From Candidatus Kryptoniota bacterium (GTDB lineage Bacteria; Bacteroidota; Ignavibacteria; Kryptoniales; JAKASW01): a stretch of 43,379 bases of DNA. Location of the stretch: NCBI GenBank assembly GCA_024641705.1, contig JAHECO010000031.1, positions 1-43,379 on the forward strand. Direction: 5' to 3'. A program made the position numbers and the translations under genes. This document shows, one piece after another, positions 1 through 43,379 of the stretch; the first letter of the stretch is position 1; every line of letters begins with the position of its first letter. The notes below the pieces were generated by a model. That model did no database searches, was not told the origin of the DNA, and saw nothing but the letters and a program-made list of their open reading frames with translations.

Positions 1-1080
1 CCCGGGCCAGCCGTGCGACATCAGTTTTCTTTCCGCCGAGCTAGTGAAGCCCTTCACGTGTTTCTTGAACTTCAGGTTGAAATCTTCGACAAACTTCCGT
101 CCTATAAGGATTACATCCTTGTCGCGCTCGCGCAAAGGCGGGACCGTAATCGAAACGACATTGATCCTGTAGAAGAGGTCGCTCCTGAAGCGGCCCGACG
201 ATACGTCGGCCTCCAGGACCGAGTTGGTAGCGGAGATGACCCTGAGGTCCACAGGTATTTCCTCCAGTCCGCCGACTCTCCTGATGCGTCTGTTCTCTAT
301 GAACGAAAGGAACTTCGCCTGAAGGCCCAGGTCCATGCTCGTAATCTCATCGAGGAGAACCGTTCCTCCGCTCGCGACTTCCAGAAGTCCTTTCTTTGAG
401 TTCTTGGCGTCCGTAAATGCACCCTTCTCGTAGCCGAAGAGCTCGGCTTCCAGGAGGTTCGACGGGAGTGAGGCGCAGTTGATCTCAAGGTACCGCTTGT
501 CCGAGATCGGGCTCGTATAGTGGATCACGCGCGCAACCAGGTTCTTGCCGACGCCGCTCTCTCCCCGGAGCAGGATCACGGCCTCAGCCACCGACGAGAG
601 GCGTTTGATCAAGACCCTCATGGCGTTGATGGGTTCGCTCTCACCGATCAGGTTGTCGAACGAATAGCGGGACTTGAAACTGGATTTGATCTCGTCGACC
701 TCGGTACGCAGGCGGCCGACCTCGACGGCACGGCCAATCGCGAGCTTAAGCTCGTCGAAGTTGATAGGCTTAGTAAGGTATTCGAACGCCCCGGCCTTCA
801 TAGCCCGGACAGCCGTGTCCACCGCCGCCTTGGCCGTTACGAGTATAACCGGCATCGATCGCGATAGATCCCTCAGCTTGTCGATGAGCTCGATCCCGTC
901 CATGTCGGGCATCATCACGTCGCTTATTACCACATCGGGATATTCGATCTTGATGGCGTCTATCAGAGCAGTCGGGCGGTTGAAATATTTCACGTTAAAC
1001 TGCTCGTTCCGCAATCCGTACTTTACGAGCTTGATGATGTTCTCGTCATCATCGAGGAAGTAAATGAGTGGTACAGCCAT
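1..1080 (-). CDS. Sigma-54-dependent response regulator, NtrC family (partial, C-terminus cut by window edge)
   Basis: This is the N-terminal 360 residues of an NtrC-type transcription activator, running off the left edge in the middle of the AAA+ domain. The receiver domain covers residues 1-120: acidic pocket D10-D12, phospho-acceptor D54 in ISDVMMPDMDG, T82 and K104-P105. A linker leads to the sigma-54 activation domain with Walker A GESGVGKN (173-180), the loop that contacts sigma-54 at 220-225 and Walker B TVLLDE (240-245). The loop reads GAFTDA instead of the consensus GAFTGA. The helix-turn-helix domain would lie beyond base 1. Such proteins hydrolyse ATP to open sigma-54 promoters after phosphorylation by a partner histidine kinase. 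No kinase is in the window, so the target is unknown. The start is the ATG at 1080, 85 bp after hisC. Confidence 0.93.
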   Translation of the reverse strand, partial: MAVPLIYFLDDDENIIKLVKYGLRNEQFNVKYFNRPTALIDAIKIEYPDVVISDVMMPDMDGIELIDKLRDLSRSMPVILVTAKAAVDTAVRAMKAGAFEYLTKPINFDELKLAIGRAVEVGRLRTEVDEIKSSFKSRYSFDNLIGESEPINAMRVLIKRLSSVAEAVILLRGESGVGKNLVARVIHYTSPISDKRYLEINCASLPSNLLEAELFGYEKGAFTDAKNSKKGLLEVASGGTVLLDEITSMDLGLQAKFLSFIENRRIRRVGGLEEIPVDLRVISATNSVLEADVSSGRFRSDLFYRINVVSITVPPLRERDKDVILIGRKFVEDFNLKFKKHVKGFTSSAERKLMSHGWPG

Positions 1081-1165
1081 TATGACTTAATATAATCCAA
1101 CGTTAATTCATGCACAACAGACGGGTTTCACGGCCGGTCGCGTTCCCACAGCCGGGCCTGTCCCC

Positions 1166-2257
1166 CTACCCCTGTGTCCGCGGGGACCCCTCAATGCAAT
1201 CCCTCAGTGACTTTACGAAAGAAGCAGACTCATCCTCGGTCCCGACGTTGACGCGAAGGTAGTTCCCCAGCAAGGGATAGGATGACACGTCGCGTACCAG
1301 GACGCTTCGGCGCTCAAGGAGTTCCTCGAATACCTTACCGGCCGGAAGCGGCGTCGAGAAGAGAAAGAAATTTGCGTGAGAATCGACGACACTTACCCCA
1401 GCCATCTTTCCGAGATCGTCCGTCATCCGGGCCAACTGGCGCTTGAGGAACGCGATCCGTTCAGTGAACAGCTCCTTATGGTCGAGGAGCTTCAGCGCGG
1501 TAAACTCGGAAAGCGGGTTGACCGTAAACGGTATCTTCACCTTCAGTATCTCGAAGGTCGTGTCGGGGTGAGCGACGAGATAACCTATTCTAAGGCCGGC
1601 CAGGCTGAACGCTTTTGAGAATGTCCTCAGGACTACAAGGTTCTTTTGCGCCTTCGTCAGGCTTATGAGACTCCGGTGAGGTGAAAATTCTATGTAAGCT
1701 TCGTCCACAAGAACAACGGCGGGAGTAGATTCCAGCAGCCTTGAGACAAATTCAGGCGAAACCGATTTGCCCGTCGGGTTGTTCGGGGAGCCGATGATGA
1801 CGAGTCCCGATTTCATGGCGGACGCTGCCTTCAGTATCCCGGCCTCGTCGAAATCCAAATTGCTGTCCGCATACACCTTCAGTACATTCCCGCCGAGAAT
1901 CTTCGCCACTTTTTCAAACAGGTAGAAAGTCGGCTGCGGGATCAGGACATCCGTGCCCTCTTTCACAATCGACATGGCTACGGTGTATATCAGTTCGTTC
2001 GAGCCGTTCGCGACGATGAACGATTTCACGGGCAAGTCATACATCTCCGCGAAACGCTTTGGCAGGACCGTTGAAAAAACCTCCGGATACCTGTTCCAGT
2101 TGATCTTTATGAATTCTTCTATTATTTGCTTCTTCAGATCCGCAGGAATATCGAACGGACTTTCGTTCTGGTTGAGCTTAATCTTCGCGGGATGGCCCGA
2201 TACGCTGTACGGTGATAGATCCAGCACGCTTTGCCGGAAGTTATTTCTTGCGTCCAC
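1166..2257 (-). CDS. hisC: Histidinol-phosphate aminotransferase
   Basis: HisC is a PLP-dependent enzyme that transfers an amino group from glutamate to imidazole-acetol phosphate, the step before histidinol phosphate in histidine synthesis. The 363-residue length is typical. Fold type I aminotransferase signatures are clear: LNQNESP near the N-terminus (28-34), SPNNPTG (157-163), DEAYIEF (185-191), and TFSKAFSLAG with the probable PLP lysine at K215. It overlaps the end of hisD by 17 bp, so the two are probably co-transcribed and translationally coupled. The other his genes are not in the window. Some family members also act on aromatic amino acids, but the hisD partner favours the histidine role. 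Confidence 0.95.
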   Translation of the reverse strand: MDARNNFRQSVLDLSPYSVSGHPAKIKLNQNESPFDIPADLKKQIIEEFIKINWNRYPEVFSTVLPKRFAEMYDLPVKSFIVANGSNELIYTVAMSIVKEGTDVLIPQPTFYLFEKVAKILGGNVLKVYADSNLDFDEAGILKAASAMKSGLVIIGSPNNPTGKSVSPEFVSRLLESTPAVVLVDEAYIEFSPHRSLISLTKAQKNLVVLRTFSKAFSLAGLRIGYLVAHPDTTFEILKVKIPFTVNPLSEFTALKLLDHKELFTERIAFLKRQLARMTDDLGKMAGVSVVDSHANFFLFSTPLPAGKVFEELLERRSVLVRDVSSYPLLGNYLRVNVGTEDESASFVKSLRDCIEGSPRTQG

Positions 2258-3557
2258 GTTTCTCCCTTACGTTGATAGACAGAGCGTGAGCCGTCAGTCC
2301 CTCGTTCCTGGCGAAGATCTGGATCTTCTCTGAGTCGCGCTCAAATGCTTGTCTGGAATAATGAATGACACTCGATCTCTTGACGAAAGTATCGACGCTG
2401 AGGACTGACGAGAACCTGGCCGTTCCGCCTGTCGGCAAGACGTGGCTCGGCCCGGCGAAATAATCTCCCACCGGTTCCGGGGAGTAGTCGCCGACGAACA
2501 CAGCTCCCGCATTCGACACCCGGCCGAGAATCTCCCAGGCGGATTCGGCAACAATCTCAAGATGTTCCGGCGCGATCTGGTTGACCAGCGCTACCGCCTC
2601 ATTCATCCTGTCCACCACAAATGCCGCCCCGTTAGTTCTCATCGATTCGGAAGCCATCTTTCTTCTGGAGAGCCCCTCAAGGAACGAAGTCATCTTTCGA
2701 CGCACTTTCGCTGCCAGCCGCCTGTCCGTTGTCACGAGGATCGCCGCGGCATTGGCGTCGTGCTCGGCCTGAGCGAGCAGGTCAGCAGCCACGTGAGCGG
2801 GATCCGCCGTGGAATCCGCGAGGACCACCACTTCGCTCGGGCCCGCTATCATATCTATATCGACATCGCCGTAGACGACCTTCTTTGCAGCAGCAACATA
2901 GACGTTGCCGGGGCCCACAATCTTATCGACCCTGGTGACAGATTCGGTGCCATAGGCTGCCGCGGCAATTCCCTGCGCTCCTCCGACGGAGTAGACATTC
3001 TTTATGCCGAGGATGCTGCAGGTCGCAAGAACCAGGCGGTTAACATCGCCGTCGCGGTTCGGCGGCGTCACTACGTGGATCTCCTTCACCCCTGCGACCT
3101 GGGCGGGGACGGCATTCATTATGACAGTCGACGGATAGGCTGCGGTCCCGCCGGGCACGTAAAGCGCGACGCGCTCCAGAGGTATTATCCGCTGTCCGAG
3201 CACAGTACCGTCGTCGCCGTGTACCATCCACGAATTCTGCTTCTGCTTCTCGTGAAACTTCCTCACGTTAGCCGCGGCCTCGGAAATTATGCCGAGGATC
3301 TTCTCGCTCACTTCGGCTCTCGCCTTCTCGATTTCTTCCTCCGACAACCTGATGCGCGTCAGGCTCACTCCGTCAAACTCACGAGTATATCTTACGAGCG
3401 CGGCATCACCCTCGGACCTTACCGCGTTGACAATTTCCGTTACCCTGGCCATCAACCCTGCGTCCAGAGTAAGGTTCCTGTTTTTGATTCTATCGAGGTG
3501 CGCCGAGGCTTTACGGCTTCCCGCTTCCAGTATCGGAAAAATCTCTTTGTCTTTCAT
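2241..3557 (-). CDS. hisD: Histidinol dehydrogenase
   Basis: HisD catalyses the last two oxidations of histidine synthesis, histidinol to histidine, using NAD+ and a zinc ion. The 438-residue product carries family signatures: GPGNVYVAAAK, AGPSEVVVLAD, AEHDANAAA (metal-site region), NQIAPEHLEI and GPSHVLPTGGTARF. I chose the ATG at 3557 (MKDKEIF). The frame is open up to a TTG at 3593, but the extra 12 residues look non-conserved. No strong Shine-Dalgarno sequence precedes either start. It overlaps hisC by 17 bp. Only hisD and hisC are clustered here, so the rest of the pathway must be encoded elsewhere. Confidence 0.95.
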   Translation of the reverse strand: MKDKEIFPILEAGSRKASAHLDRIKNRNLTLDAGLMARVTEIVNAVRSEGDAALVRYTREFDGVSLTRIRLSEEEIEKARAEVSEKILGIISEAAANVRKFHEKQKQNSWMVHGDDGTVLGQRIIPLERVALYVPGGTAAYPSTVIMNAVPAQVAGVKEIHVVTPPNRDGDVNRLVLATCSILGIKNVYSVGGAQGIAAAAYGTESVTRVDKIVGPGNVYVAAAKKVVYGDVDIDMIAGPSEVVVLADSTADPAHVAADLLAQAEHDANAAAILVTTDRRLAAKVRRKMTSFLEGLSRRKMASESMRTNGAAFVVDRMNEAVALVNQIAPEHLEIVAESAWEILGRVSNAGAVFVGDYSPEPVGDYFAGPSHVLPTGGTARFSSVLSVDTFVKRSSVIHYSRQAFERDSEKIQIFARNEGLTAHALSINVREKRGRKK

Positions 3558-3658
3558 ACACAATAATTTATGGGAGGCCGCGGTTCTTTCCAATTGGATT
3601 GAGGTCGGATAAGGTGGGAAGAATTTGTCCCGGACGTGCCGCCAACAGGGAAGATGTG

Positions 3659-4825
3659 TCAGAACAACAGCTCTAACACCGCCCCGAACAAGTCATGGTA
3701 CATACCCGAATTCCACTCGGGGTTTTTCGCGTAAGATATCTCGAGCGACGTTACGGGCAGATCGGGCAGTACAAGCTTCACTGGAAATCTCAGGGAGAAG
3801 CCGTATGAAAACCCGGTTCCCATTCGCGAGATGGAGAGGCCGTTCTGCTGGTCAGTTCCTGGTATCACAGGCGTCTTCAGGGTGTAGCCTAACCGAACGG
3901 CGAGCACTCCGAGTGCCATAGTCTCAAGTCCTATCCTGTACTGGTCTCTCTGCCGGGTGAAGCCATCGACAGGTGACGAGTTGCTGAATACATGGGAATA
4001 ATCGACGGCTCCCGTCAACCTGAACAGCTCGAAATCCGCCAGGCGGTAATTGGAGGCGAATGTGTACGCGACTCCGCACCCAAATGTCTGAGGAAGGTTT
4101 GCGTCGAGATTAGTGCCGGGAGACACCGGGAATTGCGTACTCCATGTCGACTTCGGCAGGACATTCGTAAACACCGCACCTGCGGAGAGAATTGCCCTGA
4201 AGAAAGTGTTGTCGGCGAGAGTGGTCCTGTTCATCGCACCCACATCGAACGTGAATTTGCCTAGACTGTACTCCCATGTCCCGCCCGGAACCGCTACTCG
4301 CTTCTGGAGAGTCAGGTACTTCCCTGTTATTCCTATGGAAAACCCCAGAGGGATCTCGACTGCCGCGCCTAAACCGACAACCGTGGTCCTCCACCCGCCG
4401 AGGTCAAAAGCCTCGAAAGCGGCACCGGCCCCGAGCGGACCGACCGGAACTGCGATCGAGGCATCGAAGATGCTCAGGTCACCGTCTGTAAGGATATTGG
4501 GAGGACTGTCTGGGAGAAACAACTCGCCTCGTCCGCCGGAGAAGTATTCGTAGTCGCCGGCGACGTAGGTGTTGTTCGCGTATCCGAGTTTCGCCGGGTT
4601 GAGGAGGACGGAGTGAGCGTAGTCAGGATCGGCAATATAAGCGGCCATTGCGGCCGCGCGATTGCCCAGGGTATAGCCGCCTCCGAGAAAAAGAGACTGT
4701 GCGAGACCCGTATTGGAAAAGAGCGCCACGCAGAACACAAGTAGCCTGCCTGCTCTAGAAATCGCCTCCCAGCGAGAAGTAAAACGTCGGGTTGTGGAAA
4801 CCCTCGATATTATACTGCCACGCAT
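3659..4825 (-). CDS. PorV/PorQ-like outer-membrane beta-barrel protein
   Basis: A secreted protein with a hydrophobic signal segment (LLVFCVALFSNTGLAQ) followed by about 345 residues of amphipathic strands rich in Gly, aromatics and Ala, ending in a terminal aromatic residue (LELLF), as in outer-membrane barrels. The opening GNRAAAMAAYIADPDYAHSVLLNPAKL resembles the PorV/PorQ family of FCB bacteria (LNPA-type motif after the signal peptide), some of which are type IX secretion accessories. The role here is unproven. The start is uncertain. The ATG at 4825 overlaps the upstream gene by 71 bp and gives a long arginine-rich leader. A GTG at 4738 (AGG six bases upstream) avoids the overlap but leaves a very short signal peptide. 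The tight packing suggests co-expression with the barrel-fusion gene upstream. Confidence 0.75.
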   Translation of the reverse strand: MRGSIISRVSTTRRFTSRWEAISRAGRLLVFCVALFSNTGLAQSLFLGGGYTLGNRAAAMAAYIADPDYAHSVLLNPAKLGYANNTYVAGDYEYFSGGRGELFLPDSPPNILTDGDLSIFDASIAVPVGPLGAGAAFEAFDLGGWRTTVVGLGAAVEIPLGFSIGITGKYLTLQKRVAVPGGTWEYSLGKFTFDVGAMNRTTLADNTFFRAILSAGAVFTNVLPKSTWSTQFPVSPGTNLDANLPQTFGCGVAYTFASNYRLADFELFRLTGAVDYSHVFSNSSPVDGFTRQRDQYRIGLETMALGVLAVRLGYTLKTPVIPGTDQQNGLSISRMGTGFSYGFSLRFPVKLVLPDLPVTSLEISYAKNPEWNSGMYHDLFGAVLELLF

Positions 4826-7800
4826 AGTCAAACCTCAGCACAAAATACAAAAAAGGAACCCTCGCTCCAAAGCCCGAGCCGACGAGCAGGTCCCTCGTGA
4901 CAACATTTCCCGAAGCATCTCTACCGAAAGGTTTATACGACGAGACAGCATCGAACGCGCTTCCGGCGTCGGTGAAGATCACCCCTTCTATATTCGAAAG
5001 AAGGATCGGCAGTAACCCCGGTACGAAATATCGAACAAGCGGGAACCTGATCTCGATGTTGGCCAGGAAGTATTTCGTACCGAGCTGCGTGTCGTAATCG
5101 AAACCGCGCAGCGGGAAGACCGGGGTAAGGAACGCGTAATCACCGACACTACTGATGGGTATCAGCTGGGTATTGTAGCTCCTGTTTATCCAATTGCTCA
5201 CCCCGCCTAGGAAGAATTTCTGGGGGTTCGGACCTGTGCTCGCCGCTCCTGCCAGCCGGACCGCAAGAACGTTCTCATCCAGAAACGGCAGATACGTCCG
5301 GTAGTCGAAGCCGGCAGTTTCGAAGCCGATGAAGCTGGACGACACTTTCGGGACCATTGTGAGCGTGACGCTGTACCTGGTCCCGTTCACAGGAGCGAAG
5401 TAACCTTCGAGCGAGTTGTCCTTGACGTAACTGAGCGAAGTCAGTATGGCATTTGCAGACGCTCCAGGGTCCGCGGGGTTGTCTATGTTCTGCCGGGATA
5501 TCCCGATGTATGATAAGTCGAAATCGAGCCGCCTGAACCTGTCGAAAGGTCGCGAAAAGGAGAGCTCGCCTATCAAGGCCTGGAATCTGTTCAGCTCGTA
5601 GTAGCCCGTCGAGTTGTCGTAAAGGTACAGGAAATTTGCGGTATGGATGAGCCCCACTCCGTAGTTGACCCTCGACGCGAGGTTCATATAGGACAGCGCA
5701 TAGTCGCTGTTCTGCAGGTCTATTTGGAAGTCGGTATAGAGGTCTATCTCGTTATTGCCGAGCATGTCGCTGAAAGCGAGCTCCGTGGCGCCCTGGAAGC
5801 CGTACAGTGTATTGTATCCTGCTCCCCCCGTAATTATATCCGGCGAGAAGTCGATCTTGTAAGGGAACGGAATGAAATTACCCGAAGAATCGACGTTCCC
5901 TCGAAGGAGGAACGGAGACACTTTCGGCTTTGTGAGATCTTCGTCGTAGTTCTGCGTGAAAACCATGCGACTGAATTCGTAGGAAGCTGAAGCCCCGTAG
6001 AGGGACGTCAGACTGCCCGATAACGAAGCTGTGTCCGGGCGTGACGCAACCTCCTCATGCGCGAAGAATTGCTTAACATACTCGGTCGGGGCCAACGGAC
6101 CTTTCAGCTCGTGACTGAGCGGAAGGTTCATAGTGAAAACGTCGTAGCCGCCGTAATTGAGTGAAGTGAACGCAAGCTTCTCGCCGTTGGCGGAAATCGA
6201 CGGCTCATTTATCCCGTAAAGCGAGTTTGTGAGGGGCACCGTCTTTCCTGTCGCGAAGTCCTTATAGTACAGATTGTCTATACCGTTCCTGCTCGATTCG
6301 AATATCAATCCTTTGCCGTCGGGAGTCGGCAGCGGATAAGTATTATCACCGCCGTGCGCGACGGCATTCGGCAGGTTCGGGAAATTGGAGTGAGTAATTC
6401 TTTCAATCTTCCCGGTCTCTACGTCTACCGAAAAGATATCCATAGGGTTCCCTGCGGCCCAGTGGGCAAGCTTAAGCGGATCGCCGTGCTGGTAAAGGCT
6501 ATCCCCGCGGTCGGAGTCGAAATAAATCACCTCCCCGTCGGGAGACCAATGAGGCTCCTGATCCGTAAAGATATCGTTCGTAAGGTTCCGCAGCTTATGG
6601 GTCCTCAGATTATACACGTAGATATCCGACTGCAGCGGCTTGTATGCCGAAATTGCCAGTTCGGTCCCATCGGGTGAGAAATCCAGTCCGTCGATGCCGT
6701 TAAGACCTAAGCCAGGCAGTTCCCTGGTGTCCCCCGTGGTCGCGTCGATCATGAAGACGTCGTCGTGTTCGCCCGTCTTGGACGCAACGGCGATCTCCTT
6801 GCCGTCCGGAGACCATGCTATGCCGGGGTTAATAATATGGAGTTCTTCGAAGTTGGCCGACCTGCTCCCTTTCACGAGAGTGCGGATGGTCTCACCGGTA
6901 ACAGTCGAGACAAGAACGACGTCGAAGTATCCTGTGCGGTCGGTGATGAAGGCAACCTTGTCGCCGCTCGGTGAGATGACCGGGCTTGTATTGTATGAGC
7001 CCTCGTCCTTTCGATGGTCTGTTACTCGTTCCGCGAAGCTGGACAAGGACTGTCTCTCGGCAACTTCCGGGAAATACTCCTTGCGGTTATACTTCTGCCA
7101 GGCGTCCGACAGCTGGTCCAGGTTCAGACCGATCGCTTTCTCGAAACCCTTGTCGACGTTATGAGTCGCAAGGACTGCGTTCACGATCTCGCCAACCTTC
7201 TCGTGACCGTATTTCTCGTCGATGTAGTGCCAGACGGACTCGCCACCCCTGTACCAGAGGTACCCTTCGAGATAGTTAATCGGGGGCATGTAGTTGTTCA
7301 CCGTGGCGTCGATCAGGAACTGATCGGAATTGACTTCCCAGTGACCCAGGGATTGATACTCGGCCATGCCTTCATTGAACCAGTTGGGTATCATGAAGGT
7401 TATGTTGTGTTCAATTATCGACTGGACCGAACCCCCGTAGAACATCTCGTCAAAAACGGCATGTACCAGCTCATGATGGACGACGTGGCGCATGAGGCTC
7501 AGGCTCCCCTCCCAGGGCAGTACAACGCGGTTCTTGTACAGTTCAGTTACGCCGCCGGTTCCCTCTTCAAGATACTCCGGTATAATGTTGTTCTGTTGGA
7601 AGTCGTTGTGGGAATTGAAGATCGCAATGTTGATTCTTTTGTTAATCTGGTAATGGAAGCTGGCACAGATCGATGTGAGGGAGCTCTCGGCTTCCACCGC
7701 CACGAACTGAGCCAGCCTGTAGCCGCCGTTCGTGAAGTAGACGTTGAAATGGGGAGACTTAATGTATTCCCATCTGAAGTCGACGTAATGGACTTTGTTC

Positions 7801-7871
7801 TTGCCGAAATCTTGTGCCGAAAGCGGGGACACAAACGCAAGGAGCAGGAGGGTTAGAAGAAGCTTTCTCAT
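4755..7871 (-). CDS. Peptidase MA-like / TolB-type beta-propeller / Omp85-type barrel fusion protein
   Basis: A 1038-residue envelope protein with three parts. Residues 1-20 are a signal peptide (MRKLLLTLLLLAFVSPLSAQ). Residues 25-280 resemble gluzincin peptidases of the MA type: HHELVH contains HExxH (133-137), and WFNEGMAEY (164-172) supplies the likely third zinc ligand. Residues about 290-610 hold repeated propeller blades with WSPDGKEI, FSPDGTEL, WSPDGEVI and TPDGKGLIF, as in TolB/WD40-like proteins. The last 350 residues look like an Omp85/surface-antigen barrel (LGGVSNWINR, PLRGFD, ANIEIRFPLVRYF, FTDAGSAFD). I infer a barrel-anchored protein with a periplasmic or surface protease and propeller; its substrate is unknown. 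The start at 7871 is chosen because AAGGA lies five bases upstream and it begins the signal peptide. The frame itself is open to 7910. Confidence 0.85.
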   Translation of the reverse strand: MRKLLLTLLLLAFVSPLSAQDFGKNKVHYVDFRWEYIKSPHFNVYFTNGGYRLAQFVAVEAESSLTSICASFHYQINKRINIAIFNSHNDFQQNNIIPEYLEEGTGGVTELYKNRVVLPWEGSLSLMRHVVHHELVHAVFDEMFYGGSVQSIIEHNITFMIPNWFNEGMAEYQSLGHWEVNSDQFLIDATVNNYMPPINYLEGYLWYRGGESVWHYIDEKYGHEKVGEIVNAVLATHNVDKGFEKAIGLNLDQLSDAWQKYNRKEYFPEVAERQSLSSFAERVTDHRKDEGSYNTSPVISPSGDKVAFITDRTGYFDVVLVSTVTGETIRTLVKGSRSANFEELHIINPGIAWSPDGKEIAVASKTGEHDDVFMIDATTGDTRELPGLGLNGIDGLDFSPDGTELAISAYKPLQSDIYVYNLRTHKLRNLTNDIFTDQEPHWSPDGEVIYFDSDRGDSLYQHGDPLKLAHWAAGNPMDIFSVDVETGKIERITHSNFPNLPNAVAHGGDNTYPLPTPDGKGLIFESSRNGIDNLYYKDFATGKTVPLTNSLYGINEPSISANGEKLAFTSLNYGGYDVFTMNLPLSHELKGPLAPTEYVKQFFAHEEVASRPDTASLSGSLTSLYGASASYEFSRMVFTQNYDEDLTKPKVSPFLLRGNVDSSGNFIPFPYKIDFSPDIITGGAGYNTLYGFQGATELAFSDMLGNNEIDLYTDFQIDLQNSDYALSYMNLASRVNYGVGLIHTANFLYLYDNSTGYYELNRFQALIGELSFSRPFDRFRRLDFDLSYIGISRQNIDNPADPGASANAILTSLSYVKDNSLEGYFAPVNGTRYSVTLTMVPKVSSSFIGFETAGFDYRTYLPFLDENVLAVRLAGAASTGPNPQKFFLGGVSNWINRSYNTQLIPISSVGDYAFLTPVFPLRGFDYDTQLGTKYFLANIEIRFPLVRYFVPGLLPILLSNIEGVIFTDAGSAFDAVSSYKPFGRDASGNVVTRDLLVGSGFGARVPFLYFVLRFDYAWQYNIEGFHNPTFYFSLGGDF

Positions 7872-7977
7872 GGTAATCCTTAAGGTTAGATAGATTTCTA
7901 TCGGAATCACTTCCGCACGTAGTCGCGATCACACGGTCGTCAAAGCCGCGACTGATGCACACACACGAAATCGTGGA

Positions 7978-8253
7978 TCATCTCCTCAGTTCGTAAGGCA
8001 GGTTGCATCTCTGGCTCTGGCGTGAATTGAAGCGAGGGCTTTCATCCCCGGACAACCCAACCGCCTGTCCAATGGAACACGCGAATTCTGCTGTCTGCAC
8101 GCCCCACTCCCCGTCGGGCAAGGCAACAAGGACAAAAGCCATCAAATAGTCTAACAGAGCAACCTCAAAAACAGTTTCTGAGTCACCAATATTATTAGAC
8201 GCATCCCCGAAAAAAGAGTAAAACGGAGGCACGCAATGTATTGTAAGATTCAC
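7978..8253 (-). CDS. Small hypothetical ORF (91 codons, doubtful)
   Basis: An open frame starting with GTG whose first bases overlap the stop of the CNNM-type gene (GTGA), which would allow translational coupling. The product has a moderately hydrophobic middle (VFEVALLDYLMAFVLVALP) and a polar tail. I recognise no family. If it is not a gene, 7872-8249 is an intergenic stretch between the CNNM-type gene and the barrel-fusion gene. Its last third runs antisense to a string resembling a tRNA D-arm, but no tRNA can be folded there (see rejected items). Confidence 0.3.
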   Translation of the reverse strand: MNLTIHCVPPFYSFFGDASNNIGDSETVFEVALLDYLMAFVLVALPDGEWGVQTAEFACSIGQAVGLSGDESPRFNSRQSQRCNLPYELRR

Positions 8254-9455
8254 TTCAGGGTCATTTTCAGGGCGTCGATTTTTCTTCCATCCGACCGCAG
8301 AACCTGGAACTGAACCCTCCCGATGCTCAGTACCTCCCCTCGCGAAGGGATTCTGCCGAGCCGGGATGTGACAAGACCGGCGGCCGTAGTGAAATCGCCA
8401 CCGGGGAGCTTAGTACCCAGGGCCTCCTCTATTTCGGAGATCTCCGCATTGCCCTGGACGATGAACTGCCCCGCACCAACGGCCTTGACTCTCTCCTGGC
8501 TTGACCGGACGGCGACCTCCCCCAGGAAAAGCTCCATGACGTCGGACGAGGTGACGAGTCCCGAGGTCCCGCCGAACTCGTCTATGATGATAGCAACGTA
8601 TATCTTCTCCGACCTGAAATCGTCGAGCAGGTCGATAACCGTGATGTTCTCCGGTACGAATAGGATGTCGCTCAGCAGCTCATCCACCGTCCGGACATCT
8701 CTGAAAATGTCCTTGGCATATACGACTCCGACGACGTTGTCGATGCTTGATTCGTAGACGACAATTTTTGTTTTGGCGGTTTTTTCAAACAACTCGCGCA
8801 GCTTCTCTATCCTCGTCCCGAGTTTCACCGCTACAATCTCAGTCCTGGGGACGGCTATGTTCCTGACGGAGACGGCCGCGTTCTCGAGGAGCCTTCTTAT
8901 CATGTCCGATTCTATCTTGTCGAGGTAGCCGCTGCTGACCGTAGTCCCGAGGAAGCGGTAGACGTCGCGCCTCTGGAACATCAGCGAGCTGGAGGAGGTC
9001 GTCCGGAACACCGCTCTTGCAATGAACGCCGACACTCGTGCCGTGAAACTCACAAAGGGTCCCGTTATCACCGCGAAGGCTCTCACGAACGGGAGAAGCA
9101 GCCTTGCCGCCGACTCGGGTCTCTCGACCGCAATGCTCTTGGGTACCAGTTCACCGACTAGGAAGCCGAGCACGGTTGTCGCCCCGATGACTACCGGCAG
9201 GCGGATTCCCATCGTATCGTGGAAAAAGACCTCAGCGACCGACGAGAAGAGGGTGACGAGCAAATTACCCGCCAGCACTATCGTGGCGAAGAAGATTTCG
9301 TTGTTCCGAAGAAAGAAAAGGACGGATTTCGATTTTATTCCTGGAGGGAGGTCCACAACGAGAGCGACTTTGTCCGCCGATACGAAAGACGTCTCAGCTG
9401 CGGCGAACAGCGCCATGAAGACAAGCGTGAGGACGATTACAATTGCTTCTATCAT
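8250..9455 (-). CDS. CNNM/CorC-type membrane protein (DUF21, CBS pair, CorC_HlyC domain)
   Basis: A 401-residue protein of the HlyC/CorC (CNNM) family. Residues 1-170 contain the DUF21 transmembrane module, with hydrophobic segments and signatures such as FAAAETSFVSADK and GELVPKSIAVERPE. Residues about 190-310 are a CBS-domain pair (VPRTEIVAVKLGT, VYAKDIFRDV, FVPENITVIDLLDDF, VAIIIDEFGGTSGLVTSSDVMELFLGEV). Residues 320-400 are the CorC_HlyC domain (DGDAEISEIEEALG-like, here NAEISEIEEALG). The family is linked to divalent-cation (Mg or Co) export, with the CBS pair sensing nucleotides. The haemolysin name in databases is historical. The start is the ATG at 9455. The gene stands alone apart from the doubtful ORF after it. 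Confidence 0.9.
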   Translation of the reverse strand: MIEAIVIVLTLVFMALFAAAETSFVSADKVALVVDLPPGIKSKSVLFFLRNNEIFFATIVLAGNLLVTLFSSVAEVFFHDTMGIRLPVVIGATTVLGFLVGELVPKSIAVERPESAARLLLPFVRAFAVITGPFVSFTARVSAFIARAVFRTTSSSSLMFQRRDVYRFLGTTVSSGYLDKIESDMIRRLLENAAVSVRNIAVPRTEIVAVKLGTRIEKLRELFEKTAKTKIVVYESSIDNVVGVVYAKDIFRDVRTVDELLSDILFVPENITVIDLLDDFRSEKIYVAIIIDEFGGTSGLVTSSDVMELFLGEVAVRSSQERVKAVGAGQFIVQGNAEISEIEEALGTKLPGGDFTTAAGLVTSRLGRIPSRGEVLSIGRVQFQVLRSDGRKIDALKMTLK

Positions 9456-9512
9456 CGCATAATCTGAATGCTACGGCAGCTCAGGCGCGCAAAGCCGGCA
9501 CACACCGGGAGA

Positions 9513-9938
9513 TCAGCCGGCTTCCCGAGGTTTCCTTTTCCTCCGCATCCTGTCCACGACGGTGACGCCGACGAGGACGATAACGGCTGCCGAGACGTCC
9601 CACAGAAAATTCTTCACCTCGGCCTGCCGACCGGGGGTGAACGACTGGTGGTACTCGTCGCTTGCGCCGTAAAGCATGACAAAAATTAGAGCCACCAGGA
9701 GACTGAACTCACTGATGAACCTGCTGTAGTTCTGGTACTTCAGCGCCCTGTAGCCGAGATAGTAGAGGGTGCCGAAAAGGATCAGGTGCGCGATAAGGTG
9801 CGCGATAAGGTGCGCGTTTGCGAACTCAAGCGGAGAGAGTTTCGAACCCGGGATCGACGAGAGCGTGAAGATCAATGCCATCCATATCAGGACGGGAAGC
9901 TGGTACTTCACGAAGTCAGGATACTCTCTGAAACTCAA
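9513..9938 (-). CDS. VanZ-like family membrane protein
   Basis: A 141-residue protein with about four hydrophobic segments (LPVLIWMALIFTLSS, LILFGTLYYLGYRAL, LLVALIFVMLYGASDE, VSAAVIVLVGVTVV). VanZ-like signatures are present: SSIPGSKL, the histidine-rich second segment and the acidic-aromatic block YGASDEYHQSFTPGR, followed by a conserved D in NFLWDVSAA. Function in the family is poorly defined; VanZ itself gives low-level teicoplanin resistance. I chose a TTG start at 9938 because GGAGAGG lies a few bases upstream. The open frame continues to 10118 but only as an overlap with the hydrate-repair gene. The two genes overlap by 23 bp and are probably coupled. The second segment contains a 12-bp tandem repeat. 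Confidence 0.82.
   Translation of the reverse strand: MSFREYPDFVKYQLPVLIWMALIFTLSSIPGSKLSPLEFANAHLIAHLIAHLILFGTLYYLGYRALKYQNYSRFISEFSLLVALIFVMLYGASDEYHQSFTPGRQAEVKNFLWDVSAAVIVLVGVTVVDRMRRKRKPREAG
9786..9816. repeat. 12-bp in-frame tandem repeat inside the VanZ-like gene
   Basis: The unit GTGCGCGATAAG occurs twice perfectly (9786-9797, 9798-9809), followed by a 7-base partial copy. On the coding strand it encodes the repeated tetrapeptide AHLI at the start of a hydrophobic segment. Because the unit is a multiple of three, copy-number change would lengthen or shorten the segment by four residues without shifting the frame. Confidence 0.95.
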
Positions 9939-11502
9939 AGACCTCTCCACTCTCCACCTTCCTGAAAGCCTGAGGGAGCGACTCGATGACGTCAGTCGCG
10001 ATGAGTGAGTACACACCTTTGGATTCGAGCGCGATGTCTCCTGCGACGCTGTGGAGGTAAGCGCCGACGAGCGCTGCGTCCACAGGACCCAGCTTCTGGC
10101 TAAGCAACGCCGCCACAATCCCGGTCAGGACATCGCCCATCCCGGCCGTCGCCATGCCGGGATTCCCGTGGACGTTCACGAAGACTTTCCCTTCCTTCGT
10201 CGCCACTACCGTAGGCGATCCTTTTAGAATGAGGGTCAACTTGTTATCCCTGGCGTAGCGGCGAGCGAGCTCGATCCGGTCCTTCGCGATCTCTTCAACG
10301 GAGAACTTGGTGAGCCTGCTGAACTCACCGTGGTGAGGAGTAAGGATAACCTCCGCGTGAGTCTCCTGAAGGATGCTCGGTTGGTCGGCTATGGCATTCA
10401 AGCCGTCAGCATCTATCACTATTGTCCCGTCGTGGCTCCTGAGAACCTTCGCCACCAGCTGAGCAGTCTCCTGGTTCCTGGAGAGGCCAGGTCCGACTAC
10501 CAGGACATTTGCCCATTCGAGGTTTTTCTGTATTTGCAACAAGACCGCGAGCGACAGCGATCCGTCACCCGTCTGAGGAAGCGGAACCGTCATGACCTCT
10601 GTCAATTGGGACGCGTAGATGGGGTTGAGTTCGGAGGGGACACCGAGCACGACCGAGCCCGCGCCGGCTCTCATCGCCGCGCGGCCGACCATTATCCCGG
10701 CTCCCGTCAGTCCGACAGACCCTACGAGGGCAAATACCTTCCCAACCGCGTGCTTATAAGTTTCTGCTTTTCTTTGCGGAAGAAGATTCTTCACGTCGCC
10801 GGCGCCGGTGACGAACGTTTCCACGCCGTTAAGAGCTGTCAGGCCACCGGGCATACCGATGTCCACGACATATATGTCCCCCGCATTCTCCTTGCCGTCG
10901 TTCATGACGAGGCCGCGCTTCAGATTCCCCATAGTTGCCGTCGCAACGGCCCTGGGGGAAGACGTGTAGACAGTCCCGCTGTTTGAATTCAACCCGCTCG
11001 GCATATCTACGGCGAGAACAGGCGTGAAGGAGTCAGCCATCATCTGGATTGCCTTCTGTGCCGGATCCTTCGGCTCATCGGCCAACCCCGTACCGAACAC
11101 CGCGTCTATGATGAGGTCGAAATCATTCAGCGAAAGCGTATCGGAAACCCCGGCGAACTCCTCGATTTGGATCTTAGCATGCTCGGACGAAAGCTTCTTC
11201 GCCTTATCGAGGAAAATCTTCGCGTCACCGGACACTTCCGCTTCGCTCCCGACCAGCAGCACACTTATTTCGGCGCCCATTTGCCCGAGATAGAAGGCAG
11301 CACCGAACCCGTCACCCCCATTATTGCCCTTTCCGCAAATGATCGCGATACGTCTGCCCCGCACTTCTCCGAGCAGTTTCCCGGCTACTTTCGCAACTCC
11401 AAGACTGGCCTTGTCCATCAGGGCTTCGCCCGTTACTTTGCCGCTTTCGACGGCCTCCCGGTCGCACCCCTGCATTTCCTCTGCTGTCATCAAATATTCC
11501 AT
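9916..11502 (-). CDS. nnr: Bifunctional NAD(P)H-hydrate epimerase / ADP-dependent NAD(P)H-hydrate dehydratase
   Basis: A metabolite-repair enzyme that epimerises and dehydrates damaged NADH and NADPH hydrates back to the cofactors. The 528 residues contain an N-terminal YjeF/NnrE domain (about 1-215) with GKGNNGGDGFG at 57-67 and DMPSGLNSNSG. The C-terminal ribokinase-like NnrD domain (about 225-515) has GSVGLTGAGIM, VGPGLSRN, DADGLNAI, TPHHGEFSRL and the catalytic GNPGMATAGMGDVLTG around 446-461. The Met in GMGD is normal, as far as I recall also present in the E. coli protein. It starts at the ATG at 11502, after the terminator that ends the nuo operon, and overlaps the VanZ-like gene at its 3' end. 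Confidence 0.95.
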   Translation of the reverse strand: MEYLMTAEEMQGCDREAVESGKVTGEALMDKASLGVAKVAGKLLGEVRGRRIAIICGKGNNGGDGFGAAFYLGQMGAEISVLLVGSEAEVSGDAKIFLDKAKKLSSEHAKIQIEEFAGVSDTLSLNDFDLIIDAVFGTGLADEPKDPAQKAIQMMADSFTPVLAVDMPSGLNSNSGTVYTSSPRAVATATMGNLKRGLVMNDGKENAGDIYVVDIGMPGGLTALNGVETFVTGAGDVKNLLPQRKAETYKHAVGKVFALVGSVGLTGAGIMVGRAAMRAGAGSVVLGVPSELNPIYASQLTEVMTVPLPQTGDGSLSLAVLLQIQKNLEWANVLVVGPGLSRNQETAQLVAKVLRSHDGTIVIDADGLNAIADQPSILQETHAEVILTPHHGEFSRLTKFSVEEIAKDRIELARRYARDNKLTLILKGSPTVVATKEGKVFVNVHGNPGMATAGMGDVLTGIVAALLSQKLGPVDAALVGAYLHSVAGDIALESKGVYSLIATDVIESLPQAFRKVESGEVFEFQRVS

Positions 11503-11518
11503 GTTAGCTCCGATTCAA

Positions 11519-11552
11519 GATAAAAAAAGCCGCCCCAAAATAGAAGCGGCTT
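11519..11552 (-). terminator. Intrinsic terminator after nuoN
   Basis: Read on the minus strand, AAGCCGC (11552-11546) pairs with GCGGCTT (11533-11527) around a 12-base loop and runs directly into a run of seven T. It lies 30 bp beyond the nuoN stop and ends the nuoJKLMN transcript before the hydrate-repair gene. Confidence 0.88.
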
Positions 11553-11581
11553 GTCAAATTCGCAAGTTCGCCCTTCAAATC

Positions 11582-13009
11582 TTAGAAAAGTTTCTCCGTC
11601 AGTGACACGATATAACCGGGTGTCAGGCCGAGCTCGATCACTGCAGCCGCCGCAATAATCAAAGCCGTAGCCCCCAGTTTGGATATCACCACTGACGTGC
11701 TCCCTTCCGGCAAGTCTTTGAAGTACATATTCACAACGACGCTCAAATAAAAATATACAGACACGACGCTCGCCAGGACTCCTACCACAGCTAGCCAGGT
11801 CATATCTGCCGATACGGCCGAGGCAAAGAGATAATATTTACCGAAGAACCCGGCAAAGGGAGGCAGGCCGGCCAGCGAAAACATGAACAGAGCCATCAGC
11901 GCGGCGATCACCGGGTACTTCTGCGCGAGGCCCTCGTAATCAGAAATCTGAAGATACTTCCCTTCTTTGTTCTCGAGGACCGAAACGACACCGAAGGCTC
12001 CGATCTGCATGAACGTGTAGGCGAGCATGTAGTACAGGACGCCGGTTCTCCCAAGGCTGTTCGCCGCCGCTATCCCGACGAGAGCGTAGCCCGCGTGTGC
12101 AATGCTCGAGTACGCAAGCATTCTCTTTATGTTTGTCTGAACAAGTGCAATGAGGTTTCCCAGCACCATCGTGAAGGCTGCCAGGTATGCAATCACAAGC
12201 TGGAGCTGGGGCGACGGGTGAACCGAATAGCTGAATACCAGCACAAGAGCCGCGAATGCGGCGGCCTTGCTTCCCGTCGACATGAAACCCGAGATGGTCG
12301 TCGGCGATCCCTCGTAAACGTCCGGCACCCACATGTGAAACGGGACCGCCGAGATTTTGAAACCCAGTCCGACCAGGATGAGCGCCGCCCCTATCCACAG
12401 GAGAGGGTCACCCTGGATCGCCGGGAATTTGCCGAGGATATCGGCAAGGTTTGTCGTGCCGCTCGCACCGTAGACGAGGGCGATCCCGTACAGAAGGAAC
12501 CCGGTGGCAAACGCACCGAGGAGGAAATACTTGAGAGATGCCTCGTTCGACCTGGCATCCTTGCGGACAAACCCGGCGAGGACATAAAGGCTGACGGACA
12601 TGAGTTCGAGACCGAGAAACAAAACCATCAGGTCCCGCGCGCTCGCCATTATCATCATCCCGACCGTCGCGAAAACCACAAGCGCATAGTATTCGCCGTA
12701 GTTGAGGTTCTCCTTTTCCAAATACTGCCTGGAAAGCAGCACGCTCAGTCCCGCGCTGAGTACGAACACTACTTCAAAGAACGCCGGGAACCTTCCCGTA
12801 AACACCATACCGTTGAACGCGTTTCCGGGCGCATTGTAAGTGTACGCAGTCAGTAAACCGGTGACCGCAAGCCCCGCAAGCGTAATCCAGTAAGATATGT
12901 TCGCGGCTTTCTTGAGGGTCGCATCTATGATCAGCAGCAACAGCGAGAACAGACTGAGGAACAGTATGGGGCTGACAGAAATCAAATCGCTGAAATTAAA
13001 AGGCATCAT
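11582..13009 (-). CDS. nuoN: NADH-quinone oxidoreductase subunit N
   Basis: A 475-residue antiporter-like subunit of the complex I membrane arm with about 14 hydrophobic segments. Typical features are SARDLMVLFLGLELMSVSLYVLAGF with the conserved TM5 glutamate, the KYFLLGAFATGFLLYG segment, the HMWVPDVYEGSPTTISGFMSTGSKAAA block with TM7-8 Lys, and IKRMLAYSSIAHAGYALVG. It is the last gene of a nuoJKLMN run and is followed by an intrinsic terminator. The frame begins ATG-ATG at 13009/13006, 55 bp after nuoM. Confidence 0.95.
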   Translation of the reverse strand: MMPFNFSDLISVSPILFLSLFSLLLLIIDATLKKAANISYWITLAGLAVTGLLTAYTYNAPGNAFNGMVFTGRFPAFFEVVFVLSAGLSVLLSRQYLEKENLNYGEYYALVVFATVGMMIMASARDLMVLFLGLELMSVSLYVLAGFVRKDARSNEASLKYFLLGAFATGFLLYGIALVYGASGTTNLADILGKFPAIQGDPLLWIGAALILVGLGFKISAVPFHMWVPDVYEGSPTTISGFMSTGSKAAAFAALVLVFSYSVHPSPQLQLVIAYLAAFTMVLGNLIALVQTNIKRMLAYSSIAHAGYALVGIAAANSLGRTGVLYYMLAYTFMQIGAFGVVSVLENKEGKYLQISDYEGLAQKYPVIAALMALFMFSLAGLPPFAGFFGKYYLFASAVSADMTWLAVVGVLASVVSVYFYLSVVVNMYFKDLPEGSTSVVISKLGATALIIAAAAVIELGLTPGYIVSLTEKLF

Positions 13010-13064
13010 CTTCCTCTCAAAAGGAAATTAGACGAATCACTGAGTATATCTCCGGCCGGATTAA

Positions 13065-14594
13065 TCATCGCATAGTAGTGAGAGCGCCGACTCTCGCCTT
13101 TGTCATCGTGTTCACCAACGCCTTCACTGCCGGTTCGCTCTTCGACAGGAAGGTGATCGGATGGACGCCTATCCACACGATGAATACCACGATCACGGAC
13201 AGCACTGCAATCTCCCGCACGTTGAGATCTTTTATTTTCTCGTTCTCCGGCTTGTCGACGGTCTTGAAGAATACGCGCTGGTACATCCAGAGCAAATAAA
13301 CGGCGGCAAAGATGACACCGCTCGTCGCTACGATGGCGTATGCGGGAGTGCCGAGGAACTCGCTCTTGAACGACCCGACGAGTATCAGGAACTCGCCCAC
13401 GAACCCGTTCAAGCCCGGCAGGCCGACCGACCCTAGCATGGCTATCATGAAAAAGGTCGCAAGGAACGGCACGACCCTGGCCAGTCCTCCGAAGTCGCTT
13501 ATCATCCTCGTGTGTCGCTTGTCGTAAAGCATCCCGACCAGAAGGAAGAGGGCACCCGTCGTGAGGCCGTGGTTCACCATCTGGATTACCGAGCCCTGGA
13601 TAGACTCGACGGTAATTGCGAAGATGCCGAGGACGACGAACCCGAGATGGGCCACAGACGAATAGGCCACCAGCTTCTTCAAATCCTTCTGTACCATGGA
13701 AACGAACGCACCGTAGATGATCCCGATGATGGCGAGTATGGCCATCAGGGGAAGAAACTTGAACGCCGACTGCGGGAAGAGCGGGAGTGAGAAGCGGAGG
13801 AGTCCGTACGTTCCCATCTTCAGCAGCACGCCGGCAAGGAGCACGCTTCCCGCCATTGGAGCTTCCGTATGAGCATCGGGGAGCCACGTGTGCAGCGGAA
13901 ATATCGGGACCTTTATGGCAAAGCTGAGCGTGAATGCCAGGAACATCCAGGTTTGCACCCCGAGCGGAATCGTCGGCGCTATTCTGTAGAGCTCCACCAG
14001 GTTGGTCGTAAACGTGCCGCCCGGCAGAGTGCTCGCGTAATACCCGAGCCAGATGATGGCGACGAGCATGAGCAGGCTGCCGACCATCGTGTAAATGAAG
14101 AACTTGACCGCGGCGTAGACCCTTCTCTCGTGTCCCCAGATGCCGATGATGAAGTACATCGGGACAAGCATCGCTTCCCAGAAAATGTAGAACAGGAAGA
14201 GATCCAGCGACGAGAAGACTCCCAGCATCCCGACCTCGAGGAGGAGGACGAAGAAGTTGAAGCTCGTGACTCTCTTCGTTATCGACGACCACGATGCGAC
14301 GAGCGCGATGAGCGTCAGAAACGTGGTCAACACTATCAGGAGGAGCGAAATGCCGTCGATACCGAGGTGATAAGCCGCGTGGAGGCTGTATATCCATGGT
14401 ACGTACTCGACGAACTGAAATCCCGGCTTAGTAACGTCGAAGTTCAGATAGAGCAGGACCGAGAAGATGAAGGTAATCGCCGCAAAAAGGATGGATACGC
14501 TTTTGACCGCCTTCTTGTTCGGAATCAGCAGCAAGAGGAGTGCGCCGATCAGCGGGGTGAAGATTATGTACGACAGTAAGTTTGTTTCGAACAT
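13065..14594 (-). CDS. nuoM: NADH-quinone oxidoreductase subunit M
   Basis: A 509-residue proton-pumping subunit of complex I. The family features are GIDGISLLLIVLTTFL, the TM5 glutamate region FYIFWEAMLVPMYFIIGIWG, HTWLPDAHTEAPMAGSVLLAGVLLKMGTYG and KKLVAYSSVAHLGFVVLG, then QMVNHGLTTGALFLLVGMLYDKRHTR. The ATG is at 14594, 15 bp after the nuoL stop, consistent with one transcript. No truncation or missing key residue is visible. Confidence 0.96.
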   Translation of the reverse strand: MFETNLLSYIIFTPLIGALLLLLIPNKKAVKSVSILFAAITFIFSVLLYLNFDVTKPGFQFVEYVPWIYSLHAAYHLGIDGISLLLIVLTTFLTLIALVASWSSITKRVTSFNFFVLLLEVGMLGVFSSLDLFLFYIFWEAMLVPMYFIIGIWGHERRVYAAVKFFIYTMVGSLLMLVAIIWLGYYASTLPGGTFTTNLVELYRIAPTIPLGVQTWMFLAFTLSFAIKVPIFPLHTWLPDAHTEAPMAGSVLLAGVLLKMGTYGLLRFSLPLFPQSAFKFLPLMAILAIIGIIYGAFVSMVQKDLKKLVAYSSVAHLGFVVLGIFAITVESIQGSVIQMVNHGLTTGALFLLVGMLYDKRHTRMISDFGGLARVVPFLATFFMIAMLGSVGLPGLNGFVGEFLILVGSFKSEFLGTPAYAIVATSGVIFAAVYLLWMYQRVFFKTVDKPENEKIKDLNVREIAVLSVIVVFIVWIGVHPITFLSKSEPAVKALVNTMTKARVGALTTMR

Positions 14595-14609
14595 TTCGTT
14601 GTTCTCAGA

Positions 14610-16577
14610 TTATTTTACGAAGGCCCCGATGGACAAAATCAGGTAACCGACCATTATGATTATTCCGATTACGAAGGCCAGCGCATAGTTCTGGACGAAG
14701 CCCGTCTGTATCCTGCGCAGCGTTCTTCCGATAAACCTGGCCGTCTTCCCCGTGCCGTTCACGGATCCGTCTATCATGATCTCGTCGAACCCGTGCCACA
14801 GGTATCGTTCGCTGACGTAAGTTATCGGCTTCACAATCACGGCCTGGTAAATCTCATCTATGTAATACTTGTTGAGGAGAACGTCGTAGAGATCTCCCGC
14901 TCCTTTCTTCAGTTTCGCCGAGAGCTCCGGCTTCTTCAGGTATGCGACATAAACGAGGTAGACGCCGCCGACCGCGAGAAGCACCGAGATGATCATCAGT
15001 ATGTACTCTGTCGATGTGTTCATGAAGAACATCGAGGGGAGTTTCGCCTGGGCGCTATCGAAGACGGGGTCAAGGAATTTGTCGAAGGTGTCGCCGCCGC
15101 CGAGCGCCGCCGGAATTCCTATCCAGCCGCCGATGACCGAGAGGATGCCGAGTGCCCACAAGGGAATAAGCATTGTCTTCGGAGCGTCATGAACGTGAAG
15201 ATGGTGGACATCGAACCTCGGCTTCCCTTCGAAAGCGAGGACAAACAAGCGGAAGATGTAGAAAGCCGTCAGGAATGCCGTGATCGCGCCGATGAGCCAG
15301 AGTATGAAGGAACTTTTGAAGGCTTTGCTGAGTATCTCGTCCTTGCTGAAAAAGCCCGCGAACGGGGGTATTCCCGAAATCGCGAGGCAAGCCATCAGGT
15401 AAGTCTTGTACGTGCCGGGCATCATGGACTTGAGGCCGCCCATGTCGCGGAGGTCCTGGTTCTCGTGGAGTGCGTGTATTATCGCGCCGGCTCCGAGGAA
15501 GAGAAGGGCCTTGAAGAAAGCATGCGTCATGAGATGAAAGATTCCAGCTCCGAACGCTCCCACGCCGAGCGCGAGGAACATGTATCCGAGCTGGCTGATC
15601 GTCGAGTAAGCAAGAACTTTCTTGATATCGTTCTGGACAAGCGCCATGGTAGCGGCATAGAAGGCAGTCAGGGCTCCAACTACTGCGACCGTAGTCATCG
15701 CCGCCGGTGCGAGCGCATACAGGACCGAGCTGCGGGCAATCATATAAACACCCGCGGTGACCATCGTGGCGGCATGTATGAGTGCCGAGACAGGTGTCGG
15801 ACCCGCCATCGCATCGGGAAGCCAGATGTAAAGCGGTATCTGCGCGCTCTTGCCCGTGGCGCCGATGAAGAAGAGGATTGCGATCCACGTCACGGTCGCG
15901 TCGCCGGTGGCGAAGTGACCGGCGGCCGTGCCGAATACGGTGTCGAAGTTGAACGTCCCGAAGTTGGCGAAGACGAGAAACATTCCGATAAGGAAGGCAA
16001 AGTCGCCGATACGGTTTACGATGAACGCCTTCATTCCCGCATCGCCCGTCCACGATATGCTCACCCCCTCGAACTTCCTGTCATACCAGAATCCTATGAG
16101 AAGGTAGGAACACAAGCCGACCCCTTCCCAACCGAGAAACATCAGGAGGTAGTTGTCGGCAAGGACCAGGTTGAGCATCGCGAACACGAAGAGGTTCAGG
16201 TAGGTGAAGAACCTGAAGACTCCCCTGTCGCCGTGCATGTAGCCGATCGAATAGACGTGTATGAGGAAACCGACCCCCGTGACGACGAGGAGCATGACGA
16301 TCGACAGCTGATCGACCAGGTACGATACGCTTGCCGAGAGGCTTCCCGCCGCAATCCATCTGTAGACCTCGACCACGTGCCTGCGTGCGTCGGCAGGCTG
16401 GCCGAGCATGTTCACAAAGATGATGACGGCGAAGAGGAACGACAGCCCGATAGTGGCGCTGCCGATTATCCCGACGACCTTCTCCCCGAGTTTCTTCTGG
16501 AGAAGACCGCCGAAGATGCCGTTGATGAGGACTCCGATTACGGGAAATGCAACGATATATACGACTAAATTCTGCAT
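14610..16577 (-). CDS. nuoL: NADH-quinone oxidoreductase subunit L
   Basis: A 655-residue subunit at the far end of the complex I membrane arm, with the long amphipathic helix near the C-terminus that braces the other pumping subunits. Recognisable blocks include LVDQLSIVMLLVVTGVGFLIHVYSIGYMHGD, FLGWEGVGLCSYLLIGFW, IPLYIWLPDAMAGPTPVSALIHAATMVTAGVYMIAR, KKVLAYSTISQLGYMFLALGVGA and HAFFKALLFLGAGAIIHALH. The lateral-helix region and final segment (NYALAFVIGIIIMVGYLILSIGAFV) are intact. The start is the ATG at 16577, 61 bp downstream of the nuoK stop. Confidence 0.96.
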   Translation of the reverse strand: MQNLVVYIVAFPVIGVLINGIFGGLLQKKLGEKVVGIIGSATIGLSFLFAVIIFVNMLGQPADARRHVVEVYRWIAAGSLSASVSYLVDQLSIVMLLVVTGVGFLIHVYSIGYMHGDRGVFRFFTYLNLFVFAMLNLVLADNYLLMFLGWEGVGLCSYLLIGFWYDRKFEGVSISWTGDAGMKAFIVNRIGDFAFLIGMFLVFANFGTFNFDTVFGTAAGHFATGDATVTWIAILFFIGATGKSAQIPLYIWLPDAMAGPTPVSALIHAATMVTAGVYMIARSSVLYALAPAAMTTVAVVGALTAFYAATMALVQNDIKKVLAYSTISQLGYMFLALGVGAFGAGIFHLMTHAFFKALLFLGAGAIIHALHENQDLRDMGGLKSMMPGTYKTYLMACLAISGIPPFAGFFSKDEILSKAFKSSFILWLIGAITAFLTAFYIFRLFVLAFEGKPRFDVHHLHVHDAPKTMLIPLWALGILSVIGGWIGIPAALGGGDTFDKFLDPVFDSAQAKLPSMFFMNTSTEYILMIISVLLAVGGVYLVYVAYLKKPELSAKLKKGAGDLYDVLLNKYYIDEIYQAVIVKPITYVSERYLWHGFDEIMIDGSVNGTGKTARFIGRTLRRIQTGFVQNYALAFVIGIIIMVGYLILSIGAFVK

Positions 16578-16638
16578 AGCTTATCCTTTGAGGAAGGTAC
16601 TCTGACCCGGTCGTCCGTAAACGCCTTCAGACCGCGGA

Positions 16639-16941
16639 TCACCATTTCAGGACGTTTACCTCATCTATGTTTACAGTGAGCTTATTCCGGAACAGGGCAA
16701 TTATGATCGCGAGTCCGACGGCAGATTCGGCCGCCGCTACGGCGATGACAAAAAACACGAGTATCTGACCGGCCGGGTCGCCGGAATAGGCCGAGAAGGC
16801 GATCAATGCAAGATTGACCGAGTTGAGCATAAGTTCGACCGACATGAAAATCACGATGGCATTTCGAAGGGTGAGCACGCCCACGACCCCGATTACAAAC
16901 AATATTGCGCTAAGTCCGATATAGTAGTCTAGTGGTATCAT
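16639..16941 (-). CDS. nuoK: NADH-quinone oxidoreductase subunit K
   Basis: A 100-residue, three-helix subunit of the complex I membrane arm. It has the typical pattern [17 protein letters not shown], then [25 protein letters not shown] with the conserved membrane glutamate in SVELML, then the second conserved glutamate in [18 protein letters not shown]. The length matches the family. Start ATG at 16941, six bases after the nuoJ stop, so the two are translated together. Confidence 0.96.
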
Positions 16942-16947
16942 TCTGTC

Positions 16948-17472
16948 TTATTCTCCATCCGGCCCTTCGGAAATCCGTCTCTTGGCAAGGAAGATCGCGC
17001 CGACTATCGCGGCGAGCAGGAGTATCGAGGTGACTTCAAACGGGAAGAGGTAATTGCTGTAAAGGATCTTCCCTATCGACTCTGCCGTCCCCATCGACTC
17101 CGAATTCGGGGAAAGGCCGGACATCGTTACGAAGCTCATGACGTAATAAAGGATCTCCCCCAGAAGCGCGAGTCCCAGCAGCAGGGCGATCGTCCTCTTC
17201 GAATTCAGTTTCCATTTGAGAAGCCTGTCGTCGCCCAGGTTCAGCAGCATTATCACGAAAAGGAACAGTACCATGATAGCGCCGGCGTAGACGGTGATCT
17301 GGATGATAGCGATGAACTGAGCTCGAAGGAAAAGATAAAGGATGGCGATAATGAAAAGATTCAGTACCAGGTAAAGTGCGCTAGTGACGGGGTTCTTGCG
17401 GGTTATTACCAGAATGGCGGATGCTACAGCGGCCACAGCAAGGATCAGAAAAACAACCAGTTCAAGATTCAA
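16948..17472 (-). CDS. nuoJ: NADH-quinone oxidoreductase subunit J
   Basis: A 174-residue membrane subunit of complex I with five hydrophobic segments. The block FIAIIQITVYAGAIMVLFLFVIMLLNL contains the pi-bulge helix that links quinone chemistry to the proton channels. The start is TTG at 17472, preceded by AGAGG at a normal distance. It is the first gene of the nuoJKLMN run. The genes that normally precede it (nuoA to nuoI) are not upstream; a divergent unrelated gene is. The operon is therefore split in this genome, or part of the complex is encoded elsewhere. Confidence 0.94.
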   Translation of the reverse strand: MNLELVVFLILAVAAVASAILVITRKNPVTSALYLVLNLFIIAILYLFLRAQFIAIIQITVYAGAIMVLFLFVIMLLNLGDDRLLKWKLNSKRTIALLLGLALLGEILYYVMSFVTMSGLSPNSESMGTAESIGKILYSNYLFPFEVTSILLLAAIVGAIFLAKRRISEGPDGE

Positions 17473-17774
17473 CCGAATACCTCTTCGAAAATTATTTCAA
17501 GAACGCAAAAAATATAAAAAACGGGGCGTAAACAATCAACGTTGAAAGGGCCCCACTCCCGCACTGTTTTTAGCATGTCAGGACCGCGCTTCCTTGACTA
17601 TTTATCCTCTTGCGGATACATTCATGCGAGAATGGACATTTGAAGCGTCAAGAGAGCGGTCCATCACGGCGTTACCGGCGGAGAAAGCGGCATTTACCGG
17701 CTGCTCCGGCAGATTCACGCAAAGCGCATATTCTAATGTTCAAACTGGAGAGGGGGATATCTCGGAGGTGTCCA
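17473..17774 (+). promoter_or_regulatory. Divergent intergenic region with a candidate promoter (-35 at 17594, -10 at 17617)
   Basis: This 302-bp gap separates nuoJ (minus) from the plus-strand gene at 17775. It contains TTGACT (17594-17599) and TACATT (17617-17622) spaced by 17 bases, a fair match to a housekeeping promoter. Transcription would start near 17630, leaving a leader of about 145 bases. Promoters in the FCB group often deviate from this consensus, so the call is tentative. I see no riboswitch-like structure in the leader. Confidence 0.4.
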
Positions 17775-18200
17775 ATGGAATTCAACATGGGTTCTAATAC
17801 AATTCGCAATACGAACGGGGTCATAAAAGCGGAGGGAAAAGACCAAATTCTCCTCGAACTTGGCCCTAACTCGGAGCTTTTGCTGACGATGGATATCTAT
17901 GACACAAATGGAGTCCACGTCGCCAAGGTAATCCGCAACGTGTTCGCTTTCGATTACAAGGACAGGTACAGGATAACTGCAAAGCCCACTTCCCTTGTAT
18001 TGATCGAGAAGGAGCACAAGACTGTCGTGCTCGAAGCAACGGTGACGGACAGAGACAAGATCCAGGTGATCCAGGGAGCATTTTATTCGTCGAAGGGCCA
18101 CCTGATCGAGATCAACCGTCGATGCTGGAAGGTCATGGGTTCGACCATAAGCGGTATGGTCTTCGACAGCCACGGCGGCGCGATCACGCTCGGAACTTGA
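17775..18200 (+). CDS. Conserved-looking protein of unknown function
   Basis: A 141-residue soluble protein with no signal peptide or membrane segment. The start is the ATG at 17775, set by a strong GGAGG at 17764-17768, although the frame is open further upstream. The sequence alternates hydrophobic and polar residues (ILLELGPNSELLLTMDIYDTNGVHVAKVIRN, SLVLIEKEHKTVVLEATV, GHLIEINRRCWKVMGSTISG), suggesting an all-beta fold, perhaps stacked strands. I do not recognise the family. It is the first gene downstream of the candidate promoter and is followed by a GC-rich hairpin. Confidence 0.78.
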   Translation: MEFNMGSNTIRNTNGVIKAEGKDQILLELGPNSELLLTMDIYDTNGVHVAKVIRNVFAFDYKDRYRITAKPTSLVLIEKEHKTVVLEATVTDRDKIQVIQGAFYSSKGHLIEINRRCWKVMGSTISGMVFDSHGGAITLGT

Positions 18201-18217
18201 TCTTCGTTTGAAGTCAC

Positions 18218-18242
18218 GCGGCGGAAGATGTACTCCCGCCGC
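18218..18242 (+). terminator. GC-rich hairpin after the 17775 gene (weak terminator candidate)
   Basis: GCGGCGG (18218-18224) pairs with CCGCCGC (18236-18242) across an 11-base loop, 18 bp after the stop. No T-run follows, so it is either a weak terminator or just an mRNA-stabilising stem. Confidence 0.35.
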
Positions 18243-18350
18243 TGACCACACGCCGCGACCCTGTCAGCCGTTCTAGCTGCGAACTTTCTTTGCAAACACT
18301 CCCTGAACGTTGTTCATAGGCTTCACAAATAGAAGAATAGAGGAGGGTCG

Positions 18351-18902
18351 ATGAAGGCAACATTCATCGTTATCGCCGCCATCGTGCTGCTGGGTGCATA
18401 CAGTTCGCGCGCTCAAATGAGGCGGGCTACGTTCGGACCGGAACGCCAGAAGCTCTCTTTCCTGGTGGGCAATTTCACGACGAAAACGGAAATAATGATG
18501 GGCGAAAACAACGCCGTCAGCAACGGAAGCATGAAGGCGCATTGGGCGCTCGATTCCCTTTTCGTGCTCATCTCTGCATCCGAAGAGACGCCGAGGATGG
18601 GAAGATTTAGAAACTTCGGCGTGCTTGGCTACGATTCCGAGAAGGGTGAGTACTTCTTTTCGACGTACAACAATTACGGAGGGCACCCGCAGTACACCGG
18701 CAATTTTGCAGGAGATACGCTCGTGATGAAGACCCACGTGGAGACTCCCCGCGGTCCGCTCGACCAGGAAGTCAGATGGTACCCCGGCGGCGGAGGAGTG
18801 CGAATGGAGGTTCTCAGCGATTTCGGCCAGGGATATATGCTGATGGTCGACCAGACGGCGACGCCGGACTCGAGCAAACCGGAGATGAAGCCGGAGAAGT
18901 GA
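18351..18902 (+). CDS. Secreted DUF1579-like protein
   Basis: A 183-residue exported protein. Residues 1-23 form a signal peptide (MKATFIVIAAIVLLGAYSSRAQ). The remainder has the pattern of DUF1579-type proteins: a LSFLVGNFTTKTEI motif at the start, a GSMKAHWALDSLFVLISASEE block, LGYDSEKGEYFFSTYNNYGG in the middle and a C-terminal MEVLSDFGQGYMLMVDQTATPDS. These proteins are predicted lipocalin-like barrels of unknown role. The start is supported by GAGGAGGG 6-8 bases upstream. It belongs to a run of plus-strand genes with the lipoprotein and methyltransferase that follow. Confidence 0.8.
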   Translation: MKATFIVIAAIVLLGAYSSRAQMRRATFGPERQKLSFLVGNFTTKTEIMMGENNAVSNGSMKAHWALDSLFVLISASEETPRMGRFRNFGVLGYDSEKGEYFFSTYNNYGGHPQYTGNFAGDTLVMKTHVETPRGPLDQEVRWYPGGGGVRMEVLSDFGQGYMLMVDQTATPDSSKPEMKPEK

Positions 18903-18930
18903 CCGGACCCCCGCGGGCCGAGGAGTAGAA

Positions 18931-19683
18931 ATGTATCGGCTTGAGAAAAGATCGTCAATCTCCCTGAGTCATCGGCGGATGGCCGGACGCCTGAACCGGA
19001 TTCTTCTTTCCCCGGTCTTCGCGGTGGTTCTCGTCGCCCTTTCAGGATGTACTACCTTTGCCCCTCCCGTTCCGCTCATGACCTTGGGCGGACCGAAGAC
19101 GGTTGCGCCCGCGCACTGGGAGCTCGGCATGGCACTAGGCTCCGGAGGCGTAGCGTTCAAGGACGCTTTCGGCGGCGGCACAGGCTACCTCGCCCGCTGG
19201 AGAACCGGCATCAGCAGTAAGTTCGATGCCGGCTTCGATGTGATGGGGGTCCAGCACGGCGAAAACGGGACCTTCACTTTTAAGCCTGCGGTCAGATACC
19301 AGGCGACCGACCGGCTCCGCATCGAAGCAAGCGTCGGAGGGGCTTCCGATTCGGACGGCAAAAGCATCGGCGGCGACCTTGCCTTTGTGACAGGTACGGT
19401 CAGGGAAAACCGGCCGTGGAATTTCTATGGTGCCCTGAGATTCGCGGGCTCGTTGGGCTTCAATGACAAATACCACCGGACCGCTCGCGCCGGCGAGAAC
19501 GGGCCGCCATCCGACGCGGGGTTCGGCCTCCTCTCCCTCGGGTCATCGGCGCACATCTCTCCCACTTCCTCCTTCGTGACAGAGACAGGATTCGGTCTTG
19601 TCTATGTCCGGAAAACAGGAGAATATGGACAGATGTATTACCTCGGCATCGGCATCCTTTTCGACATGGACCGAAAGAACTAG
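18931..19683 (+). CDS. Predicted outer-membrane lipoprotein with beta-strand-rich body
   Basis: A 250-residue lipoprotein. The lipobox LSGC follows a hydrophobic stretch (ILLSPVFAVVLVALSGC), with the lipidated cysteine near residue 39. The leader is long, but the start at 18931 has GAGGAG five bases upstream. The alternative ATG at 18979 (MAGRLNRI) would give a more usual leader. The mature part has repeated amphipathic strands with alternating Gly and aromatics (HWELGMALGSGGVAF, RWRTGISSKFDAGFDVMG, MYYLGIGILFDM), suggesting a small barrel. I recognise no specific family. Confidence 0.75.
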   Translation: MYRLEKRSSISLSHRRMAGRLNRILLSPVFAVVLVALSGCTTFAPPVPLMTLGGPKTVAPAHWELGMALGSGGVAFKDAFGGGTGYLARWRTGISSKFDAGFDVMGVQHGENGTFTFKPAVRYQATDRLRIEASVGGASDSDGKSIGGDLAFVTGTVRENRPWNFYGALRFAGSLGFNDKYHRTARAGENGPPSDAGFGLLSLGSSAHISPTSSFVTETGFGLVYVRKTGEYGQMYYLGIGILFDMDRKN

Positions 19684-19721
19684 CACGCAGGTTCTTCATA
19701 CGAACAGAACGCGGAACATCT

Positions 19722-20558
19722 ATGAAAGGTTATCTCGAATCTCACTACGACCTCGAATCATCTGACGTTGTCTCGGCGATCGACGAGCTTTCACTCTGGT
19801 CTGCGCCCTTCGGGCTGCGGCTGCTTGAAAGGGTGCGGTACGGAAAGGCGATCAAGGCCCTGGACGTCGGGTCCGGACTGGGCTTCCCGCTCCTCGAACT
19901 GGCGATGCGCCTTGGAAAGGGTTCGGAAGTATTCGGCATCGATCCGTGGGTTGCCGGCGTGGCGAGGGCAAGTCAGAAGCTGAAGACATACGGTATCACG
20001 AACGTGCAGGTGATGAACGGCCGGGCCGAACAGCTTCCGTTCACCAGCGGTTTCTTCGACCTTGTGGTCTCAAACAACGGCATCAACAACGTCGCCGACC
20101 TTCCGCAGACGCTGGTCGAAATAGCTCGCGTCGTGAAGACCGGGGCCCAGTTCGTATTCACATTCAACACCGATAAGACCTTCCTCCCCTTTTATGAAGT
20201 TTACAGGGAAACCCTCTATGACCTCGGCCTGGCACAGCACAACAAGGCGCTGCGTGAACACATATTTGCGAAGAGAAGACCGGTAATGTTGATGGAACGG
20301 CTGGTCAAAGAAGCGGGCTTCGGCGTGAAATCAATCCAGGACGACATCTTCTACTACGCCTTCGCGGATGGGACGGCAATGCTGAATCACTTCTTCATCA
20401 AGCTTGCCTTCCTGGAAAGCTGGATGAACATCGTCCCGTCCGGAGAGAGGGAAAGAGTATTTCGCGCGATAGAAGAGCGGTTGAATAAATCGTCGAAGGA
20501 ATCAGGCGTGCTGCGGATGCAGGTGCCATTCGTGACCTTCGACTGCTGGAGACGTTGA
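19722..20558 (+). CDS. Class I SAM-dependent methyltransferase (UbiE-like/Methyltransf_11 type)
   Basis: A 278-residue cytosolic methyltransferase. Motif I is ALDVGSGLGFPLLELA (about 46-61). An acidic residue at the end of strand 2 is in VFGIDPW. Motif II/III appears as NGRAEQLPFTSGFFDLVVSNNGINN and the post-motif region as EIARVVKTGAQFVFTF. The C-terminal half (residues 160-278) is a substrate-binding extension I cannot match to a known substrate. It lies at the end of the plus-strand run, facing the MFS exporter gene, whose stop is 44 bp away. Confidence 0.85.
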   Translation: MKGYLESHYDLESSDVVSAIDELSLWSAPFGLRLLERVRYGKAIKALDVGSGLGFPLLELAMRLGKGSEVFGIDPWVAGVARASQKLKTYGITNVQVMNGRAEQLPFTSGFFDLVVSNNGINNVADLPQTLVEIARVVKTGAQFVFTFNTDKTFLPFYEVYRETLYDLGLAQHNKALREHIFAKRRPVMLMERLVKEAGFGVKSIQDDIFYYAFADGTAMLNHFFIKLAFLESWMNIVPSGERERVFRAIEERLNKSSKESGVLRMQVPFVTFDCWRR

Positions 20559-20601
20559 GGCTGCGCCCGGGACACTTCTGTCCTGAAGCGACGCCCGTGG
20601 T

Positions 20602-21894
20602 TCAGGCGGTCCCGGAACGTTCCGGAGCAGACCGGACGGTTTCGCCAGCCTTCAGTTCTGCCTTCTTCTTTCTGATGTAAAACAGTCCACCCGCGACGCC
20701 AACAAGACACAAGCATCCCTCGACAAAAATCATCCTTGCCGTTCCGATCCACTCGGCCACAAACCCCGTGAACAGCGCCCCGATGGGAGTGCTACCTGCA
20801 AAGATGACGACGTAGAGTCCCATTATCCTCCCCCTGAGGCGCATCGGGCTGTTCATCTGAAGCGAAGTGTTCGTCGAGGCAATATAAGCGATGCTGGCCA
20901 GGCCGAGAGCCAGAAGGAGGATGACGGTCAGCACGTAACTGCGCGAGAGTGCTATCGCCAGGTCCACGAAGGCGAAGATAACCGCAAAAGTGTAGATGAA
21001 TTTGCGGGTTGGATTCTGACGCCCCGCGACAAGCAGCGCCCCCATCATCGAACCGATGCCGAGTGCCGCCGTCAGCGCGCCGAACATCTCCGGGCCGCCT
21101 TTCATCACGAACTTCACGAGCAGCGGAAGGATGGTACTGAAGTTATACCCGAAAGTCCCCACGAAGATCAGCACGATCAGTACGGAGGCAATCGCGGGAG
21201 CGTTGAGCGCAAACGATATCCCTTCCCTGAGTCCCTCTCTGACCGTCGAATGTACGTTGGACTTGAACGAACGCAAGTCCGCGCGCCGCATCATCAGGAG
21301 CGCTCCGATGATCGCGACATAACTCACCCCATTAATCAGGAAGCTCGGCGCCACGCCAAGTTCCGCTATGGTAACTCCTGCTACGGCGGGACCGAGCGTC
21401 CGGGCAGCGTTGAATAGAAGCGAGTTAAGTGCGACTGCGTTCCCCACGTCCTCATCCGGAACCATCTCGGCGACGAACGCCTGGCGTCCAGGCTGGTCGA
21501 ACGCGTTGACTATTCCTATGAGTAATGAGAGGAGATAGATCTCCCCCAGGGTAACGACCTTCGCCGCGACGAGCCCCCAGAGGATGAATGCCTGGACGGC
21601 CGAGACGCTCTGCGTGGTCAGTATGATGTTGAGCTTCGGCCAGCGATCGATGAAGACCCCGGCAAACATGGAGAACAGGAGGATCGGGAGGAACTGCAGG
21701 GCGGTCGTTGTCCCGAGCGCGACAGCAGACCCTGTCATAGTCACGACCAGCCACGCAAGCGCAACGTTTTGCATCCACGTGCCTGTGACGGAGATCAGCT
21801 GGGCAATCCAGTACAACCGGTAGTTGTAATGCCTCAGAGACTTGAAATTCCTGGCCAAAAGAGGTCTCAGCCAGGAAAGTGCATCATTCCACAA
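20602..21894 (-). CDS. MFS transporter (MFS_3 / EntS-like exporter)
   Basis: A 430-residue major facilitator with 12 predicted hydrophobic segments. The N-terminal sequence (RHYNYRLYWIAQLISVTGTWMQNVALAWLVVTMTGSAVALG) and the loop FAGVFIDRWPKLNII are typical of the MFS_3/EntS group. AFDQPGRQAFVAEMVPDEDVGNAVALNSLLFNAARTLGPAVAGV is also a hallmark of that group. Members export siderophores or drugs by proton antiport; no siderophore genes are near, so the substrate is unknown. The lysine- and arginine-rich C-terminus after the last segment is cytosolic. Start ATG at 21894. Confidence 0.9.
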   Translation of the reverse strand: MWNDALSWLRPLLARNFKSLRHYNYRLYWIAQLISVTGTWMQNVALAWLVVTMTGSAVALGTTTALQFLPILLFSMFAGVFIDRWPKLNIILTTQSVSAVQAFILWGLVAAKVVTLGEIYLLSLLIGIVNAFDQPGRQAFVAEMVPDEDVGNAVALNSLLFNAARTLGPAVAGVTIAELGVAPSFLINGVSYVAIIGALLMMRRADLRSFKSNVHSTVREGLREGISFALNAPAIASVLIVLIFVGTFGYNFSTILPLLVKFVMKGGPEMFGALTAALGIGSMMGALLVAGRQNPTRKFIYTFAVIFAFVDLAIALSRSYVLTVILLLALGLASIAYIASTNTSLQMNSPMRLRGRIMGLYVVIFAGSTPIGALFTGFVAEWIGTARMIFVEGCLCLVGVAGGLFYIRKKKAELKAGETVRSAPERSGTA

Positions 21895-22035
21895 TTCGGA
21901 AGCTCATTTCAGATTCCAATATAGACGTCGCAGGAATAATTATGTAGCATTGTCACAAAAGCCTGTCGCACAGATTGAACTGATTGTCACTCGCCCCCAT
22001 TTGAATCAGGAAAGTCCAGTGCCGGTCCTTTCGAA

Positions 22036-23064
22036 TCAGCTCCTTTTTCTCGCGGACGGAACCTCTCTCATATCGCTCGAATGCCCGGGATAAACTTTCG
22101 AGGCGGGATCGATCAAGTTCTTCGCGAAGTTCACGGCGGTCGCGACTTCCCCGAAGCCGGTGCTTATCAACTTGAGCTTCCCGGGATGACTGGCAACATC
22201 CCCCGCCGCGAATATCCCCTTCACGTTCGTCTCCATCCGGTAGTTGACTTTGATTCCTCCCTTATCCAGCTCCAGTCCCCACTCGCGTATCGGGCCCAGA
22301 TCCGCGTGGAAACCAAGATTGAGTATGACGTCGTCAACATCCAGGACAGTCTCGGCGCGGCTTCTGTTATCGAAGACTACCGCGCGCTCCATTCGTTCGT
22401 TTCCGTGAACGGATTTCAGCTCGTGGAAGGTCATGATATTGACCGGGGAATTCATGAGCTCTTTCACGCTTTCCTCGTGTGCACGGAACCGGTCTCTTCG
22501 GTGGACCAGCGTAATCTTGCGGGCTACGTCGAGAAGATTCAGCGACCAGTCGACCGCCGAATCGCCGCCGCCCACGATAAGTATGTCCTTTCCGCGGAAC
22601 TTCTCTTTCTCTGTGACGAAGTAGTGCACGCCTCTTCCCTCGAAGTCGCCGACACCGGGGGCATCGAGCTTCTTCGGCTTGAAGGCGCCAATACCCGCAG
22701 TGAGCACGATGGTTCTGGTGAGGTGTGTCGCTCCCTTGTCGGTACTGATCTCGAAGGCTCTCCCACCATCGTCCTCCCGCATCTTCACTAACGTCACATT
22801 CTCCCCGAGATAGACTGTGGGGCTGAAGGTCATCGCCTGATCGACCAGGTTCCTGGCGAGGTCCTTTGCGAGTATCCTCGGAAAACCGCCGACGTCGAAC
22901 ACCCACTTCTCGGGATACAGCGTGACGAGCTGGCCGCCGAGCTCCGGGAGCGCATCCAGGATCTTGGTTTTCATCCCCCGCATGCCGGCATAGAAAGCAC
23001 CGTACAGTCCGGCCGGACCGCTCCCTATGATGGTTATATCGAACAGCTCCCCGGAAGGTCCCAT
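22036..23064 (-). CDS. Ferredoxin-NADP reductase, thioredoxin-reductase-like type
   Basis: A 342-residue flavoprotein. The N-terminal FAD site is IIGSGPAGLYGAFYAG (about 11-26) and the NADPH site is ILIVGGGDSAVDWSLNLL (about 160-177), followed by HRRDRFRAHE, which favours NADP. The CxxC redox pair of thioredoxin reductase is missing, which with the C-terminal FGEVATAVNFAKNLIDP points to the type-2 ferredoxin-NADP reductases of Bacillus (YumC) and Chlorobium. It transfers electrons between ferredoxin and NADP(H). One base separates its start from the stop of the SDR gene upstream, so the two are probably coupled. Confidence 0.9.
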   Translation of the reverse strand: MGPSGELFDITIIGSGPAGLYGAFYAGMRGMKTKILDALPELGGQLVTLYPEKWVFDVGGFPRILAKDLARNLVDQAMTFSPTVYLGENVTLVKMREDDGGRAFEISTDKGATHLTRTIVLTAGIGAFKPKKLDAPGVGDFEGRGVHYFVTEKEKFRGKDILIVGGGDSAVDWSLNLLDVARKITLVHRRDRFRAHEESVKELMNSPVNIMTFHELKSVHGNERMERAVVFDNRSRAETVLDVDDVILNLGFHADLGPIREWGLELDKGGIKVNYRMETNVKGIFAAGDVASHPGKLKLISTGFGEVATAVNFAKNLIDPASKVYPGHSSDMREVPSARKRS

Positions 23065-23065
23065 C

Positions 23066-23773
23066 TTATTTGGGGTTGGTGGGCCTCAAGTCTATTTCGC
23101 TCATCATCGCGGTAGCCGGGAGACTCGCCGCGAGAACCGCAGCCTCGGCCACATCACCCGGCTTGAGGATCTTGTCGCGGTTGGGACGGTTGCCAGACCC
23201 GAAGCCGGTGTCGACGGATCCCGGGCAAATAGTGATTAACCTGATGTTGTGTTTCCTGACCTCAAGCATGACGCTCTTTGCGAAGCCAAGCATAGCCCAT
23301 TTCGTAGCGGCATATGCGGCGCCGTTTTCCACGGCGTTCTTGCCGGCGAGCGAGGCAATGTTTATGATGACTCCGTCGTTCTGCCCGATCATGTAAGGAA
23401 GGACCTCGCGTGTGGCAATGAAGGTCCCACGCATGTTGACGGCAAACATCGAATCGAATTCCTCCGTCTTCATTTCAACGACAGGCTTGAATATTCCGAA
23501 GCCGGCGTTGTTTACGAGGATGTCTATCCTTCCGAACTTATCGTTGGCCGTTTTTATCAGCCTGATTACATCCGCTTCGTTCGACACGTCCGCGACTACA
23601 GATACGGCTTCTGTTCCCTGGCGGTTCAGTTCGTCGCGTAAGGAATTGAGGCGTCCCGCGTCCCGTGCAGAAAGGATGAGCTTCGCCCCCTCTGCCGCAT
23701 AGTGGGTCGCAATCGCCTTTCCGATACCCCGGCTTGCGCCGGTAATGACTGCAACCCTGCCCCTGAGTCTCAA
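23066..23773 (-). CDS. Short-chain dehydrogenase/reductase (classical SDR)
   Basis: A 235-residue NAD(P)-dependent oxidoreductase with TGASRGIG (11-18) for the cofactor, NNAGFG (88-93), and catalytic S141, Y154 and K158 in NIASLAG...YAATK. An arginine and basic residues after strand 2 (SARDAGRL) favour NADPH. It resembles FabG/YdfG-type 3-hydroxy or 3-keto reductases, but the substrate cannot be told from the sequence. It sits 3 bp after folE and 1 bp before the ferredoxin-NADP reductase. This suggests an operon in which a pterin function is possible, since some SDRs reduce pterins, but that is only inference. Confidence 0.9.
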   Translation of the reverse strand: MRLRGRVAVITGASRGIGKAIATHYAAEGAKLILSARDAGRLNSLRDELNRQGTEAVSVVADVSNEADVIRLIKTANDKFGRIDILVNNAGFGIFKPVVEMKTEEFDSMFAVNMRGTFIATREVLPYMIGQNDGVIINIASLAGKNAVENGAAYAATKWAMLGFAKSVMLEVRKHNIRLITICPGSVDTGFGSGNRPNRDKILKPGDVAEAAVLAASLPATAMMSEIDLRPTNPK

Positions 23774-23776
23774 CCG

Positions 23777-24352
23777 TCAGTTCCTCTGCCTTATAAGGTT
23801 GAGGAACTCTTCCCTCGTCTTCACGTCGTCATGGAACTCGCCCAGCATGGCACTGGTGGTCGCGACGGTATTCTGTTTCTCCACGCCGCGCATCATCATG
23901 CAGAGGTGCTGGCCTTCGACGACAACCCCTACTCCGTGCGGTTCGAGGTAAGTATAGAGAGTCTCCGCAATCTGCTCCGTCATACGTTCCTGGACCTGCA
24001 GCCTGCGTGCGAAGACCTCCACTATGCGCGGCATCTTGCTCAAGCCGACGATCTTACCGTTCGGAATGTAGGCTATGTGGACCTTCCCGAAGAAAGGGAG
24101 AAGGTGGTGTTCGCAAAGGCTGTAGAAATCGATGTCCTTCACTATGACGATCTGGTTGTACTTTTCCTTGAAAACGGCGTTGTTCATCACCGTTTCGATA
24201 TCCTGCTTATAACCCTTGGTGAGAAACTCGTACGCTCTTGCAACGCGGTACGGTGTCTTAAGAAGGCCTTCCCTCGCGGGATCTTCCCCGAGTTTTGCCA
24301 GAAACTCGCGCACCAGGTCCTCGAGTTCCATTTCAACTTTTACTTCGCTCAT
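23777..24352 (-). CDS. folE: GTP cyclohydrolase I
   Basis: FolE converts GTP to 7,8-dihydroneopterin triphosphate, the entry step of folate and pterin synthesis. The 191-residue length matches. Zinc ligands lie in [18 protein letters not shown] and in [11 protein letters not shown] (the second Cys), and the decamer-forming helical segment [22 protein letters not shown] is present. Start ATG at 24352. It is tightly followed by the SDR and the reductase. The bcp gene lies upstream across a 32-bp gap. Confidence 0.96.
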
Positions 24353-24384
24353 TCGATTCTCCTGTTACCTACCAAAATAGTAAA

Positions 24385-24876
24385 TCAGAGCTCGGCAAGC
24401 ACTTCTTCGTAGTGGCCGTCGACCTTTACCTTTGGGAACATCTTTTTGATCTTCCCGTCTTCGTCGATCACGAACGTGGTCCTTTCGACGCCCATGTACT
24501 TCCTTCCGTAAAGAGACTTCTCCTTCCACACGCCGTAAGCGTTGACGACTTTCTTCGCATCGTCGTTGAGGAGCTGGAAATTCAGATGGAACTTCTCCTT
24601 GAATTTCTTGTGCGATTCCACGGAATCGGGGCTCACGCCGAGCACGACCGCCCCCTTCTTCTGAATTTCCTTGAAGCCGTCCCTGAACGAACACGCTTCC
24701 TTGGTACAACCCGGCGTGTCGTCTTTCGGATAGAAATAGAGGACGACTTTTTTTCCTTTGAGCGCCGAGAGTTTCACCGTAGCTCCGTTGTCGTCCTTCA
24801 GCGTGAAGTCAGGCGCTTTCTTCCCCTCGGGGAGGGTCCGGTCCGCCTTTGCAGACCCCTTCGTGGTCTTGGCCAT
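24385..24876 (-). CDS. bcp: Thiol peroxidase Bcp/PrxQ
   Basis: A 163-residue atypical 2-Cys peroxiredoxin that reduces hydroperoxides with electrons from thioredoxin. YFYPKDDTPGCTKEACSFRD holds the peroxidatic C57 and the resolving C62 five residues on, the PrxQ pattern. A short Lys-rich N-terminal extension (about 15 residues) precedes the conserved APDFTLKDDNG. The start is the ATG at 24876; AGAAATG-type leader sequence without a strong Shine-Dalgarno. It lies after a second peroxiredoxin gene, separated by a terminator. Confidence 0.94.
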   Translation of the reverse strand: MAKTTKGSAKADRTLPEGKKAPDFTLKDDNGATVKLSALKGKKVVLYFYPKDDTPGCTKEACSFRDGFKEIQKKGAVVLGVSPDSVESHKKFKEKFHLNFQLLNDDAKKVVNAYGVWKEKSLYGRKYMGVERTTFVIDEDGKIKKMFPKVKVDGHYEEVLAEL

Positions 24877-24930
24877 TTCATTTCTCCATGAGATTATTGT
24901 TTAACCAGGCAATGCCTGTGATCGACTGCA

Positions 24931-24963
24931 GAAAAAAGGGGCCCGCCACTTGAGTGCGAGCCC
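24931..24963 (-). terminator. Intrinsic terminator after the AhpE-like peroxiredoxin gene
   Basis: On the minus strand GGGCTCGC (24963-24956) pairs with GCGGGCCC (24946-24939), with one U-G wobble, around a 9-base loop and is followed by CTTTTTTC. It starts 26 bp after the peroxiredoxin stop and separates that gene from bcp. Confidence 0.82.
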
Positions 24964-24988
24964 TACACTTCACCGATTCGGTCCGAAA

Positions 24989-25462
24989 CTACTTGATCGA
25001 CTCTACGGCCTTCATTACTTCTTCGTAGTTCGGCTCGACGCCGGGGACGTCCGAAACCCATTTGTAACGGACCGTGCCCTCCTTGTCGACGACGAAGACC
25101 GAACGCTTTGCGGCGGTGTAGCCGTTCAAACCGGCGAAGTTCTCGTGATAGGCATCGTAAGCTTTGACCGCCTGCCGGTTGAAATCGGAGAGGATGGGAA
25201 AGGTCAGCTTGTTCTGGTCGGCAAAGGCCTTGTTGGAAAACGGCGGGTCGACGCTGATCCCGATGACCTGGGCATTCACATTGTTGAACTTGCTGAGCGA
25301 ATCGCGGAAGTTGCACATCTCTTTCGTGCAGACTCCGGTGAAGGCGCCGGGATAGAACGCGAGTACCACTTTCTTTCCGGCGAATTCCGAGAGGCTTCTT
25401 TCTTTCTTGTCCGTATCGTAGAGCTTGAAGTCGGGTGCTTTTTTTCCAATTTCAACTGCCAT
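24989..25462 (-). CDS. Peroxiredoxin, AhpE/BCP-like
   Basis: A 157-residue peroxiredoxin. The PxxxTxxC active site is FYPGAFTGVCTKEMCNFRD, with peroxidatic C45 and another cysteine at C50. SVDPPFSNKAFADQNKLTFPILSDFNRQAVKAY is typical of the AhpE-like group that protects against hydroperoxides. Start ATG at 25462 is fixed by GGAGGA just upstream; the frame is open a few codons further. It ends at an intrinsic terminator, so it is probably a single-gene transcript separate from bcp. Confidence 0.92.
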   Translation of the reverse strand: MAVEIGKKAPDFKLYDTDKKERSLSEFAGKKVVLAFYPGAFTGVCTKEMCNFRDSLSKFNNVNAQVIGISVDPPFSNKAFADQNKLTFPILSDFNRQAVKAYDAYHENFAGLNGYTAAKRSVFVVDKEGTVRYKWVSDVPGVEPNYEEVMKAVESIK

Positions 25463-25619
25463 GTTTTCCTCCAATTTCTGTCTCTTGTAAAATTAGTTTC
25501 CGATGAATTGAGTATCAATCGTGCGCGGGCGGCTTACATTAATCCAGTTTCAATAGCCTGCCCCTCCTAGACCTCAAAGTACCGTGCAAACAGCCTCCGG
25601 CACACTGATGACTATAACA

Positions 25620-26387
25620 TCAAGGCCGGGACAAAAATTCCATCACGCTTTGCGCGAATTTCTGAGGGGCTTCCGCGTGAACCCAGTGCCCCGCCCCTTC
25701 GATGGTGGCAAATTCCGCGGATGGGAAAATGGACTTGATGCCGGGGAGGTCGTCTTCAAGTATGTACCGCGATCTGCTTCCCCTGATGAAAAGGGCCGGT
25801 TTGCGGAACGGTGTCTCGGACCTTATCTCACGGTTGATACCGTCATAGTTCTTGTGTATTGCCCGGACATCCATCTTCCACTTGAAATTTCCCGCTTCGT
25901 CGCGAGCCACGTTCTTCAGGAGGAGCTGCCTGACGGCGTAGTCCGGGATATGCTCCGACAGCGCCGAGTCGAGTTCCGCCCGCATTTTGTACCGGTGGAG
26001 CTTCAAAGCGAAGAGGGCTTCGAAGATTTTGTCGTGCTGCGGAGGATAAGCCCGGTGCGCTATGTCGACAACTATCAGTTTGTCGACCTTTTCGGGATAG
26101 CTCAAGGCAAACTGCATAGCCGTCTTCCCTCCCATCGAATGTCCCAGGACATAAGTAGCGCTTATCCCTTCATGGATGAGGAGGTCGTTCAGGTCGTCGG
26201 CCATGACCTTGTAATTGAAAACATCGCTGTGCGGCGAGCGGCCGTGGTTCCTCTGGTCGACTGCCAGCACCTTGTACTTCTCCCCGAAGAAATTGGAGAG
26301 AGTGTACCAGTTATCTCCCGACCCGAATAACCCGTGCAGTATCACCAGCGGGTGGCCGTGCCCTGTGAAATGGTAGTAGAGTTTCAT
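25620..26387 (-). CDS. Alpha/beta hydrolase (YbfF-like esterase)
   Basis: A 255-residue cytosolic alpha/beta hydrolase. Visible features are the oxyanion-hole HGLFG (18-22), the DQRNHGRS block (44-51), the nucleophile elbow GHSMGG with S84, and the C-terminal histidine in EGAGHWVHAEAP. The pattern DQRNHGRSPHSDVFNY matches the YbfF-type esterases (also ABHD11-like). The physiological substrate is unknown. The ATG at 26387 is chosen over an upstream TTG at 26399. The leader consists of the purine-rich repeat region, so its promoter must lie in or beyond the repeat. Confidence 0.9.
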   Translation of the reverse strand: MKLYYHFTGHGHPLVILHGLFGSGDNWYTLSNFFGEKYKVLAVDQRNHGRSPHSDVFNYKVMADDLNDLLIHEGISATYVLGHSMGGKTAMQFALSYPEKVDKLIVVDIAHRAYPPQHDKIFEALFALKLHRYKMRAELDSALSEHIPDYAVRQLLLKNVARDEAGNFKWKMDVRAIHKNYDGINREIRSETPFRKPALFIRGSRSRYILEDDLPGIKSIFPSAEFATIEGAGHWVHAEAPQKFAQSVMEFLSRP

Positions 26388-26396
26388 GTCAGTTGT

Positions 26397-26782
26397 CAAA
26401 GGTTAAAAGGAAAAGAGGTTAAGAGGATAAAAGGCTAAAAGGTAAAAAGGAGCGAACCGTGTCCGCGTGTTCTTTTCCCCCGTTTCTCATTTCTTACTTC
26501 TCGCTTCTTGCTTCCGGTCTCTTGCTTCTATTTGCTATTCTCTGTCTGCTTTCTACCTACTCCTTACTGCCTACAACCAATTCCTATTCGCCTTTCCGTC
26601 ATTCCGTCATTCCATCATTCCGTCATTCCATCATTCCATCATTCCCTTTCCCTAAAATCGTAAATCCTAAATTTTCCATCTTAAATCTCTCTTTCCTTCA
26701 CCTCTTCCCCTCTTAACCTCTTTGCCTTTTCACCTTTTCACCTATTAACCTTTTTACCTCTTCACCTATTAACCCTTTTCCC
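26397..26782. repeat. Strand-asymmetric mosaic repeat region with inverted ends
   Basis: This stretch between the hydrolase and hutU contains no plausible gene. Its left end (26397-26452) is purine-rich on the plus strand, with words such as GGTTAAAAGG, GAGGTTAAGAGG and GGTAAAAAGG. Its right end (about 26695-26782) carries the complements, CCTCTTAACC, CCTTTTCACC and ACCTTTTTACC, so the ends form an imperfect inverted repeat. The core is pyrimidine-rich and built of several short word families: five perfect tandem copies of ATTCCRTC (26601-26640), CTTCTTGCTTC-like words near 26495-26530, and TAAATCCTAAATTTT-like words near 26658-26690. The right end runs into the last codons of hutU. Confidence 0.85.
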
Positions 26783-28463
26783 TAAACTGCATCGGCATAT
26801 CCACTCCCTTTTCCTTCGCGACTCGAATGGCCTCTTCGTAACCCGCGTCGGCATGCCTCACGACGCCGAGCCCCGGATCGTAGGTGAGGACCCTCTTCAA
26901 CCGTCTCGCCGCCGCGTCAGTCCCGTCAGCAACTATGACCATTCCTGCATGTATGGCGAGCCCGATGCCGACCCCTCCGCCGTGGTGGACGGACACCCAG
27001 CTCGCGCCGCCGACGGCGTTCAGCAGCGCATTGAGTATCGGCCAGTCGGCTATCGCATCCGAACCATCCTTCATCTTTTCAGTTTCGCGGTTCGGCGATG
27101 CCACGCTCCCGGCGTCGAGATGATCCCGACCTATGACTATCGGAGCCTTGACTTTACCCGTCTTCACGAGGTCGTTGAAGATCAGTCCCATCTTGTCGCG
27201 CTCCCCGTAACCGAGCCAGCATATCCTCGCGGGCAGCCCCTGGAAATGGACGTACTTTCTCGCCTTCTCGATCCAGTTCACGAGCGGCTTGTTCTCCGGG
27301 AATGTCTTCATGACCGCTTCGTCGGTCGCGTAGATGTCTTCCGGATCACCGCTAAGGGCGGCCCATCTGAATGGGCCCTTCCCCTCGCAGAAGAGCGGTC
27401 GTATAAATTCCGGCACGAACCCGGGTATGTCGAAAGCATCTTTAACTCCGTGTGCCTTAGCCTCTCCGCGGATGTTGTTTCCGTAATCGAAAGTCACCGC
27501 CCCCTGGCGCTTGAGGTTCAGCATCGCGCGGAGGTGTAGGACGATCGACTCCTGTGCCATCGAAATGTACCTGGCGGCGTCCTTCTTCCTCATCTCCAGT
27601 GCAGCCTCATATGTAACTCCGGTGGGCACATAACCGTTCAACGTATCGTGCGCGCTCGTCTGGTCGGTAAGGAGATCGGGCACGATCTTCCGCCTTGCTA
27701 TTTCCGGAATAATGTCGGCGGCGTTTCCGAGAAGCCCGACGGAGAGCGCCTGCTTTTTCGATTTGGCCTCGAGCACGAGGGCAAGAGCCTCGTCGAGGTT
27801 CTCGCTCATCTTGTCCAGGTACCCGGTCTTCAGTCTGCGCTCGATCCTGTTCCTGTCGACCTCCACACCGAGGAATGCGGCACCGTTCATCGTCGCCGCA
27901 AGCGGCTGGGCACCTCCCATACCGCCGAGGCCGCTCGTAAGGACAAACCTGTCGGCCAGCGTTCCGTCAAAGTATCTTCTCGCCGCTTCCGCGAAAGTCT
28001 CGTAGGTACCCTGAAGGATCCCCTGCGTGCCGATATATATCCAACTTCCTGCCGTCATCTGGCCGAACATCGTGAGGCCGAGCGCTTCAAGCCTGCGGAA
28101 CTCGTCCCAGTTCGCCCAGGCCGGTACAAGCATCGCGTTGGATATGAGAACGCGCGGCGCTTCTTCATATGTCTTGAAGACGGCGACCGGTTTCCCGGAC
28201 TGGACGAGCAAAGTCTCGTCGTTTTCGAGGCGTTTCAGCGTCGCAACGATCGCGTCGAACGCCTCCCAGTTGCGGGCCGCCTTGCCGCTTCCGCCGTAGA
28301 CGATGAGTTCGTCCGGCTTCTCCGCAACCTCCGGGTCGAGGTTGTTCATCAGCATGCGCAGCGCGGCCTCCTGCTGCCAGCCCTTCGTATTGAGTGTCGT
28401 TCCCCTCGGTGCACGGACCACGCGCGAGGTCTTGCCTGTAGCTTTTTTCTCTTCGATAGACAT
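26769..28463 (-). CDS. hutU: Urocanate hydratase
   Basis: HutU adds water to urocanate to give 4-imidazolone-5-propionate, the second step of histidine breakdown, using tightly bound NAD+ as an electrophile. The 564 residues are the usual length. The signatures are [17 protein letters not shown] (178-194) for NAD+, GNNIRGEAK (328-336), and [17 protein letters not shown] with the probable catalytic C415. [17 protein letters not shown] follows near the C-terminus. The start is the ATG at 28463. The hutH gene is 2.2 kb upstream on the same strand, separated by add, a RAYT transposase and a thiamine-binding gene. hutI and hutG are not in the window. Confidence 0.97.
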
Positions 28464-28591
28464 GTTTCGTCTCCGATGATTTGAGCAGCTTCACATATTT
28501 TGAAAACGGGTAGGGTAATTCAAAATGGGCTGCAGTTTCAATGTATCTTTGTTTCGACTATGTCAACAACGCAACCTTCGCCGCCGTCACG

Positions 28592-29710
28592 TCAACCCTT
28601 CTGCGGTCTTCCGCCGTAAGGAGCTTCACCGTTGATCTTGTATTTCTCGCGAATAGCCTTGAAACCCGGCTTGATGACGTCGTAGATATACTTCATGCGT
28701 TCGCCGTACGGGATGAAGGCGCTCTTCATGGCGTTGATAGATAGCTTCTCCATTTCGGCAAACGTCAGGTGAAACACTTTTTCAGCTATCTCGAATTCCT
28801 TCGAGAGAGTCGTGGCACTCATGAGGCGGTTGTCGGTGTTAAGAGTGACCCTGAACTTTTCCCTGTAGTAGGTCCTGAACGGGTGTTCTTCTACACTCTT
28901 CGCGGCACCGGTGTGAACGTTCGAGCTGAGGCAAATCTCCAGGGGAATGCGTTTGTCGAGGACATACTGCGCGAGAGTACCCAGCTTCACCGATTTCCCG
29001 TCGACCATGACGATGTCCTCGATGAGCCGCGTGGCATGACCGATCCTGTGCGCGCCGCACCATTGGATGGCCTGCCAGATCGATTCCTTTCCGAATCCCT
29101 CGCCGGCGTGAATGGTTATGTTGAAGTTCTGTCTCTGGATATAATGGAACGCGTCGACATGCTTCTTGGGAGGATAGCCGCCTTCTTCGCCTGCGAGATC
29201 GAAACCGACCACACCCCGGTCGCGGAAGTCGACCGCCAGCTGTGCCATCTCTTCGCTCAGGCTCATGTTCCTCATCGCGGAGATAATCACGCCATACCCG
29301 ACGCCGAAATCCTTCTTACCTCTTTCCAACCCGCGGAGAACCGAATTCACCACATCTTCCCAGTGGAGCCCTTTGTCCGTGTGGAATACGGGCGCAAACC
29401 TGGTTTCCACGTAAACGACGCCGTCTTTCTTCATATCCTCGAGCATCTCGTATGCAACGCGCTCCAGCGCCTCCGGCGTCTGCATCACGCCGCATGTATG
29501 CGCGAACCCTTCCAGGTACAGCGGCAGGCTTCCCCTGTTGGCACCTCTGTGGAACCACTCCGCAAGCTCCGCCGGGTCCTGCGTGGGGAGCTTGTCGTAT
29601 TTCTGCTCCTTTGCCAGCTCTATCACAGTTTCAGGACGCAGGCCTCCGTCGAGGTGGTCGTGCAACTGCACTTTGGGCATTTCATGTATTGCTTTGGTGA
29701 GATCAGACAT
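28592..29710 (-). CDS. add: Adenosine deaminase
   Basis: This 372-residue enzyme deaminates adenosine to inosine in purine salvage. Metal ligands are H18 and H20 in HDHLDGG, then HAGEGFG and HRIGHATRL with further histidines. The C-terminal metal aspartate is in VTLNTDNRLMS. The NTDN form is what I recall from actinobacterial-type adenosine deaminases, where others have NTDDP. The ATG at 29710 has GGAG seven bases upstream; a TTG one codon earlier is less likely. It sits between hutU and the transposase, without an obvious link to histidine breakdown. Confidence 0.93.
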   Translation of the reverse strand: MSDLTKAIHEMPKVQLHDHLDGGLRPETVIELAKEQKYDKLPTQDPAELAEWFHRGANRGSLPLYLEGFAHTCGVMQTPEALERVAYEMLEDMKKDGVVYVETRFAPVFHTDKGLHWEDVVNSVLRGLERGKKDFGVGYGVIISAMRNMSLSEEMAQLAVDFRDRGVVGFDLAGEEGGYPPKKHVDAFHYIQRQNFNITIHAGEGFGKESIWQAIQWCGAHRIGHATRLIEDIVMVDGKSVKLGTLAQYVLDKRIPLEICLSSNVHTGAAKSVEEHPFRTYYREKFRVTLNTDNRLMSATTLSKEFEIAEKVFHLTFAEMEKLSINAMKSAFIPYGERMKYIYDVIKPGFKAIREKYKINGEAPYGGRPQKG

Positions 29711-29752
29711 CAAATTCTCCGCTTGTAATCGACAAATTCAAATGACGATGAT

Positions 29753-30310
29753 TCATTCCTCTTTCCAATTCAAAGGATTGTTCACAATATAATTCCTGAC
29801 GTTCGATAATTCTTTTCGGCTGCGAATGATTCTGTCATGAAAACGGGGCTGCCATTCGAAACCTATGTTATTCATCGTTGCCCATTTTTTCACACCGATT
29901 TTGAAACCACGGATAATGGATGCCAGGTTTTGGGATTGCGGTCCGAACCGGTTGGAATTATGCGGATAACGCAGCGACGCAATATTTTGCGTCGCTGCCA
30001 CTCCCGCGGTACCGCCATTTTTGGCGATCACAATAACCCCATGGACATGATCGGGCATGATCGCGTGTTCATACAATTTTACAAACGGGAAATGTTCCGG
30101 AATTTCAACCCAACATTTATCGGCCACCGCGCCGATCTCAGACAGAATCATTTTGCCATTCTCAACACGCCCGAAGACACGTTCTTTATCCTTTACACAG
30201 ATCGTCACGAAATAGCAACCGTTTGAAGAATAATCCCACCCTTTCAACCGGCGTGTTTCTCTTCGATATTTGTTCTTATATAATTGCTTCATCCCGGTGA
30301 GAAAATTCAT
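29753..30310 (-). CDS. REP-associated tyrosine transposase (RAYT, TnpA_REP type)
   Basis: A 185-residue single-domain HUH/Y1 transposase of the IS200-like RAYT family. The motif MPDHVHGVIVI holds the two metal-binding histidines, and RFHDRIIRSRKELSNVRNYIVNNPLNW contains the likely catalytic tyrosine near the C-terminus. The opening RRLKGWDYSSNGCYFVTICVKDKE is typical. RAYTs are single-copy chromosomal genes thought to process or spread REP palindromes rather than to move as insertion sequences. It overlaps the upstream gene by 4 bp (ATGA); an internal ATG at 30292 (MKQLYKN) is another start. A perfect palindrome lies within the coding sequence between the two active-site motifs. It looks intact. 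Confidence 0.92.
   Translation of the reverse strand: MNFLTGMKQLYKNKYRRETRRLKGWDYSSNGCYFVTICVKDKERVFGRVENGKMILSEIGAVADKCWVEIPEHFPFVKLYEHAIMPDHVHGVIVIAKNGGTAGVAATQNIASLRYPHNSNRFGPQSQNLASIIRGFKIGVKKWATMNNIGFEWQPRFHDRIIRSRKELSNVRNYIVNNPLNWKEE
29971..29998. repeat. Perfect palindrome inside the RAYT gene
   Basis: GCAGCGACGCAA (29971-29982) and TTGCGTCGCTGC (29987-29998) are exact reverse complements separated by the four bases TATT. It encodes AATQNIASL in the transposase, in the variable stretch between the HUH motif and the tyrosine helix. It could form a 12-bp hairpin in DNA or mRNA. Confidence 0.95.
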
Positions 30311-30579
30311 TTGGGATTCAATCTCTTCAGCTCCTCATCAGACGGCGCGCCATTGACCACCGTGATAACCATTACGGTGTCCCCACTCTTTGCCGCCGAC
30401 TGGTACGCGCTCTTCAGCGAATCGAACACTTTCCCGATATCGCCGCTTCCTATCGTGGATGTCTCATGAACCTGTACGCGAATGTCATCTTTCCGGAGAT
30501 CCGCTATGAAATTGTCTATCGGTTTCTTGAATTCTTTTTGTCCAACCGGATAGAGACTGACCTGAAATGTAATATTCAC
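30307..30579 (-). CDS. Thiamine-binding protein, MTH1187/YkoF-like (DUF77)
   Basis: A small 90-residue protein of the MTH1187/YqgV family. The family pattern is visible: an opening strand FQVSLYPVG, then KPIDNFIADLRKDDIRVQVHETSTIGSGDIGKVFDSLKSAYQSA, then VMVITVVNG. These ferredoxin-fold proteins bind thiamine or its precursors, but their role is unclear. I chose the GTG at 30579 because AAAGGAAAAGAA sits immediately upstream and the following sequence is the first conserved strand. The frame is open to 30633. It overlaps the transposase start by 4 bp, an unusual arrangement that would couple the two genes. Confidence 0.85.
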   Translation of the reverse strand: MNITFQVSLYPVGQKEFKKPIDNFIADLRKDDIRVQVHETSTIGSGDIGKVFDSLKSAYQSAAKSGDTVMVITVVNGAPSDEELKRLNPK

Positions 30580-30655
30580 TTCTTTTCCTTTCACAATTTG
30601 CCGATGTTCAGCAGTGGCCCATCTCCAAGCCACGATACAACGAGACGCCCCTTAC

Positions 30656-30683
30656 CGTCATTCCCGCGCAAGCGGGAATCCAG
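30656..30683. repeat. REP-like palindrome between hutH and the thiamine-binding gene
   Basis: ATTCCCGC (30660-30667) and GCGGGAAT (30672-30679) are perfect arms around GCAA, within the wider string CGTCATTCCCGCGCAAGCGG and AATCCAG. This is the widespread CATTCCCGC-type dispersed repeat. It sits 9 bp beyond the hutH stop and about 350 bp from the RAYT gene. No T-run follows, so it is better read as a REP than as a terminator. Confidence 0.85.
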
Positions 30684-30691
30684 CTTGTCGT

Positions 30692-32245
30692 TCAATCGAG
30701 TTTACCCGCACCGCGTTCGGCCGCGTGCACAACTTCTCCCGACTTCAGCAAGGCAAGCGCCGCTTCGATGTCCCTGTGCAGGATCCGGTCCTTGTGCAGG
30801 TGTTTGATCTTTCCGCGGACAACCGTGTATACCGCTTCCGTCCCGGCACCGCACTTCAGGTTCCTGCCGTTGCCTCCTATCTTGCGGGCAAAATCGATCG
30901 CCTGGCACGATATGAGCAGCTCGATGGCGGCCACCCGCCACACGTTCTCGAGCACCCTGTGGCATTTCTGCGCGGCTATCGAACCCATGGAGTTGTGGTC
31001 CTCCTGGTTCGCGCTGGTCGGGATTGAATCCACGCTCGCGGGATGCGCGAGGATCTTGTTCTCGCTGACGAGCGACGCGGCCGTATATTGCGCGATCATC
31101 ATGCCTGAGTTGAGTCCGCCGTTCTGGCTGAGGAACTTCGGCAATCCGCTGAGCTGTCCGTTGACCATTCGCTCGATGCGCCGCTCCGAAATACTCGCAT
31201 ATTCGCTCAACCCGATAGCCAGGTAATCGAGGACGAGCGCAAGCGGCTCGCCGTGAAAATTGCCCCCTTCGAGATGTGTCCCGTCCTTCGCGAAGATAAG
31301 CGGGTTGTCTGTCGCCGAGTTTACCTCGACGTTGACCTGTCTCCGGCAAAACTCTACTGTATCCCTGACGGCACCATGCACCTGCGGCATACACCTGAGC
31401 GAATAGGCATCCTGGACGCGCGGGTCGTTATGTATGTGAGACTTCCGTATCTCGCTCCCCTTCATCAACCGCCGTACGTTCTTTGCCGACTCCTGCTGTC
31501 CCTTGTAAGGCCGGAGCCTGTGGATGCGTTCGTCGAAAGCTACGTCTGTACCGCGGAGCGCCTCGACGCTGAGCGCGCCGGTGATATCGAATATCTTCGT
31601 CAACTGCGATGCCTCGTAGGTGGAGTGCACGGCAAATGCCCCCATCATCTGTGTGCCGTTGACTAGTGCGAGGCCTTCCTTTGCGGTAAGCTTCAGCGGG
31701 GTCAGGCCGTGTCTCCTCAAGATGCCCGCTGCCGGGACGAGACGGCCGTTCACGACGAAGCTTCCCTCCCCCATCAGCGCGAGGACAAGGTGCGCAAGCT
31801 GGACGAGGTCGCCGCTGCTGCCGACCGAGCCCTTTGCCGGTAGGAAGGGGATGAGGTTGAGATTGAAGACTCTCAGGAGCTGTTTCACGACCTGAGGACG
31901 GATCCCGCTGAACCCTTTCGCGAGAGCGTTAGCGCGGAGGAGGATTATGAGACGCACAATATCGGCCGGCAGCGGCTCTCCCGTGCCGGCTGAATGACTC
32001 CGGATAAGGTTGACCTGGAGCTCTTTTATCTTCTCGTGCGGGATTTTCACGGTGGCGAACTCGCCGAAACCGGTCGTGACTCCGTATATGACCTCGTCAC
32101 CGGCGAGCCACTTCTCTACCTGCCTGCGCGACCGTTCCATGTTGCGGATTGCGGACGGCGACAGCGAAAGCTTCGTGAGTGCTTTCTCGGCAAGGTAGGC
32201 ACTCTCGATTGTAAGGGATGATCCGTCAAGGAGGAGTTGAGGCAT
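30692..32245 (-). CDS. hutH: Histidine ammonia-lyase (with SSG at the MIO site)
   Basis: HutH removes ammonia from histidine to give urocanate, the first step of histidine breakdown. It uses the MIO cofactor made autocatalytically from three residues. The 517-residue protein has the catalytic Y54 in YGVTTGFG, the MIO loop GSVGSSGDLVQLAH at 139-152, NGTQMM, the QDAYSLRCMPQVHGA block and the C-terminal TSANQEDHNSMG. The MIO triad reads S143-S144-G145, whereas the usual triad is Ala-Ser-Gly. Related MIO enzymes (tyrosine or phenylalanine ammonia-lyases or mutases) are alternatives, but neighbouring hutU and overall similarity favour histidine. The start is the ATG at 32245, with AAGGA upstream. 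Confidence 0.93.
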   Translation of the reverse strand: MPQLLLDGSSLTIESAYLAEKALTKLSLSPSAIRNMERSRRQVEKWLAGDEVIYGVTTGFGEFATVKIPHEKIKELQVNLIRSHSAGTGEPLPADIVRLIILLRANALAKGFSGIRPQVVKQLLRVFNLNLIPFLPAKGSVGSSGDLVQLAHLVLALMGEGSFVVNGRLVPAAGILRRHGLTPLKLTAKEGLALVNGTQMMGAFAVHSTYEASQLTKIFDITGALSVEALRGTDVAFDERIHRLRPYKGQQESAKNVRRLMKGSEIRKSHIHNDPRVQDAYSLRCMPQVHGAVRDTVEFCRRQVNVEVNSATDNPLIFAKDGTHLEGGNFHGEPLALVLDYLAIGLSEYASISERRIERMVNGQLSGLPKFLSQNGGLNSGMMIAQYTAASLVSENKILAHPASVDSIPTSANQEDHNSMGSIAAQKCHRVLENVWRVAAIELLISCQAIDFARKIGGNGRNLKCGAGTEAVYTVVRGKIKHLHKDRILHRDIEAALALLKSGEVVHAAERGAGKLD

Positions 32246-32380
32246 GCCGAATTCCTTTTTGAAAATTTAATCAACCGTGCCAGCAAGTTCAAACCGGCGC
32301 TTGAGGCGATTCAGCCACGGAGTCACAAAAGGCACAGAGAGAGCTGCGGTCGCGCTCCGCTTCTCTTCGGGCTCCTTGCA

Positions 32381-32401
32381 CCCTCTCCTTTCAGGAGAGG
32401 G
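32381..32401. repeat. REP-like palindrome, CCCTCTCC type
   Basis: CCCTCTCCT (32381-32389) and AGGAGAGGG (32393-32401) are perfect arms around a TTC loop. The following TTAGGGTGAGG is the usual extension of this widespread dispersed repeat. Confidence 0.85.
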
Positions 32402-32457
32402 TTAGGGTGAGGTCCGTCCTTGAACCATGTGAAGCAAGCAGTCTGGATTCTTCAGTC

Positions 32458-32482
32458 GTCCGTCCCACTTCACGGGACGGAC
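32458..32482. repeat. Palindrome within a TGGATTCTTC...TCAGAATGAC-type repeat
   Basis: GTCCGTCCC (32458-32466) and GGGACGGAC (32474-32482) are perfect arms around ACTTCAC. The flanks CTGGATTCTTCAG and CTTCAGAATGACA match the framework of another commonly dispersed intergenic repeat, from memory. Confidence 0.8.
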
Positions 32483-32641
32483 TCCTTCAGAATGACAATT
32501 CTATCCTTCCAGATAATCTACCTAGATGATATCTATCCAATCTGCTACTGGTGATTGCCCATTTTGAGACTGCACGTGACATTCATATCGAAATGCCACG
32601 CCAATTTGTATTTTCATCCCGCTCTAATTAGTTTTCTCCAC

Positions 32642-34126
32642 ATGAACGAGCCCCTCAATTTTGTCCTGGTGACGGTGGGCCTCACGGCCCTGGTACTCGT
32701 CGCCGACCAGGCCAAGAAGATCTACAACATCGAGCCGAAGAAGACGCGCATGTTCGTCCATGTCGCGGTGTCGGTCGTCATCTTCTTCGCCCCCTACTTC
32801 TTCGTATCGAAACTGTATCCGGCTCTCCTCGCCGGAGTCTTCATCATCGTCAACTTCGCCTCGATAAAGCTCGGCCTCTTCAAGGGGATGAACGTCGATA
32901 AGAAGAACCTCGGCACCGTTTACTACCCGGTCTCGTTCCTCGTGCTGGTCCTGCTTCTCTGGGATACGTACCCGTACATCGTATCGACCGCCATGCTCAT
33001 AATGGGGCTTGCCGACCCTGCAGCTGCTATAGCGGGCTCGTCGCTGAAGAACACCCACAAGGTCTCCGCATTCGGCGAGCACAAGACATTTGAAGGCGCC
33101 TCCGCGATGTTCATCGTCTCAGCCGCGGCAGCGCTGGCCGGGATACTCTTCTTCCGCGGATTCCCCGGCGGAACCGCTGCAATTCCGTACTCCTCCGTGT
33201 TCAATATCTGCGTGGCCATCGGGATAATGATCGCGGCGGTCGAGCTTATCTCGCCGCGGGCCACCGACAACCTCACTGTCCCGCTGTCATCGGCGCTTCT
33301 TCTGTATATCGCCGTCCAAAACATGCCGCTCTTCCAGTTGTTCATGGTCGGCGAGTTCCTCGCGTTCATTGTGGCATTCGTGTCACGGAAGCTCAAGCTC
33401 CTCTCCACCGACGGCGCCGTTGCTGCGTTCATACTCGGCGGATTCATTTTCGGTTTGGGTGGCTGGGAATGGGCGATTCCGATACTCCTCTTCTTCCTTA
33501 TAGGGAGCGGTGCCTCGAAGCTCTTCGCCTCCGCAAAGGCAGGCTACAACCTCCTCTACGAGAAGAGCCACACGCGCGACGCCGGGCAGGTGTTCGCCAA
33601 CGGCGGCGTTGCGCTGCTCATGATGATATTCAGCATCATCTCCCCCGACCACCACTGGTACCTCGCTTTCCTCGGCTCGCTCACCGCCGCAACTGCCGAC
33701 ACGCTTGCCACCGAGATCGGCGTTTTTTCAAGGACCAACCCGTTTTCTCTCTCGCTCTGGAAGAAGGTCGAGAAGGGGATGTCCGGCGCAGTTTCTTACC
33801 TCGGCACGACTGCCGGCGTGGTATCCGCCGCGATGCTGGCGTCGCTGTCGCTGCCGTTCTCCGGCGGGTACATGCTTTTCCCTATTCGCTTCGTTGTTGC
33901 CGGTGCATTGAGCGGCGCACTCGGGAGCCTCGCCGACAGCATCATCGGCGGGACGTTCCAGTCGCAGTACAGCTGTTCGAAGTGCGGAAAGATCACCGAG
34001 CGCACGCGCCACTGCGACGGGCGCGAAACAACGCTCGTCTCCGGTTATCGCTGGATTAACAATGATGTTGTGAATCTGGCCGGAAGTATCGTAGGGGCTG
34101 TCGCATTTCCGCTGTTGTTCAGGTGA
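32642..34126 (+). CDS. Dolichol-kinase-like / DUF92 fusion membrane protein (predicted isoprenoid-alcohol salvage kinase)
   Basis: A 494-residue polytopic membrane protein with two parts. Residues 1-235 resemble the SEC59/phytol-kinase (VTE5) family: MGLADPAAAIAGSSLKNTHKV (121-141) and EHKTFEGASAMF (146-157) match the conserved Asp-Pro and Lys-x-x-Glu-Gly motifs of CTP-dependent polyprenol kinases. Residues 240-494 are DUF92 (TMEM19/VTE6 type), with RDAGQVFANGG (312-322), ATADTLATEIG (350-360), KGMSGAVSYLGTTAG and a C-terminal cysteine/histidine cluster (C445, C448, C458). In plants VTE5 makes phytyl phosphate and VTE6 phosphorylates it to the diphosphate, so a two-step kinase is predicted. 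I chose the ATG at 32642, where the membrane protein begins. The frame is open to 32555, and no strong Shine-Dalgarno is seen. Confidence 0.87.
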   Translation: MNEPLNFVLVTVGLTALVLVADQAKKIYNIEPKKTRMFVHVAVSVVIFFAPYFFVSKLYPALLAGVFIIVNFASIKLGLFKGMNVDKKNLGTVYYPVSFLVLVLLLWDTYPYIVSTAMLIMGLADPAAAIAGSSLKNTHKVSAFGEHKTFEGASAMFIVSAAAALAGILFFRGFPGGTAAIPYSSVFNICVAIGIMIAAVELISPRATDNLTVPLSSALLLYIAVQNMPLFQLFMVGEFLAFIVAFVSRKLKLLSTDGAVAAFILGGFIFGLGGWEWAIPILLFFLIGSGASKLFASAKAGYNLLYEKSHTRDAGQVFANGGVALLMMIFSIISPDHHWYLAFLGSLTAATADTLATEIGVFSRTNPFSLSLWKKVEKGMSGAVSYLGTTAGVVSAAMLASLSLPFSGGYMLFPIRFVVAGALSGALGSLADSIIGGTFQSQYSCSKCGKITERTRHCDGRETTLVSGYRWINNDVVNLAGSIVGAVAFPLLFR

Positions 34127-34206
34127 AGAGACAAAATTTGTCGGTCGAACCCGGCATTCCCGGGAAGTCCTCCATTTAATCGCTCGCCGTTACATCTCAC
34201 CCAGAA

Positions 34207-34632
34207 TTATAAATCGGATGGATTACGCCGTTCTTCCTGATTGACCCTGGCCTCACCCGCCACGCTGGCGTCGCTGACCCATTCCCCAGCCGAGAAGCGA
34301 AGGATGTAGCAATAGATGTAGAACATCAATAGCGGGAAAAAGTGGAGTGCGACATCGAAGGAGTGGTTGCCGGAATGAATGAAGGCGATGCCGATAGGTA
34401 TTCCGACGATAATGGCAAATGCAAGAAGCCATCCTCTCTTTCCGTTCTTATAGAGAACGGACAACATATAAGGGGCAAAGATCAAGGCAAGGACGATGAG
34501 AATCGCCAGGACCACCTCATTCGGCAGATAGAAGGTCGCGCCGTAGATGAATATTGTCAGCCGGTGATAGTTGAGCCAGTAGTACAGCCTGTCGATCTCC
34601 TGGACATTGATTTTGACCTCAGGTCTGTCCAT
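34207..34632 (-). CDS. Hypothetical membrane protein with four hydrophobic segments
   Basis: A 141-residue protein of unknown function. A polar N-terminus (MDRPEVKINVQEIDRLYYW) is followed by hydrophobic stretches LTIFIYGATFYLPNEVVLAI, LIFAPYMLSVLY, WLLAFAIIVGIPIGIAFI and LHFFPLLMFYIYCYIL, then a polar tail. GGGAG lies a few bases before the ATG at 34632. I recognise no family. It faces the end of the DUF92 fusion gene across an 80-bp gap. Confidence 0.75.
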   Translation of the reverse strand: MDRPEVKINVQEIDRLYYWLNYHRLTIFIYGATFYLPNEVVLAILIVLALIFAPYMLSVLYKNGKRGWLLAFAIIVGIPIGIAFIHSGNHSFDVALHFFPLLMFYIYCYILRFSAGEWVSDASVAGEARVNQEERRNPSDL

Positions 34633-34718
34633 CGCAACTCCCGAATTTTGTGCTTGTCAATGTTAATTCCACATTCGTCTCATTCGCAACTTGTGCCGGA
34701 TGCGCCGTTGAAGTCTGT

Positions 34719-34790
34719 CTAGACCGATTTAACACATGGCCACAGTTTGGCACAGGCGAGATCGATCAGCATGGCAGCTACACCCGCGTC
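34719..34790 (-). pseudogene. Copy of the 3' end of the 55-codon gene at 35944-36111
   Basis: On the minus strand these bases read VAAMLIDLACAKLWPCVKSV and stop with TAG, matching the final 20 codons of the small membrane protein gene at 35944-36111 (VAAMLIDLACAKLWPCPKTV). Forty-one bases (34738-34778) are identical to 35963-36003. No matching 5' part is present: immediately upstream is the end of the CPBP protease gene, in the same frame but after its TGA stop. It looks like a displaced gene end rather than a working gene. Confidence 0.85.
34738..34778. repeat. 41-bp direct repeat, left copy
   Basis: Identical to 35963-36003 and in the same orientation, 1225 bp apart. The two copies bracket the CPBP protease gene. 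Confidence 0.95.
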
Positions 34791-34829
34791 TCGAAGCGCG
34801 CCGTTGTCCCGCACCGCCAGCCGACTCTC

Positions 34830-35804
34830 TCATTCACACCCGACGGTATACACGCCGCGTGCTTGAACCGGGTTCCTGAAAAGATCGATAATCGCCGGGA
34901 GAAAATCTATATAGAAATGAATCGCCACGCAGCGGCCGAGATCGTAGTGCGAGTCCTTATACTGCCACCCCAGGTACGCTCCCGCCACTGCAGCACGTAT
35001 GGAGTACGAGAGGCCGTGAACTGGGTAATGAGCGGCACCGAAAAGGATCGACGATGCTATCAGCCCGAAATCCGGACTGACCCGTTCGGACAATTCCGTC
35101 TGAAGAACGCCTCGGAAGAAGCCTTCCTCGGCCACCGACAAAAGGGCAAAACCGAACGCCTCGAGAGTCGTCGAGCCGATAGTCGCTTCCGCGGGAGAGA
35201 CGTTGAGTCCGAACCAGTTAAGCGTACGTGCATCAAGCATCGACGGGTTGTGCTCCGACCCGAGAAAGCTCGCCCCTGCGGCGGCAAGCGCAGGCAGGAA
35301 CACCGCCGGTTCCTGTATATATTTCCAATCGAGCGGAGAAGCCAGGAGGCTGAAGGCCGACTCCCTTGTCGTCGGTATGGTGTGTGGTTCCTCGGCACGG
35401 TAGTCACGGTAGGTAGTGAAGGCATCGGCCAGTCTAAGGTTGTAGTAGGTTTGAAACATGTACCCGGCGAGTTGGTAGCTTGCAAATTCCCGGGGAGAAA
35501 GCCCCCGCGCTTCCCTTCTGTAAACGACAGACCGCGTGGACACACACGGATAGGCTGTAGTGTCGCGTTTCATATTCGATGACAGGCTCTGCGACAATAT
35601 GTAAGTCGCACCTTCCGTCAATGCGAAGAAGGAACCGTCGACGTAGTCCTTCCTGAGAAAATGCCCGATGCCGCAGATCGGCAGCCCGGTCTCCTCAAAC
35701 AGAGGGTACAGGAGGGGAACGGCGGTAGAGCGGCTCTGCGCTGAAAGTCCACCGGTCACTATCGATAGAACAAGTACACTGCGCAAGAAGTGTTTGAGAC
35801 CCAC
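34830..35804 (-). CDS. CPBP-family intramembrane glutamic protease with N-terminal extension
   Basis: A 324-residue membrane protein. Residues 1-23 form a signal peptide (LKHFLRSVLVLSIVTGGLSAQ). Residues about 25-170 are a polar extension I cannot assign. The C-terminal half has the CPBP/Rce1 motifs: EE226-227 with R231 (AEEGFFRG), H259 in FGAAHYP and H296-D300 in HFYID. Such proteases include CAAX-processing and bacteriocin-immunity proteins. The target here is unknown. The GTG at 35804 is chosen because AAAGGGAAAT lies just before it and it starts the signal peptide; the frame opens at 35858. The gene is bracketed by a 41-bp direct repeat. Confidence 0.83.
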   Translation of the reverse strand: MGLKHFLRSVLVLSIVTGGLSAQSRSTAVPLLYPLFEETGLPICGIGHFLRKDYVDGSFFALTEGATYILSQSLSSNMKRDTTAYPCVSTRSVVYRREARGLSPREFASYQLAGYMFQTYYNLRLADAFTTYRDYRAEEPHTIPTTRESAFSLLASPLDWKYIQEPAVFLPALAAAGASFLGSEHNPSMLDARTLNWFGLNVSPAEATIGSTTLEAFGFALLSVAEEGFFRGVLQTELSERVSPDFGLIASSILFGAAHYPVHGLSYSIRAAVAGAYLGWQYKDSHYDLGRCVAIHFYIDFLPAIIDLFRNPVQARGVYTVGCE

Positions 35805-35943
35805 ATTTCCCTTTCTACAATTAGGCACTTCGCCTGGCAACCTGGGCAGCAATGCCATTGTCCGTGATAATCACGCGCGGATTACCCCGGTGGTCTTCCC
35901 GGCACGTGCTACCCGGGGGCGGAATTCATCCGCTAAACCTTGA

Positions 35944-36111
35944 CTACACCGTTTTCGGGCACGGCCACAGTTTGGCACAGGCGAGATCGATCAGCATGGC
36001 AGCGACGCCGACCCGCCAGAGAGTATCTCCCATACCCTGCCCTATGAAGAATGCCGCAGCAAGAAACGACAAGACACCAATCGCGAATATTACGATCTGT
36101 ACGATACGCAT
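35944..36111 (-). CDS. Small membrane protein (55 residues)
   Basis: A short gene: ATG at 36111 preceded by a strong AGGAGGGG five bases upstream. The product MRIVQIVIFAIGVLSFLAAA... has one or two hydrophobic helices and the segment FFIGQGMGDTLWRVGVAAML, ending in a Cys-Trp-Pro-rich tail (LACAKLWPCPKTV). The family is unknown to me. The last 20 codons are duplicated at 34719-34790, beyond the CPBP gene, so the gene marks one edge of a duplicated or inserted segment. Confidence 0.8.
   Translation of the reverse strand: MRIVQIVIFAIGVLSFLAAAFFIGQGMGDTLWRVGVAAMLIDLACAKLWPCPKTV
35963..36003. repeat. 41-bp direct repeat, right copy
   Basis: Lies within the last codons of the 55-residue protein gene. 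Identical in sequence and orientation to 34738-34778. Confidence 0.95.
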
Positions 36112-36175
36112 ATTAGCCCCTCCTGACTGTTTTCAAATACTCCGAAACTTTTCGCTGTCATTTGCAGTTGCACAC

Positions 36176-37699
36176 CTATTTGAGCAAAAGAAGTTTCATG
36201 GTCTTGCTGAAATTTCCCGCCTGTAGCCTGTAAAAATACACCCCGCTCGGCAGCCGCGAACCATCAAATTTAACTTCATATCTTCCCATCTTCTGAACTT
36301 CATTCACCAGAGTAGCCACTTCCCTCCCGAGAACATCATATACCTTCAACGTCACGTGGCTGACCGCCGACAGCTGATAGCCGATGGCTGTTGAAGGATT
36401 GAACGGATTCGGATAATTCTGATAAAGCACGAAGAGGGTCGGATTTGCCGGTGGTTCCTTCACGTCAACCAGTATCTTGTTTCCATATTCTTTTCCGCCT
36501 GACTCCGCATATACCAGCGTGGTAGTACTGTAGCCGAAGTCCCACGAATCGTATATGTGATATACCCCTAAGCCTCTCGCCAGTACGTAACCGTATTCAT
36601 ACAGGGAGCCATAATGCAGGTAGCCCTTGATCAGGGTCGGCACCCCGAGTACCGTATCTCCCGTTACATACTGGCAAACCGTGTGGAGGTATCCTACTGG
36701 TGGCAAACCGGGACCCCGTTGGCACGACAGAAACGTGTCGGCGGGCTGGGCACACAAGCTGTCGATCTTCCCCTCGTCATTAACGGCGTTCGTATCGTAC
36801 CTGAAGACGTCGCCCGTCACGGAATCTATTCTCTCGTAGAATCGGAAACTCGATTTGTCCGGATAGAGAGTTCTATATTCCAGGGCCTTGTACGTTAACC
36901 CGTTCGCGAGGATGGTGTCGCCGAGTACCGAGATGGAGTAAGCGGACGTGTCCTCCTGGCAGGGACCGATATTGCCGCAGTCGAACGAGTCCTTTTTATA
37001 TTGGAAGTAATCTCCTGTCTGAAGGGGATAGTATTCCAGCTGTTCACCGATAGAATCCGTCGGCACGATCATCTTATGCCCGTACTCGATTCCGTCAATC
37101 TTTGCATAAACCAGGACGTCACCGGAGGAACCGAAATCAAAAACTTCACCCTTGTAAGTAAGTCCAAAACCCTTTGTCAGGCGGTACTCCACGTAGAGGA
37201 GCGAGCCGATGTTGTGCATGTACCTTACTTGAGTCAGGATCCCAAGAGTCGTGTCACTCCCAATGGAATCACATACCGTTCTCTCTGATTGGCTGGTCGG
37301 CATGCCTTCCCATGAAGACTGGATAGTGTCTCGCGGCTGGGCGAACAGGCTGTCGATCTTCACCTCGGAGTTTGCAGCAGTTGAGTTAAAGGTATACTCG
37401 TAAATACAGCCCGTCGAGGAATCAAGTCTCTCGTAGATGTTGTAGCTGCTTTCACTGGGGTAGAACATTCTTTGATGGAGAATCTTGTAACCGATACCGT
37501 TTGGCAGCACCGTGTCACCGAGGATCTCCACAGAGTAAGCCAACGAGTCGCGGAAGATGGAATCGTGGACTCCCCATGATTTGTACTCCCAATAATCGCC
37601 AGTCGACAGGGGATAAAACTGCAGGGACCCGGTCGGTGTATCTGCCCGGGCGTTTGCCACGGAAGACAGAAGGCCAATGACAAGCAAGAAAGTCTTCAT
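36176..37699 (-). CDS. Secreted protein with two internal repeats and type IX secretion sorting domain
   Basis: A 507-residue exported protein. The signal peptide is MKTFLLVIGLLSSVANARA. Two similar modules of about 190 residues follow: each starts with a YPL.TGDY..YK block, has a SAYSI/YSVE..GDT block, and ends with LVYA...G.EYG.K. They begin near residues 25 and 210. The final 80 residues are a type IX sorting domain: LYQNYPNPFNPSTAIGYQL, then VLGREVATLVNE and the end GVYFYRLQAGNFSKTMKLLLLK. The function of the repeat module is unknown. The start at 37699 is fixed by a near-perfect AGGAGGTGA; an upstream open frame to 37741 is not used. Confidence 0.9.
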   Translation of the reverse strand: MKTFLLVIGLLSSVANARADTPTGSLQFYPLSTGDYWEYKSWGVHDSIFRDSLAYSVEILGDTVLPNGIGYKILHQRMFYPSESSYNIYERLDSSTGCIYEYTFNSTAANSEVKIDSLFAQPRDTIQSSWEGMPTSQSERTVCDSIGSDTTLGILTQVRYMHNIGSLLYVEYRLTKGFGLTYKGEVFDFGSSGDVLVYAKIDGIEYGHKMIVPTDSIGEQLEYYPLQTGDYFQYKKDSFDCGNIGPCQEDTSAYSISVLGDTILANGLTYKALEYRTLYPDKSSFRFYERIDSVTGDVFRYDTNAVNDEGKIDSLCAQPADTFLSCQRGPGLPPVGYLHTVCQYVTGDTVLGVPTLIKGYLHYGSLYEYGYVLARGLGVYHIYDSWDFGYSTTTLVYAESGGKEYGNKILVDVKEPPANPTLFVLYQNYPNPFNPSTAIGYQLSAVSHVTLKVYDVLGREVATLVNEVQKMGRYEVKFDGSRLPSGVYFYRLQAGNFSKTMKLLLLK

Positions 37700-37750
37700 A
37701 GTCACCTCCTGAAAACACTCCCAAGTGGATAGACTTCTCATCGCGATGTC

Positions 37751-38116
37751 TCAGCCGCCATCATGAGCTGTGAGGAGATAGCCGTCCGGATCGCGAAATG
37801 TAAACATCTTTCCGAACGGGCTGTCTGACAGGCCCTGCACGATTGCGACGCCGCGCCCTTTCAGATTCTCGTGAAGAGCGACCGAGTCAGCCGTGCGAAA
37901 CCAGACTATGATGCCGTCACCGACCTGCGATAGCGGATTGAAATCCGCAGGCGATTTGCGTATCGCAAAGCCGGTGGGTTTCGTCGCGAATGCAGCCGCG
38001 TTCGGCCGGGTTTCGGGCGAAGTCTTGAGACCGAGCACCTCGGCGTAGAATTGACGGGACCGCTCAAGGTCTCGTACGAGTAAGGTGATGAAGTCTGGAC
38101 CCATTATATCTGCCAT
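37751..38116 (-). CDS. VOC-family (glyoxalase/bleomycin-resistance-like) protein
   Basis: A 121-residue protein of the vicinal-oxygen-chelate fold. The N-terminal half has FITLLVRDLERSRQFYAEVLGLK, and the C-terminal half has GKMFTFRDPDGYLLTAHDGG with the usual DPDG motif. Members bind metals or small molecules, but no substrate can be given here. ATG at 38116, with AAGGAG nine bases upstream. It lies 51 bp before the signal-peptide start of the type IX protein gene. Confidence 0.88.
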   Translation of the reverse strand: MADIMGPDFITLLVRDLERSRQFYAEVLGLKTSPETRPNAAAFATKPTGFAIRKSPADFNPLSQVGDGIIVWFRTADSVALHENLKGRGVAIVQGLSDSPFGKMFTFRDPDGYLLTAHDGG

Positions 38117-38266
38117 AACTTAGTTCTCCTTGGTTAAATGGTTGAGCTGCGAAATCTGTCCTGTATCACTGGCTGTCCGGCGGCTGGGCCGATTGGTCCA
38201 TCATTGTCGTATCGGGCATGGGGGATCCTTCACCCTGTCTCTCTCCGGGAGACCCTGCACGACATT

Positions 38267-39058
38267 TCATTGCACAACCGCGCCGACAATATTAGAGCCG
38301 GCCCCGATCGACGGGAATATCTTCTGGTTGGTGACGGGGTCTGCATAAAATGACATCGAGCTCACGGGATAAATACGGAAGTATATGGAATCACCTTTGA
38401 CAAAGCCAACGTCGTGAACTTGGTTTATGCTAAAAGGGTAGAAAATGTCCGTAGGCGGCACGAATGCATAAGTCAGGAAAACATAATTATTTGACGCATA
38501 ATCGACCTGATTGTACTTCTTTCCGAGTATAACGACTAGACCCTTCAGCAGAGTATCGGCCGAGCGCTGCCCCACGATAACAAAGTAACCCATCGTGTTG
38601 GAGAACTCGCCGGTAAAAACATTATAATAACGGATGTTATCCTCATGCACAGAGTCGATATCGCACGAGATAGTGGATACGGGGCCAATTCCCCAGGGCT
38701 GCGGAGGAGTCGGGCCCCCCGGATTCTGAATAGCACAGACGTTATCGGCGTCGTATGACACACTGTAATTCGGGATGAACATCGGAGGGTAATCTCTGTA
38801 TCCGAATTTGAAATTGTACGTGCCCGGCGGAATGTCTTTGAATGTGTAGTCGCCCGACGAATCCGTGTACTCGAACTTCTGGGCTTCCACGATCGTCACC
38901 TTTACACCGGAAGAATTGGAATCCATACCTCCCAGACCATTATACACCCTTATGTTTCCGGACAGAGTTGTGCTTGCGGACGTCCCGGTCACAGCACTCT
39001 TCCTGCTGCATCCCGCAACAAGAGTCACGGCGAATAGTACTAGCAGAACCTTCTTCAT
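38267..39058 (-). CDS. Predicted lipoprotein with carboxypeptidase-regulatory-like domain
   Basis: A 263-residue lipoprotein. The signal peptide ends in the lipobox VAGC at about residues 14-17 (MKKVLLVLFAVTLVAGC). Residues about 30-90 look like a beta-sandwich regulatory domain: SGNIRVYNGLGG...VKVTIVEA, then YTDSSGDYTFKDIPPGTYNFKFGYRDY, the usual signature of such domains. The rest is not recognised. It was probably acquired or kept for an envelope role. The next gene upstream, the protease at 39313, is 254 bp away, so it may have its own promoter. Confidence 0.85.
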   Translation of the reverse strand: MKKVLLVLFAVTLVAGCSRKSAVTGTSASTTLSGNIRVYNGLGGMDSNSSGVKVTIVEAQKFEYTDSSGDYTFKDIPPGTYNFKFGYRDYPPMFIPNYSVSYDADNVCAIQNPGGPTPPQPWGIGPVSTISCDIDSVHEDNIRYYNVFTGEFSNTMGYFVIVGQRSADTLLKGLVVILGKKYNQVDYASNNYVFLTYAFVPPTDIFYPFSINQVHDVGFVKGDSIYFRIYPVSSMSFYADPVTNQKIFPSIGAGSNIVGAVVQ

Positions 39059-39312
39059 TTCAATAGTCCCAACATTTCAATTCGAACTGATCGCATTGCA
39101 CGATGGGCCGTAGGTTTTCGGATGGCCGCACCTGTATGCGGGGGAGTCTCGTCCAGCATGAGGCGGGTGAGAATAAGACAAGAGAACAGACAACAAATCA
39201 GCCAGATGGATTATCCTATCGTTCATCACAGCTCCCCTGGGTTCATGTAACCGTGAGTGGGCGCCGGGCAAAGCTCTTTGTGGATCATGACTTGGAACTT
39301 GCAATACCTGCT

Positions 39313-40500
39313 TCACTTCTGATGGTCGAGAATGGACTGAAGGACCGCTCCCCAACCCGGGTCAAGACCGGAAAGATTCTTTATGAGTAACTTCGCAGCC
39401 TTCTTGTTTCCGGTCGCCAGGCACAGTATCGCAAAATCATGGCTGATGTCCTTATCGTCAGGGGCTAGAGCAATGGCCTTCTTGAAGGCATCAAAAGCTT
39501 TGTCGTACTGGGCCACATCTTCGTAGGCAGTCGCAAGGTAGTAATATGCATCAGAGTTGTTGGGATCCACCGCCGTCGCAGCAAGGTAATTCTTCAATTC
39601 GAGCTGGTAGTCCCCCAACGAATAGTACACCCCGGCGAGACCCATGTATGCATCACCGTAAGTGCTGTCCAGTTCTATGGCTTTTGAGTAAAGGTCTGCG
39701 GCCTTATTCCAGTTTTTCTGATTGTCCGCCAACAACCCCTGTAGATAGTAGTAGGTTGCATTGCCTTCAGCCGTTCTGTTAGTATCGGCAATTAAGTTCT
39801 TCAAATAACTTATAGGGACCGCATAATTCAGGTTCTGAGCAAGGCCGGCCTGAGGCCCAGACGATATAACGAAAGAACCTGAAGTGATGCCTATTACGCG
39901 TCCACCCTCGTTGAAAAGCCCGCCGCCGCTACTGCCAGGAGAAATAGGCGCAGTGAACTGAATTAGCCTCATCCCATCAAATTGCCGATCGGGATTACTA
40001 ACGTTTCCCTCAGAGACCGATGCCTCGAGGCCGTTCGGCGTCCCGATGGCATAGACCTTGTCCCCCGCTCGAATATCATCAGAGTTGCCAAGACCCGTGA
40101 CGTAGGGAGTCCCTTTACCATCAAACTGAAGGATCGCGAGATCCCGGGCTCTGCTTATCGCTTTGACCTCTTTCATTGCATAGAATGCTCCAGAGGGGAG
40201 CTTTGCCACCGCGCTCGCTGCCCCATGCATGACGTGAGCGTTTGTTACAAATAGCCCGGTAGAATTGATGAAGAATCCGCTTCCCTGACCTTTGACATTC
40301 CCGTCAGGGCCGTAGACAATTACTGTCGCGACTGCATTCAAGTTGTGCTGGATCCAGCCACCGCCTGTCCCAGAATTCCACCAAGTGACTATCACGACCG
40401 CCAGGACGGCGAGAACCGCCACGACCGTAAATACCCTGGAGGATTTCTTCAGTAACGTCTTGGATCCCCGCGAATCCGGATCTGACTGGTCATCCATCAT
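39313..40500 (-). CDS. Membrane-anchored trypsin-like (S1C) serine protease with TPR repeats
   Basis: A 395-residue protein. A cytosolic tail is followed by one transmembrane segment (VFTVVAVLAVLAVVIVTWW, 23-41). Residues 50-240 are a DegP-like trypsin fold with catalytic H89 in TNAHV, D120 in RDLAIL and S191 in GSSGGGLF. No PDZ domain is present. Instead, residues about 250-390 hold TPR repeats (KAADLYSKAIELDSTYGDAYMGLAGVYYSLG and similar). TPRs probably recruit partners or substrates. A strong AAGGAGG lies before ATG-ATG at 40500/40497. The combination of an anchored protease with TPRs and no PDZ suggests a regulatory protease, its target unknown. Confidence 0.9.
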   Translation of the reverse strand: MMDDQSDPDSRGSKTLLKKSSRVFTVVAVLAVLAVVIVTWWNSGTGGGWIQHNLNAVATVIVYGPDGNVKGQGSGFFINSTGLFVTNAHVMHGAASAVAKLPSGAFYAMKEVKAISRARDLAILQFDGKGTPYVTGLGNSDDIRAGDKVYAIGTPNGLEASVSEGNVSNPDRQFDGMRLIQFTAPISPGSSGGGLFNEGGRVIGITSGSFVISSGPQAGLAQNLNYAVPISYLKNLIADTNRTAEGNATYYYLQGLLADNQKNWNKAADLYSKAIELDSTYGDAYMGLAGVYYSLGDYQLELKNYLAATAVDPNNSDAYYYLATAYEDVAQYDKAFDAFKKAIALAPDDKDISHDFAILCLATGNKKAAKLLIKNLSGLDPGWGAVLQSILDHQK

Positions 40501-40999
40501 CAGCCTCCTTGTTCTTTTAAGTTGGCTAAAAGCTTCCCTTATCTCTTAAAGGCTTGTGATTGCTTAGTCGGAGATGAATGTTGGAGATAGCTACGAATGC
40601 CCTGTTTATCATACTCCCCTTTTACCCTGATTTCCATAAGCTTAGTGATATCCCAGCGAAATTGCAAGTCGTGACTAATAGACCTCAGTCCCGATTCGAA
40701 AGAACGATTCTCGCCGCCGGCTGATCCAGGCTACGTGTAGTCCCCGTCGAGTTGAACACTTATTTAACGGCAATCACGACGGAAGTCATATCGGTCATTA
40801 CAGCACGAAGAACGTCCCGCGCAAAAAAGTTCGTCCCGTTTGGCGCCATGAATACGCGAAGCTCAAATGCGAGACATGATCACATGTCCGGGTCACCCAC
40901 CGAAGCCACGAACACCTGGCCTAGGTAAAGAGACCATCGCCCGCGTCCCGTTGGCCGGGAAGCGTTAATGCGTCATGCTATCAGAAGCGAGGGCGCAGG
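40501..40999. other. 499-bp intergenic stretch without a recognisable gene
   Basis: This gap lies between the protease gene and the restriction-modification pair. I find no plausible coding frame. The only structured element I see is the left copy of the island-flanking repeat (40813-40894). No promoter or terminator is convincing. Confidence 0.7.
40813..40894. repeat. Imperfect direct repeat flanking the restriction-modification island, left copy
   Basis: It shares CGCGCAAAAAAGTTC (exact), GCGCCATGAA (exact) and a TCCGGGTC end with 43222-43291, in the same order. The palindrome seen in the other copy is degenerate here. Confidence 0.75.
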
Positions 41000-41935
41000 C
41001 TACTTTGTATTCTTCTTCGATCCGGTTGCGTATCTTCCCCTCTTCTCGCTCACGACCGCCTTGGGCTCGCTTTCCCGTGCGGGATAGATAAACTCAAGGT
41101 TGGCGGAAGAGAACATATCGCTGTTCTCTTTCCTTAAGCGTTCCTCCGTCATCTTGCAGTAATCAGGGTCAATCTCAATCCCGATACTGTTCCTACCAGT
41201 CTTCATGGCCGCAACGATGGTTGTCCCCGTTCCACAAAAAGGATCCACAACCGTATCACCAACAAAGGAAAACATCCTCACAAGCCTGTACGCCAGCTCC
41301 AGCGGGAATGGCGCGGGGTGTTCCCGCGTTGACGCCCCGGTAATATTCCAAAACTGTTGGAACCACTTGTTATACTCATCCTTGGATATCATACTCAGCT
41401 TGCGCTGACGTTCTGTCGGTTGGCGATAGCCTCCCGGCTTCCTCTGCATCAGAATGAACTCCATATCATTCTTTATGATTGCATTCGGCTCGTAAGGCTT
41501 ACCGAGAAACTTCGAGCCATTGTTCACCTCGTAGCTGGCATTCGCAATTTTGTGCCAAATAATTGGGTTAAGGTTATCGAATCCAATCTTTCGGCAAGTG
41601 ACGGCAATGTCCGAGTGAAGAGGGAAGACGACGTGACGGCCAAAGCTTCTCCGGGACAGGCATACGTCTCCAACAACGCAAACCAACCGGCCCCCCGGAA
41701 CCAGAATGCGATACATTTCTTTCCACACCTTGGCCAGTTCACCCACGAATTCTTCATAGTCAGCAACATGCCCGAGCTGGTTCGGGTTTTCGTTGTATCT
41801 CTTGAGCGTCCAGTAAGGAGGCGACGTAACAACTAAGTGGACCGACTCGTTTTTGATGAAAGGCACGTCTCTCGCATCGCCTTGGATGAGACGCTGTGTG
41901 GTCACTTCCTGCTGAACGGTCTCTTTATTTGTCAT
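41000..41935 (-). CDS. Site-specific DNA methyltransferase (beta class, SPPY type)
   Basis: A 311-residue DNA methyltransferase, the modification partner of the PaeR7I/XhoI-type endonuclease gene it overlaps by 4 bp (ATGA). The catalytic motif TSPPYW (37-42) comes before the SAM-binding motif DPFCGTGTT (231-239), the beta-class order. SPPY is usual in N4-cytosine enzymes but also occurs in some N6-adenine ones. EHPAPFPLELAYRLVRMFS (205-223) precedes the SAM motif, as expected. Paired with the endonuclease, it should methylate CTCGAG; the specificity is inferred from the neighbour, not seen. No defect is visible. Confidence 0.93.
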   Translation of the reverse strand: MTNKETVQQEVTTQRLIQGDARDVPFIKNESVHLVVTSPPYWTLKRYNENPNQLGHVADYEEFVGELAKVWKEMYRILVPGGRLVCVVGDVCLSRRSFGRHVVFPLHSDIAVTCRKIGFDNLNPIIWHKIANASYEVNNGSKFLGKPYEPNAIIKNDMEFILMQRKPGGYRQPTERQRKLSMISKDEYNKWFQQFWNITGASTREHPAPFPLELAYRLVRMFSFVGDTVVDPFCGTGTTIVAAMKTGRNSIGIEIDPDYCKMTEERLRKENSDMFSSANLEFIYPARESEPKAVVSEKRGRYATGSKKNTK

Positions 41936-42543
41936 TGTGTCTTTGATACTCCAAATGCTGTCACTTGGGCTACCAGTGACCTAACGAATATTTCAAATGT
42001 AAGATCCTCCGCCGGTTCTGTGTAGTGTCCCTTTAATCCACCCCTTCCGTCCGACATAAGGAAGGCGGCAACGTTATAGTGTCGTTCTCGGACTAGCTTC
42101 CGGCAGAACAGTTCGTATCGTCTGGCATAGGAAGCATCCAGAAATTCCGGAAAAACCTTGAAATGAGGCTCTTGGACTCTCACTGGCTTATTGGACTGGG
42201 AGCAATCTTCCAGAAGAAACAGATAACCCAGCCACGGTCTAACCGTTTTGTTGTAGGCCCCCTCGCGATAAGCAGTCCGCAGGTCAAGCGCGCTTCCCAT
42301 GGCCTCCTCCGTTCGATTGTTGAAGTTGTTGCCGAAGGATGGTCCCGCGTGGGACTTGGCTTCCAGAGCTAGAATAAGTTGGCCGTCCCTTACGACCAGG
42401 AGATCCCATTCCTTTGTTGGTCGGAAAAATCCGGGTAACTCAAGGCGTTTCTTGCGAAACACGTTGGATTGATCCACCCCCGCCTCAACAACTAGATCGC
42501 CAATAAGATTGATGAGACCATCCATCTGCGCTCCACCGGTCAC
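41932..42543 (-). CDS. PaeR7I/XhoI-type restriction endonuclease, open part downstream of the in-frame stop
   Basis: Residues of the catalytic core are all present. PGFFRPTKEWDLLVV, LEAKSHAGPSFGNNFNNR and TAYREGAYNKTVRPWLGYL strongly resemble PaeR7I and XhoI, which cut CTCGAG. The PD-(D/E)xK site is D47...E61-A-K63, counting from the GTG at 42543. Family members are about 246 residues; this part encodes 203. The frame continues upstream for 42 more codons to an ATG at 42669, but with a TGA at codon 27. If translated from the GTG or a later start it would lack a conserved N-terminal segment, so activity is doubtful. It overlaps the methyltransferase gene by 4 bp. Confidence 0.88.
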   Translation of the reverse strand: MTGGAQMDGLINLIGDLVVEAGVDQSNVFRKKRLELPGFFRPTKEWDLLVVRDGQLILALEAKSHAGPSFGNNFNNRTEEAMGSALDLRTAYREGAYNKTVRPWLGYLFLLEDCSQSNKPVRVQEPHFKVFPEFLDASYARRYELFCRKLVRERHYNVAAFLMSDGRGGLKGHYTEPAEDLTFEIFVRSLVAQVTAFGVSKTQ

Positions 42544-42669
42544 CGCACCTCGCGCCCCCTGATCTGATCGGCCCGAGGTGGATTGCTTTCAGGGCTGTTT
42601 GTCGCGAGTAAGCCAATATTGGACAATCGCTTGCGAAAGTCGTTTGGAGAGGCCCTCATTCTTTTTCAT
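42544..42669 (-). pseudogene. 5' part of the endonuclease gene, with in-frame TGA at 42589-42591
   Basis: From ATG at 42669 the frame reads 26 codons (ending ...IVQYWLTRDKQP), a TGA (42591-42589), then KQSTSGRSDQGARGA straight into VTGGAQMDG of the main part. The N-terminal sequence and the downstream DQGARGAVTGG match what I recall of the PaeR7I family, and the total of 245 residues fits. The TGA is therefore a nonsense codon in an otherwise continuous gene, not a start-site ambiguity. GGA precedes the ATG by about seven bases. Confidence 0.85.
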
Positions 42670-42908
42670 AGAGTTCCATTGTTAGGTAAAGATAGCAAAA
42701 CCTCCGCGGAGATTCCATTTGCGAGGAGCTGGCATACGATAACGTGTCGCCCCACGACCGCTCCCCCCTTCAGCGGCGCAGTGGTGCCGCTCGAGATGTT
42801 TTGATGACGGCGGCACTGAGCGAGAACGTTCCATATGCAAATGCCGAGCGTAGCCGTGCGGCTTCCTGTTAGGCGCAGGTACCCATCGCACAAAACAGGT
42901 ACCTTTAC

Positions 42909-43145
42909 TCATTTTGAGTCTTTGATATGCGGGTCTTCATGTTTCTTCCCTGCGTTCATATTCAGGATTGTCTCGCTCGCCTTCCTTCGGTCCTTTGTCA
43001 TGAATTCATATGTCGTCCCGAGGGCCATAGTCGTAAGACTCCCACCGCCTTTTCTCAAGCGAATGCAAATACGAATGTAACTACCTATGACGACAATGAG
43101 GACTGCGGCGATAGCTATCAAGGGCAAGATTTCCGAAAATCTCAT
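42909..43145 (-). CDS. Small single-span membrane protein, unknown function
   Basis: A 78-residue protein upstream of the restriction-modification genes on the same strand. One hydrophobic segment (ILPLIAIAAVLIVVIGSYI) is followed by a basic loop and a polar, charged C-terminus (YEFMTKDRRKASETILNMNAGKKHED). The sequence has the look of a conserved small protein, but I do not know the family. GAGAGG lies about five bases before the ATG at 43145. It lies inside the repeat-bounded island; no link to restriction control can be claimed. Confidence 0.6.
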   Translation of the reverse strand: MRFSEILPLIAIAAVLIVVIGSYIRICIRLRKGGGSLTTMALGTTYEFMTKDRRKASETILNMNAGKKHEDPHIKDSK

Positions 43146-43221
43146 TCCTGCCTCTCAATTAAATGGAATCTTGTTCGTCTTAATGTGACGCGGTGCTTGC
43201 GCATAACGACATTGAACAAGT

Positions 43222-43291
43222 AGTCTCGCGCAAAAAAGTTCATGGCGCGCTTCGCGCCATGAAGACCTTATGTTCAAAAGACCTCCGGGTC
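43222..43291. repeat. Imperfect direct repeat flanking the restriction-modification island, right copy
   Basis: Partner of 40813-40894. It contains a perfect palindrome, TTCATGGCGCG (43239-43249) and CGCGCCATGAA (43253-43263), around CTT, which is degenerate in the left copy. Confidence 0.8.
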
Positions 43292-43299
43292 GATTATGT

Positions 43300-43312
43300 T
43301 GTACAATGTACA
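43300..43312. promoter_or_regulatory. Operator-like palindrome before the gene at 43349
   Basis: TGTACA-A-TGTACA is a 13-base palindrome, 36 bp before an ATG with AAGG upstream. It may be a repressor site or part of a promoter. I cannot tell which. Confidence 0.35.
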
Positions 43313-43348
43313 TAACTGACTCTCTTTACAAAATCATAAGGTGCTGCC

Positions 43349-43379
43349 ATGAAAACAACGATTTCTTTCACTGGTCACG
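43349..43379 (+). CDS. Start of a plus-strand gene cut by the window edge
   Basis: ATG at 43349 with AAGG nine to twelve bases upstream, reading MKTTISFTGH before the window ends. Ten codons are too few to identify it. Confidence 0.4.
   Translation, partial: MKTTISFTGH

Follow-up and report, generated by a model that had tools for sequence, protein, structure and literature searches.

A bacterial membrane protein joining a COG0170-type kinase-like domain to DUF92: a probable two-step isoprenoid alcohol salvage enzyme

We analyzed a stretch of DNA of 43,379 nucleotides from a Candidatus Kryptoniota bacterium, which is called the window below, and found in it a gene for a single membrane protein that joins a COG0170-type kinase-like domain to a DUF92 domain. 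We think, with a probability of about 0.6, that this protein is a bifunctional salvage enzyme, which converts an isoprenoid alcohol into its monophosphate and then into its diphosphate, and that the likely substrate has a C20 chain. That is, a free C20 alcohol of the phytol or geranylgeraniol type is probably turned by the fusion into a usable diphosphate. To our knowledge, very few organisms are known to have enzymes that rescue farnesol, geranylgeraniol or phytol as free alcohols. The features discussed are listed in Table 1.

Table 1. Features of the fused gene and of related loci. Positions without a locus name refer to the window.
Feature	Position	Strand	Basis
Fused isoprenoid alcohol kinase-like / DUF92 membrane protein, 494 aa	32642..34126	+	Open frame and full-length homologs
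Putative Bacteroidota-type promoter, TTTG-N20-TAGTTTTC	32605..32636 (region to 32641)	+	Kept in 8 relatives
N-half, aa 1-233, COG0170/SEC59-VTE5-like	32642..33340	+	Profile-profile comparison, invariant residues, structural match to CdsA
C-half, DUF92/COG1836 (VTE6 family, putative isoprenyl-phosphate kinase)	33359..34099	+	PF01940 and residue table
Putative zinc knuckle C445-x2-C448-x8-H457-C458 inside DUF92	33974..34015	+	Alignment
Fusion with decayed N-half	L148:2313-3938		
Fusion with decayed N-half	L149:3042-4562	-	
Fusion with decayed N-half	L159:3025-4524	-	
Fusion with decayed N-half	L164:2625-4115		
Geranylgeranyl reductase (GGR) of the source genome	L113:1489-2649		
PcrB/GGGP synthase of the source genome	L121		
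DGGGP-synthase-like UbiA of the source genome	L110:1432-2247		

The fused gene and its surroundings

The open reading frame runs from an ATG at 32642 to a stop codon at 34124-34126 and has no internal stop. The frame upstream of the ATG stays open as far as a TTG at 32555. We rejected this TTG and took the ATG as the start, because the homologs begin there and a conserved element lies directly 5' of it. This element, TTTG-N20-TAGTTTTC, stops a few bases short of the ATG, and its TTGT, TTTC, TTA and TTT blocks were invariant among the eight relatives in the genus. It is consistent with a promoter of the Bacteroidota type; a search for a sigma-70-type site upstream of the gene found none. The conserved sequence suggests that the element is such a promoter and that the mRNA of the fusion would be near-leaderless, with only a very short leader.

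A search of the source genome found one DUF92 gene, namely the fusion. The fusion is real, far beyond chance, and is no accident of assembly. The coordinates that the sequence-only reading had given for a two-domain fusion proved right, the DUF92 half being recovered by Pfam and the N-half by profile comparison. The four motifs which that reading had quoted (DPAAAIAG, KTFEGAS, RDAGQVFANGG and ADTLATEIG) were all present. Their key residues, D125, A128, G132, K148 and G152 in the N-half and R312, D313, N320, D353, T354 and E358 in the C-half, were kept in the 22 aligned full-length relatives, with the exception of the Glu of KTFEGAS, which was not conserved across them.

The fusion gene stands alone, adjoined by divergently oriented histidine-utilisation genes and by unrelated genes. 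Positions 26769-32245 of the window hold genes for urocanase, an aromatic amino acid lyase and adenosine deaminase, and a YkoF-like gene and a transposase-like ORF lie between them. We considered a conserved operon around the fusion and rejected it; the neighbours kept beside the fusion within the genus are the histidine-utilisation and adenosine deaminase genes. No isoprenoid-linked gene recurred beside the fusion in the distant relatives that we compared.

The N-half belongs with the COG0170 family

When the N-half was used as a single sequence, searches of Pfam, NCBIfam and the PDB returned nothing significant, and PF01148 did not match it at the Pfam cut-off. The same model matched the N-half weakly in 7 of 20 relatives (best E 7e-4). 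PF01148 is a poor gate for the COG0170 family, because a stand-alone COG0170-type protein of the source genome also falls below its cut-off (E 0.011).

Comparison of profiles gave a clear answer. With hhalign, the family profile of the N-half matched 30 stand-alone COG0170-type proteins at 99.4% probability (E 2.1e-21), where the COG0170 label of the stand-alone proteins comes from their motifs and from sub-threshold PF01148 matches. A profile of 20 N-halves matched the stand-alone protein of the source genome, which has 225 aa and bears RKxxH, DASSA..G, PKSYEGS and AE..DDN..P, at 97.6% probability. The two profiles also recovered each other, the N-half profile finding the stand-alone proteins with E values from 3e-15 to 8e-7, and the stand-alone protein as a single query matched the fused N-half in two genomes (G039, E 2e-6; G004, E 2e-5). 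From these profile comparisons we conclude that the N-half belongs with the COG0170 (SEC59/VTE5/PolK) family. The proposal that a profile search would place it there thus failed for the single sequence against Pfam and held for the family profile against the stand-alone proteins. A stand-alone COG0170-type kinase gene, at L047:1339-2016, lies directly 3' of an FtsH-like protease gene and is common in the phylum.

The conserved residues of the N-half form the motifs DxxAxxxG (D125-G132), K[ST]xxG (K148-G152) and E..DN..P (E201, D209-N210, P214). Besides the residues named above, R36, H40, E201, D209, N210 and P214 were invariant in the 22 full-length fusions. PfPolK of P. falciparum is a CTP-dependent prenol kinase for which an Arg-Lys-x2-His charged clamp has been modelled. 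R36 and H40 have the Arg-x3-His spacing of this clamp; the residue in the place of its Lys is Met37 here and Lys in the consensus of the family.

The N-half of the window's protein retains all of the conserved residues listed, and D125 and K148 were both kept in 56 of 63 aligned N-halves, the window's protein included. In four other fusions (Table 1) several putative catalytic residues are missing from the N-half while DUF92 is intact, in L163 both R36 and H40 are lost, and in L170, L172 and L174 K148 is substituted. The fused N-domain is therefore not always an active kinase. Separate N-like kinases of about 230 aa are encoded in several genomes of family f3, among them G051 and G062, in both of which the N-half of the fusion has degenerated. 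Such losses and such separate kinases would agree with a mainly structural or regulatory N-half, in which case a separate COG0170-type kinase would perform the first step in trans and DUF92 alone would be catalytic; we consider this quite improbable for the window's protein, in view of the retention of D125 and K148 in it and in most of the aligned N-halves.

The C-half is a DUF92 domain

PF01940 matched residues 240-486 with 204.4 bits against a cut-off of 27.5 (E 2.5e-60 / 5.5e-61), so that the assignment of this half to DUF92 passed far over the curated threshold. PF01940 corresponds to COG1836, which includes At1g78620, that is, VTE6, the phytyl-phosphate kinase. Within the half, R312, D353-T354, E358, D432-S433, N474 and N478 were invariant, and D313 and D475 nearly so.

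The putative zinc knuckle (CxxC...HC) occurs in 44-45 of 62 aligned fusions; most homologs from non-phototrophs have it and the green-sulfur homologs are without it. The match of Zn_ribbon_3 to the window's protein was weak (E 0.23).

An hhalign comparison of the two halves gave 28% probability and aligned D125-x2-A-x3-G with D353-x2-A-x3-G. This alignment is only suggestive of an internal duplication.

Predicted structure

For the full-length fusion, AlphaFold2 gave a model with a pLDDT of 88.4 and a pTM of 0.86. The top VIA match of the N-half (model residues 42-226) was CdsA (4q2g), with Z 8.7 and an rmsd of 4.7 A over 163 residues; Foldseek gave this pair a probability of 0.51. A Z of 8.7 is middling for a helical protein, and the catalytic motifs agree in sequence too. 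When the DUF92 half was folded alone (pLDDT 92.9), Foldseek ranked CdsA first, with a probability of 0.77, and an unrelated structure next, with 0.08. By VIA-align, the match of this half to CdsA (Z 5.9, rmsd 3.0, 126 residues) was tied by unrelated channels. Since the Z value is 8.7 in the one case and 5.9, tied with channels, in the other, the models support a CTP-transferase (CdsA-like) fold for the N-half and only suggest it for the DUF92 half. A shared CTP-transferase fold had been proposed for DUF92 from HHpred (Makarova et al. 2015, PMC5898192).

Distribution of the fusion

A scan of a genome collection found full-length relatives, with 85-28% identity, in Bacteroidota, KSB1, Calditrichaeota, Neomarinimicrobia and others. 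DUF92 was present in 177 of 296 sampled genomes of the phylum. When 40 long-frame DUF92 genes were fetched from the phylum, the N-domain was in the same frame in 39 of them; around 20 short-frame DUF92 genes, no N-domain was found within about 3 kb. We defined green-sulfur-type phototrophs as genomes with the FMO antenna protein, and non-phototrophs as genomes without it. Among 73 FMO-bearing genomes, the long form was present in 70; two were cut at contig ends and one gave no DUF92 match.

In a spirochaete (L042:7887-9430), the N-domain and DUF92 lie in two adjacent, overlapping open frames, possibly an unfused version. Among plasmid records, there was a single partial DUF92 match (Thermomicrobium) and no match to COG0170.

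The fusion is associated with GGR

Geranylgeranyl reductase (GGR, TIGR02032), which saturates C20 isoprenoid chains, was found in 28 of 38 FMO-less genomes with the fusion and in 6 of 40 with a stand-alone DUF92 (p 2e-7), where the latter set consists of genomes with a listed frame length and the tables are drawn from search listings. In the window's class, the numbers were 21 of 21 and 3 of 13, respectively. The difference was also seen within family f3 (8/8 versus 1/7, p 0.0014; by genus 6/6 versus 1/5, p 0.015). With families as units, which is only a rough correction for kinship in statistics that are not tree-based, it was 10 of 15 versus 2 of 12 (p 0.019). The link is not strict, because five fusion-bearing families (f19, f27, f40, f42 and f47) had no GGR match; L163 and L164, mentioned above, belong to f19, in which none of the sampled genomes matched GGR.

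All 21 genomes of the window's class with the fusion and GGR also had a strong match to PcrB (GGGP synthase), and within this class the sampled strong GGR and PcrB matches coincide in the same genomes. PcrB alone was rejected as the partner of the fusion; in green-sulfur-type genomes of family f24 the fusion is present but no strong PcrB match was found.

The source genome has one strong GGR (245.7 bits), which is nearest to archaeal-type digeranylgeranylglycerophospholipid reductases, and one strong PcrB (162 bits). Its five UbiA proteins are, by their best descriptions, MqnP-like, CtaB, DGGGP-synthase-like, MenA-like and DPPR-synthase-like, and none of them reached the ChlG/BchG cut-offs. 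FMO was searched for in this genome and not found. We saw no sign of (bacterio)chlorophyll phototrophy, which agrees with the sequence-only reading in treating the source as a non-phototroph. For FCB bacteria, the combination of GGGPS, DGGGPS and GGR has been put forward as the gene set for ether lipids of the archaeal type.

Since the fusion tracks GGR and the source genome holds GGGPS, DGGGPS-like and GGR genes, the results favour a C20 chain rather than C55 undecaprenol. Among the substrates proposed from the sequence alone, C20 alcohols of the geranylgeraniol or phytol type are thus favoured over undecaprenol by co-occurrence, with farnesol as a further candidate. A polyprenol route, in which the fusion would return a long-chain alcohol of the undecaprenol or dolichol type to the pool of glycan carriers and the N-half would be a true dolichol/undecaprenol kinase, is in our opinion unlikely. 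Dolichol kinase is a COG0170 member, uppS adjoins archaeal DUF92 genes, and the five families without GGR also fit such a route. Against these points, neither uppS nor glycan genes recur in the fusion neighbourhoods compared, the separate stand-alone COG0170-type protein of the genome could fill that role, and the fusion is nearly universal in the sampled green-sulfur-type phototrophs besides tracking GGR.

The resemblance to CdsA, and the fact that PcrB and GGR accompany the fusion in the window's class, could also be read as signs of a cytidylyltransferase, of which the CdsA-like halves would make a CDP-activated isoprenoid lipid, as in the CDP-archaeol synthase step. We think this very improbable, as VTE5, VTE6 and PolK are kinases and the f24 genomes lack a strong PcrB match. 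Archaea have CarS of their own, and Methanosarcina nevertheless has the fusion. The CDP-archaeol synthase step has not been found in FCB bacteria, and published work did not detect CarS in Cloacimonetes, which is in favour of such an enzyme. In the same way, we give hardly any weight to the idea that in non-phototrophic FCB the fusion is the missing CTP-using step of ether-lipid synthesis (activation of unsaturated archaetidic acid) instead of a salvage kinase.

Proposed function

We return to a salvage kinase of two steps. The N-half, as a presumably CTP-dependent kinase of the COG0170 (SEC59/VTE5/FOLK/PolK) type, would put a phosphate on the free isoprenoid alcohol. The C-half, of the DUF92/VTE6 family, would then put on the second phosphate and give an allylic diphosphate for prenyltransferases of the UbiA type. 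The monophosphate is poorly soluble and sensitive to phosphatases, and the joining of the halves may allow it to be handed directly from one site to the other. The chain would most likely be C20, either that of geranylgeraniol or that of the phytol-like alcohol which its reduction gives. Turnover of (bacterio)chlorophyll would supply the alcohol in the phototrophic relatives. In a non-phototroph such as the source organism, the alcohol may come from the turnover of C20 isoprenoid lipids, for which there are the GGGP synthase, DGGGP-synthase-like and GGR genes, or from outside.

If this is correct, both salvage steps could be studied by expressing and assaying one natural gene, for example in E. 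coli, for which prenol kinase activity of its own has not been reported (PMC9782597). By the Rosetta-stone argument, the fusion suggests that DUF92, a little-characterised family which numerous archaea and bacteria possess, performs the step that follows a COG0170 kinase. The fusion and its link with GGR together make a testable claim on C20 isoprenoid turnover in non-phototrophic bacteria.

Comparison with known systems

The sequence-only reading implied that the fusion was novel, which did not hold: the architecture is not new, because a fusion of a SEC59-like domain with DUF92 was published in 2015 for Methanosarcina, where it was predicted to carry out a kinase step of isoprenoid metabolism (Makarova, Galperin and Koonin 2015, PMC5898192). 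In that work, HHpred placed the N-domain of the archaeal fusion in COG0170 with 99.85%. Our literature search, which was limited in coverage, found no paper on the bacterial fusion. What our analysis adds is the breadth of the fusion among bacteria, its near-universal presence in the sampled green-sulfur-type phototrophs, the link with GGR and the decay of the N-half in some lineages.

By its published description, the Mbar_A3310-type fusion (arCOG02245) agrees with the fusion of the window in its two domains and their order, in the superfamily inference and in the predicted kinase step. It is archaeal and found in the context of uppS, whereas the fusion of the window is bacterial, wide in Bacteroidota/FCB, and linked to GGR and to chlorophyll phototrophs. 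VTE5 (phytol kinase), FOLK (farnesol kinase) and PfPolK resemble the N-half in family, in the Arg-x3-His spacing and in the class of CTP-kinase fold, but they are separate proteins, whereas the N-half is fused and has Met37 in place of the clamp Lys. VTE6 shares its family with the C-half but is a separate plastid protein. Finally, CdsA, the CDP-diacylglycerol synthase (PDB 4q2e/4q2g), is the structure that the N-half matches best, and by Foldseek it also comes first, weakly, for DUF92, but it catalyzes another reaction and the identity is about 12-15%.
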